Origin: Rhizodiscina lignyota
Lineage: Eukaryota > Ascomycota > Dothideomycetes > Aulographales > Rhizodiscinaceae
Assembly (NCBI GenBank): GCA_010015805.1
Contig: ML978139.1
Coordinates: 1-64,000 of the forward strand
DNA: 64,000 nt
Direction of reading: 5' to 3'
The notes under the pieces were generated by a model. That model had not been told where the DNA came from and made no database searches. It saw only the letters and a program-made list of their open reading frames with translations. A program made the position numbers and the translations under genes. Below, piece by piece: positions 1 through 64,000 of the stretch (position 1 is its first letter; every line of letters begins with the position of its first letter).

Positions 1-569
1 TATACTCCTTGGAATGGATGGCCGTGCTTTCCCAACCGAGAGAAAATGAAATTGCGCCTTCTGTGTACGGCACTGCCAAGAGAAGTTCAGGCAGATTTGA
101 CGAGTCCAATTGGGTTATGGTGTATTTGAGGAGTGCTACCTACTTTCAAAATCTTACAGGCCGAGCGAAGGTTGTCCAATAGGATGGGATGGCGCTGCAG
201 CAGATTGAGCAACATACAAACCGATAACAAGCAGGCTATGGCTTAGGAGAAAATGATCCAGAGTGCATTACTGTTCAATTTTCTCTCCCGTCACTTCCTA
301 TATTAGAATTACCTAGGGAGATGATATCATAAGGACAATACTCCGTACCAACAATAGGTGGTGGTTGGTTATAGAGCACAGGCCATGATTGATTTTGATA
401 TTGTCGGGACATCTTCGGCTACGACAATAGCGCCCCACGCCAAAAATTAGTCCTCCACATGCACACGACACTTCTGACTTTCACTACTCGTCACCACGAA
501 CAAACTCATACTCACTTCTTTGCCCATACACATTCCCTCAACCCCAAATGGTTGTTGCACTTTAATACC
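1..569. other. Left-edge intergenic stretch and rrn3 upstream region
   Basis: No gene is visible in this stretch. It ends in the upstream region of the Rrn3 gene. An ATG at 459 lies in frame with that gene and would add 37 histidine- and threonine-rich residues. I read this as 5' leader rather than protein. Confidence 0.5.
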
Positions 570-2549
570 ATGGCAACTGTCGCTATCAAATCGCCCAGCG
601 CGGGCGTGATGGCGACTCCTCCAGCGACAGACCTAAAACGCAAGCGCGTCGAGCCCGAAAGCAGTGGCCTCGACGACACCATTACGTCCAGCCAGATCCT
701 GTCAAGTCCCACCAAGCGACTGAAAGTCACCTTCAACCCCGAGATAGATGTGCGCGTTGTAGAAGACTGGCGAGACAAGGCTATCGGCCTCGTACGCGAA
801 GAAGTTAGAACTGGCATCGACGGCCACATCACCGGAACCAACAGCGCGAGATACGATCAGATCAAACAATTCTTTGCGGCGAGCCCATCAGCGAAAGATG
901 CTCTATCATCTCGACTATTACGCAAATACCTTATTGCTCTCATCGGATGCATTCGGTCATTGGACAAACGATGCAATGGACTTGTTCACGCGGTGGTGGA
1001 CAGTGCGTGGCTTGAGCGCGATGACGAGTTCATCGCGATGTATCTTCGCTTGTTGGGGGCTCTGGTCTCTGCACATGGCGGCTACATTCACGAAGTACTT
1101 TCAATGCTGGTCAGCAAATTCACATCACTCTCGTCACCAGAAGACGAACTCCAGGATCAAGCTTCCATTGAACGCCCACGAGTATTCGACCGCGTTCACC
1201 AGGCCCTCAAATACCTCAACACTCTCATTCCCTCTGCGAGCGCAACGTTATTCAAAGTTCTTGCCGACTCGTTTCCATATTCCACGAGTTCCAAACAAGT
1301 ACACATCGACTTCGTCTCGAACATGTTGCGAATCCCTTCGTATGCGCCGGAAATGCGCAATGGTATACTTGGTCTGGCGATTGATAGGGTGGTCAAGATC
1401 GACGTCCAACTTCAGAAAGATGCAGAGTTTCTACAAGACGAATTCGACACAATCATGCGCCAGATCATACAAAAAAGGCAGGAAAAGCTTCGGAATAACG
1501 GTGAACTGAGTGATCCAGAGGACTCAGATGATAGTGACGACGAATCTGAGGATGAATTCGAGCTGGACACCGACGAGAAGCGCATCATCCATCTGAAAGA
1601 ATCTGTCCACAAACTCGATGAACTTATGGATTTGCTCTTCAACTTTTATCATCCTATCTTCACGAAAGGATCGAACTTCGAAATCGACGAGGCCTTTGAC
1701 CACATGATGACACAGTTCAAGCGAACTATTCTCCCGGTTTTTCAGGCACGCTATACCCAATTTCTCATTTTCCATTTCGCGCAATCGAGCCCGCGCCTCA
1801 TGGATCGTTTTGTGGCAACATGTCTCGATGTCCTCACGGATCCAACTCGACCGGATTATATCCGACTCGCTGCAGCATCTTATGTCGCTAGCTTCGTCTC
1901 CCGGTCTAAACGCGCCTCATCAGACATCGTCCTACATACTGTGAGGTATCTGTGCATCGATCTTGAGTCCTTTCGAGACAAACACGAGCACCACAACAGT
2001 GTTGCCGACCCTCATCGCTTCCCCACATATTACTTCATAGCACAAGCGATCATTTACATTTTCTGCTTCCGCTGGCGAATGTTCATGGATCTTGACGAGG
2101 ATGAGGACGACGAATTCATCGAGAACGTTGTCTTCGGGTACGAACGCCCGCGCTGGATTTCTCCAATGAGACAACTTATTACCCGGAACATCTGTTGCCG
2201 ACTGAACCCTCTGAAGGTGTGCGCACCAGAGATTGTCGAACAATTCAACAAGCTGGCTACCGCCCTGCAATTCACGACGGCGACATCTTTGATTGCGGCA
2301 AACAAGCGACTTCGAATCTCACGACCAACGGTGGAAGCGATCGCTGGATATGGCGCGAGGGAAGCAGGAATGTCGGGTGGTTTGAATGAGATGTTTCAGC
2401 TAGAAGCGTTCTTCCCATTCGACCCGTATCACCTCCCGCAAAGTAGGAAATGGCTGGAATCTGACTATATCGAGTGGACCCCGCCGCCAGGCGTTCAGCT
2501 GGATGTGGATGAGGAGGACGAGCGGGAGACAAGCGAAGAACGGCATTAA
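570..2549 (+). CDS. RRN3: RNA polymerase I-specific transcription initiation factor Rrn3 (TIF-IA)
   Basis: A single uninterrupted frame of 659 residues from the ATG at 570. Rrn3 binds RNA polymerase I and bridges it to the core factor at the rDNA promoter, so it acts in the nucleolus. The protein has a Lys/Arg-rich N-terminal tail, then an alpha-helical HEAT-like body matching the family (for example SSRLLRKYLIALIGCIRSLD and YLRLLGALVSAHGGYIHEVL). A long acidic Ser/Asp/Glu loop (coding about 1500-1580) sits mid-protein, as in yeast Rrn3. The C-terminal part carries a second acidic patch and ends in a Glu/Asp-rich tail. I chose 570 over the in-frame ATG at 459 because family-like sequence begins just after it and the upstream residues are low complexity. 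No intron is needed. Identification rests on recalled family similarity. Confidence 0.9.
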   Translation: MATVAIKSPSAGVMATPPATDLKRKRVEPESSGLDDTITSSQILSSPTKRLKVTFNPEIDVRVVEDWRDKAIGLVREEVRTGIDGHITGTNSARYDQIKQFFAASPSAKDALSSRLLRKYLIALIGCIRSLDKRCNGLVHAVVDSAWLERDDEFIAMYLRLLGALVSAHGGYIHEVLSMLVSKFTSLSSPEDELQDQASIERPRVFDRVHQALKYLNTLIPSASATLFKVLADSFPYSTSSKQVHIDFVSNMLRIPSYAPEMRNGILGLAIDRVVKIDVQLQKDAEFLQDEFDTIMRQIIQKRQEKLRNNGELSDPEDSDDSDDESEDEFELDTDEKRIIHLKESVHKLDELMDLLFNFYHPIFTKGSNFEIDEAFDHMMTQFKRTILPVFQARYTQFLIFHFAQSSPRLMDRFVATCLDVLTDPTRPDYIRLAAASYVASFVSRSKRASSDIVLHTVRYLCIDLESFRDKHEHHNSVADPHRFPTYYFIAQAIIYIFCFRWRMFMDLDEDEDDEFIENVVFGYERPRWISPMRQLITRNICCRLNPLKVCAPEIVEQFNKLATALQFTTATSLIAANKRLRISRPTVEAIAGYGAREAGMSGGLNEMFQLEAFFPFDPYHLPQSRKWLESDYIEWTPPPGVQLDVDEEDERETSEERH

Positions 2550-3185
2550 GGAGATATTGCGGCTACGGAAAAGTTTGGGGCATCACGGATCTTGTGTCGT
2601 TTTCGTTGCTCTATTGCAGAGCATCTATCTAGGTAGCATTACCGCACCAATATCATGGTCTGACTACCACACATCGAGCTATAAATGTGCACAATCACCT
2701 AAGTGAAGACAAATCATGCTTATCGAAGCTGTATAACGGTCATAAACACTGGCTAGGTTATATCTTACGAAACTTTCAGCAATGCTCTCGATTCGATCAA
2801 AGAGCGATGCTGGCTTTTGCTGCGCTCTTCCCAGTTTCCTCAATTCCGACAACATGCGGACATGCCTCAAATCGTATCACCCTGGCTTTAGTACATGGTA
2901 CCTGGATCCAGCGCAATAGTTAAATTGGTTAATGCCCATTCTCCACCACATTGCCCAATACGGAGTTTCGAAACCCAGTGCCCGTGCGTGGCTAGGCCCC
3001 CCTAGTCGGCGTGTCGTGACGTCTCCACCTGTGAAACATCGACTCCTTACACCACCAGCCCGCCACACATCCACACGTTCGACGTGTTTCGACTCTCCAT
3101 CTATACGTGTTTGATCGTTTCGTTTACCGTCTACGCGCCTTGGAAGTACCATGAGATTTGCCAGGGACTTGGCTTAGCGTTTGAG
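2550..3185. other. Intergenic region between rrn3 and the GH79 gene
   Basis: No gene is recognised here. The reading frame of the next gene is open back to 3084 but has no ATG before 3186. The stretch should hold the rrn3 3' end and the promoter of the hydrolase. Confidence 0.4.
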
Positions 3186-5082
3186 ATGACTGCCATGTCC
3201 AAGATTCGGCGCCCAGCGCTGCTACTGTCCGCGGCATTGACAGCATTGATCTTTTTGTTTCTGAACCATGCTTGTCTCACCAATCATGCTTGCTATCGCA
3301 TCTGTTTCGACCGCAGTTTCTCACGCGTTTTCTTGGACAGCGTTGAGTATATGAGATGGCCATATCATGCCGGGCATGATTCTGCAGCGTCCTTTTCCGA
3401 CTCGCAGTCATTCATTATGAAGTTGATGCAATTTAGTCCTCTTTTTGCTTCTCCTTACGGCCCTATATCCGAAGCGCAGGCGCCTCAGACGGCCAGTAAT
3501 AGTCTTTCAATACCTAGTCAAGCACCGTCAGGTGCTGCTGTAGTAGCTAAAGACTTAATTTCCCTTTCGATTGAGTTTAGACATCTGCCGAAATTCACAG
3601 GTACTACCGTCTGCAGTCTCTGCAGAGCAATAGCTGACATGAGCGCAAGGCAACATTTCCCATCCAAATTATTTTTCAAGGAATCTCCTCCAGAACCTGA
3701 AAGATGCAACCGGCTCGTTTCCTCTCGTTCGAGTCGGAGGCTCAAGTCAGGATGACGCCTTCTATAACTCCACGCAAAAAGAAGCAGAGGTAGATCTACC
3801 TACGCCTCCTGATGCGCAATACCCGCCGGCAAGCTGTGGAGCCAGCTTTTTCGACTCCTACACTCTCTGGCCGGACGTGCAATTCACAGCCGGCATCAAC
3901 CTCGCATCCAACGACTCGGAAAGCCTCGAGAAGTTCACCGAGCTATCCTGCAAAGCCCTAGGAAGTAGATTAGTTATGTGGGAGGTCGGCAACGAGCCGG
4001 ACTTCTACGAGAACTTCAAGCGCCGCAAGCCTGGAACGTGGAACATCGACGACTACGTCGAGACGTGGCAGGGCCATTCCGCCGCCGTACAGGAGCAAGC
4101 TGCGAAAACTTGCCCTTCTCTTGCAGACACCGGATTCTATGGGCCTTCGATAGGCACCGTCTCCTCTAGTCCAGACAGTTTCACCGACGTCGCCGCCTTC
4201 GCCAAGGGCATCAACAAGAACTCAAAGACGCAGATCAAGCAGATCTCAACGCACTCGTACATGGGCATTGCAGACTCCAACACATCTCCCTCCATCCTAC
4301 AACGTAATCTGATGAATCACACTGCCGTCATGCATCACATTGGCAACTACGTGAGCCTGCGCTCTGCGCTGTCCAAGTACGGCGACCTTCCCTTCACCAT
4401 CGGTGAGGGCAACTCGCTCGCAGGCGGCGGGGCCGGAGGCATCAGCGACACCTTCGGCGCGGCTCTGTGGGTCGTTGACTACGCATTGTATATCGCGTCT
4501 GTTGGTATCAAGCGCGTGCACTTCCACCAGTCGGATTCTGCACCATATAATGCGTGGATCCCGGGCCACGGTTCTGAATTGCCGGTCAAGACATGTGCGC
4601 CCTACTACGGCAAGCTCCTGGCGGCGAGACTCATCGGGATCGAGGATGGCATCCAAGTCATCAACCCGGATATTCCCGGCACAGACGGGCTGGAGAGTAT
4701 GTACGTCGCATACGACTCGTCCGGGCCGAAGCGGATCGCCATCTTAAACATGAAGCAGTGGAACTCGGTCGACACGGGCACGAGACCGACCAGAAAGTAC
4801 ACTGTTGAGCTTCCAGCCGATGGGAATTGGAATGTTTCGGCTCATTGGCTGCAGGCTAAAGGTGCGGAGCTGAAGGACGGTATCACGTTTGGAGGCGATT
4901 CGTACGACTTCGACGCGGACCATGGCAAGCCTGCCGTGGCGAAAGATGATGTGAAAGCCGCTGACACTGGTGTCACTATCGACGGCAACAAGCTCACCGT
5001 TGAGCTAGATGATTCGGAGGGCGTCCTGCTCGATCTGACCGATGGAGGGGGGTATATCGCCAAGACCCCTAGCACCACGTGA
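3186..5082 (+). CDS. Glycoside hydrolase family 79 (beta-glucuronidase-like), membrane-anchored or secreted
   Basis: Two exons, 3186-3600 and 3650-5082, joined over a 49-bp intron (GT at 3601, branch GCTGAC, AG at 3648-3649), giving 615 residues. The join restores the family block LPKFTG-NISHPNYFSRNLL followed by LVRVGGSSQDDAFYN, which no single frame gives. The TIM-barrel catalytic acid/base is in WEVGNEPDFY (Glu254) and the likely nucleophile is in FTIGEGNSL (Glu391). The C-terminal part, including RIAILNMKQWN, fits the beta-sandwich domain of fungal GH79 enzymes. Family enzymes remove glucuronic acid or 4-O-methylglucuronic acid from glycans outside the cell. The start is uncertain: ATGs at 3186 and 3195 begin a basic residue cluster plus a hydrophobic helix (signal anchor), while an ATG at 3417 would leave only a weak signal. 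The exact substrate cannot be told from sequence. Confidence 0.85.
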
Positions 5083-5550
5083 GCACCGGCTGCTTGTTAA
5101 TGAAATGATATCTTTTGTGTAATGTCTGTAAATAGTTTTTGAAAGATTTGATCATCTTCTTGCGTTAGATATATATTCACATCTCGGAAGGGGCAACTGC
5201 CTCCCAGGGCGTCGCGCCTCAGCATAAAAAAATATTGTACAAAGATTCGCGTCCATCATCGCCTCTCGTGGTATCCTCCGTTTTCCTTCTCCGGTCATAG
5301 ACACTATATATAGAAATGATCATCCACATCGTCAGAGACGTCGTCAGGAAGGAAATCGCTTAAGGAAAAAAAAGAGAAAACGTCTCATCCTAGCCAGGAT
5401 GAGGGGGATATCACGCGGTAAAGAGAAATCGCTCCAAAAGACGATTCAAATGACAAAGATCCAACGTGACAGTGGGAAAATCCAGCCATGCAGCCCATAT
5501 AATTGGTCCGTTGCATCCTGTACAAAGCATATGCCACTTAGAGTAGTGTT
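5083..5550. other. Convergent 3' region
   Basis: This is the space between two converging genes and contains no ORF of note. A-rich runs near 5226 and 5364 could take part in 3' end formation on either strand, but no clear single signal stands out. Confidence 0.4.
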
Positions 5551-7756
5551 TCAGTCGTGTTGAAAGCGCACGGAGCGGCTCTCGCTACCACTGCTGCTCT
5601 CTCCACGTCGTCCAAGGTTCGGTCGACTGAAGTTCGGCGATGTTATCGGCGGCGACATTGTTCGTGAGGATGATGGGTCTGGAGGTGCTGGAGGTTGTTG
5701 CTGAAGTGCTTGCTCTGCAAGCGGCAACTGTGGCTGTGATGCGCGAGGAGTAACACGCGGAGTGGATCCGCCGGGCGTGCTCGCATGTGAGATATGTGAC
5801 GGCGGAGTAAAGTATCCGCTCGCGGTAGTCGTGGTGATAGTGTCAGCTGTAAGCAAGCCGCCGATGTCTTGGAGACTCATAGGACTACCGGGTGGTTGGG
5901 AGATATGAGGTGAAGGGATACCCATAGGTGGATGGACGACAGGAGCAGAGCGAGCTGCCGCCAGTGGGTTCGCTGATACGCGTGAGCCTGATGAGTGTCG
6001 AGTGCTCATGGCAGGCCGTGAAGTCATTTCGTGCTCCTCTACTTCGCTCAGCGGCGCCGACGGTCGTGAAGAACTAGCTGAGGTAGGGAGGAGGATCCCA
6101 CCTAAGCCGGAGAGGAGAGAGCGCGAGCCTCGTCGTGGACCCCCAGTGAGAAGGTCGGGTTGTTGATTGCTATGCATGAGGTTATTCAGGTTCGTAGGCG
6201 TCGGAGACGGTACCATGGTCGAACTCGAACGGCGAGAATGGGGGCTGCTATTCAAGAGGCCCCCAATATCAAAGAAGGATGTGTTTGATGTTGGATGCTC
6301 GATACTCAAATGCCTTGGACTAGGAATTGAGTCATCTAGCGTGCGAGGGCTCATCACGCCGCCGTTTTTATATTGTTTGAATTCAGAGTCTTCGCTTTCG
6401 CGGCTGCTGTCGCTGGGGCCATGTGGGAATTGCCAGTCCCGGGTATTGATCGGTGTCATATCGCTATCCTCTCGCTTGTGCATCGAATTCGGAAGAGGAT
6501 TAACAGGTCCTGCAGGTCGGGGCTCGCTCACTCGGTGGCATTGTAATTCTGGATCAAGTCGATAACCCATGTCAGCGACGAGATCTTCGTCACTTCCCCA
6601 GTGGCGATTCGCGATAGTGGGTCGACGGGTCGACGACTTGTCCATGGAATCTGTTATACTGCCAAACTTGTATTTCTTCGCTTTCTTCAGTCCTCTGTCT
6701 CGCACGAAAGACCCGAGGACTACTGCATTCGATACTGCTGCCGCCGCAAGAATCTCGGAACTTGCCCACACAGTCCGATATTGCTGTCGACCTTTGTGTG
6801 CGATGACAGCCGGAACTCGATAAGCGGTGATTACAATGAGCAGGACGGATAGCGAGAAAAGTAATGTCAGATTGACCTTGCGTTTGACAGGCATCGCCGA
6901 AGCCAGAATGACAGGTATAGGGAACCCGACAATCAGGAGATCAGTAGTCATGTCCGCAACGCCCATTGTAATCTACATAGTTCAACGTTAGCGCCAACAG
7001 AACGATGGAAGCAATCAATGATGGATTTACCAGTTGCGCAAAGGCCTGCCGACACTGTGGACCCGGATCGGGTACGACCTGCCAGTAGTGCGTAATGGGA
7101 TGGCATTCAGCGATCGTCGCTATCAGGACAGCACAAAAGGTGAGAACGAGGTAGTACTTGATAAAGCGCATGCCCCGTTCGAAACTCTTTTTCCAGAATC
7201 TGCTTCTAGTTCAGTAGTTGGCTTTTGAACAAGGTGCGCATCCCGTACCTTTCTGTCAATCTCTTAAGAAACTCCAAAACTGTGAACTTTGCTATCCAAA
7301 TGCTGTACGAAGCGTTAGCAGTGCAACAAAAGGATGAATAGATTCCCACAACGTACTACATGGCGTAGAAGATCCTCGCACCGAGGACAAGACGTGACCC
7401 GATCGAGCGATTATGTAGCTCCGTCGCGCTCGCAGTTGACGAAACCAACGCGTTGTTTGTTCCCCATATCAGAACCACGTGTATAAGGGCCATTCGCGCA
7501 AGGAGAGGTAGGATGGAAAAAGCCATGATTTTATCTTCGCGGAAGAGCATGTCGTTCCGAACAAGTCTTCCTCCGAGTCGCACAAGAATGATGACGAGAG
7601 CGAACATCGAACACCACCAACTAAGCAACATGATTAGCATCAGATATAACTTTCATCTTCCAGTCTGCCATACCTATAAAGTAGAGTTGGTATGTCCTCA
7701 TCTTTCGTGCGCGCTGCGGGCGGGATGTCGCTGTATATTCCTCGTGGGAGTAGCAT
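5551..7756 (-). CDS. Fungal rhodopsin-domain seven-helix membrane protein with long disordered tail
   Basis: Five exons on the minus strand: 7756-7674, 7620-7357, 7302-7249, 7205-7031 and 6972-5551, with introns of 53-58 bp, giving 665 residues. The joins rebuild a continuous membrane domain typical of the fungal rhodopsin-domain family (SAT4/PTH11-like, without a CFEM domain). Hallmarks are GARIFYAMYIWIAKFTVLEFLKR, an E-C-H motif before the H-YWQVVPDPGPQC loop, and the run ITMGVADMTTDLLIVGFPIP. After the last helix (TVWASSEILAAAAVSNAVVLGSFVRDRG) a cytoplasmic tail of more than 350 residues is rich in Ser, Pro and charged residues and looks disordered. Family members include receptors for host or surface cues, but most are uncharacterised and no ligand is suggested here. 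The start ATG at 7756 is the first in the exon after an in-frame stop. Confidence 0.85.
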
Positions 7757-10435
7757 TTTGGCGAACGCGCTTGCGCTCACCACCTCCGAAGAGGGGCAGC
7801 GGAGGGTAGGACTCTGTCGTCTCCGATATGAGGTGTTAAGTTATCACTATGGTCTCCGTCGAAGTTGGTGTCGTGTGCTTTGGTTCGGAGGTCTTCGCGC
7901 TCGGTCCTCCACAAGCATGGCTCGCATTGACGGCAAGGCCCACGTATGTATTTGATACTCGAGAAATACTTGCGATTGGCCTTTCCAGGGCGAATTTACT
8001 GGTCGTCGAAATCGATTTCGGGTTTCGGTCGCATCGTCCGTCGAGTAGAGCGTGTGAAAGGCAGCGAATGTGTGTCGGAGAAGCGCTGAAGAAAGATGGG
8101 TGAGAGGAGGAAGTAATGTCGGAAATCAGCCCACGACGGGGAGAAGCAGTGAAGGATGCGAGGATCTTGGTACTGTTAGGCTGGGAGGGTGGGCAATGAC
8201 CGCCTACTTGCTCGATATGGCTGGGCTAGACCAGGGCCAGTTATCGCAATCATCAGCTTCTGGTTGCGAGGCAGGCCTCGAGTCACTTCGGGGCCGCAGA
8301 TGGGCTGAGAGCTTGGCTGGCCACGCTTCGATAGCGGCGCGCTGCTGTGTGCTGCGATATGCGCTATGCAGTACCGGACCGGTACGGTCGTCCCTTTTGC
8401 CGCCGCGGGTGGTCTAAGGGTCGGAAGGGGTGTCACGATGATGATAAGGACCAAGCCGCAAAAGCTTCCTTCGGATTGATGTCTCCAGACTCGAACCCCG
8501 CGAGCGAGAGTCTTTCGAATGCGAACCGCCAATAATAGGTCGAATCAATCCGAACTTGCGGCGATATTCCTGCGGCTGTCTGAAAGGGGGACACAGATCT
8601 ACGAGTGCTGCATGCTATACAATATTGGCGAGCCCTTTGCCTTACCTCTGCCCGTATCAGTTACAGTCGGACTCGGTCTGGCCAGAATCATGACCGTAGC
8701 TGGAACCTGCAGCAAAAGTGTTTCGAGCGCGGCGAGTGGCTGGCAAATGGCACTGTTTGCTGCTCAATCTTACGCCCCGGATCCAGCACCGTCGTCAGCA
8801 AGGAGCCGAGTGAGGTGCCACTGATAACGCTCCTCCGGTAAGTCGCAGAGGGACCGCAGAGGGACAGCAACTGTGCATGCGGGCGTACGCAGATCAATCG
8901 GTCCCCTTCGTCCCCACGCGAACGTCCGGAAAGGTCCACTTTACGAATGCAATCACGCGAAACCATTACGGACCGTACAGATGTACCAAGGACTGCGGCA
9001 ATTCCAATTTGGCCTCCAAAACGTGTACTCGGCCTTCATCGCGACATGTAGACGGCCATTGGAAACAAGTCACTTTGCGACGCGCCGATTGGCGCCCTGA
9101 GGCTTGACCGTCTCAACTTCTCATGTCTTGCATGTGAACAACCTGGCAAGCTGCCAAACTGTCGCGCCAGCAGAGTTAAGCAGCGGCCAGCGCGCCCCTA
9201 GGCGAACCAGGCGCTGGGGACATCGCCTTCCGATGCCAACGGTCAGGAGTCCCGAGGCATGGATGCGACATGGGGCCAACGTGGTTTGGCTTGGTTGTCG
9301 CTTCGCATCCGGCGCATGAGATCCGTCATCAAGTTAGAGGCCATGGTTAGCCGAAACGTCGCAGGTCTGGTCCAAGCTGAAGCTGAGAGTTGCTATTGGG
9401 AGACCTTATCCTGACTTCATATAAGGTGGTTGGGTCTTGATTGTGAACTGAAGCGAGGTGGCAACTGACTCTCCTCCAACAAGTTGAACAGTCTTGTGCC
9501 TCTTCGTTCTGAATGTTGATAGTAGGGAAGAGCCATGCCGGAATCCTTCGCATGCTGCCTCGTACCTGCTGACCAGGCTTCCTAATGTGCTTGCTAAACG
9601 ATGTGTTTCATAATCTGCTTCTCCGCCAAGTACCTCGGGTGCCTGATACAAAGCGGGCCGGCCGATAAATGTTGCGATTCAGTACGGGGTACTTCTTTGC
9701 GTACGATGAAACACTTCTTTCAAGATGAGGAGGCTTAGGACACTGACGTGGCCTCGACCATGACGAAGGTCGCTTCAATGAAGTCTGGGACGATGATAAG
9801 GTTTGAATGGCTGCTTGAAGTGGCCATTATGCTTTGTCCTCTTGCTTCTCCTGTCACCGCTAGATTCCTTCGGTGCTCCATCCTTGCAAACTGCGAGTTC
9901 CTTTCATCAGGATCATTTTCGTGCTAGAGGCTTCCTCAAGACTCAACTTCTACGGCCTTCTTCCGTCGCCTTCCGATTGAGTCGCTTTCGTGGTCTTAAG
10001 TTATCCAGGACGAGTTCGATTGCGGGGTTTGATGAGATATGGCACGCTGGATGAATTGATGCTGAGACTCCAGAACCGAAATCGTGGGCTTGGCGACAAA
10101 ATACCTACATGCTTGTTCGAAGTAATGTCGAGCACTAGCTGAATCCAGGCAGAGTGTCGAGGCCTGTTTCTGCCCTGCGCGTCTAGCACCAATTCAATTT
10201 AAGGGGGAACGTTTGCAGCCTGCTTGTCGTGTACCGCTCAAGCATCAGTGTAGACATTGACGGGATCCACTCAAGCGCCGCGTGTAGACTTGTAAAATTT
10301 CTATGCTTCATGTTGAAAGGTTACACTTCCGATTCCGCCTCAGATATTGCATATAGCCACGAGCAAATGCCAATCAAAACGCCGTCGCAATGCCTCAATG
10401 CACCTGTTACTCACAGTAAATGCACCACTCCGACA
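7757..10435. other. 2.7-kb gene-poor interval
   Basis: I find no coding region I would defend. The ORFs here are short, overlap in several frames and lack family sequence or plausible splice joins. The region should include the promoter of the rhodopsin-domain gene and the 3' end of the phosphoglycerate-mutase-like gene. One small tandem duplication lies at 8844-8865. A long noncoding RNA cannot be excluded. Confidence 0.45.
8844..8865. repeat. Perfect 11-bp tandem duplication
   Basis: CGCAGAGGGAC occurs twice head to tail, at 8844-8854 and 8855-8865, with no mismatch. It lies in the gene-poor interval and was probably produced by replication slippage. Confidence 0.9.
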
Positions 10436-12492
10436 TCATTGCTGATCCACCGTCCATCTCCTCTTCGGCATGCCTCCCCCACCTGGGACAGAGCCCCAAA
10501 GGCCCTGACTTGCCGACCTCCCCATCGTAGGCGCCAGAGGGCGCGGCTCGTCTTTACTCTCGCCATCAGACTCATCCGCTGCAGCACCAAGATTGAAGCT
10601 CGCATCCACAGGACTATTCTCGACATCAGACAAACCATATAGCGTTGCAGGCGTAGTGGCGGTCGCGGGCGTCGTCGCTGAGCCAGTAGTAGTAGGCGTT
10701 CTACTCCATAGTCCTGTGATAGAACCAGACCTCGACTGATGTTCTCGGTCACGCTCGCGCTCACGCTCACGCTCTGCACGACGATTTGGACTGGGTGATG
10801 CCCAACGTCGAGAAGATGTAGCAGTCGTAGTGCTACGGCGCATACTACCGAGAGCTGCACTCACGCTCTTGCTGCCTTCTGTTCCGAAGCCAACTCCAAG
10901 TTCAAGGAGATTACTAGCTGCCTTTGGCGGACGGACCTTGGTGGGATCAATGCCAGCGCGGAGATGCTCGGTCGAGGCGATGAGCTTCATCTCGTAGGCG
11001 TTCGAGAGGCCAAACTCGACTGAGGACCGTCGTCGCTTAACGAGGTCGATTTCGGTGTGCACCGTGTTGGCACGAGACGGGATGGATGGTCGCTGCTGTT
11101 GCTTACGGACGGCTAAAGTGAGGGAGGCCATGCCGACGTCAAGCAGGACAGGCTGGTTTGTGAGCGCACCGATCAGAGCGTTACAACCAGCGCCGTGCGT
11201 GACAATTACAAGCACAATGTCTTCCTCTTCGCTCTCTTCTTTCTTCTCTGAGCCGTATTTGTCTTCCTCCGAGGGATAGGCAAGTGGATGCTCATCCAAC
11301 GTACTGTCAACTCCATGCGCTCTGTACCACTCGATCATCTTCTGGAAACCTCTCCGAATCCGCTTGTGCATGGAACTCCATTCCTCGCCAAGTTCACCAC
11401 CGTCGCCCCAGTCCTGGGGAGCTCTCATACTATCCCACTGAAAATCAATGTCCACGCATGCGTCACGAGCATGTGCGACATAGCCAGCAGGAATCGTCTC
11501 CGTAGATGCTACGGCGTATCTTGGAACCGGTGCGACATAAACTCCACCATCTGCACTCGAGGTAAGTCTATCGGCCCTGTTTGATTTCCGACTCGATCGG
11601 CTTGTTGCACTCTCAACACTGCTGACACTGCCTGCTCTCTCGCGACGGGGAATTGCCAAATCCGTGGGGAGCGATCCTGCCAAGTACTTACTAGCCGGTG
11701 GTTTGACAGTTACCGTATTTGATCTTGTCCATCCTCCGGGAAAATTGCCTCGACTAATCTCTATTGCTGAGCTCACATCAATGGGTTCACCCCGACGCAG
11801 TAAATCAGCCTTCGCCCCCACAACCATCGTCGCGGAATTCGGAGGCGGCTCCATATCCTCAAAGTACTCCGGGTTCCTCCATTCACCCAAAAGTGCGTCA
11901 ATTCGCAGGAGAGGCTTCCGTGAATTTTCCGCGTTGTTGCGGGAATCGAATCCCGATGGTGCGGCATAGTCCCGAATAGAAGTTTGAGTAGGGCTCATAC
12001 CCAGCGAAAGCTCCGCAAGCTGTGTAGCAGTCGAGCCTCGTCGTGACGATTGTCTGGGCTTTGCCGCTGCGATGCCAGCACTGATTCCAACCGACGTCTG
12101 AATGCATCTCAAGAACGGAGAGGAGTGGATGACCACCCTGTGCTTCCTTGAGCTGCTAACTTTGTCCTTTCCTTTCAAGCCACCCAGAACCTCCAACCCC
12201 ATGTCCCCGTTGTTTCCAGTCTCTTTCACAACATCAAGGCCATTTGTATCTAGTAGTCCCTCCTCACGCAAGCGCAAGAGACTCGCGATCCTCGCGCCAA
12301 GCGCCTTTGACTGATTCCAACCACCATACGTCAGAGGAGGGTCATATGGAGTCGTCGAAGAAAGATGCCACGCCCTGTCGGCCGCATCAAGTCGTGCACC
12401 GTGCCTGTGAGACTGTCAGCGTCTGCCCTGTCGTGTAAATGCATGTGAAATGCGTACCTCACGACAATGATTACCGCTGGGCCAGGAGCCAT
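10436..12492 (-). CDS. Phosphoglycerate mutase / histidine phosphatase superfamily protein
   Basis: Two exons, 12492-12458 and 12404-10436, joined over a 53-bp intron (GTACGC...CACAG) give 667 residues. The intron splits the codon for Arg12 of the signature R12-H13-G14, so the catalytic His13 is restored only by splicing. Further family features are LTYGGWNQSKALGARIA, then SSPFLRCIQT, and the second histidine in IVTHGAGCNALIGAL. The spacing between these is widened by Ser-rich inserts. The last 170 or so residues look disordered, with an RERERERDRE run. The architecture recalls fungal phosphatases of the histidine phosphatase superfamily rather than glycolytic mutase; the substrate is unknown. 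It is transcribed divergently from the SDR gene, 677 bp away. Confidence 0.85.
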
Positions 12493-13169
12493 GATGTTGT
12501 TGAGTGAGCCCTTGCGCAATGGCAGAGCGAGCAGTATGGGCTTAACATGGAGCCTTGTGAATCAGGTGCATCGTCGGTCGAGCCATTGGACGTTTTGGTG
12601 ATAAATCAGGCGTTGAAGAGATGGGACCTAGAGTGTTGAAGTCTGCATGTCATGTGGGACAGGTGGGGCTCGAGAGCACGTTTTACATTGCCGCGGGGTG
12701 GAGCAGCCAAAATACCCTTTCGATCGACACCCTTGTCTGTGCAGGGACGTACCTAGCCGCGGTTGGGTGAGCACCTGACTTTCGGGGCCGCCGTACCTGT
12801 GAGAGCGAATAAGCATTTAACGTAGTGCCTACCTTGCTTGGATGAGTGAATATGAAAGATTGAGGATTTCCTTCCTACGCACATGGGCCTTATCACACAC
12901 ACAAGAGACGCAAACCATTGTGCTCCATCCACCGAGGCAATGTGAGGAACCATCTGGCTTGCGCCCTAGTCTGGCGCAATGGCGCCTCAGAACTCCGTAT
13001 GCTCCATTTTTCGTCCGCTCGGCGACTTCTCATCGCATTGCTGAACTCCTGGGGAAGCTCAGTTCATGATGGTATGCGAATTTTCGATTCTTCCCTTCTA
13101 GGACAACCTTTCTGACTTTCGTTCTCAGATGAGAGCAGCAATTTAGGCCTAGAAGCAACCTCGTCGAGT
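12493..13169. promoter_or_regulatory. Divergent intergenic region (histidine phosphatase-like / SDR)
   Basis: This 677-bp space separates two start codons that point away from each other, so it should hold both promoters. I see no obvious TATA box at a fixed distance from either start and no gene inside it. Confidence 0.4.
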
Positions 13170-14336
13170 ATGTCGCTCCCAATCTCGACCTCAGAAGTGC
13201 CTAGGAATCCAATCTGGACGACGGTCCCCCAATCACCTCCTCTCGACCTCCGGCAGCCATTCTCAGATGCTTCCGTCAAAGATAAACACATAGTAATCAC
13301 TGGAGGAGCTTCTGGCTTTGGCGAGGGTTTCGTACGATGCTGGGCGGCACTGGGAGCTAGCATCGTCATAGGTGACATCAACGTCACGCGTGCAGAACAG
13401 CTCATTGCAGAAGTACGCAAAGAAACTGGCAATGACAAGCTCTGGTTCGTGAAATGCGATGTCCGGGACTGGCAAGAGCAGGTCGACTTATTCAATGAGG
13501 CATTAAAGTTGTCCCCCCACAAGGGCATCGATGTCGTAGTTGCGAATGCGGGAATAGCTGGCCCAGACCCTCTCATTACACCAACGCTTGATGGATCTGA
13601 TGCGCCCAAGAAGCCTAATTTCAAGATTGTCGACATCAATTTGTACGGCGTGCTGTACACGAGTTATCTCGGGCTGTACTGGCTAGCACGGAATCCAGGA
13701 TCTAAAAGTGCGCACACGAGCTCAGATCCGCAGCAAAAGCGCGACAGACATCTTCTCCTTATTGGGTCTGTTGCATCATTACTCCCTATCGCAGGCCAGC
13801 CGTTGTACGGAGCTTCCAAGCATGCTGTGCTGGGGCTTTTCCGCGCCCTACGCAGTAGTGCATTCGTATCTGGCGTCAGAGTCAACATGCTTTGTCCTTA
13901 TTTCATGGAAACTGATATCGTTCCTCCAGCGGCCAGGGTTCTGCTAGCCGGTGGTGCAATGGGGAAGATTGAAAGCGTAGTAGAAGGTGCCACACGACTT
14001 GTGGCTGACGCATCGATTCTCGGAAGAGCACTGGTGGTGGGCCCCAGGGTCAAGATCAAGCAAGAAAAAGATGGGCATTGGACTCTTGTTGGCCTCGGGA
14101 GGACGGGCAGTAGATATCATCCTCAACCCGAAGCTGATGACTGCGGCCACGATGATGTCTACGAGACGGCGATGTGGGAAGTGCATGCTGACGATCTCGA
14201 AGACAGCGAGCATTTTACGTGGAGGATTGTTGCGTTGTTGAATGCGGTCGCAAAGGCTCGTGGATGGAAAGGGTGGATTCATGATATGCTCAAGATCGTC
14301 CTGGATCCTCTAAGAAGAGCTTTCGGAGTACAATGA
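13170..14336 (+). CDS. Short-chain dehydrogenase/reductase (15-hydroxyprostaglandin dehydrogenase-like)
   Basis: An intronless gene of 388 residues. The N-terminal Rossmann fold has the cofactor loop VITGGASGFGEGF and then VIGDINVT, whose Asp after strand 2 suggests NAD preference. Next come CDVRDW, VVANAGIAG, and the catalytic triad Ser200 (in IGSVAS), Tyr213 and Lys217 (YGASK). VRVNMLCPYFMETDI is the usual segment after the active site. Length beyond about 290 residues is an extra C-terminal region not seen in short family members. The closest remembered relatives are the 15-PGDH-like SDRs common in fungi; the substrate is not inferable. Confidence 0.88.
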   Translation: MSLPISTSEVPRNPIWTTVPQSPPLDLRQPFSDASVKDKHIVITGGASGFGEGFVRCWAALGASIVIGDINVTRAEQLIAEVRKETGNDKLWFVKCDVRDWQEQVDLFNEALKLSPHKGIDVVVANAGIAGPDPLITPTLDGSDAPKKPNFKIVDINLYGVLYTSYLGLYWLARNPGSKSAHTSSDPQQKRDRHLLLIGSVASLLPIAGQPLYGASKHAVLGLFRALRSSAFVSGVRVNMLCPYFMETDIVPPAARVLLAGGAMGKIESVVEGATRLVADASILGRALVVGPRVKIKQEKDGHWTLVGLGRTGSRYHPQPEADDCGHDDVYETAMWEVHADDLEDSEHFTWRIVALLNAVAKARGWKGWIHDMLKIVLDPLRRAFGVQ

Positions 14337-14608
14337 TCGTGATTGGCCTCGAAAAGAAGTCTATGAGCGCGTGAGATTCGCTTTCTGAAACACATCCATT
14401 CTTGTCTTACGAATTTGCGCGTACGAGCATGCGTATTCAATTCTCGCTTCATCCACCGCACCTTCCTTTCAGAAGTGTTTGCTAGCGCCTCTTCGCGTCC
14501 ACCTTAAAAATTTGAAATCGCCCAACTTACATTTCTCAAGTCTGTGTAATATTTCGTTTCAGGGGATCGCTTTTGCTCCTTTGCTCTCAATAAGAAGCCC
14601 ATTCCACG

Positions 14609-16021
14609 ATGCTCGGAGCTATTGAGAAGGCTGCTCACGGCCTTCCTCCACCCGCCACTACTTACGCTCGACAATCCCCTTTCCTGCAGGCCTCTAAATT
14701 TCGTATCACTTCTCGTCGGCTGCCGTACATTGTAGTCATTGTGTGTGCAGTAGGGCTTCTGCTCATACGAATAGTCACGACCATTTGGCCCACCGGTCAG
14801 GTAATGAATCCTCCCTACATCGCCTTCTCACTTATTCACGCCACTATCCAAGCAGTATGGGCCCTACAGTCCGGATTGGCTGTCCCTAAACGCTTCCTCC
14901 TTGCGCATGCCGTTCTTCCCACCAGAAGACACACCGTATCGTCACGCCGACATTGCCGACACCTTCGCAGACTACAAATATCGCACGGCCTGCAACATCT
15001 CCTCACTCGACCTGCACACGCCCTTCTCCCCGCTCTGCCCAACCCGCGGGGCCATGCTCGCCGCCATGTCCTCCGGCGGCCGCATTGGACAAGACGCACC
15101 CTACATGCCGCGCGGCTGTGACATGCGCTGGTTCAGCACCGACGAGATCTGCGCGATCCTCGGGCGCTTCGGCAAGGTAGTGTTCGCGGGCGACAGCATG
15201 ATGCGGCACGTCATCGGCAGCATCAACGTGTTGATCCGGAAGAACCTGGGGTACGGGGCTGTGACGGACTGGAACTTTTCAGACGAGGAGAGGAGGGATT
15301 GCTTCTGCAATCACCAATTCAATGTGAAGGCGTGCAGTATCCAGGGGATTTTCAAGACGGCAGATGTGCTTGCTCATGACCCGGAGAGTTTGGCGTGTCC
15401 TGCTTCGATGCCCATTGACGTGCAGATTGAGGAGATGGTGCGTTTCCCGATTGACGAGGAAGAATTGAGGCGTTATAAGGAGTCGCTCGGGACGACAAAG
15501 CCCAAGAAGCCGTACGTGTTCATCTTCGGGCACGGGCTATGGAATGACTTGGATGTGCAAGCGACGCTGAACTGGCTGGATAAGGTCGTCGCGGAGACAA
15601 CTAGTCAGCTGCCGTATCTGGGAAGGCCGACAGCTTTCTTTCCGAGGCTGATGTTGACGCCGAATGCTTCGGGAAAGAAGAAGCCAGTGGAGTGGAGGGA
15701 GACGCAAGGTAGAAGCCGAAATCTGTTCGCGTGGTTGGTTTGATGCTGACTGCTCCACAGGCAATGAAGCGTTGATGAACTTCGAAGAGAGCATAAGAGT
15801 TGAGGCTGCGAGGAGGGGCGTCGAGCACCTGGGGACCTGGAATATGAGCATTCAGAGTAACAAGTTTGATGGAGTGTAAGTAAAATATCTTGTGGCGTAC
15901 AGCAAGCTTGGCCAGCTGCTAACGAGGTCACGCGCGCAGACATCTGGACCTTAAAGGTAACATGGTGAAAGCGATGATGGTTCTAAACTGGCTCAACATG
16001 CTCGACGTTAGCCAATATTGA
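14609..16021 (+). CDS. Type II membrane PC-esterase / CAS1-PMR5-like acyltransferase-like protein
   Basis: Four exons (14609-14800, 14856-15708, 15761-15875, 15940-16021) give 413 residues. A short cytosolic N-terminus is followed by one membrane helix (LPYIVVIVCAVGLLLIRIVT), so the rest should face the Golgi or ER lumen. The lumenal domain carries the GDS motif (FAGDSMMRHV, residues 176-178) and, created by joining exons 3 and 4, a D-x-x-H motif (Asp385-Gly-Val-His388). This pair is the Ser/Asp/His signature of the PC-esterase family, which includes plant TBL/PMR5 and fungal Cas1 polysaccharide O-acetyltransferases. Many Cys residues between suggest disulfides. The donor and acceptor are not known; acting on cell-wall or extracellular glycans is inference. 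The last exon encodes only the D-x-x-H end and tail. Confidence 0.75.
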
Positions 16022-16681
16022 CAACGGCACGCCAACTTCGCTTGCCCATACCTAAAGATCTGTACTAAGTCAAAAGCATGTAATCAGTGGGAAGTGGACT
16101 TTTTAAGAGGCACATCTAGTGCATTACTTCATCCACCATAGAGCCCTCAACTTCAGCAGCTATCGAAACCGTCGTTTAAGTATGTACAAGAAGTAGAAAC
16201 CGCAATGGAAAAGCAGAATCGGGTACCTCGTAACGGAGATCCCCTAGGTGTATCGATCGAAGGGGTATTCTAGTAGTGGCATGGAGTTGGACCGCAACGC
16301 CTTCGCTCGCTCGCTCGCTTGTAGCCCAGTTCGTTTCGGAAAAAAAGAAAAGCACCATCGGGGTGTAAAGTCCCACTAGTGCCAAACAACACAAAATCAA
16401 GTCGCCGAAAGCAGAAGAAGAAGCCTTGAAGAATCAGAAGCAGAACAAGCCGAAGTCCACCAAAAACAACCTTAGTCGCGCACATAGCGGTGCGGAACCA
16501 TTGAAGTTCGAAGGTCCGGACTCTTAATCCACCATTAACCAAAATCACAGTCACCACCAGTTTTTGGACCATAAGCTCTCTTGACCGCCAGTTTTTCCGA
16601 CAATGACCTCCCTGAACCATGACTTTTCGTTCACCATGAGTGACCTTATCCAACACTCTCTCACCACCAAACCACCACCAA
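16022..16681. other. Convergent 3' region with low-complexity DNA
   Basis: No gene is supported. It contains a TCGC microsatellite and, at about 16530-16700, an ACC/CAA-rich low-complexity run. An ORF on the minus strand here overlaps the 3' end of the J-protein gene in another frame and has no family sequence. Confidence 0.5.
16303..16319. repeat. TCGC microsatellite
   Basis: Four and a quarter copies of TCGC run from 16303 to 16319, in the convergent 3' space between two genes. Confidence 0.9.
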
Positions 16682-19600
16682 TCAACCCTCAACCAAGCCA
16701 CCACTCTCAACCCTCTCCCTAACCTGACTCAACGCCTCCAAAGCCGCCTTGTGCTTATCGTAAATGACGCTCCAATGCGCCCTGACCGCCTCATCCTCTC
16801 TCACACCCCTCAGATAGCTGTTGAATCCAATCTCGTCTCTTCCCTCGCCCACCTTGCTCAGCCAAGCTTCCAATCCGCCCGGCGCGCTCATCGCATCGAC
16901 AATCGTAGTGTTCGTCTCACAGTGTCGCGTGTCGAAGTGGTTCAGCACCTGCGCTTCAACTTTGTCGAACGCGCGCATGTACGTAGCGAAGCGTGAGAGG
17001 TAGTCCTGCCACTGCGTCCTCGTCATGCGGCCTGTAGCTGGCGGTGATGGGGCCTTCGGGACGAGAGGGAGTTCGAACTTCTGCGGGGCAGAGGGCTTGA
17101 GTGGATGTGCAGTAGATGGAGCGGAGTTGAACGGAAGGTTAGTGCCTAGTGTGTCGATAGAAGAGAGGCCTGGGCCTGGTGCACCTGCTTCAGGCGTAAT
17201 AAGTGGGGCTACCTTTGAGAGATCATCAAGATTCAAACCTTGATCTGCCGCTGAGGCGGGTGCAGACTGCGAAGCCGTCGGAGGCGGAACAGTAGAGGCC
17301 TTATTAGGTGCATCACGCCAGTCGCGGCGATGCGGTTGCTGGGGAACATCGCGGACGCGAGGACCCGCAGTCGATGCCTTTGATGTTGTGCCATCCACTT
17401 GTGGCGGCGGAGATTCGTCGATGTCCATGCGGTCGCCACTTGTAGTACTGCTGCTGCTTCCATCGTATCCGGTCGTAGATCCAGCTCCCATGTCCTCGGC
17501 GGAAGGCTCGCTCACCATCGCAGGCTTTGGGGTAGTTGTTGCCTTTGTTGTGCGAGATCCCTGCCTTCCTCTGGCGGTCGTTGACGCGCTACCTTTCCTG
17601 GGCGGATTCGATGATGCACGCGTTGGCGAAGTCGATCCCGTCGGAGCAGGATATGCCCAGCTCGGCGGCTTGAACATCTTCTCCCAGTCATCCGGCGAGA
17701 ACTTGACTTCTGCTGGCTTGGGCGGATAATTGGGCATATTCGGATGGGTCTTCAAGGTTGGCGGCGGCGGCGGCGGTGGCGGGGGCATCTGCTGTGAGAA
17801 ACCATTCGGAATTGAAGGTGCTTGCGTCGTCGTAGCAGAAGCAGGTGTCGACTGTGCCGCTGTTGGTGTCTGTTCAGATGTGCGACCCCGATTCGGAGAT
17901 TGTCTGTCGCGCGTGCTCGTTATCGTCGGCGGCTTCGCGAAGTAATTCTGGGCACCTTCGAAGGTGCCACTCCATTCCCCAGGCGCGAATTGTGTATTGA
18001 TGCTCTCTTCACTCTTGCTCTTGAACTGGTTACGAGGTAAGGCAGCATCGTTCTTCTGTTTGGGGAGGGAGAAACTGTTGAACATTTTGTCGTCAGCACC
18101 GACACAACTATCCAAATGACGGGGTGCCCATTGGGGCAAATTTGAAAAGAATAGAGGCCCTTCAGGGATCTTTTTGAACATAGGGTTATTAGGGGAAATC
18201 GGAGACTGCGGTTTCTGCATTCGATCAGGAACTTGAACGTCCCTCATTTTCTGCAGTCGTCGAATATTCTCCGATGTGGAAATAGGGCTTGGGGGACGAA
18301 TAGGTTTTTCGTTGGTAGTCTTGGGTTGCACGCTTGATGGATAAGCCCAATGTGGCAAGTTCGGCTTCGAACTAGCCGTGCTCGACTTATTTGGTCCAAA
18401 CGGCCACTGCTGACTCCAAACTTGCTGAGAAGATTGAGAATCATCGTACATTGGCGAAGATGTGCCTGAATCGGCACCACTTGCGGGAGGAGGTATGTTC
18501 CCACTGGTTGACATGCTCGGCTGGCTTGCACGTTGTGATGCATTTCGAGCCCAAGATGGAGATGGTTGCGCTTTTGGTCGATTTTGAGTAGTCGGCTTTC
18601 CGGACGACCGAGGGGCAGCTCCGGTATTCGCAGCGGACGTAGCAGATTTCATCTGCTCGTCTGTAGACTCTTCGCTCGAGTCAGGTCCAAGGTGAAAGAA
18701 GCGTCTTGGATCGGCAGCGTTCACCTTTGCACGAGCGGTGTGAGCTCCCATGTGAGTGAAGCTTGCTCCGAGGTTTGGTGGTGGATGCTCGAAGTAGTTC
18801 TTCCTTGGCGGTGGGCTAGCACTTCGATGACGTGACGATGTACTGCTCTGTGGAGAGAAGGGTTCTTCTGCTTCCTGCGCCATGGATGGAGCATCGCGAG
18901 TGCTTGCAGATCTTTTCAGCTCCTCGCTGGAGAAGTAGGTCTTCTCTCCGCTGTGAGTCGTGTACGGGGTTGGCTTTCGCTCGCTTCCTTCATTGAACGG
19001 GGCACCAGTACCAGTCCGAGTGCGGAATCCTTTCAATGGATCCGGATTCAGTCGATCGGTATTAGATTGGTCCGAGGTGGCTGGCCGCGGTTTCGTTGCC
19101 GTTGGAGATGGAGCAGGCCGATCGCTGAAGCGAGACTGTGTGAAGTATGCGGACGTGCCCGATGCTTGCCTCTCATCGTCAGTTGCGTTTGGATCGAATC
19201 CAGCCTTCCTCGCACTACCCGGCGGAACTCGAGTAGTATTGCTTCTGCCGAACGCTCCTGTTGGTCGAGGCGCTGCACGCCTGGCGGTATCGGCATCACT
19301 GTCCCATGGTCTTTCGCCTGGTGACGTCTTGCCTCCCTGGTTCATGCGATGCCATGCGCTCGCCCTAGCTTGTGCATCCATATTTGCATTCTGGAAGGAC
19401 TGTGGTGGAGGACGAGGAAAGTTTGCGAAACGATGGGCACCGCTTGATGGCTGCGGCCTGGAGGAAAAGTCTGCTCGTGGAGGAGCATTTTGTGGAGCGT
19501 TTTGTGCCTGCTGTGTGCGTCGTGGAGGGGCAGAATAGTCTCCAGGATAGGCAGCGTATGCGCCTCCTCGACGAGGAGCGACATTTGACCTGAAAGCATT

Positions 19601-19907
19601 TGCTGTGCGTGCGAGGCGTGCTCGGTCCTCATCGTATTTACGGCGCTGGGCGGGGTCAGAGAGGATCTCATGAGCTTCTTGAATGGCCTGAAACTTGGGC
19701 GTGTACTCTGCGACCCTGCCCGGGTTTCGATCGGGATGGTACAGTCGAGCTACTTCAAGTTAGGAGAGGGGCGTTGTTTGTTTGTTATGTTTTTGGGGAT
19801 CATGACCGACCTAGCTTGAAGTATTGCTTCTTGACTTCACTGTCATCGGCATTCGCAGAGATCTCAAGATCTTTGTAGTAATCGCGTTGTGGATTCGCCT
19901 TGACCAT
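16682..19907 (-). CDS. J-domain (DnaJ-like) protein with long disordered region
   Basis: Two exons, 19907-19811 and 19749-16682, over a 61-bp intron (branch CTAAC, acceptor TAG), give 1054 residues. The J domain occupies residues 8-72: RDYYKDLEISANADDSEVKK, then YFKLARLYHPDRNPG with the HPD motif at 37-39, which stimulates Hsp70 ATPase. The intron falls just before HPD. The J domain is followed by roughly 850 residues of Ser/Pro/Thr-rich, apparently disordered sequence with a polyproline run (PPPPPPPPPTLK). The last 110 residues (TRTQWQDYLSRFATYMRAFDK onward) are predicted by eye to be helical and may be a second folded domain. There is no G/F-rich region or zinc finger, so this is a class C J-protein. 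Client and location are unknown. Confidence 0.9.
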
Positions 19908-21133
19908 TTTGGCCGGGCGAGAGGTGTGACGGGTCGCGTCGACAATGCTGCTTCACCAGGCTCTCCTGCTCTAACGTTTCGCGATCGGCATGCTAGGATT
20001 GTATTCCAGAGTGAGAGTTGAATTGTTGAGAGTGGAGAGATTCCAGCGTCGTCGTCGCAAAGAGGGTCGGTTTGCAGGCGGGCGTTGGGGATGCAGATGC
20101 ACGAGCTGCTGACCAGTAGTGAAGAGGTGTTGCGGAAGTGAAGAGCTAGTTGAACCCGTGACCGCGCTGCAGGAACTGCACGAGTGAATGACGGCGAGGC
20201 GCAGGAGATGGCAGGAGGTGGCAGGTGGTCGCAGCTAAACTTTCTTCGCGTGTTGTTTGGTGTGTTTTGAGGCGGCAGAGGCTAGCAGTGCATGTGGTGG
20301 GGGGGTGTGAAACGGAGGTGAGGTGAGTGACCCGAAGCTCGCCGCACCGTAAACAGCGTGGAGAAGAGCACAAGGCGCGGTGCGATAGAGTCGGACGTCA
20401 GGGTCCAAGATCTGCTCGATATGAGAGGATTGAAGGCAAGCGTGAAAAAGCAAGCGCGTCACCGGCGAGCATTGGGCGATGGCGAGGTGCGGTGAGCTGG
20501 CACTGGTGGCTGATGGTTTCTTGGGCTGCCTGCGCGATGATCGCGAGGGGCAGCACAGGGCAGGCCTTCACGCTTCGAGAACGCTGTGCGCCATCGGTGC
20601 CTAACAGGGGTCTGTCGACACAGGCTGCCGACATTGCACGCTGCTATACGCTCTGCGCGAACTGCTGAATCCAAATCCTCCGGGATGCAAGTCTATCAAT
20701 TGTAGCATTCCCGGCGCGCGGAGAGCTCGCGTTTAGCCTTCCACGCCCGTACTACTGTATCTGCGGGCCGGAACGTCGACGTGGTCCCACTCGGCATCAG
20801 GTAGCAAGGCAAGGATGATGCAGTGGCTTTAAACCTTAATGCCCAATAAGGCGACATGCTGATGATGATGCCATCAAGGAGCGTCTCTCATTGAAGATGT
20901 GTAAGATCATCAGGTTACATATGTCGTGATAAGATAAGTGCCTTCCATTACGCTGTGGCCGTATCCAGCCTGCGTTCAGGACGTATAAAGCTTTTTCCCA
21001 TGCTTCCTTCCTACGCCTCGATCCCATCAACGCCAAACCAGTGCCCGCCTGTTCTCCTCCAAAGGAATGGTATCAGTACGGAAGACAGCGCGCCAAAAAA
21101 GCATGAATCCCGACGGTCAGTGCGCCAATATAA
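19908..21133. other. Intergenic region upstream of the J-protein gene
   Basis: About 1.2 kb with no gene I can support. Short overlapping ORFs occur on both strands. It holds the promoter of the J-protein gene on its left and the 3' end of the four-helix protein gene on its right. Confidence 0.45.
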
Positions 21134-22246
21134 CTACGAAAGAAGTGTCGTAAGCTCTCCTTGCAACGGCATCAACACCACAACAGTTGCGATTAAGACC
21201 AAGCAGCAATCTGCAAAGGATCGGCCAATGGAAAGAGCAAGCAGGGAAGCCGTGAAGGCAATCAATCCCACGCCGAGAGAAAAAATGCATCGGGCGGCCT
21301 TGGGGCTCTCGCCATGTGTTCGGACTACCGCAAGGGAGAGAACAATGACCGAGACAGTGAGCAACCCTATAAGGATGGCAGAAATAACCTCCGAAGTTTC
21401 GTGGTTCGTGTTGGCCAGAGCGAAGAACAGCGCGCCAAGAATCGTCGCGAGAGAGCAAAATGCTATCATCGAGACCATCTTGAGTTTACTTGGCCAAGGG
21501 GATGACGCGGAGGTAGGCTTGTTGACCAACTGATAGTCGGCTTCGACATCTCTGTCTGATGCAGATGGTTCGGTGTGGTGCGTGGGCTGATTCTCCAGAA
21601 CAGTACGAGTGTCTACGCAAATCAGCTTGTGCAACTCACCACTAGGTTGAGACTTACCAGTGCGACCGGTGTCTAACTTGCGGCGGCAGTGGCATATGTA
21701 TGGCCTGTATTTCTTTTTGTCCTTCACTGCCCTCCTCGCCGCCCCAGGCTCGAAATGGCTTCCCATGTTTCCCACCTCGACAGTGCCCGTCTGGTCTGTG
21801 TCAGAGCCAGACCCAGCACCTGAACTGTCATCTGTGCTAGAGCCACGGTTGGCAACAACAGACCACGTCACTGACTGCTTTTTGGTATTATTACCATTGT
21901 TGGAAGCAGCGCATGAGGATGGCTCTGTAAAGGTATTACCAGTCTCGGCGCTAAAGACCGGGTTCGAGGGTTGCGAGGAAGGCGTCGTCGTGGATGGACC
22001 AGCGGTGCCATAGGTTCCGGCCAAAAAGTTTTCAGAGGGGAAGGATTTGGTGTAGATATGAGTGTCGCCCTCTGTGCAAAGGAGCGGTGCGAGTCTGTCG
22101 TCTGGGTCGCGGAGCAAGATGGCATCCAACTGCCCCTTCGCATCCTCATGCGAAAGCTGTTCGTGCTCTACGCCTAGTCAGTTCCCTATCTAGAGATACT
22201 CGAGAATCACGGAAAGTAATAGAAATCGCCTACGCTGTGGAGCCAT
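21134..22246 (-). CDS. Uncharacterised protein with four C-terminal membrane helices
   Basis: I do not recognise the family. The proposed model has three exons: 22246-22234 (13 nt, MAPQ plus one base), 22173-21658 and 21612-21134, giving 335 residues. The first intron is 60 bp. The second is 45 bp, begins GTAAGT and has branch GCTGAT and acceptor GCGTAG; it is a multiple of three without a stop, so retention would add 15 residues. The N-terminal half is Ser/Thr-rich and polar. The C-terminal part has four hydrophobic segments: MVSMIAFCSLATILGALFFAL, VISAILIGLLTVSVIVLSLAV, IFSLGVGLIAFTASLLALSI and a last one ending almost at the stop. This resembles the tail of several uncharacterised fungal membrane families. 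The start is less certain because exon 1 is tiny. Confidence 0.6.
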
Positions 22247-23867
22247 TTGGCGTGCGGTATGAGCTGCCCGACTGGCGAGCTGTTTGTTTGCTCTCTAGCT
22301 TCTGTGACTAGGCGGTGCGCGTACTGCCAACCAAACGAAACGCGGATAAAAGTTCACCAAACAACTGTTCTAGAACTGGTGGTACTTGCGATCTCCAGAG
22401 ATACACTCAGGGTAGCAATGATGAGCGCCTCGAACCTGAAACCGTTCTGAAGGATGTTTCAAAGGGAATTGATCGTCACTTTCTGTGCCAGACGTGGAGA
22501 AGAAAGGGAAGAGAGCAAGACGTCAACCGTGGGTAGAACCGTCTGTGGGGGGGCAGTGCAGGCACTCAGGCCTGCACGCCGCCATTGGGTGATGCCCGAC
22601 CACAGGTTTGCGCATCGCTCTGCGAAGACTCATTGTCACGAGACGTCAGAACTACTGCTGGCGAGCGAAAGCCTCAGAAAAGGCTTTTACCCAGGAAATG
22701 AGGCGAGCAACGGCTCCCTCATATATGCTTCTTATCGAGTCTGCGTCATTTATTAATACGATTCCGATGCCGCCCAGTGGCTGTAAGGATGTCACTAGGG
22801 ATCGGCCAAGGTCATCCGTAATCTCCACTTGACCCATGCTGGATAGTCTCGCCCTGAAATGTACATGCTGAAAGAGGAATAGTCGGAAGCCTCGTATGCT
22901 GTCGCTCGCTGTTGTGAACGGAAATATGCAACCATCACGCGGCCGTTTAGACGCACGACATTTTGCCCGATGAAGACTAATTGAACGTCAAAAGACCGAG
23001 GCCATGGCGAGAGTTTGCGCACCATGATTCATGTTGATTGTTTTAGAAAGACACTCTTTCAGGAGACTTTCAGGAGACGTAAGCAAAAAAGACAGAAAAT
23101 ATGCGAGAACGAGAATATGGAAATTGCAAGGAACGAGAGAAGACTGTTCGTGTCTGTCTATCTGGAGATCTGAATGAACAAACCGAATAGAGGACTTCAT
23201 GTCCTGGTTATGTTCAAAGCTCAGCGGGTCCGTTAAATTGAATTTTATCTTGGAGTCTAAATAAAAAGAGGGAGTACTTCTTTCATAGAGCGCAAACGAT
23301 AGCGTTGAATATTCGAAAGAGCTAAAGGGAATCGTGTTTATCGTCAGTCTGAAACGTGAGAAGGATTAGCAGTCCTTTTATACGGTTCCAAAATTGTTGT
23401 CGCCCCGTGCGCACAGAGAGGCGCGTCGTTTGACACTCACATGTCTCGGAGACTTGCATCCACGATGACAGCGAGTCAAAAGAAGCTCAATTTTAGCTCA
23501 CTTGTTGGTCCCAGATTTCGAAAGGTTGGCAGGTGATGCTCTGCGTTGGATGCGGCCCGCACCCGCACGTCAGTTCAGGGAATGGCCTTGAACAAAGAGA
23601 CGTCCCTTGCTTGTCACACATTCGTCAGCCCTATATCTCTAATTCCGAAGATTTCTTGGGGTTGAGATGATGGAAAAGAGCTTGAGTCTCTCTAGGATTG
23701 ATGAAGACAAGTAGCAATATCGGATGAAAAGGGCCCGCATTTGCGATCACCAGAGAAGAGTCATGATATGGGATAAGAATGACTCAAAGGGAAGTATGCC
23801 TGACTGATAAAATGCTACCTGAGTGCCAGACTGGGAAGCCGTTGAATCCAGCCATTCGCAGCCAGCC
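22247..23867. other. 1.6-kb divergent intergenic region
   Basis: It lies between the starts of a minus-strand and a plus-strand gene and has no supported gene of its own. A perfect 11-bp tandem duplication is at 23057-23078. The right half is AT-richer than the flanking genes. Confidence 0.4.
23057..23078. repeat. Perfect 11-bp tandem duplication
   Basis: TTTCAGGAGAC is repeated head to tail at 23057-23067 and 23068-23078 without mismatch, in intergenic DNA. Confidence 0.9.
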
Positions 23868-24452
23868 ATGGTTTCCATTGCATCTAGCTCGCCTGTCGAG
23901 TGGCGAAGATCCATTTCTTCAACCAACTATCTCATCTCCAGCTCCTCAGACCTCGTCTCAACGTCCTTCATCAACGATGCATTCGCCGATAAGTCCATGC
24001 CGTGGGCGTACCCATTCACGGAAGCAGAAATCGAGGTCATGAAGAACAATTGCGTAATTCTCGGTGTCTACCTCACTCACGAGAGCAACGACGAGACCGC
24101 GAGTCAACGGGGCCCACGATTCGAGCAAGTCGGCATGGCACGCTTAATCACTGACCGCCTGACGATGTTTTATATCACAGACGTTTTCATCGCCCCCTCT
24201 GAGCGCGGAAAAGGGCTGGGAAGATGGATGGCCGATTGTATTCGCGAGATCATGGATGGAATGCCGCACCTCAAGAGGGCGATGCTGATGGCGACACCAG
24301 AATCGGGAGAAGATCCGTACAATTCCCACTCAGTGAGGTTTTATAGAGATCGGATGGGCATGGAACCCTTTGAGCAGGGAAGAGGAGTGGTTGCGATGGG
24401 AAGGAGTGCCAAATGGTGGGAGGCTCGAGAGAATGACGAGGAGCGACAATGA
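23868..24452 (+). CDS. GNAT-family N-acetyltransferase
   Basis: An intronless frame of 194 residues from the first in-frame ATG at 23868. The fold is recognisable from the order YLISSSSDLVS, PWAYPFTEAEIE, a core strand with FEQVGMARLITD, and then MFYITDVFIAPSERGKGLGR. That last piece is motif A with R-G-K-G-L-G, which binds the pyrophosphate of acetyl-CoA. It ends with the strand/helix SHSVRFYRDRMGMEPF. Small GNATs of this type (similar to bacterial YghG/Ats1-like enzymes) acetylate amines or amino groups; the acceptor is unknown. The open frame extends a further 15 codons upstream without an ATG, so a missed 5' exon is possible but not needed. Confidence 0.82.
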   Translation: MVSIASSSPVEWRRSISSTNYLISSSSDLVSTSFINDAFADKSMPWAYPFTEAEIEVMKNNCVILGVYLTHESNDETASQRGPRFEQVGMARLITDRLTMFYITDVFIAPSERGKGLGRWMADCIREIMDGMPHLKRAMLMATPESGEDPYNSHSVRFYRDRMGMEPFEQGRGVVAMGRSAKWWEARENDEERQ

Positions 24453-24809
24453 GGTCGAGGTAGAGCTGTGAATGCTTTGCCTGCTTAAGAGGAAGACAAC
24501 TCCTGGAATGGTGGTATTGGTAGGCGAGAATCAGATTGAAATCTACAGGAGCCACAACTCCTTCCCTTCCACGGTGTGTGAGATGTCGGCTCGACATCTA
24601 CCGACAAACTCACTACATTTCCTCTGTCACATCAATAGTTTCGGTTCGATCTCGAGTTGTTCATCAGACGGAACGTTATAGAGGTATTAAGAGTGAGCCA
24701 CCAAAGATTTTCTATCGATCTTGGGTCCAAGTTTGACGACCTCCGAGCGCTTTTGCGATCGACCCCCGACACGGCCTACGAACCTTATTCTTAGAACCAC
24801 TAAAGTTCT
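24453..24809. other. Convergent 3' region
   Basis: Space between the GNAT gene and the small minus-strand gene. No gene is supported. A short segment resembling a tRNA T-arm near 24655 was checked and rejected. Confidence 0.4.
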
Positions 24810-25338
24810 TCAGCATGCTTCTGATTTTGCGGATGCTGAACAACAAAGCATCTGGGTCCAAATAATGTCCCGCAGTGAATCCTCACCTGGCAGCCATACC
24901 TTAACCATAGCAAGATTAGAAGAACCATCTTTATCCAAACGCCTCAGGGCCCTGATATATCGCTTAAACTCGTCCCGACTGAGTATGGCAGGATGTCCAA
25001 TCCAGAAAGCTCCTACGGCGCTGCCGAATGGATGTTGTAAAACGATTTCTACTCTCTTTATCAAGTAGCCAATTGCCGCTGAAACTTTCATTCGCTTCAA
25101 GTCCGCACTAGCATTGAATCGCGAAGACAAAGATATTCTCTCCGAAGAAGGCTTCCATGGCGGCACCTTCAAGTTGTCGGCAAACCATTCGCGCACCAAT
25201 AAGCCGTAATGACGACTCTGGCTAATGTTCACATGCAAGAAACTATAATAATGGTGGGATATATCTCACATTATTAGTATACTTTAATGATAGGAGAGAT
25301 GTGTGCTTCACTTACAAGTCTATAATTGTTGGTACCAT
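24810..25338 (-). CDS. Small uncharacterised two-exon gene (151 residues)
   Basis: I do not recognise this protein. The model is exon 1 25338-25316 (MVPTIID plus two bases) and exon 2 25242-24810, over a 73-bp intron. The intron has a textbook donor (GTAAGT), a perfect branch site (TACTAAT at about 25275) and a TATAG acceptor. An in-frame stop just upstream of the ATG fixes the start. Notable pieces of the protein are REWFADNLKVPPWKPSSE, a basic helix SADLKRMKVSAAIGYLIKRV, and HPAILSRDEFKRYIRALRRL. The sequence looks like a folded, soluble, possibly orphan protein. The complete set of splice signals in frame is the main reason to believe the gene. It might instead be the remnant of a longer gene. 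Confidence 0.5.
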
Positions 25339-26206
25339 AATCAGTTTCTCACTCTATCAAACCTTTGTTCTCGAGCACGCACGAACAAATTGACATCCAT
25401 TCGCGGTTCCAGGCATTATTCGCAGGACAAACGTAGTTTGCCCAGTCTCATTTAATGCCCACTAATGCCAACATGCGCGAAGGATTTTGCAGGAAGGGCG
25501 TGAGTTGTATGCGATATTGGGATGTTCTGTTTCAGGGTCCCGTGTTAAGGACGAAAGAACGGCCTTGGAGAGGTGTAACGGAGGAAGCAGGCTTCGATTT
25601 GATCACTCTTCTTTATGCCCAAGTTGAAAGCACTGAACTCGCATGAAACCTGCACAAGAGGGGATGGAAGGCACAATGCAGTGCCTCTCCAAGAAGTCGC
25701 ACGAAGTTTGTAAAGTCCAAGCATTATCAAATCGTGTATTCACAGCTCAGCGATTTTGATATGATCAAACTTTGCTCAACTTGCAATTGCAAGCTACCAG
25801 GTTCGTGCGGAGCCTGTGGAAGAATACTTAGCTCTCGCAACTGATCTCGCGCTCTTGGTGTTTAAGTAAATGGACACGGTAAAGGCCAAGTTAACTAGCC
25901 TGCAGGATACTGTGCGGTCTGCAGGTAGATACACTTCCACTAGAAGCGAACCGATATATTCGATCCAGTTTGCGACCACCTCGCGTTTACACAATCGGCA
26001 CTAGCCGGCCCAACGAGCCTTGAAAGGCAAAGCATAAGAAATTAATTAAGCGCATTCATAGATGTGATTGATCATTAATGACTCAGAGGCTTGTCTATCG
26101 CCTTCCCTAAGTGTTTGGAGGTGTTGGTATCGAAAGCCGATGAGTTCGAAGGTTTTTGGAAGAGATATTTCAATAAGCAATTGAAACTAGCTGTGCTAGA
26201 TGGATG
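25339..26206. other. Intergenic region
   Basis: No gene is supported. The sequence is AT-richer than its flanks and includes the upstream region of the small two-exon gene and the 3' end of the 227-residue protein gene. Confidence 0.4.
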
Positions 26207-26948
26207 TCATCCTAGGTCCATGGCATCATCATCCGACTCCTCGAATGTTGCGTCGTACCCATCATCCACATTAGATGGTGGTGGGCTCGCATCTTTATGG
26301 CCACGGCCCGGTGCGTCTCTCCATTTCAGGTGAGCAAAGACCTTCTTTGGTTGTTCTGGCTCGTCTTCAACATCCATCTCCCCTCTCTGCTCTTTCTTGG
26401 CCCTTGTTCGAGACTCTAGTCGAGCCCTGTTCCTGCTTTCGATGATTGCTTTCCGCACATTGTCCTGTTCCTTTGTAAGAGATATCGAGTTCGGTATGGA
26501 ATTGTACAGTATCAGCTGCTTGTCATTCAGCTGTGATCGAGGCTCTTGTCCTAAAAGCAGGCGCTTTGGGAATTTGTTCAGATGTTTCTCAATGTCGGGG
26601 ATGAAGATTGGACGCTCTTCGTCCGATTCTAGTTCCGCGAGCTCCGCATCGAGGTCGTGAATGAAGACTCTATCCTTTGAATCCTCCACTTGCATATAGT
26701 CATCACTGGCAGAGGGTGGAGGTACCGGCGGAGCAGATTGGTCACCCGTAGCGAGTGGGACGTACTGTTTGTGGCTCGTATCTACTTCGTAGTGCATAGT
26801 TAGTGAGAGGATGCAAACAGAGAGCGCAATGGTACATACCGAGATTCAAGAGGTCGAAGCGCTTTGCCAATCGATCATGATCCCCAATGTCTTCTGGCTT
26901 GCGCTTCGAGCCGGCATGAATGGTGTCGTGAATGGTTGTGGTCGCCAT
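26207..26948 (-). CDS. Conserved-looking acidic protein of unknown function (227 residues)
   Basis: Two exons, 26948-26840 and 26781-26207, over a 58-bp intron (GTATGT donor, branch CTAAC, acceptor TAG). The junction rebuilds RFDLLNL-DTSHKQYVPL. A conserved-looking core reads FIHDLDAELAELESDEERPI then FIPDIEKHLNKFPKRLLLG and LILYNSIPNSISLTKEQDNV, ending in a basic helix RKAIIESRNRARLESRTRAK. The C-terminus is acidic (EESDDDAMDLG). Charged ends flanking a helical core suggest a nuclear or nucleolar adaptor, but I cannot assign a function. It is transcribed divergently from the alanyl-tRNA synthetase with only 191 bp between the upstream-most starts. Confidence 0.8.
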
Positions 26949-27139
26949 TGCTGGTGATCTTCCTCCGCGCGGTCAAGCTTGAATGCGGGCCATGGCTTTT
27001 TGAAGGTGCAGCGCTTCGCCGACGCACTTTCTAGAAAGCTCCGCAAACTACCACCGTCTTGTCTGAAGAAACTCAACAACAACGAACCTAGCAGCCGCGC
27101 CAACCGTAATCTGGGTCTGTGTGTGTGCTCCTCTGGTGA
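26949..27139. promoter_or_regulatory. Short bidirectional promoter (unknown protein / AlaRS)
   Basis: Only 191 bp separate the minus-strand ATG at 26948 and the first AlaRS ATG at 27140 (350 bp to the second ATG at 27299). Both transcripts must start within or near it, so co-regulation is likely. No clear TATA box is seen. Confidence 0.55.
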
Positions 27140-30100
27140 ATGACGGGGAAGGCGTTGTGGTTTGGTTTCAGGCGCAATTTGACTCACACCATAAGCTTAG
27201 ATGTAAAGCTCCCACAGCTCAGCTCGAAATTTCAACTTCTCCCACAAACACACAGAAACTCTCCACTCCTTCTTTCAAACCTCGATTTTCGGCGCAAAAT
27301 GTCGACTTCTACTGGAGAGACGGAGTGGCCCGCCGCACGCGTGCGCAGCACTTTTCTCGACTACTTCAAGAGGAATGGCCACACGTTCGTGCCCTCGTCC
27401 TCTGTCGTCCCGCACGCAGACCCTACGCTCCTGTTCGCGAATGCGGGCATGAACCAGTATAAATCGATATTCCTCGGTACTGTCGACCCGAATTCAGACT
27501 TTGCGCACCTCAAGCGCGCTGTAAATTCGCAAAAATGCATTCGCGCCGGCGGGAAGCACAACGATTTAGACGATGTGGGCAAAGATAGCTACCACCATAC
27601 CTTTTTCGAGATGTTGGGCAACTGGAGTTTCGGCGACTATTTCAAGAAAGAGGCGATTGGATTCTCATGGGAGCTCTTGACAAAAGTCTATGGGCTGAAC
27701 CCTGACAGGCTGTATGTCACATACTTTGAGGGCGATGAAAAGCTCGGGCTCGAACCAGACTTGGAGGCTAAAGAGTTGTGGAAATCTGTTGGTGTGGCGG
27801 ATGACCATATCCTGCCTGGCAATGTGAAAGACAACTTCTGGGAAATGGGCGACCAAGGACCTTGTGGGCCATGTAGTGAGATCCACTACGACCGTATTGG
27901 GGGCCGAAATGCTGCGCATTTGGTCAATCAGGACGATCCGAACGTACTGGAGATTTGGAACAACGTCTTCATACAGTTCAATAGAGAGGCTGACCGCAGT
28001 TTAAAGCCATTACCGAACAAGCACGTGGACACTGGATTGGGCTTCGAACGACTAGTATCCGTCCTACAGGACAAATCTTCAAACTACGACACTGATGTGT
28101 TCACTCCTCTATTCAAGACCATTCAAGAAATCACGGGCGTGAGAGAATATCGTGGCAAGTTTGGCGATGAAGACTCGGACGGCATCGACACTGCATATCG
28201 CGTGGTCGCAGATCACGTCCGGATGTTAACCTTTGCCATCTCCGACGGTGGAGAGCCCAGTAATCTCGGCAGAGGTTATGTCGTGCGTCGCGTACTCCGA
28301 CGAGGTGCACGATACGGCCGCAAATATCTGAACGCTTCGATAGGCGATTTCTTCTCGAAGATAGTCCCAACTCTCGTGCAGCAGCTTAGCGATATGTTCC
28401 CAGAAATAGAGAAGGCGCAAGCAAACGTCAGAGAAATCCTTGATGAAGAGGAGCAGTCATTCGACAAGACGCTCACGCGCGGCGAGGCAGAGTTTGAGAA
28501 GTTCGCACAACAGTGTAAACAGAAAGGCACGAAAGACCTTCCTGGCAAAGACGTTTGGTTGCTCTACATGACCTACGGCTTCCCGGTTGATCTGACACAG
28601 ATCATGGCTGAAGAGAGAGGCCTCCGGATAAATCAGGAAGAGGTTGATAAGGCAGAGGAGGAGGCAAGGGAGGCGAGCAAGCGACCAAAGAAGGCTGTCG
28701 GAGATCTTATCAAACTCGACGTACACGATATCAATGCTCTGCAGAACATGCCCGATGTTCACCGAACAGATGACTCCGCAAAGTATGGCAAGAAGAATAT
28801 CACCTCTACCATCAAAGCCCTTTACCACGGTAAAAAGTTCATTGAAGACGCGAAAGATATCTTCCACGGGGACCGCTTTGGCATCGTTATGGACAAGACA
28901 TGCTTTTATGCCGAACAAGGAGGCCAAATCTACGATACTGGCAAGATCGTCATTGACGGTATTGCGGAATTCAACGTGGAAAACGTGCAGCTCTATGCCG
29001 GATACGTCCTTCACACTGGCTGGTTACAGTATGGCTCTTTGAAGGTAGGCGATGAAGTCATTTGCGAATATGACGAGCTTCGCCGCAATCCCATCCGAAA
29101 GAACCATACCGGCACTCACATTCTCAACTACGCACTACGTGAAGTCCTTGGCAACGGCGTCGATCAAAAGGGCTCATATGTTGGGCCAGACAAGCTACGA
29201 TTCGACTTTTCTCACAAGTCCTCAGTCTCCGAATCCGAACTCGAGAAGATTGCAGAACTCTCAACCAGCTACATCCACCAAAACTCCGAAGTCTTCTCGC
29301 AGGAAGTTGCACTGCCCACTGCGCACAACATTGAAGGTGTTCGCGCCGTCTTCGGCGAGACCTATCCAGACCCCGTTCGCGTTGTATCAGTCGGTGTGCC
29401 TGTGGAAGATCTCATGCAAGATGTCAAGAATAATGCCTGGCGGAAGGTCAGCATCGAGTTTTGCGGTGGTACGCACGTTGATAAGACGGGTGAGATCAAG
29501 GATCTCGTCATTCTCGAGGAGAGCTCCATCGCGGCCGGTATCCGGCGCATCACTGCTGTGACGGGCCAGGATGCACATAGGGTAACACAAACTGCAGAAG
29601 AATTCTCCGAGCGACTCGCCGAGTTCGAACGCATGCCGTTCAGCGCAGACAAGGAGGAGCGGAGGAAGCGCATCCGCGTAGAGCTGACAGACCTGGAGAT
29701 ATCAGCCCTGACGAGGAAGGAATTACTTAAACGGTACGACACTGTAGCGAAGGATATTCTGAAACACCAGAAGCAAGCACAGTACGAGGAGAAGCAAAAG
29801 GTGCTGGGGCTGATTAAAGACCACTTCGCGAAGGACGACACAAAGGCCCAGCCATTCCAGGTCCTGAAGGTGCCATTCCAGACGACCCCGAGGATTTTGA
29901 GCGAGGTCATGAAGGAGTTGAGCAGTAAGCAGAAGGATAAGTCGGTCTACGTCATTGCAACTGAGCATGGCGGGGAGAGGGTAACGCATGGGTGCCACGT
30001 TTCTCAGGTGAGTTGATGACTCCGTCCCTGCTCATCGCACGCTCGTGGCTGATTAATTTTGCAGCAATACCTGAATCAGGGCGCTTCTGCTGGCGACTGG

Positions 30101-30241
30101 GCAAAGGCTGTTGTCGAAGCAGTAGGCGGAAAGGCCGGCGGCGGGAAGCAGCCGACTGCTTTGGGTAGCGGAACGAACCCGGACAAGATTGATGAGGGTG
30201 TGGAACTCGCAACAAAGTATCTGGAGAAGTTCTCTATTTAA
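27140..30241 (+). CDS. ALA1: Alanyl-tRNA synthetase, probably cytosolic and mitochondrial forms from two starts
   Basis: Exons 27140-30007 and 30065-30241, over a 57-bp intron (GTGAGT...TTTTGCAG). The ATG at 27299 (A at -3) gives a 961-residue protein, the usual length of eukaryotic AlaRS, which charges tRNA-Ala. The class II catalytic core is at the N-terminus ([52 protein letters not shown]). The editing domain follows, with zinc-site residues His603/His607 (HTGTH) and Cys722/His726 (CGGTH), then the C-terminal C-Ala region. The ATG at 27140, with weak context (T at -3), adds 53 residues in frame: 9 Lys/Arg and only 2 Asp, consistent with a mitochondrial presequence. Yeast ALA1 is known to make both forms from alternative starts in one gene. 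Here the upstream codon is a true AUG. Confidence 0.95.
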
Positions 30242-30976
30242 GAAGTACCGGAATTGCGAGGCCCTATCGGTGCACTGGCTATGAATGCATGTTGTTGTGG
30301 TATTATGTAAATTAGACATGGCGTCGCTGAGATCCTGTGGGGCTCAATTCTATTCTGAAGCGTCCAGCCTTCACCACCATAAAGACCGTCTTCTCCCATT
30401 CAGTGGTGGTGATTTGTCTATGGGGCAAACAACGCAATTCTTTGTAGATCCAGAACAGAAATCCGAAAACGCACTGTCAAGGAGGTTAATCAGCCGAACC
30501 ATCCTCCGAAGATCGCTCGGTAGATCTGCTTTCGTGTCCATTCATGGCTTGTAGATCCAATATTGTATAACTTTTAAATGACACAAACCATCAAGGTCAA
30601 GTTAGAATGAAGACAACTTGATTGAGTCCAGCGTAGTGAGGGGAGAGCACTGCGGATGTCTGCTGAGACTCCGGCAGTAGCTACAATGTCAGGACTGCGC
30701 TCAGCCAACATATCGGTAACACGATTGGAAGTCATTCAATCATTGAGGGGCTTTTGAGCAGCCTTCTCCTGCGCTGTAACGAATAGGTACATCACATTTC
30801 AAGCGGAAGAAATGCTTCTTGAACTTTGCGACAACATGCTCTGATGTCAAGAAGTGCTTCTTTGTCCGGCCCGACACTATAACTACCCCCGAATCATCGC
30901 CTGTGAATTTTCAACTTCTCAACACCACACTCTCTTTAAAAGTTTCCTAGCGCTTCACCCGCGAAACACTCCACCC
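30242..30976. other. Intergenic region between AlaRS and Trm82
   Basis: No gene is supported. A short ORF at 30285-30554 directly follows AlaRS and lacks family sequence. The right part should hold the Trm82 promoter. Confidence 0.4.
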
Positions 30977-32546
30977 ATGGATCATCCTTTTCAATGCCTC
31001 CGGGCTCGTGATGACCATGTGCTGTTCGCAGCATGCGGATCGAATATCTATTCGGTTTCATTGACAGATGGAAGTATTATTTCGAAATGGCCTACTTGTG
31101 ACCCTCCAACACCCAAGGATGAAAAAGAGCCTCCGGGAAAACACAGAAAACTAGACTCAAATAGCACCACACCACCTGCAAATGTCACTATTCTCACTCT
31201 CGCCAGCGAGCGGCAACACTTGGTCGCTGTGACTGCAGAAGACAAGTACGTCCACGTATTCGAAATCAGCCAGGATGGGCAATTGTCCCACATCAGCCAG
31301 AGGCAAGTTTTATGCATTCGAATTGTGACACAATTTCGCTAATTGAAATCAGATGTATGCCGAAGCGCCCTTCATCAATTGTGGTGACTTCAGATGATAG
31401 TTCTATTCTCGTAGCAGACAAGTTCGGCGATGTTTATTCCTTGCCTCTTCTCCCTGCTCATGAGCAGGAGCCGAGTGTGCCTACATCCGTGGAAGAGCAA
31501 GAAAAGCAGGCACCAAAGACGTACAAGCCAGCCGCTACGTCTTTGACAGTTCACTCTGCACGCAATCTTCGCGCTCTGGAACAGCAAATGAAGCGTGTCA
31601 ATGAACCAGCTAAGATCAAAGAACCTCTAAAATTCGCCCATAAGCTGCTCCTGGGTCACGTCTCGATGGTCACAGATGTGCTGTTCGCAAGTGTATCACA
31701 CGGCCTAGGGAAGAGGGAGTACATTATCACGGCTGATCGCGATGAGCACATTCGCGTGTCTCGAAGGCCACCCTCCCAGGCTCACATCATCGAGGGCTAC
31801 TGTCTCGGACATAAGAGCTTCGTAAGCAAGCTCTGCATGGTGACGCCGCAATTGCTGGTCTCAGGAGGCGGTGATGACTATCTCTACGTCTGGAAGTGGC
31901 AAGATTTTCAGTTGCGGAGGAAAGTCAGTATTCGTGAGTGGTATCAGAAAGTGGTACAGGAGAGATCTGTTAGCAACGGAGTAGTCGGGCCCTCGAGTGA
32001 TGTCAGGAATGCTCCCTTGACTGTGTCTGGTTTGTGGACAGTGTCTAATGTACCGGATGAGCATGTGAGTATTGCCCCTGAAAAATACGCGTTGAGCATG
32101 TCATTGACATATACTAGACGCACTTGGTGGTCGCTTTGGAGGGGTTTCCGGCGCTCATGTGTTTCACTGTTGCTCAACTTGAAGACCAGGTCGGCGATAT
32201 CGACATCAAAACGATGTATACGCCTGGCAACGTTTTGGATGTCGCCAACTTGGGAGATACCTTGCTGATCTCCGTTGACAACTTGCATGCTCCTGGCTCA
32301 ACGGAGAATTCTCCGTCAAATGATGCACAATTCGACAAATCAAGGCGCATGTTGGCCATGACGTTGCCTATTAGCGATAACAAAGAGACGGAAGTACTCG
32401 ATACTGAGAAGATGGACGAAATACTCAAGGGGGCCTCGGAATCGATCAAGGCACCTACGGAAGCAAAGGCAGTACAAGAACTTCTGTACGGACTGGGTCA
32501 TTTGAGAAAGCGTGGAGGTGAAGACGGCGCTGAAGAACCGGCATGA
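30977..32546 (+). CDS. TRM82: tRNA (guanine-N7)-methyltransferase non-catalytic subunit Trm82 (WD40)
   Basis: Three exons, 30977-31302, 31353-32064 and 32118-32546, give 488 residues. The WD40 propeller is recognisable from blades such as LFAACGSNIYSVSLTDGSII, SIVVTSDDSSILVADKFGDV, KLLLGHVSMVTDVLFAS, and YIITADRDEHIRVSRRPPSQ followed by YCLGHKSFVSKL and LLVSGGGDDYLYVWKWQDF. The last two blocks are characteristic of Trm82 (human WDR4). It pairs with Trm8 to make m7G46 in tRNA variable loops. Intron 1 is 50 bp and starts with GC rather than GT (AG|GCAAGT); intron 2 is 53 bp, GT-AG. The frame also opens upstream of 30977 without family sequence. The catalytic partner is not in this window. Confidence 0.92.
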
Positions 32547-33333
32547 GCATGTAGGCGAGATGAAGCATCTTCAAATTGCCCCCACCGAGGATCGTGACAC
32601 TCGAAGTCGACGGAGCACGGAATGCAAGGTCATGCAGGCGGATCGCGACCATACGATTGGAAAGCGATGATGCAGCTACCTACTCCAGGAGGAATGGAGA
32701 TGGCCCAGGACATTGGATCATGTAACACATCGTACAGTGAGTGCGGCCCGCACTGAGACATGGCCCAGAGTGGCGACGAAGAGGCCGAAGCGAGCAATTG
32801 ATTGTCGCCTGTAGATAAAATTAACAAAATTCCACTCTGAATCAATAACTCAGACCGTTGCTGTTGCATGCACCAAGTGCAGGAACGCGCAGCGGCCCGT
32901 GTATAGATAAAAGCAACGATAGAACGGTCGTGCAACGGCTTGAGAAGGTGAAGCTTCGGGACTTGACGTGATGGGCGCGCCGCGACCGGCCTATTTTGCG
33001 CAGTGACCTAGCCGACTGTGCAGTGTTAGAAATCAACCTCGACAAACAGCAAAACGACCACCATCGCATCATCCAAACTGCCTCGGGCCCCTAAGACCAC
33101 CTCTAGAACCGTCCAGCGCATGTCATAATCTCCAACTCCCGCGTTTCTTTCACATCAGCCTCAGCCCCGTATATTCAATTCCTCCCCTCTCCAGCTGTAC
33201 GGGTATTCCTAATATTCTTTGCCCTTTCTGTCACCCGGACTGCACCCTCGCGCCGGCCCTCCGTTGAAGCCAGATAAATATCCTCACACCGACTGAACTT
33301 CACCACACAAGCAATCACCTATCGACCGTCAAA
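32547..33333. other. Intergenic / thioredoxin reductase leader
   Basis: No separate gene is supported. The right end is the 5' leader of the thioredoxin reductase transcript. It is pyrimidine-rich from about 33125 to 33245, which is common in strong fungal promoters. A TGA at 33265-33267 closes the frame that becomes the presequence, and no ATG lies between it and 33496 in that frame. Confidence 0.5.
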
Positions 33334-34782
33334 CTGTTCTCTACCGCCTTCCGTCGTGCAGGCTTTCGTCCCCTCCGATCCTCCCTCAGTCTGCCCATTG
33401 CGGCCGCGGCAACTCTCCACAACTCGAACCGCGCTTCCTCTGGCCTTTCGGCCATTTCCACACCTCTTCAGGGCTCGCTTGGAGCAAAAAGGACGATGCA
33501 CTCAAAGCTAGTCAGTATGTATACCTCTCGTCTCGCTTCGTGTGCAATCTCAACTAAATGTAATAGTTATCGGATCAGGGCCTGCAGGCCACACAGCGGC
33601 TATCTATGCTGCGCGTGCTGACCTAAAACGTAAGTTACTGCAGCATAAATAATCGTCTAGTCATGAGCTAACAAGTTGTAGCTGTCATGTACGAGGGTTT
33701 CCTCGCGCTTGGCATAGCGGCAGGCGGCCAATTAACGACCACCGATGAGGTCGAGAACTTCCCCGGATTCTCCAAGATTCAAGGCGCGACACTGATGGTG
33801 AGTTCCGAGATCAGCGCTCTAAAGATGATCGAAACTAATGAAATTCTTTTATTCAGGACCAAATGCGGGCCCAGTCTGAAGCCGCCGGTACCGAAATCGT
33901 CACCCAAACAGTTGCAAAAGTCGACCTGAAATCAAGACCGTTCAAATACTGGCTGCACCCAATGGGCGATGATGAGACGATTGAGGACGAAGAGCCGCAC
34001 ACCGCCGACGCCATAATCATCGCCACGGGCGCAAAAGCCCGCAGATTAAACCTCCCCGGCGAAGACAAATACTGGGGCAATGGGGTGAGCGCGTGTGCTG
34101 TGTGCGACGGCTCGCTCCCCATGTTCCGAGACAGGCCGCTCGTAGTTATCGGAGGTGGAGATTCGGCGGTCGAGGAGGCGATATACCTGACTAAGAAGGC
34201 GAGCAAAGTATACGTCCTGGTGCGGAGGGACAAGCTGCGAGCGAGCAAGACGAACGCGAAGAGATTGACGACAAATAAGAAGGTGGAGATCAAGTACAAG
34301 TCTGTCGGCGTCGAGATTAAGGGAGAGAAGAAGGATAGAGGGTTGATGACGCATCTGCGGGTTAGGAACGTTGAGACAAAGAAAGAGGAGGACTTACCCG
34401 CCAATGGCCTGTTCTATGCGGTTGGCCACGAGCCGGCAACGTCGTTGTTCAAGGGTCAGCTCGAGATGGACGAGGATGGCTATCTTATTGTCGATCCTGG
34501 CAGAGCTTTAACAAACATCGAAGGCGTCTTTGCTGCTGGCGATGTGGCGGACAAGCGATATAGGCAGGCTATCACTAGCGCAGGTGAGTTTGATGTCCTC
34601 AATTTTGTTTTAGGACATTACTAACATTATTAGGCTCTGGATGCATAGCAGCGCTTGAAGCCGAGAAGTGGCTAGCCGAGCAAGACTCCAGCGTCGAGAA
34701 CGAGCTCGAGCTCGAGAACCAGGCCGAGAAGTCGCAAGTCAACGGCGTTGTCCCCGAGTACAGGTCAAACCCACTGTTGTAA
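33334..34782 (+). CDS. TRR1: Thioredoxin reductase, with a probable CUG-initiated mitochondrial form
   Basis: Five exons: to 33514, 33567-33629, 33682-33797, 33857-34583 and 34634-34782. From the ATG at 33496 the protein has 357 residues, the normal size of the low-molecular-weight NADPH-dependent enzyme that reduces thioredoxin. FAD site GSGPAG is near residues 9-14, the redox pair is CAVC (Cys146/Cys149), the NADPH site is [13 protein letters not shown], and the C-terminal FAD segment is [15 protein letters not shown]. Upstream of the ATG the frame is open to 33268. It encodes 54 residues from a CTG at 33334 (A at -3) that begin [20 protein letters not shown] and contain 6 Arg, 1 Lys and no acidic residue. 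This is a typical mitochondrial presequence. No AUG is available for it, so CUG or another near-cognate start is inferred. The long form would be 411 residues. Confidence 0.93.
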
Positions 34783-35421
34783 ATGCGACCAAGGCGTCTC
34801 TGAGTGCATTTGATGATTTCAATACGACGCATTTTACTAGAGTTTGGGAATGGCGATCGGCTGCATACGGTTTCATACACGCCCGAGTGGGTCGAAGCGA
34901 TGATACTTAGGGTACGGGCACGGATTCTGGCATTGAACATAGACGACATGGTTTCATTTGCTCAACCATAAAGGAGATGATGAAGATTATGTAGAGGTAG
35001 ATGAATGCAATGATATCCCTCTCATGGGTATTGGTTGAAGCAATACTCCCTCATTCGCCAGTGATCTCTTCATCAATAAGCATCCCAGTGCAATGAGATT
35101 AATTCAGCCTCCCTCAGTCCTCCAAGGTAGTGACAATGTAACGGTTGGACTGGTCCAGTCACAAAATGACGCATCGAGCGAGATGAATCTCCATGTCCAT
35201 GTCGTCTTGAATCTTCGGAATGACGTCGGTCGTATCATGCTCATCAAGAATGATGCTCGCCTTCGATTTCTTCTCCAAGTCTGGCCTGTGAGCCACAGGT
35301 TGGCGAGGGACTTTAACTCCAAATGCTTTAAGTCGATCTGAATTTCCATCGAAGATACGCACGAGCCCTGGATAACAGCACTCGGTTACCAAAGATCACA
35401 AACCCACAATGAACGTATTCA
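34783..35421. other. Convergent 3' region
   Basis: Space between the thioredoxin reductase gene and the small coiled-coil gene. Overlapping short ORFs on both strands near 35093-35392 have no family sequence and I do not call a gene. Confidence 0.4.
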
Positions 35422-36124
35422 TCATCCATTCAAGAGGGCTAGCGCACTTTGAAAGGCATTTACGACTTTGATATCTGTTGGGTTTATCAGTACTGGATGA
35501 ATAAAGACTGTGACAAGTTACTGACAGTGCTGTCTCTTCTTCTCGAGCTCAGCTTCCGAGTTTTCGACATGGAATACTCGAGTTTTGAGCCTGCAACATA
35601 ATCATCAGTCCGTCTTGGAGGGTGATTCAGGCTCGGCCTACCTCTTAGCTGATCGTTCCTCTTCATGATTCTGGATAGTTGAGGCCCAGATGCCAAAGAA
35701 CTATGTAAACATATCAGCTACAAGTTTGCTTTAGCAAAATGCTCGGAGTATAACCAACCTCTATCAGATGGTTGAACTCTTGGTAAAGCTGGCCTTCCTC
35801 TTCAGCTGCTTGCTCCATACGGCTCTGGTACGTCGCCTCAAGGCCGGTCCAGTCGAAGTCGTCAATTCTCATGCTGGGATCATCGCTTTCATCGCCGCTC
35901 TGCGTCTGTTCATGATCAGACTCGGCCGGATCCGCATCTTCAGGAACCGTTTGCGATGTAGGTTCCCCTCTCATGTCTTGCGTATTTTCTGTCTTTGTAG
36001 CATCTGAAGAGTGCTCGTCGCCAAACACGGGTGATGTCGGCTCGTCCAACGCTTCAGCTTGGATCATCTTGTCACGGTTTCTCTTTCGCGAGCCAGTATT
36101 GCGCGACTTTGGTTTCGCCAGCAT
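35422..36124 (-). CDS. Small acidic/coiled-coil protein of unknown function (180 residues)
   Basis: I do not recognise the family. Four exons, 36124-35759, 35700-35642, 35590-35526 and 35474-35422, with introns of 58, 51 and 51 bp, all GT-AG. The protein starts with a basic patch (KPKSRNTGSRKRNRDK, a likely nuclear signal), has an acidic middle, and then a helical C-terminal half. Splicing joins FNHLIE to FFGIWASTIQNHEEERSAKR, then LKTRVFHVENSEAELEKKRQ and YIKVVNAFQSALALLNG. The regular hydrophobic spacing suggests a coiled coil and thus a complex subunit. That three splice junctions keep one frame makes the gene credible. A nuclear role is inference from the basic patch. Confidence 0.75.
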
Positions 36125-36586
36125 GAAGCAACGTTCCCCGACGCTGATGAAAAGCCGACAGACTGCGTGTTAGCTTATTGTTAGCAGTTGAGACGTGCTT
36201 TCATCAGCTGATCGGCCGTTGTGAAGGCTCTGAGACGGATCTTGTGCTTCATGACGCGTCTGTGTGGTTAGAGCACGCGTCGCTCCGATTTCGTCATGCA
36301 GCTCCACCGCGTGCGTGCCAAGCCCGGAGGTGCGCAATCGGACCCAGCAACACTTACTCACGTCAACCCTCCGTTATCGATAAATGTAGTATCTCTATGC
36401 AGTGTTAAACGATTGTAAAACTTCACTGTATTTCTTTCAGCATCATGAACAGAGAAGCTCTGCGATCATGAAACGTGGTAATCTTTCGCCACCGAAGACC
36501 TCAGGCAGCAAGGAGCTTAGAATGATCCATCTGTCCCTCAACCCTCCCATACAGCCTCGGCCTTCTACCTGCACTCTTTCATCACG

Positions 36587-38184
36587 ATGGAGTGCGATAT
36601 CTGTGGCAGACACCCTACTCCGAAGCTAGGATTTCACTGCGCGACATGTGCTCGTTCAGCAATCTATGCTCTACGCCTCCAAGAGGCCGAAACGCTCATC
36701 GACCGAGAGTCTCTGGGCAGGCGAGTTGAAGCGGTCATACAAGGGACGCATGGAGGCTCGCAGGATAGCATCACACTCGGAGGCATGCTCGTGGATACCA
36801 GTGAGGCTGCAAAAACAAAGACTCATGAGCAAACTCTCTCGGAACTCGACGATGCGAGGACGAGAATCGATCAGATCGTGGAGCGAGCTGCCTCGTTACG
36901 GCAGGATATGGAGAAGCAGAAGAAAATCATTGCAACAAAGAAGACGGCGATGAAGCAAAGGCGGTCGGACGCTGAGAGCGCCATGCATGGCCTTAGCCGG
37001 AGAGAGACGAAGCAGCTGGAAGAGATACAGCAAGGCACCAAGAGACAAGAATACAAGTGGCAGCACGAGCACAGGGAGACTGTTAGAGCGAGGGTATACC
37101 TGTGCAAGGAAGCCGCCAACCTCGCAGGACTGAGAGTACGGAAAGTGCGGAGAGACGGTGTGACAAGGCAGTTTTACTCCGTGGGTGGTATCGAGATTTT
37201 CGATCTTAGAAGCCTCAACTGTAAGTCTCATCAACGCTCCGTACAAAGTGAACATGCTAATATGACGCAGCTGCGGACCCAAAGGAGCTTTCAGCAAGCT
37301 TGACAAATGTTGCCCAGCTTCTGGTGCGGACGTCACATTATCTAGCCGTTCGGTTACCCGCAGAGATTACCTTGCCTCATAAGGAGTATCCATTGCCCAC
37401 TATATTCCAGCCTCAGTCTTCGTATCAGTCACGCGAGGTACCATTTCCAGGCTCGACTCCATCTATATCAGGCCACAATAGTCCTTCTGCGTCGAGAACG
37501 TATGACGTACGTCCTCTTCCTCGTCCGAGGACACTGTGCATTGACAGACGGCTGCCACAACTGTCGAGGGAGGATCCGTCCGCGTACCTATTGTTTATCG
37601 AGGGCGTTAGCTTGCTTGCTTGGAACGTTGCATGGCTTTGTCGGACACAAGGCACATATCACGGCGTCGAGACGTGGGAAGACGTTTGTGCGCTTGGTAA
37701 AAATCTGTGGCAGCTTCTTGTAGCTGACCCTAGACGGAGAAATGAGCGTAGAGAGTCGTCGAAGGATGCGCGGGGCCCTGAGAGGGCACCCTCAGAAGCA
37801 TCTTCTACAGCAATTGAGTCTCCCTTCTTACTGGGGCAGTTCTCGCATGGAACTACGCATTCGTTCCTCGGTGGAGCAGATGGAACACAGCATATGCGGG
37901 AATGGAAATCGAGATCCCACACAGAGCTGATTGCCAAAGTCAGAGCGCATTTGCTCCATGAGATGCAAGGTGCCGAATGGGAAGTCATTGACCAGCACGA
38001 CGAGCTGGCCATGGAGGATCCTGAGATTATAGGCACGAGGATCATGCACGCTTCTGGGAATGGGACATCTGCTAGCAAGGCCACGACGGTTGTAGAGCGG
38101 TCAAAGGAGGATGTGTCTTCCTCGCCCAGAGTCAAAGGGGCCAGTGGTTGGACCAAACTAAAAAGCAGGAGCGGCGAGCCCTAG
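36587..38184 (+). CDS. ATG14: Autophagy-related protein 14 (Atg14), PI3-kinase complex I subunit
   Basis: Exons 36587-37220 and 37271-38184 over a 50-bp intron (GTAAGT, branch GCTAAT, acceptor GCAG) give 515 residues. The N-terminus has two C-x-x-C pairs (Cys3, Cys6, Cys18, Cys21) in MECDICGR and FHCATCARS, as in the Atg14/Barkor family. A coiled coil follows (LSELDDARTRIDQIVERAAS through the QEYKWQHEHRE region), which binds Vps30. The second half contains the conserved block LLVRTSHYLAVRLPAEITLP and LLAWNVAWLCRTQG, with a long Ser-rich tail. Atg14 directs Vps34-Vps15-Vps30 to the autophagosome assembly site, where it makes PI3P. The start is the first ATG, at the Cys pairs. UVRAG-like proteins share this fold, but the N-terminal Cys pairs favour Atg14. 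Confidence 0.85.
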
Positions 38185-39126
38185 AAGTGGTATGGATTAA
38201 TGTGATTGGAACGGCGAGAATAAAATCACATAGGTATCGCAGAGTCCTTTCTCTGGTCCTTTCTCTGTACGAAGTACCCCTCAGACGGGTACAGCATCAA
38301 AGCGGCCGACCAAGCGCACACCTAAGGCCGTGAAATTTGCGCGTTCCTGACTAGAGGCCCCGAATAGGAAGGCCCGATCGGCATGGATGCAAACCGCACG
38401 TGCCGCCTGCCCAATTTTGCGCTGTTGATTCTTCGTATTCATCTCATGCGAAATGTCAACGCCCCACCATTCCATTCATCTCTCGCCTTACCTCATAGCG
38501 CATCGGCGAATTTCGTTTGCCCTTCGCGTTCGTCGCGCACAGTTTGTTGTCAACGGCGCTCGAGTCGCGCAACCTGCTCGCGCGCAGCTTGCCGAGGAGC
38601 GGATGGCCGGTTGGACGGGGCTTAACCGTCGACTATTGCCTCTTTACTCTTCGTGGCCAACCACGACGCCCAAATAGCCACTTTAGGAATGATTCCCCAG
38701 ACTCATCTCATTTCCACCGTTGCTTGCCTTTGATCATCCTCTGCCTTCTTGTGGAGCAGCCAGGGAGTGCTTGCCCACGCGCTTTTCCCTTCCAAAGCTA
38801 GCCCCAGGGCAGAGGCCACTCAGCCCCTGATGCTAACGCTCACGCCCACGGCGCGCCGCTCAGGCACGGCGTCAGTGGGATCGGGGTGACCGTCCTAACA
38901 AAAGTGCTGGTCTTTCCTTGTCTGTCTGGCTTCTTTCCTTTCCTTTCCGTTCTTTCGAAGGCAGAGTCGAAGTGTGGTTGTCGCGTTCAGTCGCTCTCTT
39001 TCCTAGGACATTCAATTACCGCTCCACTCGTTTAGCGGGCACTCGTTTTAATATCAATATCTTCAGAACCCCTTTAATACCGATAAACAAATACCGGATC
39101 ACGCGGTTCGAAGTATCAAATTCGAG
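38185..39126. other. Intergenic region with pyrimidine-rich tract before btgE
   Basis: No gene is supported. A C/T-rich tract at about 38930-38955 (TTCTTTCCTTTCCTTTCCG) lies some 170 bp upstream of the next start, in the position of a fungal promoter pyrimidine tract. Confidence 0.45.
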
Positions 39127-40994
39127 ATGAAGGCATCGCTTGTTGCCATTGCGGCGAGCACGCTCCTCGGGAGCGCTGCGGCGTCAGTCCACCACCGACA
39201 TGTCGAATTCCATAACAGGAGGAACTTGAACGTTCTCGAGAGGGGCGCGACAAATGCGACATGCGGTTGCTCGGTCAGCACCACCACGATGTACGGAGCA
39301 ATGACCTGTACGTCCCGATAGAAATAGTCAATTGAGCATGATCCGTTCATACAATGACTATCCTCGATTGATATGATACATATACTCATGCTCGCTTTCC
39401 AGTGCACCCTAAGCCTCCACCAGCGCCTACGCCGGTTCTTTCATCATACTCTGCGCCTGGTACTTACACGATCTCGAAGAGCACGATCACTCTCACAGAG
39501 ACGACCACGGTTGCTTCCGCATCGACAGCAACCCTAACGCCAGGAGAGTGCACGTATGGTGGTACCACCACTTCCGTATCGGCTCCGACGACTGTTACCG
39601 TGCCAATTGGAACTGTATCAGGCTCTTCACCAGCAACCACCAGCATCGTAAAGACATCTACCCACTACTGCTCTGAAGCAGGTACCTGCATAATTGGTGC
39701 AACGAGCGCGAGCGTCAGCGTTAGCACTGTCACCGTGTATCCAGTTCCCGCGACATATCCTCCTGGCACGTACACTATTCCTGAGTCCACCATTACGGTC
39801 ACGGAGACGAACACCGTCTATGTGTGCCCCTTCTCAAGCGTCAAGCCAACTACCAGCTCCACCCCGGCTCCCAGCACCTCTGAAGCCCCGAGCACCTCTG
39901 CAGCCCCGAGCACCTATGAGGCTCCAAGCACCTCTAAAGCTCCAGTGACCACCTCTCCGGCCCCAGCTCCTGAGACGTCTTCTGCTGCGCCTGTCAAGCC
40001 CCAGGCATACAGCTCGCCAGCTGCGCCAAAGGCTCCAGAATCTTCTCCTGCGTCTCCGGTCAAGGAGTCGCCGAAGCCGAAGCCTGAGACACCGACACCC
40101 TCGCCAAAGCCCGCATCGACGTCAAAGCCCGCATCGACGCCAAAGGCATCCAAGCCATCAGGCTATGGTGGCAAGGGCGGCAGCGCTAGTATCGGTGCGA
40201 ATGGCAACAAGTGGGCCATGTCGTACACGCCGTACACCACTACCGGAGCGTGCAAGACGGCCGACGAGGTCAACTCTGATATTGCCCAGATCGCCAGCAT
40301 AGGCTTCAGCTCCGTCCGCTTGTATGCTACTGACTGCTCTGGTCTCCCGAACGTCGGTGGTGCTTGCAAGAACCATGGCTTGAAGCTCATCGCAGGTATC
40401 TTCATCGACGAGAGCGGAATTAGCAAGGCTTCCGAGCAGGTGAGCGACATCACCAGCTGGGGCAACCAGGGCAACTGGGACACAATTGAGATGATTGTCA
40501 TCGGTAACGAGGCCATCTTCAACAACTACTGCACCGCTGAGGAGCTTGCTGGCTTCATCACTTCAACCAAGGAGACCCTCAAGTCTGCTGGCTATACCGG
40601 ACCTTGCACTACGACCGAGCCGCTCGGCACGCTTATGGCGAACAAGGGCGCCATCTGCGGTGTTGTCGACGTTGTTGCAGCCAACATCCAGCCCTTCTTT
40701 AACGCGGCTGTGTCCGCTTCTGACGCCGGCAGCTTTGTCGCCAGCCAGCTCGAGCTTACTGGAGAGCAATGCCCCGGCAAGACGGCATACAACCTCGAGT
40801 GCGGATGGCCGAGCAACGGTAGCCCGAACGGCGAGGCCGTGCCCGGCCCAGAGCAGCAGAAGGAGGCCATTGGCGGAGTCCTGGGCAGCAGCGCGGCAAG
40901 CCATACCGTCATCTTCAGCTTTGAGAACGACGCATGGAAGGGCTCCGGAGACTATGGTGTTGAGCCATACTTTGGCTGCGCTGACATTTTGTAA
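39127..40994 (+). CDS. btgE: Secreted GH17 glucanase / glucanosyltransferase-like cell-wall protein (BtgE-like)
   Basis: Exons 39127-39307 and 39403-40994 over a 95-bp intron give 590 residues. A signal peptide (MKASLVAIAASTLLGSAAAS) is followed by a Ser/Thr-rich region with TTVTVP-type repeats and then about 150 residues rich in Pro, Ser, Thr and Lys. This part has tandem short repeats such as APSTSEAPSTSAAPSTYEAP and KPASTSKPASTPKA, probably heavily O-glycosylated. The C-terminal third is the GH17 barrel, with proposed acid/base Glu430 (VIGNEAIFNN) and nucleophile Glu526 (YNLECGWPSNG). It acts on beta-1,3-glucan in the cell wall. The layout matches Aspergillus BtgE. No GPI signal is seen: the protein ends at FGCADIL, so it may be held in the wall by other bonds or released. 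Confidence 0.9.
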
Positions 40995-41846
40995 GGTGAT
41001 AAGATAATGGGCGCGTAGAGAAGAGAGGCGATTTGTGGGGAGGAAGAAATAAGCTGCATATGTGGAGTTGAAGATCGAATTGCACAAACAGAAGTAACGT
41101 GTAGTGTGTACTGTTTAGTGGTAGTGAGTGGTACCAGAACGGCAACATTTCATTTGCGAATCAAGCCAAATGTGAGTAACGATGGTGTGCATCGGTCGGT
41201 GTGCGTGGAGTCGTGGCTTCGATCAATTCTGTCTGGATCGTGGTAGGCTGTTAAGCATTCGTTCCATTGTAACGCTGTCAATGTGGATGCAGGCTGACGA
41301 GCACATAGTATTTGTACTTAGTGTTTAATCATTTGTTCCGTGCACTAATCTATGTTTCCAACCGGCCATTGCCATATTGCAGAAGTTCTGACAGGAGACG
41401 ACATGATTAACAATGACACCTCTGATCTCGCCTCGGCACACCTTACCTCGTCAACCAGAAAATGGACTCATCGAGGCAACTGAATCGATGCTCCAAAGCT
41501 CACGGTTGCACTTACCGTAACAGCGTGGATTTCCCTCATCAGTTTCAATTTGTCGAGTCGGGCGCAAGGGGTGCGCTTCTTTGTTCTCTCCACACTAGTG
41601 CGCTACCAACCATCTCGAGACTGGCGAACCCGGAGAATGGAGCCTGCATTCATACCAATCTTGTTACTCTTTTGACTATCTATAAGATGGATGTCCTCTG
41701 CTTCGCCTTCGTCTGTACTGTCTCTGGTAGCACTTTTCTCATTCCTCACATCGCTTACGCCCCATTTCCGAAGTTGATGTCCATTAGTCCATCACATATT
41801 GGCACCTGTTAAGGTTTTCTTATTTTAGCTACGCCTTCTCTTCAAA
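40995..41846. other. Intergenic region
   Basis: No gene is supported. An ORF at 41462-41812 overlaps other frames of equal length and shows no family sequence. Confidence 0.4.
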
Positions 41847-42572
41847 ATGTGCTGTTTTCATGGACCAGGCTCATCAGTAGAACGTGGCCAACCCCAGTCG
41901 AGGCTGATGATGCTGCCAGCAGAGCTCCGGTCCACGATCTACGAACTCGTCTTTGAACCTGTCGACATGACGGTGCACAGCTTCACCGCTGAGACAGCAT
42001 CTTCTAGAATGGCCTTCCTTGCGACATGCAAACAAGTCTACTACGACGCTAGAAGAGTCGCTTATGCGAACGGTACCTTCGTGCTCGATGGAAACGACGA
42101 GAAGTCGCAGCACAAGCTGTACAATCTCACGCACTGGCAACTCGGAGCTGTCAAGTCGGTCCTCATTCAGGTCGATCATCTGTGTGGGAGGGATTCACCG
42201 GATGCCAATCTCATCGGAAAGCACTTCTTCCCGCCAGGGCTCAACCTCGAGCAGGTCACCATCAAGCCGAAGACCGACGACCTGCGCATGTATATGCGCG
42301 GCCAGGCCGGCAAGATGAAGAAAAGTATCGAAGCTCATGCGGCTCACATGTGCCATCTCCCGGACTCGACGAAGCGCCTCGTATTCTTGGATCTCTGGCC
42401 TTCGGTGAGGTTGGGGGACGGTGAAGAATTTCAGGATGTCCTGCGTACGCTTCTCTGCACCCCAGAGTGGGAGAACCATCGCAATATCGGATGGAGCACT
42501 GCGCCTTCCGATGTAGCATTCCGCAAGACGCCTACTGTTCATGGGAAAAGAGCTTCTGTGCTGTGTGTTTGA
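41847..42572 (+). CDS. 2EXR / F-box-like domain protein
   Basis: An intronless gene of 241 residues. Near the N-terminus it has the block MMLPAELRSTIYELVFEP followed by AFLATCKQVYYDARRVAYAN. This is the leucine-proline plus C-K-Q signature of the F-box-like 2EXR families that are expanded in Dothideomycetes and Leotiomycetes. The remainder (LIQVDHLCGRD, KRLVFLDLWPSVRLGDGEEF) is typical of the same families. An SCF adaptor role is possible but not shown for 2EXR proteins. The start ATG has AAA before it, a good context. Confidence 0.7.
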   Translation: MCCFHGPGSSVERGQPQSRLMMLPAELRSTIYELVFEPVDMTVHSFTAETASSRMAFLATCKQVYYDARRVAYANGTFVLDGNDEKSQHKLYNLTHWQLGAVKSVLIQVDHLCGRDSPDANLIGKHFFPPGLNLEQVTIKPKTDDLRMYMRGQAGKMKKSIEAHAAHMCHLPDSTKRLVFLDLWPSVRLGDGEEFQDVLRTLLCTPEWENHRNIGWSTAPSDVAFRKTPTVHGKRASVLCV

Positions 42573-42872
42573 AGGTGATAGATCAATGCCATGGGCTTCT
42601 TGCTCTACTCATGGAGAGCCTGATATCGATTTGATCCCGCTCTGCCAGTCGTGTTTTGAGCAGTGAAGCCTAGCATCGGCTTTCTCGTTCTCACAGCAAC
42701 AATGGCACTCCTCACCGCCGTAGTTCTGCCGAAAGCTGGTGCCTTCGTGTACTTCAGCTCTACTTCTTCACACAGAAATTCTCCTTGTGCCACAACCAAC
42801 ACTCCCAACTTCGACCACAGCCACCGTCGAACGTCACGTATTCAAAATACATTCAGTAATCAGGCTGTCACG

Positions 42873-43760
42873 ATGGCTCCAAGCGCACTCGAAAATTCAA
42901 CAGAGGCTACAATTGACACTGGCGGCGAGCTGCTCACACAGACTTCTGTTGTTCTCGAACACTTCGATCAGGCATCATCCAATGAGGCTTCACCTCTACT
43001 CCCTCCGCACGTCTTACAAGACGATCACACACACGGTAAAGGTGATTCTGTGGGACACAAACGCAAGCGCTCACCCAGCATCAGCAATGAGCTTCCGACG
43101 CCTAAGATTCAGAAGATAACCTTCAATCATACCTTCAATGTCAAGCTGAGCGGCAAATTCAATGGTCATGCTGTGAGGAAAACTCGAGAAGAATCACTTC
43201 AAGATGCGAAAACCGCAGTGAAAGACGGCGCCGACTCGCCGTTCCATGGACACCTCATTATGTTCGCCGATGCTGGCCAATCCCGCGTTGCAGGGTCGAC
43301 AATGGGAGGGCTTGGAATAACGTATCGAAGCCTCGACACGTGGGTAGACAGGCTCTTTTGCGCCAGTGGGGTCAACAATTCCTCGTCGTTTGAGATGCTT
43401 GCAGTTGGGTGTGCGTTGCAGATATGCGCGGGACTAGCCGAAGAGGAGGTCGGTCGATTTTCCATCGTGACGATATTCACAGACAGCGAAGCCGCTGTAA
43501 GTGCGCTCAGGAATGGAGGTGGCGGCAGCCAGCCAGCATCCATCGTAGCGCGTGAGCGTATGCTCGCAGAGGCGACGAAGGTCAACGACTTGGGCATCAA
43601 GATACATCTGCACTGGGTAAAAGGGCATGCACGCGACGAGGGCAATGCACGTGCTGACAGGCTGGTAAGGGCAGCAACCAGAGGCGCGTTGCTCAGATAC
43701 GCCCCCTCTCCAATTGCGCGCACTGCGGACGAGATCGACATCACGCCATTCCAGGGCTGA
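42873..43760 (+). CDS. Free-standing RNase H-fold protein
   Basis: An intronless frame of 295 residues from the ATG at 42873 (context CACGATGG). The frame continues upstream to 42663; an ATG at 42702 would add 57 residues starting with a hydrophobic stretch. The C-terminal 170 residues form a complete RNase H domain in the right order: Asp133 in MFADAGQS, Glu174 in SFEMLAVGCAL, Asp204 in IFTDSEAAVSAL, then a His in WVKGHARDEGNARAD and Asp262 in ADRLVRAATR. All four acidic catalytic residues are present. The N-terminal half is low complexity with a basic patch (GHKRKRSPS), a possible nuclear signal. No reverse transcriptase is nearby. It could be a host RNase H paralogue or a domain captured from a LINE; the sequence alone does not decide. 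Confidence 0.72.
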   Translation: MAPSALENSTEATIDTGGELLTQTSVVLEHFDQASSNEASPLLPPHVLQDDHTHGKGDSVGHKRKRSPSISNELPTPKIQKITFNHTFNVKLSGKFNGHAVRKTREESLQDAKTAVKDGADSPFHGHLIMFADAGQSRVAGSTMGGLGITYRSLDTWVDRLFCASGVNNSSSFEMLAVGCALQICAGLAEEEVGRFSIVTIFTDSEAAVSALRNGGGGSQPASIVARERMLAEATKVNDLGIKIHLHWVKGHARDEGNARADRLVRAATRGALLRYAPSPIARTADEIDITPFQG

Positions 43761-43762
43761 GT

Positions 43763-43945
43763 TCCACCTCCAGTTCACTTGGAGTCTGCAACAGTCTGAT
43801 TAGAATGTAGGGCGATGCTGATTGAACGGAGATGCTCATAGTACGAAGAGATCATATTATCCGGTATAAAGTTCTTTCAAGTGGGGCTCCACGGTTGAAC
43901 TAACTCCCACTTCCAGTTCACCTGTAGTTCTGCACCAGTCAAATT
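43763..43945. repeat. Imperfect direct repeat of about 41 bp
   Basis: The segments at 43763-43803 and 43905-43945 align with roughly three quarters identity. Both share CCAC-TCCAGTTCAC and end TCTGCA-CAGTC. They are 142 bp apart, just after the RNase H stop and before the end of the RCR-like gene. Origin unknown; possibly an old local duplication. Confidence 0.55.
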
Positions 43946-44008
43946 ACTACGTTCCGCTCCTTCGAACGAGTGCTAGCCATAAGGGGGCGAACTTCTGCCC
44001 TTTTCCAG

Positions 44009-44846
44009 CTATCTTGCAGGAGCTGGTCTAGTGACGGGGGTATTCTCTGCTCGTGCTGTAACGCCTTGTTCGGGATCAACCTTTGAGGCACCTGGAGGAG
44101 GTTGGTAGACAGGCGGCATATCCGGGTCGTACACTAGAAAAGGATTGACGTTAGTCATTCTGTTCAATTCACTGCATCAGGTGGGGACACGGCGCTGCTC
44201 ACCTGGAGGAGGCTCTGGGTACTGCTGTAGACCATACTGAGGATTGTACGGTGGGGTGTAACGTGGCCGATATCCTGGCAATTGCGATTTGGGGACAAGC
44301 CAACGGTGGTATGCTAGTGGCTCTACGCTTTTAATCAGCTCGAAATGCTAAGCGAATGCGGGAAACAGTGAGAGTCGCATACTGAGGCCTTTTTGAATCC
44401 GCCTCTTCGCGTGGTAATATCCTATGACGAACCATGAAATGGCTATCAAGAATCTGTGCCAACTCTTGGGTTAGCAAATGCCCATGGCCTTCCAAGACTG
44501 AAAAGGACACTCACAGCGAGCCGATGATAATCCACTTGACAACATACGCCGTTTCGCTGAACCACCAGTCGTTGTTGTCCCTCGCCTCCTGATTCTCAAG
44601 CTCTGGACTCCCACTCGTAGCAATCTGCCTCTTCCTCAACATCGCCGCCTCCATCATCTCTGCCATTCTCCGTGTATCCAGTCCCATTTTTTGACACAAT
44701 GACGCTCGTGGAGTGATCCAAACCTTCGCTGAAGGCGACCGATAGCGTGCTGCAAGTGCTCCCTCTTCCAAATGGTCAGGCGGCTCCGGGCACGCGGTGA
44801 GATTCGTGATGAAAGAAGAGGTAGGCGCGAAGAGGCGGAGTGTCAT
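44009..44846 (-). CDS. RCR-like single-pass membrane protein with PPxY motifs
   Basis: Four exons, 44846-44515, 44453-44383, 44322-44203 and 44133-44009, with introns of 61, 60 and 69 bp, give 215 residues. One membrane helix is rebuilt across the first intron (KWIIIGSLFLIAISWFVIGY), followed by the basic turn YHAKRRIQKGL-KPLAYHRWLV. The cytoplasmic tail is Pro/Tyr-rich (YRPRYTPPYNPQYG) and ends with two PPxY motifs, PPVY in EPPPVYD and again in MPPVYQP. The layout matches the fungal family that includes yeast Rcr1/Rcr2 (resistance to Congo red), adaptors that bind the WW domains of the ubiquitin ligase Rsp5 and affect chitin deposition and transporter sorting. The N-terminal 100 residues are not family-typical and include a helix with EMMEAAMLRKRQ. 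The start codon is the least certain part. Confidence 0.75.
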
Positions 44847-45928
44847 AGGTAGCTTCCTCTCAGACAAGCAAAGATTAGGAACAGGAAAGGCCGCTCGCTA
44901 CATTAGTGAGATGTTTGCAACTTGCCGGAGCCAGTCGCAGTCACGAGGCTGTAACAAGTGTTGGATTCTCATATCTGACGAGTTGGATGAAAGTGGCTTC
45001 GTCCGCGCGTGTATGAGCCACACGGGATGGGGAACATTCACGAGAGGGCAATCAGATGAGTGGTCCATTCTTTGAATCGTAGGCGCGGAGATACTACATG
45101 ATGCAGACCGAGTGTGGTGTCTGGGACGTTGCGAGTCTCAGGTTCCATCAAACCATGAACGGGCAAGGTTGCAAATAATATTATGCGTGATATGATCCGT
45201 CACATCGGTCTTGAGAGATACTGGATACCTGTGAAAAGTATTGATTTGAAGTAGAATTAAAACTGTGTGGGTATTGAGCAGTTGGTGAGGGATGAAGGTG
45301 TCCCTGGGTGGGGATCGGCGAAATGAGAAAAATTGCGATCGAATGGAGTTTGCCACACCAAGGTTCTTTTCAGCTGCAGATGCCGGTAATGAGGAGAAAT
45401 TAAGGGCCATAATGTTTAGGGGCATATCATAGTTGCCGAAGGAAGCGAACTACCGAGTATGGGCTGTGCAAATGGTCGGAATTCGATATTATCCGCAACA
45501 GCATTCACATCACGAGCAAGAGCACATATGTAAACAGCTTTCATAATCATGTTTTATTTTCTCTAGTCACTCACTGTGCACCTCCGCCTCCTCAACCCCT
45601 CTCATCGATCGTACATACATTTACACGTTCCCTCAAATAGACTCCCCAGCTAAACAAATGTGGAGGAGTCTCAAGGCGAGAATGCCTTTTGATGAAAGCC
45701 TTAACCGGAACCGTGCCGCCGATCTTTGGAAACCGGAGTCGCTATGTAGTTTGATGAGGGACCGCCCAAGCCAACTCCCGTTGAGACCCGCTAACCCAAA
45801 TGAAACAAGCAAAGAGAATCTTAAGATCTATGATCATAGTGAACAAAAGCAGACAAATGGACGTGTTCGCTCTGAGGAAAGGTCCCGGAACAGGAAGCAC
45901 ATGTTATGAAGGGAAGCCCTTTCCAGCC
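44847..45928. other. Intergenic region
   Basis: No gene is supported in this 1.1-kb stretch. It contains the upstream region of the RCR-like gene and the 3' end of snt2. A short plus-strand ORF at 45658-45909 lies antisense to the likely snt2 3' UTR and has no family sequence. Confidence 0.4.
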
Positions 45929-48900
45929 CTAGTGTAGTAGATTCCTCAAACTTGGACTTGCACTCGCTCCTCCCACAGGTCTCCCATCACCCGGTGGCGG
46001 AGGGGCACCAGGCGGCGGAGCATCTCTTGGGGTTGCAGGACGTCCTCCAAGGGATGTCGATGGTGGCGGACTACCGTGCCCTCCGACCATACCTTGAAGA
46101 TGCTGGGGAGGTCCCGAGAAAGGACTATTTGTTTGGCGTGCCGAGCCCGGGAGCTGTGGATGAGTGGGTGAATGCATTGGAGGCGGGACATGGCCGTGGA
46201 GATGTGGGCTTCCCGAAGGCAGACCATTCGGCATACCGCTAACAAGTGCAGGTTGCTGCAGCTGCAAGGGCGGTGGAGCATGCGAATGATGCGGTGGATA
46301 TGGTGGCCGAGTTGCAGGCGGAATTACAGCAGGGTTCGTGAGGAACAATGGCGGCGCGGGTCCTGGAGGGCCTTGTTGGTGCTGCGGTGGTAGAGTGCTG
46401 TGATGAAAGACATTGTGAGGTGCAGGTGGCGAGACGTGTGGAGCTGCCTGCGGGGGTTGCGCCGGCCCAGATGTGAAGGGAGGCTGGATACCTAGCCAGG
46501 TGTGGAGAGGGGCGCGGGGGAATTCAGAGCCACCACCACCATGCCATGGATTGTGAGATGGGGGTGGTGGACGTGTTGGCGATCGCGTGAGAGAGGAACG
46601 TTCCCGCTCGTTGCTGTTAGGTTTGACGGGATCCTCAATTCCCTTCTTTTTCTTCCAGTGGCACTTTTGACAGAGATAGCGCTCATGAGTGGAGTTGGCT
46701 CGGTCATCAACCCCATTGGTCATCCTTGTATCCGGATGGTGCAGCGCATTGAATGATGGGCTTTCGTGCTTGATGCCATTGACCGTCGGCATGCCGTCGA
46801 TTGGCGGTGCATGGCGCACGGGCTCCATTGGAGGAACCCGGTCTCGCTCTTTGACGAGGAACCATCTCGGTGATACATCGATGCCACACTTCTCACACTT
46901 GCGATCGCTCGCTGCAATAGAGGATGGAGATTGAGCGACTTCTCTTGTCTCGTTCGTACCTGATATGCCTGCATTAGAGTTCCTGCCTCCTCGGCTGCTT
47001 GCTCCGGTTGTAGTTGAAGCGCGCCGATTGACTGGCTGTACTGCGCCATTCGTGACAATATTCTTTGCCGATTCATCGAGAAGAGTTGCCTTGCGGGTGG
47101 TTCCAGTAAGCGTGAGATCAGCCTGCTTAAAATTGATGACATAACGTTGCAAGGCGAACGTCCCCTGGTCGTCAACGATTTCGTTCGAGAAGTGTACAAT
47201 TGTCTTTGGGGTGTGTTCTTTGCACCAAATTGCCGCAGTAGCAATGCCCGTTTCGTTGCCGAATGTGACAATGTTCGCGCCGTCGCGCCTTGAACCTTTG
47301 ACAGGGCTAATGTCGAATCCGAAGGTATAGGCGGCATCATGAGCGCATCCGACATGGAATGTGGCATGGCACTGATGGCAACCGACACAGGCGCCGCCGG
47401 CGCTGCTCTTGCAGAGCTTGCACACCTGTTCCCACCGGGCCTTTGGTATTTGAGAGATGCCTTCTACCAGGTCTAGGCTTTTCGCATCTCCAAACTTCGT
47501 CTCAGGCGTCCAGACTGCGCACGTGATATGTACCCAGTTGTTCATGGATGTTCGTTTCAATGCTTCCCGGGGTTCTGGTGGGCGACCTTTGAGAAGTTGC
47601 TGCTGCTTATAGTCCTTTTCCAGTTGATCGCAGAGTTCCTTTTCAAGTCTTTCCTTTTCTTTCTCTCTGTCGCCCTTCTTCTTGTGCGAGATCTTCGGAG
47701 GCTCGACAAGCGCCCAGTAACGATGCTCGACTGGACACAGAACGCATTTGTAGTCCTACAGGAATAAGTCAGTGAGATACAATGCATGCGGCAGAATTAC
47801 TTACATATGAAACTCGCTCCTTCCGGTCATTCGTGCAAGTGTCGCAAATCCACTTTGTGCGCTGCGCATCTGTGATTCCATAACAGTTCCGATGCACAGT
47901 CAGCCTGCAGCTTTGGCAAGAGATCATCTGCGGATCAGCAGGATCGGTGTATTGTTCGCACACAGCGCACGGCAGATCTCTGAATTTTGGTTGTGCAGGC
48001 TCGATAGGCGGAGGCGGGGGAGTTGGCAGCTTCGGCGGTGGTGCAACCTTCTGCTTCTCTTTCGCCTGAGCTGCAGCCGCAGCTTCCTTGTCCACAACCT
48101 TCTGCTTCTTTTTGGCTGGCTCTTGGGTGGCAGAGGGAGTAGAGTATCCAGTATCAGCAGTCTCGTTGGCGCTCATTGTCGCAGCCTCTTGCGCGTTCTT
48201 GAACTCTTGAAGGACCTCCTCGTCAATGCGGCGGCGCATCTGCTTGGTACCGCCTTGAGCAACCTTCTTAGCGACGTCTTCCCAGTCTTCCCATTTGATG
48301 GCATATCTGCGCCAGAAAGATGCGCACCGGTCGCATAATGCCACAACCAAAGCGTTGGCTTTGTCTTTGCCAGCTGGCTTGCCGTCGGCGGAAACGGTGG
48401 TACCTGGCGCGACTCCAGGTGCTCTTCTCCATTGCCGCGACCTCTTCGTAGAGCAAAATTTGCAGCAGAAGCCGCGCTTCTTCGTAGACGCTTTCTCGAC
48501 ATCGAAGGCAGAATCGTCGCGATCGTCCGCAATGTCGTCTAAAAGTTTCGAAGAATTCTCTGGATCCGCTCTCCTTGCTGCTCCTCTCCTACCTCCGTAG
48601 TGACCCCAGATCTCGCGGCCCTTGGGAGTCTTTTTCCAATAATACCAGTAGCGCACGATATCGCGATGCTGAACCGATCTGCAGTGCAGTCGTATGTTAC
48701 GCAGTTCGGACCCATATTTCGCGACACCCTCGTCGAAGCGCTTTCTCTCCTCGCTATTCAACATTTTCGTGGGATCTCGAAGATCCTTCTTGGGGTCGAG
48801 TTTCTTGATCTGACGTAGAGCAGCATCTTCATCGTAGTTGTTATCCTGGAACGCGCGAAGCGCAGCATCGAGGAAGTCGACAAAGCAGTCTTTGATGTCT

Positions 48901-51187
48901 GCCGACCTTGCCCAGGCCTTTGCGCGATCCATGTACCTGTCTACGAGAGACACATAATCTGCTGGCTGTGCTGCTTGATCATCCTCCCCTCTTGATGAAT
49001 GCTCTCCAAACGTAGGCATCTTGAACAATAGTTTAGCGGTATTCTCTTTGTCCGTGTTCGGGTGATCATCGCCGCGTCTAACGTAGCCAGGCGGCTCATC
49101 TTGCACCCACTTAGGTCGCTTCGCACGCTCAGCTCTATCTGCCTCAAGCGCAGCTGCGGTGTCCTTTGCAAATTTTCCGTCTTTCTTGTGCGTGGTATTT
49201 TTGGCATATCTCTTTTTAATCTCTGCCGGCTTGACCAATTCGACAGGTCGTCCATGCCAGACATTGACGTTTGCCTGATGGCGTGGACCTAATCGTGAAC
49301 TTGCTCGAGGATAGATGGCTCGGTCGTCGTACTGCAACGCATCCTCGGGTCGACAATGAATTCCAAGGTATCGCATGGGCCACATCTTGGCAAGCGCAAT
49401 TTCGGCTTGCGTTCCCGGGTGGAGATCGACCTGGCCATCATCGCCGCTCGGACTCGGAGCTGTGGTATTGACGGCTGCACCCGTGTCATCATCCTCCTCT
49501 TCCTGAAACTCTTCGTCCTCTGGCTCGGTAGCGCCATCTCCAACTAAAGGCGTATGGCGGGCTTCTAATTTTCGTTCTTGTGCCCTTGAGCAAGGTGCGC
49601 AAGACCAACCAAAGCCGCGCGAAGGTTTCTTCGCAAGAGGAGGTCGAACGCACTGCATGTGGTACATATTCTTGCAGATCGCACATTCTACAGATTCATC
49701 CCTGGAAGAATTATTAGTCTCGGCCAAAGAGCGCAGCTATTGAATACTTACGGAGGAGCAAAGGCTTTGCACCGAACGCAGTTCTTTCCAGGTGTCGTGA
49801 GCTCCTTGATCTTGTTTTGCTCGACCACTATGTATTTCCAGCGCTCATCAAGAGCTTTCTTGACCTTCTCTGGGACGTTGATCACATCGGAAGTTGGGAT
49901 TGCGCGATAATATCGATGAATGAATCTGTCAAAAACTTCCTCGAACCAGAAGCTGTCCTTTTGCTTGCGATACTCATCCAGGTCTGGGATTTCGCTCCGA
50001 TGTCGGATCTGAATCTTGCCTCGCAGAGACGTGAGGGGACACATATCGGAATGCATGGTCGCATAAAGGAGTCGCGTGTCTTGACTGCTGCGCATCACAT
50101 CTCGTGGGCGATAAAACCAGTTGATTCGCATCGTCTCCACGGGCGAGTTGGGGTTTTCGGAATCTTGCAACCGAAATTCCATAATTCGGCCAAGGTAATA
50201 TGGCTCGCCCGGCGGTTCACAGACCAGATAGACGAAGTCTGCAACATGTTAGAAATTGTACTTCCGACGCATTTGATGAGATCTGTAGCACTCTGACCGG
50301 GGGTGGGTCAGGCAACCAGGAGACTTACCATCAACAGCAAAAGTAGTGCCATCGTCAGATTCGAGCTTCCCGTTCTTTAGGCACTGCTTAGTGCGCTCGA
50401 AGAAATACATGTTTGAGTCTCTCGCTAGCTGAAAGTGCGCGTTGGTGTTTGCGGCCTTGCGGCTGGGTGCACCACTTCCGCCATTGCCGGCAACGTGGCC
50501 ATTCGGCGTATTCGAAGAGGCTGCAGCTTTGCGCTTCTTCGATGTCGGCCCTGATGTCCCCGCATTCGGATTCGCAGAGAAGGAAGACGTGCCTGGAATG
50601 TTCACCTCCTTTGCCTGCGGCGTGATTGCGCCGTTGGACGGTGCAGCGCCTCGTTTTGCGGTGGGTCCTGGAGACTGGCGAGCGCTGGTGCTAGGTGACG
50701 ATGTGTAGTTTCGTTCAGGCGCCACATGGTCTTTGTTGGCCGCCTCTACAGGCGGATGGTGATATTCGAAATCCATCTCGACATCTTCCGCATAATTCGG
50801 ACGCTGGCTTGCCGGTCTATTCCGCGAACGTGTTCCATAAGGTGCTGCACCGCCTGCTTGCCCATCTTTCTGCGATGTATGGGAAGAGGAGGAATTGGAA
50901 GTCGTCATAGGCGGCGCAGACAGTTCATCCCGTGTACCATTTGGAGCGGACACTGGAGCTCCAAACGAATCTTCAGTCATTTCTATGTCTGTTTGACGCG
51001 ACGGCGATGGATTTCGTGTTTCAGATGCCTTGCTCTGAATTTCTGGGGTGGACATGGCGCCCGCAGTCGCGGCGGCAGGCGAGGCGCGCCGAGATGTCGG
51101 GGCAGCATGCTGAGAGCCTTCTACAGGTTCTTTTGGGCTCAGAGTGCTTTCCATTGTGTGTTCCCCATCATCTTTCACCCCGCTCAT
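45929..51187 (-). CDS. snt2: Snt2-like BAH/PHD/SANT chromatin reader
   Basis: Four exons, 51187-50329, 50238-49752, 49701-47805 and 47755-45929 (introns 90, 50 and 49 bp), give 1689 residues. In order: a disordered N-terminus; a BAH domain begun in exon 1 and continued by DFVYLVCEPPGEPYYLGRI to about residue 410; PHD1 at about 439-490 (CVRCKAF...CAICKNMYHMQC), split by intron 2; a SANT-like segment near 755-815 (MLNSEERKRFDEGVAKYG); a C4 GATA-like finger (CCKFCSTKRSRQW...LCDRC); and a PHD plus extended PHD (CAVCEQYTD...CDTC, then CVLCP...CAHDAAY), split by intron 3. A second C4 finger (CEKCGIDVSPRW...CQKC) and a Pro/His-rich tail end the protein. This matches Snt2 of yeasts and Fusarium, which reads histone H3 with Rpd3 and Ecm5 and controls stress and development genes. 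Confidence 0.92.
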
Positions 51188-52748
51188 GGATGGGTAGGTG
51201 GAGGTTGGGTCAATCAGGCCGCGGTGAGGGCGCGTTAGACGCGGCCGGGGGTTCGAGGTCGAGGATGGCGGCGGCGGAGGGGAGAAAATTGGCAGAACAA
51301 TTTCTGCGACGTGGACCGATGGGTGCTATAGTTGTTGCAGCGATTTGGGCAGGGTGGCGGCGTTGTGTGGAGCAGAAAGAGGGAATATGGGTGGATATGT
51401 GAGGATGATGAGGGTTGTAAAGAGGAATGGGCGAACTGGCGGAGGGCGAGCAGCAAGCACAATCATCATTCGGCGAGCGTCTTGGCGCCGTCGTGTCAGT
51501 GCCGGGATCAACGTCTCTTTAGGGAGCACAGAGGAGCAGACAATCTTTGCTTCTTCGCCGCCGCCCTGGCGCAGGGCAGACATAATGTAAGCATAACTTC
51601 ATACAGGCTTTCAAGTTGCACCAGAGATGCAGACGCCAACAAGTGTGCACGGAAAAGGGTTGTTTGGATGGAATTCCTCCGGCGTGGGCGGAGCGCAGAG
51701 GATTGATGAGGTCTGATATTGCGAGCCATGCTCGGCTACACTAACAAGGCTAACCACAACCCCGTCTCATATTTGACTTCACTTGCAGCGATGCCGTTGG
51801 CCCAAGTATGCGGGCAAAGCGAGCGCGACGATATTCGAAATTGCATCACGTCCAAATTCTTCGCTCCAAGACAATCTATGCGCCGTCGCTGCCACGGCGG
51901 TACGTCGACCCTTGTCAGCGATCGTATTCAGGCATCTAAGCTGGCAAAAACTAAAGTGGAACAGGGCGTGGATTGAATGGAGCGATGAGTATCAGGCTGT
52001 CGTGCTGCTGAGTATGCCTTCGACTGACTGGGGCGGAAACGCGTTGTATCACTGCCCATCCCCATCGACACGAGCAGCAAGGTCGAAGGGAGGCAGCACC
52101 CACGGAAAGGGCAGCCAGGTGCGGGTTCGAGGGCAGATGCAGGCGGCATGCGATCCGATGCAAGTTCCTCTCGAGCTGGAGCGACAAGTCAGGCCACAAC
52201 GACAGGCGTGCGCGGCGGCAATTGGTGAGCCCTGAGATGGATTCCAGACGGAAGAGAGGGAGGTTAGCGGAGTGTACCTAGTATCACCGCGCCGTTAGCC
52301 GGCCCACCTAGGCAAGTGCGTGACAGAATAGTTGCGTCGCGGCGGCAATATATCAAACCGCGAGGATGGATATACTCGTCAGTCAATATGGGTCCTATAT
52401 ACCAAAGTTGTGCATTGTCGATGAATACGCCCCAGCGCATATCTGATCGCGCTCTGGATGCTCTCCTCGTGCTGAGGAACAGGGCTCATTCTTGCTGCCG
52501 CGCTTCAGTTGGTCGGGCGCAGCTATTCTGCCACCCGAGTGCTGGTCGGCCAGGATGCAGGCCAGCCTCGAATTCAGAGGCTGCATTCCCGAGCGCGCTA
52601 GGCCCGACTGGCGCTGGCCCGTTGAGCCACAGAAGCCCGAGGCACGATCGACCCGCTTCTTTCGTCACTCGGAAGGTCCCTTGCTGCTCGCCGCACATAA
52701 GACCCGCACCCGCAGGGTAGAGCCAAGCCCAATCCAACATCAACGCAC
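51188..52748. promoter_or_regulatory. 1.56-kb divergent intergenic region (snt2 / IQ-motif protein)
   Basis: The two starts point away from this interval, so it should contain both promoters. Several ORFs of 60-150 codons overlap in all frames, none with family sequence or splice support. Long intergenic regions are common before regulatory genes. Confidence 0.4.
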
Positions 52749-54522
52749 ATGTCCGACGCAGCTCAGTCAACGCCGCCGTCGTCTTCGCAGCAGGACGGCG
52801 ATGCAAGGCCCTCTGATGGCGCTGCGCCGCCGCCAGACTCGCTCTCCGCTCAACAGCAGAAGTCTGCCGCGGAGGTGATACAAGTAGGCGGCTGTCAGCA
52901 TGTGCAACGGCTGGATTATACCCTTTCGCTGACCGGATGATTACAGCGCAATTATAGAGGGTACCGTGATCGTCGTCAGTTGAACGGCCTTGGCTTGGAT
53001 TCGTCGACGCGATGGGTGGAGGTGAGTTCGTCCTCGAAACAATCGCAAACTTCATGCGCCATGCTGATTTACGTCACCAGGCCGTGAAAGAGGGTTCGTA
53101 CCGCCATCGCCCCAAAGCCATCGGAAAGACATGCTGAAATAACATCTTCGCTCCAGCAAAATACCGAAATACTACAAGTCCAACGAGCCGCCACCAGCGG
53201 GTGGCCAGTGGGCAGTATAGCAACCCTTCGGATGTCGCGAAACAGAATTGGAAACGCATAGGAGCTGTTGCGCGAAGAGCCGGCAGTGACGATACCAGCG
53301 ACACAGATGGCGATCCGGACATGAGTGAGTCGCAGCTGGACGAGTACAGACGGAAGAAATACGGGGCGAAGAAAGAGCGTGAGAAGCAGGCAAAGATGAT
53401 GGACCTGCAGTACTTCCTCGAAATGGTTGACACGAAGCATCGCTACGGATCGCATCTTCGGGCTTACCATTCAGAGTGGAAGAAAGCGAACACGAATGAG
53501 AATTTCTTCTACTGGCTGGATCATGGGCAAGGCCGAAATGTTGAAGTGCCAAATGTGCCTCGAGAGAAGTTGGACGCAGATCGGGTCCGCTATCTGTCAA
53601 GGGAAGAGCGTCTGAACTACCTTGTCAAAATCGATGACGAAGGCAAGCTGTGCTGGGCCAGGAATGGGCTCCGAATCACTACGAACATGGAATGGAAGGA
53701 TAGTGTAAATGGCATTGTGCCAAAGGACGATAACGCTTCTCCGAGCTGGGGCAACGACAACAAAGAGGAAGATAACAGCTCCAGTGATTCCGATGCGTCA
53801 TCCATGTCGGCCGCTTCAGCAGCAGAGGAGGCGCAGCACTATGTCAATACCGAGTTCAAGAAAGCGAGGGGCCTTAGGAAGCTGCAGAAAGTCAACGCCG
53901 GTGTCATCCTCAATCATCTTCTGCAGAAGTCCGTGAAGCCAGGGACTTGGATATTCGTAAGGACTCTCTTGCCTCCTGTCCGCTGTCATTGAATAACCCT
54001 CTGTAGGTCGCAGATACTTCGTTTAGGCTGTATGTTGGCATTAAACAGTCTGGTGCTTTTCAACACTCTTCCTTCCTCCATGGCTCCCGCATTTCAGCCG
54101 CTGGTCTCATCAAGATCAAAGACGGTCAATTGCGAAGACTCTCTCCGCTTTCGGGCCACTACCGTCCTCCCACACGCAACTTCCGTGCCTTCGTCCATTC
54201 ATTGAGAGATGCTGGCGTAGACATGTCTCATGTCTCTATATCGCGCTCGTATGCCGTATTGCTCGGTCTTGAGGCGTATCAGAATACGCGCAAGACCATG
54301 AAGCACGGCAAGGCGCATGCGGCTGATCAAGTGGAGAAGGTGGTGAAGCCCGAAGAAGCAAAGAAGAAGGAAGAGGAGAAGAAAGATAAGAGTAAGAGCG
54401 CACAGAAGGAGAGGGAGTATTTGGAGCAGCAGAGGACAAGGGAGGAGGAGATGAAGAGTCAGATGACGTTGAAGGACCGACTAAAGAGGAAGTTGAAAAT
54501 TGGTAAGGACAAGGAGATATGA
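52749..54522 (+). CDS. IQ-motif (calmodulin-binding) protein
   Basis: Five exons: 52749-52883, 52947-53021, 53081-53093, 53157-53956 and 54007-54522, giving 512 residues. The first join makes the IQ motif AAEVIQ-RNYRGYRDRRQLNG, a calmodulin or light-chain site, exactly at the exon border. Exon 3 has only 13 nt (AVKE plus one base), between introns of 59 and 63 bp. The middle contains MMDLQYFLEMVDTKHRYGSH then YHSEWKKANTNENFFYWLDH, a block I remember from fungal IQ-domain proteins. The second half has LYVGIKQSGAFQHSSFLHGS and FVHSLRDAGVDMSHVSIS, ending in a Lys/Glu-rich coiled coil (EKVVKPEEAKKKEEEKKDKS). Calcium signalling is implied by the IQ motif; the role is otherwise unknown. Confidence 0.85.
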
Positions 54523-54864
54523 AGTCTCAGCGATGCCTACCTCGCGGATTAATTTCCATGTACAGACCCCTCGGCGTTGCTGCAGGCAGTGGACGACCAT
54601 AGATTTTGGCATAGTCACGAACGAATCTCATTGGTGGAACCCTATTCGATTATGTCACGTGACTTATAAACCCATCATGGACCCTTCCCTTCTAAATATT
54701 TACCAACTTCTTGTACGGCCTTATTCATTTCTAATGTATGAAATTCGAGGCATTTTCAAAGCTCATCCAGGAGAATAACTCAAATTCAGATACCAGCTTC
54801 TAATACGTACATTCCAGATCTTTAGCGTATTACGGACGCTAACAGATAACAAAAAGAGCAACGT

Positions 54865-55869
54865 CTAGATTTCGCCGCTTCTACCATCTCTCGTTTGGGC
54901 AAAGGCCTCTTCGTCACCCGGTTGAGAGTTCTTTATATCAGCATGCTTGGACGGATCAAACACGTACATCGGGAATTCCAGAAATACAGTCCTCTTGAGC
55001 CAGATCGGGAGTGGCCTATACAACCGTGGAGGGAAGGGTATCAAAATACTTGTTTTGTTTAAGTATTCGGCGTACGCTTCCCACTTCAGGCCCTTTTCGT
55101 ACCGCTTCTTCGCTCCCGGCCGCTCCTGCAGGTTCAAACCGGATACGAACAGCAGTAGGATTGTCAAGAAGAATGGCCCGAGAATGGATGCGTAAAGAGC
55201 AGAATAGGCACCTCCATGGACGTAGCCGTATGCTGCCGGGGATACTGCAATCATGAAGATGGCGAATTGGATGATGATTTCGCCGAAGTAGTTTGGATGC
55301 CGCGTGAAGTAGAAGAAGCCTACGTCGCACACGGCGCCAGTGTCTCGGTGTGCGGAGCGGAAGCGATACTTCTGGACATCGGAGACGGTCTCCATTGTCA
55401 ACCCAACGGCGTACAGAATGATTCCAGCGATGTCACGGCCGGTGCCAAAGGGCGGCTGTGGGAACTTGGTCACATTCGGAGAGTTGAGTATGGTAACGGG
55501 CAGAGACACCGTCCACACCCATACCATCTGCGCAATCCAGAACCCGAGGAAGGAAAAGAATTTGTCGCGCTTGTCGTCGAAGCGATCGTCTTTTCCAGTC
55601 TTCAGAATCCTGAATAACAGGAAGCCCGATAGTCGCACGGCCCAGACCATGATGAAAAGCGAGCACACTATTTGGCGAGCATTATCGCGCGCGCCACTGC
55701 ATGCAAGCGTGATAACTGCGAGGAGGATGAAATTGGTGCCGCCCATGAAGTCGGTGAGTTTGTCGAATTTGAATGCGAAGGCGATGGAGAAGCCGATGAG
55801 TTGGTAAGCGACGGTTACCAGGAAAGTGATGAGAAGATAATAGTTGTCTAGGACGTGTACCGCCGCCAT
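54865..55869 (-). CDS. DUF1295 multi-pass membrane protein (steroid 5-alpha-reductase-like)
   Basis: An intronless gene of 334 residues with about seven hydrophobic segments. Segments include YYLLITFLVTVAYQLIGFS, FILLAVITLACSGAR, ILYAVGLTMETVSDVQKYRF and a late one IASILGPFFLTILLLFVSGL-like run. The family hallmark CDVGFFYFTRHPNYFGEIII is present; in related reductases and methyltransferases (ICMT, sterol reductases) this region binds the cofactor. DUF1295 proteins are thought to act on lipids at the ER, but no substrate is established. The C-terminal tail is cytosolic and charged. It is transcribed divergently from the secreted repeat-protein gene 924 bp away. Confidence 0.88.
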   Translation of the reverse strand: MAAVHVLDNYYLLITFLVTVAYQLIGFSIAFAFKFDKLTDFMGGTNFILLAVITLACSGARDNARQIVCSLFIMVWAVRLSGFLLFRILKTGKDDRFDDKRDKFFSFLGFWIAQMVWVWTVSLPVTILNSPNVTKFPQPPFGTGRDIAGIILYAVGLTMETVSDVQKYRFRSAHRDTGAVCDVGFFYFTRHPNYFGEIIIQFAIFMIAVSPAAYGYVHGGAYSALYASILGPFFLTILLLFVSGLNLQERPGAKKRYEKGLKWEAYAEYLNKTSILIPFPPRLYRPLPIWLKRTVFLEFPMYVFDPSKHADIKNSQPGDEEAFAQTRDGRSGEI

Positions 55870-56793
55870 ATTGATTGAGCACTTGCTCTGGAACGTTTAT
55901 TATGGTTCTCTGCTCTTTATTTCATGCCAGCGTTGCGATTCTCAAGTTCATCCTTCGTCCCGGGCCTTCGAGTGACTAAATAGTGGAGATCTTTGCAAAA
56001 CGTCTCTCATGACTGCCCTACTTCTTCGCGCGTAAGTAGAAATACGTGCGATTTCTACGTCTTGGCGCTGTCATAGATTGCGAGTGTAGCTGAGAGGCCT
56101 GTGATCGCAAGGACGAAGTCAACCAGTGCTGCGATCTCCCCGCTTCCCGAAGTCGAACCCCTGTTCATTCAACCTCTTCCTTGACATGTTGCCGTCCGAA
56201 CTTCAACAATGAAGCTGTATATACGTCTATCGCTGTGCGAGTCCACAATAATCTTACGAGTTAAGCTTTTGAGACGTGTCTTCTAACAGACGATGCCGTG
56301 CTTGTGCGAGGAGGCTCAATTGCCCCGTGCTTTTGGCCAAGCCATTCGAAACCAGCCCTCAACACCATGCGTTTCATCACGATGTCCCTTCGAAACATTC
56401 GCCTCAGGCCTGAACAGATAGTAGTCCTGCTATAATCCTTCTCTCGGCTAATGATCCAGAAGCTGGGCCCTGGACCCCGCGGTCTGCACGGCAGAGGCCT
56501 GTTCACATTGCCGGGAGGCCATCGATCCGTTATCACAGCGATTTGGAGCGCCGTGTTTCAATCTGGGCATTTCTGTTGCAGGAAACGCTGTAGGTCAAGG
56601 GAGGTTGGGTTACGTACCGCTCGCTTCTTCGTTTCCCTTTTCTCTTTCCCCTCCCTCCGTCGACCTTCTACTCTATTTTTTTGTTCTTTGTACGATCTCG
56701 CGGTGAGAATTCACAACCGCCCACACTCATTTACCATCAACCTTTCGCTTCTAGAGCAGGTCTCTACACCGGCTGGCGCTGGTCTTATACAAA
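55870..56793. promoter_or_regulatory. Divergent intergenic region with C/T-rich tract
   Basis: No gene is supported. A pyrimidine-rich tract at about 56634-56695 (including TTCCCTTTTCTCTTTCCCC) lies roughly 100 bp upstream of the plus-strand start, the usual place for such tracts in well-expressed fungal genes. Confidence 0.5.
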
Positions 56794-58327
56794 ATGGTGT
56801 CCTTCGGAAGAAGGAAGGCATGGCTCTTGCTTCTGGCAATTGAGATTCTGGCTGTACAAGGTCAAGAAGGCATCGTCGCTGCGGGAGCTGTCTCTCAGAC
56901 AGATGGTGGCTCAACAATTACTGAATCAGTCGCAGGCGCATCAGGAGTAAGCTGTTCGATCCATAAAACTAACAAAGCTGACTGGTGTATATCAGGGCTC
57001 AGCGTCCACTCCAGCGCCAGCAAGTCAGGCTGCAGGTTCCAGTCAAGCCGGAGGTGGTGGTATCGTAGCCGCAGGTGTACCGTCCGCAGCGCCAATGTCC
57101 ACTATAACTATCAGTGCCGAAAGTGGATCTGGTAGTGTCATGGCTGCAAGTGCTTCCTCGGGGCCGGCTTCAAGTCCCTCGGGGCCGGCTTCAAGTCCAC
57201 CGCAAACGGCAGGCTCAGGCGGCATTGTTGCGTAAGTCATCCTAGCAAGGAAGAGGGCGGCAGTATTAATCTGATTCCACGGAATATAGCCAGGGCATTC
57301 CTTCACCAGGTCCAATGTCGACAATATCGGTCTCTGTCGTAGGCGGAAGCGGAAGCGGAGTGATGGCAGCCGGTGCTTCTTCATCAGCGGGCTCAGCAAT
57401 GGCGGGAGGAATTGTCGCGTAAGTGCTCTTTTGTACGGTGAAGAACAAAGTCAAACTAATATAATTCCACATCATAGTCAAGGCGCTCCCCCTGCAAATC
57501 CAATGTCTACCTTAACGATCTCTGCCGTAAACGGGTCCAATGTAATGGCAGCCGGTGTCTCAACTGGACAGGCTGCTACCTCTGGCGGTGGTGGCTTAGT
57601 AGCCAGCGGAGCACCTCCACCATCGCCGAGCGAGACAATTACTGTTTCCGTTGCTGGATCAAATTCATCGTCAGGGATGGTGTCTGCTGCTGCTGCTGGG
57701 ATGCAGCCAATGCAGGGTGGTGGAGGCCTCGTGGCTCAAGGCACTGGGCCATCGCAAGTCGCATCTACAGTCACAATCGCTGTCGCCGGTGCTGCAGGTT
57801 AGTATCATTTCCTGCAACTTGGATTCGGAATCCGTGCTAATCTATTCTACGCGATTCAAGGCCCAACCGCTGCTTCGCTGCCATCAGCGCCTGCAGGACA
57901 AATTTGCGGATGCCAATGCATCTGTCCCGCAGGATCATGGCCTATGTCTCCGCAAGCTGGAGCTGGTCAAGCGCCTCTCGCACAGGCAGCTGGTGCCTCC
58001 AGTCAAGCTGGCCCAAGTCCGGCCTCATCGCCCTCGACTATGGTTACCATGGCATCATCTGAATCCGTTCCTTCAGCAGCGCCTGATATGGCTGGTACAA
58101 GCGCAACTTCGGCCATGTTTTCTCTGGCCCCGCCTTCCTCCAGCGCGAGCATGCCTGTCGCTGCTATGTCGGCGGTCGCGACTTCCAGCCCAACTGCTGC
58201 AGCGGCGGAGGCACAAGCCCCTGCCCCAGCGTCTGGCTCAATCAACATCAACACTGCTTCACTTTCGTCCACTGTGGTCGTGCCGTTACTTGGAAGAGAA
58301 GTGTTACTTGCGACGATGGTGAGGTGA
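56794..58327 (+). CDS. Secreted Gly/Ser/Ala-rich protein with six degenerate repeats
   Basis: I know no family for this protein. Five exons: 56794-56946, 56996-57231, 57290-57418, 57478-57797 and 57861-58327 (introns 49, 58, 59 and 63 bp), giving 434 residues. A signal peptide (WLLLLAIEILAVQG after a basic start) leads to six copies of a unit of 42-55 residues. The unit core is GG-(I/L)-V-A-x-G, then M-S-T-(I/L)-T-(I/V)-S; the I/L-V-A triplets lie at residues 27, 73, 128, 171, 213 and 257. Introns 2 and 3 cut the same codon of the unit (Ala of IVA, phase 2), at residues 130 and 173. After the repeats comes a Cys cluster (QICGCQCICPAGSW) and a long Ser/Ala/Pro tail. No GPI signal is clear. A cell-wall or extracellular structural role is inference. 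Confidence 0.78.
57158..57199 (+). repeat. 21-bp tandem duplication inside the repeat-protein gene
   Basis: TCGGGGCCGGCTTCAAGTCC plus one base occurs at 57158-57178 and again at 57179-57199, differing only in the last base. It is a multiple of three and adds one SGPASSP-type heptapeptide to the protein in frame. Confidence 0.9.
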
Positions 58328-59665
58328 AAGACGGATTCGGTGGGTGTTGGTGGCGTTTTTGAACGGTGTATTAATTTGGTCGGACAAGGAGGGCCAGAAT
58401 GTGTATATAATGGGGTGCACTAAACTTCTCCAGCAACTAGATCCTGAGGCTACCTTCTTCGACCAGGGCTGGACTATGCGTGGAGGTGTTTTAAAGCTGC
58501 CATCTGGCAACGGGGAGCTTAGCTGCGCTTGAGCGCGTAGGCTGCATTCAATTGCGACCAGAGTCCCTTCATATTAGCTGCGCTACCTTGTGAAAATCTA
58601 TAAACTTTTCCTATTTACCTTTCTCCATTGAACTTGAAGTATGGCACATACTTCAATAGCGTAACCTATTTACGCTTCTCACATTCGCTCGTACTAAATG
58701 CCAAAGTCCAGCAATTTGCGCTGTCTACTTCCTCCCATTGGGCCAACACCTAATACGGAGTTACTTTGTCTAGGTACATTGGACGAGAAAGACGAGGAGA
58801 GAGGCAATCCTACACGCCTTGTGCTCGTCACCCTGCTCCATCACGAAATGTGTTTTCTTTCTCATGTCGTTGCCCTTCTAAAACTCCAACGCTAGGCAAA
58901 AGGACAGCTATTCTTTCCCCATCTACTACAGCGAAGCGTACGCAAGGTCTTCTATTCTGCGTACACCATCGATACGACGCCTATATGCTGTCTTGCTAAT
59001 GCTACCATATATAACTGTTCGCTGCATGTTTCTATATAGTTTGATTGATTAGCATTTACCAGTATTAGTAGGTACATTGCTCTCATCTCGATACAGCGGG
59101 TCGTGTCTCACTTCTTATTCATTTCCAAAGTGGCCACGCGGCCAGCCTCTTCCTTCAGGTCGGCATCATCGACTGTATATAACCCTGCCTCACCTATTCT
59201 GGGCCATAATGATACTCGTCCTTTTTCACGTGCTCTCTTCCCAGAACGCAATCCAAGAGTATGGGAGATCCATCACAAAATTTCGACTCAGTAGGAATCA
59301 GTACTTGCGCGATTTCAATTTGAAGGTAGTAGACTAGAATGGGAAAGGATGCAGTCTGGCATGGAGGAGTAGAGTACGAAGCGCAAAAGTGTAAAGTTTC
59401 TCAAGTCAGCAGCAGTGGGATGAGTGGACTCTAGTCGTAACCGAATGCATCCTCCATAGTCATTTGAGGCTATACATCCAACAAACGGGGGATATTAACA
59501 ACGTAGCCATGCAGAAAAGATTGGAGGTTGTGAAGTCTGTATCGTGTTTGTCCCGCCCCTAGGTACTTTACTCTAAGGGAGGCTCACCGCCCCGCGCCAC
59601 CGCCTAAGTTCTGCCGGCAGAACTCCAGGAAAAGTCCTTAAACTTTTGAGCTTGTCTCTCATCCA
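58328..59665. other. Intergenic region
   Basis: No gene is supported. A TATATAA sequence lies at 59176-59182, followed by a 42-codon ORF from about 59208; this is too little evidence for a gene. Confidence 0.4.
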
Positions 59666-60892
59666 ATGCAACTTTCAGCCATGCCCGAACCTTCATCTAC
59701 TTCACCACTCCGCTTCACAGGCCATAAATATCTCACACAGCGCTTGGTTCTGTCCACCCTCACAGGCCGCCCAATTCGCATCTCCGGCATTCGATCATCC
59801 TCGCCCACCCAACCAGGTCTCGCCCCTCACGAAGTTTCCTTCCTCCGCCTCCTCGATACCATCACCAATGGTACCATCATTGAGTTCTCATATACTGGTA
59901 CGACAGTAGTATATAAGCCTGGCCTGATCACTGGCTCTGCGGCAGGATATGGCGCGGCGAGCCATGGCGGTGTCCTCAGGCATGAACTCCCGAAGGAGTG
60001 CAATAGAGGGATTAGCTGGTTCCTAATACCACTATGCATGCTTGCACCATTTTCGAAACAACAGCTCAACATTGTTTTCACTGGTCCTGGAGTGATCACA
60101 TCAGCGACGCAAACCGGAGACGTGAGTGTCGACACCGTTCGAACTGCGATACTACCGCTTTACACACAATTCGGCATTCAGAATAACATCGAGCTACGGA
60201 TACTACGAAGATCTTGTTCAGGGCCTGGTGGAAGAGGAGGAGGTGGCGAGGTTCAATTGGTATTCGGGCACCAAGTCAGGCTGCCAAAGACGCTACACCT
60301 ACTGAACGCTGGTCGGGTGAAGAAAGTTAGAGGAGTTGCATATGCCACTGGTGTTGCTGCTTCAAACAATGCGCGCATGATTGAAGCTGCAAGAGGTGTA
60401 CTGAACCAGTTCGCCGACACGTACATCTTCTCAGATGTATCGAGTGCGCCACTACTACCGTCGGAAAAAGGACCTCCAGGTGTGAAGAGGAAGGTCGGCA
60501 TTGGGTTCGGTATATCCTTAGTGGCAGAGAGCTCGACTGGAGCAGTATATTCAGCGGATGTGGCCAGTCCACCATCTGGAGGAGAGCCACCAGAGGACAT
60601 CGGGCGACAGTGCGCGTATCAGCTGCTAGAGGTCATTTCGAAAGGAGGATGCGTCTCTTCCATTGGCGCCAATACTGTTCTGACGCTAATGGCAATGGGG
60701 TCCGAAGATGTGGGAAGACTTCAACTGGGAAGAGATGTGGTAGGGTCAGAAGATATTCTCATGCTTGGGCGAGACTTGAGGGGATTTGGAGCCAGTGGGT
60801 GGGGTCTGAGAGACGCTGACGATGGGGAAGGGGATATTGTGGTCAGCGTGGTCGGACGAGGCGTCGGAAACGTCGGCAGAAAGATCGCGTAG
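59666..60892 (+). CDS. RCL1: RNA 3'-terminal phosphate cyclase-like protein Rcl1 (18S rRNA processing)
   Basis: An intronless frame of 408 residues from the ATG at 59666; a second ATG at 59681 (G at -3) would shorten it by 5. The RTC fold is clear: LRFTGHKYLTQRLVLSTLTG, IEFSYTGTTVVYKPGLITGS, CNRGISWFLIPLCMLAPFSK, LRILRRSCSGPGGRGGGGEV, VRGVAYATGVAASNNARMIE, and GCVSSIGANTVLTLMAMGSE. Rcl1 lacks cyclase activity; it binds the GTPase Bms1 and is needed for cleavage at site A2 in the nucleolar small-subunit processome. The sequence matches Rcl1 rather than true cyclases (for example SHGG and CNRGIS blocks). The C-terminus has a poly-acidic loop (DADDGEGD). Confidence 0.92.
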   Translation: MQLSAMPEPSSTSPLRFTGHKYLTQRLVLSTLTGRPIRISGIRSSSPTQPGLAPHEVSFLRLLDTITNGTIIEFSYTGTTVVYKPGLITGSAAGYGAASHGGVLRHELPKECNRGISWFLIPLCMLAPFSKQQLNIVFTGPGVITSATQTGDVSVDTVRTAILPLYTQFGIQNNIELRILRRSCSGPGGRGGGGEVQLVFGHQVRLPKTLHLLNAGRVKKVRGVAYATGVAASNNARMIEAARGVLNQFADTYIFSDVSSAPLLPSEKGPPGVKRKVGIGFGISLVAESSTGAVYSADVASPPSGGEPPEDIGRQCAYQLLEVISKGGCVSSIGANTVLTLMAMGSEDVGRLQLGRDVVGSEDILMLGRDLRGFGASGWGLRDADDGEGDIVVSVVGRGVGNVGRKIA

Positions 60893-61108
60893 CCATTTTC
60901 TTCATGAGATACCCCAATTGAACAAATACTATTCTTCAACTGAAATTAATTCATTTTCACCATTAATCACGGGAGCACGCGTGTTCCAAGTCGGGCCGAG
61001 TTCAGCCTTGGCATTTAAACGTGGCTGGTTGGGTTCAGCATGTGCTCAAGCATCAATTCAGCACATGCACCAACCCGGCGACCTTTTATAGGATATATTG
61101 CAATAACG

Positions 61109-62788
61109 ATGGTTATGCAACATGCACCTAGACAAGGCCTAAAAAGAAATGGGGCACGTCTTCTTAAGCAAGTCGGTGGAAAGCCACACGCACGCCCCGA
61201 AGATCACGAACCCGACGCGCCGACTACCTCGAAGACGTCGACCATTTCAGTCAGAGAGCCTGAGAATATCGATGACGATCCACTCAGCTCAGACGATGAG
61301 AGGCTCTCGGGGGAACTGAAGCCGGAGTTCGGTTCGCCGACGGACAATACTGCGGTGTCAAGCACGACAAGCGTGGATACTGCTAACACAATGCCTAAGG
61401 GAAGCAGAGGGGCCAGTAAAAGAAAGAGCAAAGAATCTAAAGATATCTATCTATCAACGGATGCGAGGGAGAATGGTCTGGCGAAAGGGTCGGAACCTGT
61501 GGCCATGGACGGCGCACAGGATTCAGAGGAGCCTCAATGGATGAAAGACACCAACCGCAAGCGAAAACGAGTCGCGAAGAATACGTATAGGACTTCAGAC
61601 AAAAATGCAGACAATTTCCACAACTTGCCACAGAAGAAGTCACAGCCAAAATCCTCTCGACAGGCTGGGAAGAAAGAGGAGGCAACGAAGTTCAGAATTC
61701 CTCAAAAGCTCTATGCCGACAAAGACGCCAATAGCGTTGCTAGTAGCAATACGCAGTCTGATTCAGGCTATCGAGCACCACCACCGTTACTTGCCCCTAG
61801 CAAAGTTCTACATACAGACTCGACAGCACAGCCGCAGCGGAGAAATTTGAGAAGCGCGCCACCGCTGAGTACCATCTCCCAGCCCGCAGCAGCATTCAGA
61901 ACGGTCAAGTCCATACCCGCTGTAGAAGCTTCAAAGCTCAGTGCTTTCTCGACAGACTTCAAACACTATCCCGGTCTTGAGTCAGCCTCAACAGACGAAA
62001 CTACGGACCCCATCCTCTACTCGTCTCAGGTGTCTGCAAATGCTAGCAACGTACTATCTGGGTCGCAAGACTTGGAGTCTGAGTCTGAGTCATTGTCTTC
62101 TGCCCTTGATCTTAGTGACGTGGATGAGGAAGCTGAGGATGAAGAGTCGAGCGACATCACCAATTGTCCATACTGCGAAGCTCCCGTCTCGAGGTCCGCG
62201 CTCTACGACTTCGACCCTAAATATAGCCGCAACAAACGCATGAAAATCGGTCAGCAGGCTCAATTCTGTCGTTCCCACCGCCGTGCCGACGCACAACTGG
62301 AATGGGACAAACGCGCCTATCCCACCATCGAGTGGGCAGAGCTACCATCGCGGATAACGCTCCTTTACGATCACGTGCTCGATATTATCGAGCAGAAGAG
62401 GGACTGTGTATTCCTCAAGACGTTGGAGGAGAAGATTGACAGCGGGAGACACCGCAATCTCGCGCAGTCGATGCTGACGGACGATACCGCTCTGGATGCA
62501 CTGGTGCCTGGGTATTATGGGGGAAGGGGCGCCAAGATCATGGCCGAGTGTTTGACTTCCTCCTTTGGGAGCAAGTTGAGGGAGCGCGCGGGCCGGGAGG
62601 ATAAATACATCGCGGCGGCGGGAGTGAGCGGGTTCGTGCAGGCGGTGCTGGTGCCAGAGGTTGGAGCGAGGCTGGTGATGGAGGATTTGGGCGTTAATGA
62701 GGACCGCGCGGTGGAGGTATTGAAGGAGGCGGCAGAGTTGGGAGATCTATTGCATGATGGGGAAGACGAAGAGGGAGGGAGGTGGTGA
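61109..62788 (+). CDS. RTC4: Restriction of telomere capping protein 4 (Rtc4)-like
   Basis: An intronless gene of 559 residues. I prefer the ATG at 61109 (A at -3, G at +4) over one at 61040 in the same frame, because the added residues look like leader. The first 340 residues are disordered, Ser/Lys-rich, with basic patches (TNRKRKRVAKN). A short acidic stretch precedes the C-terminal RTC4-like domain at about residues 370-545. That domain begins with a C-x-x-C pair (NCPYCEAPVS), then FCRSHRRADAQLEWDKRAYP, EWAELPSRITLLYDHVLDII, and VPGYYGGRGAKIMAECL. Yeast RTC4 was named from a screen linked to telomere capping; its biochemical role is unknown. A nuclear location is inferred from the basic patches. 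Confidence 0.85.
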   Translation: MVMQHAPRQGLKRNGARLLKQVGGKPHARPEDHEPDAPTTSKTSTISVREPENIDDDPLSSDDERLSGELKPEFGSPTDNTAVSSTTSVDTANTMPKGSRGASKRKSKESKDIYLSTDARENGLAKGSEPVAMDGAQDSEEPQWMKDTNRKRKRVAKNTYRTSDKNADNFHNLPQKKSQPKSSRQAGKKEEATKFRIPQKLYADKDANSVASSNTQSDSGYRAPPPLLAPSKVLHTDSTAQPQRRNLRSAPPLSTISQPAAAFRTVKSIPAVEASKLSAFSTDFKHYPGLESASTDETTDPILYSSQVSANASNVLSGSQDLESESESLSSALDLSDVDEEAEDEESSDITNCPYCEAPVSRSALYDFDPKYSRNKRMKIGQQAQFCRSHRRADAQLEWDKRAYPTIEWAELPSRITLLYDHVLDIIEQKRDCVFLKTLEEKIDSGRHRNLAQSMLTDDTALDALVPGYYGGRGAKIMAECLTSSFGSKLRERAGREDKYIAAAGVSGFVQAVLVPEVGARLVMEDLGVNEDRAVEVLKEAAELGDLLHDGEDEEGGRW

Positions 62789-64000
62789 GGCTTGTGGCTT
62801 ATTCCCGAAAGATTGTTTGCTTGGGACGGAGCATATGTGGCTGGCACGGCTTTGACCTCACATAATGGGATTGCTGTCTTTGTGGCACTCTTTGCATCTT
62901 TCCGAAGTTGATGTACATTATTTAGGAAGTATATTTGGAGCTAGGGTACCGCCATAGCGTGGTCGAGATCTGCCGCCGAGCGATAAGAGCTTGGGCTGAG
63001 GCAATAGAATTGTTCAGACGAGGTCGCACAAAGAAATCCTTTGATGTAGAAGTCGATGAAGTGTCAACTCCAGGTCGATAAAACAGGGGTTTGGTGTGTA
63101 ATCGTCACCGCTCGCTTAACGAATAGAATATCTGAAATTGGACAAGAGCCACTCTGTATGGCCCTCGTCCTTATCGGCCACACAGAGCGAGTGGCGACAT
63201 CCTTAGCGAGGAGGATTTGTGGAGGATTACGAGGCTCTGCTGTGTAACATACCCGCATTGAAGATCGCGGAGAAGCACGGATTATTCCGCAGCTTCCAAG
63301 AACCGACTATCTGAAAACGAAATCATCCACAGATACGAGAGTTATGAAGGATGAGGGGGCGGGCCGTTCCTTCAGCAACAAAGGAGAAGTTGGCAGGGAC
63401 GAGGGGTAGTGCGCGCTCGAGCTCGTGCTCGAGTAGAGGGCTTTCATGTGAAAGTCTTAGGGAAGAGCTAGTTGAGCTGGATGTGGAGAAGGCGGGCTGA
63501 TGCCGAGAGCGGCGGCTTGAATCGCCTGAATAATGAAATTGATGATGAAGAAATCGAAGGATGAGAGGAGTGAAGCTAGAAGTACAGCTGTAGCTGAGAC
63601 AACAGCTTGGCTGATGCGTTCTCTGCTGAGGCAATTCCTGCTTTTCGACCTTTCGTTGACATCATCTACTGATATAAGCATCCAATGGTTCACAGTAGTG
63701 TACCGAAGGCAGTAACAAAGCTCGTGCCTTGCTGTAGCGCGGGGTATACGCCATTACGCAAAACGGCATTATCGATCCAGATCGTCAGCATCTCCACGCT
63801 CCCCATCGTAGGGCAAATATTGGCCTAAAACCCGACGATCCTGGCACTCAACCTGATGAGGGCAAGCGGAGAAGGATGGAGTTGAGGAGGAACGGGGGCG
63901 ATATCCTTAGTACCCGCAGGACGGTGGGATCGGCTCAAAGGTTGTTGATCTTCAGGTACAGTGGTACAAACATGTGGAAGTCGGTTTGCACATCTCATTA
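62789..64000. other. Right-edge region, no gene established
   Basis: No complete gene is supported. Toward the edge a plus-strand frame is open from a possible 3' splice site (GCTGTAG at 63731-63737) to the window end, 87 codons without a stop, Arg-rich (GKRRRMELRRNGGDI). A minus-strand frame is open over part of the same DNA, so strand and reality are unresolved. It might be an internal exon of a gene continuing beyond 64000. Confidence 0.3.

Follow-up and report, generated by a model that had tools for sequence, protein, structure and literature searches.

A candidate CUG start that may add a mitochondrial presequence to the thioredoxin reductase of Rhizodiscina lignyota

In yeast, cytosolic and mitochondrial thioredoxin reductases both exist, as is proposed here for another fungus, but they come from two genes, Trr1 and Trr2, and not from two starts (PMC6416177, PMC6382746), a split also described in PMC12386961. 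Several filamentous fungi have been reported to possess a single thioredoxin reductase (PMC6382746), so that the route by which their mitochondrial thioredoxin is reduced is unclear. In Kluyveromyces lactis one gene, TRR1, has been suspected of supplying both cytosol and mitochondria; its authors mention, as unpublished data, reductase activity in the two fractions and do not decide between one and two genes (PMC2754438). In Fusarium graminearum, TRR fused to GFP and driven by the native promoter gave an even signal across hyphae and conidia that was called cytoplasmic (PMC6416177), a paper on A. nidulans draws TrxR among the cytosolic antioxidants (PMC13253075), and the S. sclerotiorum enzyme was predicted by software to be cytoplasmic (PMC6382746). 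The uniform F. graminearum signal could mask a minor mitochondrial fraction, but that result nowhere favours dual targeting. The original prediction for the present locus appealed to near-cognate starts that feed mitochondrial forms, and near-cognate starts that yield isoforms for a second compartment are indeed documented in fungi (PMC7049704, PMC7214817, PMC5368413). Near-cognate initiation is also described for Neurospora cpc-1 (PMC5487733), and weak AUGs and near-cognate codons have been exchanged repeatedly during fungal evolution (PMC7049704).

We analysed a 64-kb stretch of Rhizodiscina lignyota DNA (hereafter the window), and the features discussed below are listed in Table 1. Judged by its predicted protein, the gene at 33496-34782 is a low-molecular-weight thioredoxin reductase (hereafter TRR). 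The protein scored 369.5 bits against TIGR01292, passing the curated cut-off of 343.45, and alignment with solved fungal enzymes showed that the CAVC active site was intact and that the FAD and NADPH glycine motifs, including GGGDSA, were invariant or kept. The nearest solved structures were 6bpy, 7ytv, 5w4c, 3d8x and 3itj; the tables name the molecules and not the organisms, and we take them to be enzymes from Aspergillus fumigatus, Cryptococcus neoformans and S. cerevisiae. The gene is interrupted by four introns, each 50-59 bases long, with the donors GTATGT, GTAAGT or GTGAGT and with CTRAY present in three of them. Their removal gave a protein of 357 residues from the ATG and of 411 residues from the CTG at 33334, the two lengths that had been predicted.

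Table 1 Features of the thioredoxin reductase locus and of the neighbouring synthetase gene in the window
Feature	Position	Strand	Details
Alanyl-tRNA synthetase (AlaRS)	27140-30016	+	first ATG 27140, T at -3 (weak); second ATG 27299, A at -3 (strong)
ATG-free stretch 5' of the TRR start, treated as putative transcript leader	33124-33495	+	
In-frame TGA bounding the open frame	33265-33267	+	
CTG, most likely near-cognate start	33334-33336	+	context GTCAAA CTG T
Candidate mitochondrial presequence	33334-33495	+	54 codons; 6 R, 1 K, no D/E
Thioredoxin reductase (TRR) gene	33496-34782	+	exons 33496-33514, 33567-33629, 33682-33797, 33857-34583, 34634-34782
TRR ATG, start of the 357-aa enzyme	33496-33498	+	A at -3
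TRR stop codon TAA	34780-34782	+	

It had been claimed that the frame of the TRR ATG is open and free of ATG back to the TGA at 33265, and that a CTG at 33334 with A at -3 adds 54 residues containing six Arg, one Lys and neither Asp nor Glu. Both statements proved correct, down to the first residues of the extension. Within 33001-33520 the only ATGs were those at 33120, 33496 and 33517; the first is followed by a stop two codons on, and the last lies within intron 1. ATG was thus absent from 33124-33495, as it also was in 7.6% of shuffles of the same stretch. This leader is C-rich and purine-poor, and acidic codons and stops are therefore scarce in it.

Eight in-frame near-cognate codons lie between the upstream stop and the ATG: ATA 33274, ATC 33280, CTG 33334, CTG 33391, ATT 33397, ATT 33454, AGG 33490 and ACG 33493. 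They were scored at -4 to -1 for CAMM, which we take as a label for the start context, and only the CTG at 33334 carried it (CAAA), with T and not G at +4. Well-translated fungal starts show a strong preference for A at -3 to -1 (PMC7049704), and a G at +4 is considered important (PMC5487733). The CTG at 33334 also coincides with the beginning of the basic, acid-free part of the frame. The 70 bases that end just past it (33270-33339, + strand) were predicted to be nearly unstructured; of 200 shuffles, 199 folded equally well or better. A leader of this kind would suit scanning. No Yap1-type site (TTASTAA, TGACTAA, TTASTCA and their kin) was found within 32547-33495. The idea, taken from PMC12718117, that RNA structure 3' of the CUG might help initiation was rejected, as three stretches showed no excess stability (z of -0.7, -0.8 and -0.2).

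A model in which this one gene gives rise to both a cytosolic and a mitochondrial thioredoxin reductase through a near-cognate start is plausible but unproven, and we place its chances somewhat below even. Transcription would have to begin above 33334, and some scanning ribosomes would then initiate at the CUG, or at another in-frame near-cognate, and produce a precursor of 411 residues. The Arg-rich, acid-free N-terminus of this precursor would direct its import into mitochondria, where it would be clipped off. Most ribosomes would scan past by leaky scanning and start at the AUG at 33496, giving the cytosolic enzyme of 357 residues. What the sequence establishes is the enzyme family, the open frame with its residue content, the context of the CTG, and the lack both of an in-frame AUG and of an AUG exon joined by canonical splicing; transcription from above 33334, initiation at the CUG, import and processing are the steps we infer. 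A further extension of the model, which we consider improbable, is that start stringency at the CUG sets the mitochondrial to cytosolic share of TRR, and that stress or starvation, by relaxing start selection, would move reducing power into mitochondria with no need of a second gene.

The extension had been described as a classic amphipathic presequence. Its charge and composition are indeed presequence-like, but its helical order is ordinary. The helical moment of the first 20-24 residues was equalled by 12-21% of permutations, so its amphipathicity does not stand out and the wording "classic amphipathic" is too strong. AlphaFold models of the extension joined to six N-terminal enzyme residues (pLDDT 55) and of an out-of-frame control (pLDDT 59) were both too poor to use, helices being seen in the former and none in the latter. 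The N-terminus of 5w4c was dropped as a precedent, since acidic residues precede its MHSK and a tag is there indistinguishable from native sequence.

Could such a frame have arisen by chance? It may be a Ser/Leu/Ala/Arg-rich, acid-free stretch that happens to lie in phase with the ATG and has no function, only the 357-residue protein being made; we regard this as a serious possibility, somewhat below even. It would be favoured by a leader that is pyrimidine- and C-rich and poor in GAN codons and stops. Dinucleotide shuffles were counted when their last 54 codons were open, acid-free and contained at least seven Lys or Arg, optionally with a helical moment at least as high as observed. Among 20,000 shuffles each, this was seen in 2.3% for 33200-33495, 2.8% for 33124-33495 and 7.2% for the extension alone, and with the helical moment added in 0.4%, 0.5% and 1.3%, respectively. 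For the longer stretch 32600-33495 (8,000 shuffles), the values were 0.4% and 0.08%. The range of 2.3-7.2% for leader and extension shuffles speaks for a fortuitous frame, whereas the drop to 0.4-0.5% of leader shuffles once helical moment is included speaks against it.

Counting all six reading frames, the window contains 29,988 stop-free segments of 54 codons, and 791 of these were acid-free and basic. The 791 fell into 52 regions, two of which were the TRR extension itself, and this abundance again makes chance a reasonable source. The same count contained another long acid-free, Met-free and Arg/Leu-rich open stretch at 39949-40084 (+). Against chance, the CTG with its CAAA context sits at the onset of the basic, acid-free part, and a comparable acid-free and equally basic open stretch was found at none of 16 other start positions (up to 15 genes, with AlaRS used twice), several of these starts being uncertain because introns were left out of the gene models. 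All these results suggested that the TRR extension is uncommon yet attainable by chance and only moderately beyond it, which is unusual and not decisive. Chance is the harder to dismiss because the extension was singled out among many genes.

Codon usage was examined in the same frame. The synonymous-codon score of the extension was -5.6, the lowest of the three frames (the others being -2.4 and -0.9), and its overall codon score was below that of every one of the 107 in-frame blocks of coding sequence taken from the training genes; scores that do not favour the extension frame are what a chance frame would give. AlaRS, encoded in the same window, was used as a control. Its two ATGs enclose a basic stretch of 53 residues with nine Lys or Arg and two Asp, and with a lower helical moment than that of the TRR extension. 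The overall codon score of this AlaRS extension was also lowest in its own frame, which indicates that the overall score is blind to presequences, whereas by synonymous score the correct AlaRS frame ranked best. The TRR extension thus finds no support as coding sequence in codon usage, which tilts slightly against it. The AlaRS start arrangement resembles that of the N. crassa DualAUG AlaRS, a known fungal pattern of dual localisation (PMC7049704). The divergent neighbour of AlaRS at 26207-26797 (-) showed a match to PF20354 (DUF6649) of 105.5 bits.

The extension might also be real and yet entered from an AUG, carried by an upstream exon or by another allele or strain, in which case no near-cognate start would be involved. 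There is a parallel in the mitochondrial signal predicted inside the annotated K. lactis Trr1 protein (PMC2754438), and on paper ten in-frame joins from an upstream ATG into the extension frame can be drawn. However, all ten need a GTGCGG donor at 32741 together with an AAG acceptor and an intron of 529-571 bases, and a CTRAY branch point preceded none of the 41 candidate acceptors, a test that is not watertight given that one of the four real TRR introns also has no CTRAY. No 5' intron with canonical signals that would supply an AUG was found, and entry by that route was rejected. We consider an AUG route of any kind very improbable.

We then compared the enzyme itself with its solved relatives. 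TRR differed at 38 of the 191 columns where 6bpy, 5w4c and 3d8x agree, while the same departure count was 13/166 for 6bpy, 15/168 for 5w4c and 22/175 for 3d8x (TRR versus 6bpy, Fisher P 0.0013). Rcl1, encoded in the same 64 kb, showed no such excess, with 8/83 departures against 8/83 for its closest PDB match, 5oql, a Chaetomium structure; this match suggests that the DNA is from a filamentous ascomycete. The excess divergence of TRR suggests that it may be a second reductase, either mitochondrial or specialised, and that a standard TRR1 is encoded at another locus of the genome; Beauveria bassiana has been reported with two TrxRs (PMC6382746). In contrast, several plant-pathogenic fungi are reported in the same source to have a single TrxR (PMC6382746), the catalytic motifs of the present enzyme are intact, and the divergence is measured with three reference enzymes and with one calibrator gene, which is thin. 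A diverged second copy would thus be possible, if rather unlikely, and it overlaps with the other alternatives. Were it true, the idea of two enzymes from one gene would be wrong even with a real presequence, and mitochondrial targeting of the product would still be compatible with it. A genome-contig scan for relatives returned no fungal TRR among the best 80 loci listed, whose titles were all bacterial and whose identity did not exceed 58%, and no fungal TRR was found in two viral-contig scans either (0 loci in one, 14 loci with up to 48% identity in the other).

Returning to the CUG-started mitochondrial form, the anatomy of the locus fits what was predicted, with CAAA before the CTG, a leader (33124-33495) devoid of ATG, an extension that is rich in Arg and acid-free, and no canonical splice route to an AUG, but the frame could be due to chance, the codon usage is unsupportive and the gene is possibly a diverged copy. 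Such a form, if true, would be invisible to annotation based on AUG starts. The phenotypes of TRR knock-outs are currently interpreted as cytosolic, and a hidden mitochondrial form would alter that interpretation.

No report of a non-AUG-started thioredoxin reductase was found in searches of the main texts of open-licence PMC papers. If the form is real, TRR would plausibly join a known class of organellar isoforms started at near-cognate codons, for which no thioredoxin reductase was found reported in that literature. K. lactis TRR1 resembles TRR as one gene suspected of serving two compartments and differs in that its predicted signal lies within the annotated protein (PMC2754438). Ustilago maydis Pgd1 is similar in that the 5' leader of a fungal gene, lacking any upstream AUG, hides a targeting signal; however, its start is AGG AUU and its signal is a peroxisomal PTS2 kept in related fungi, whereas the candidate TRR signal would be mitochondrial (PMC7214817). 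Yeast Gpx3 is, like TRR, a thiol-redox enzyme, and its mitochondrial form arises from an upstream non-AUG start; its extension has 18 residues, leads to the intermembrane space and is backed by experiment, whereas the candidate TRR extension has 54 residues with a matrix-type composition (PMC5368413). The DualNCC aminoacyl-tRNA synthetases of fungi are supported by ribosome profiling and comparative data, unlike TRR, which is a different enzyme and is represented here by one sequence (PMC7049704). Like TRR, these synthetases carry an in-frame near-cognate codon in good context above the AUG, and in their case it is accompanied by a predicted mitochondrial signal (PMC7049704). Among the features of the DualNCC genes, TRR shares an in-frame extension free of AUG and stop codons and a near-cognate CTG at 33334 in a strong context, with T at +4.
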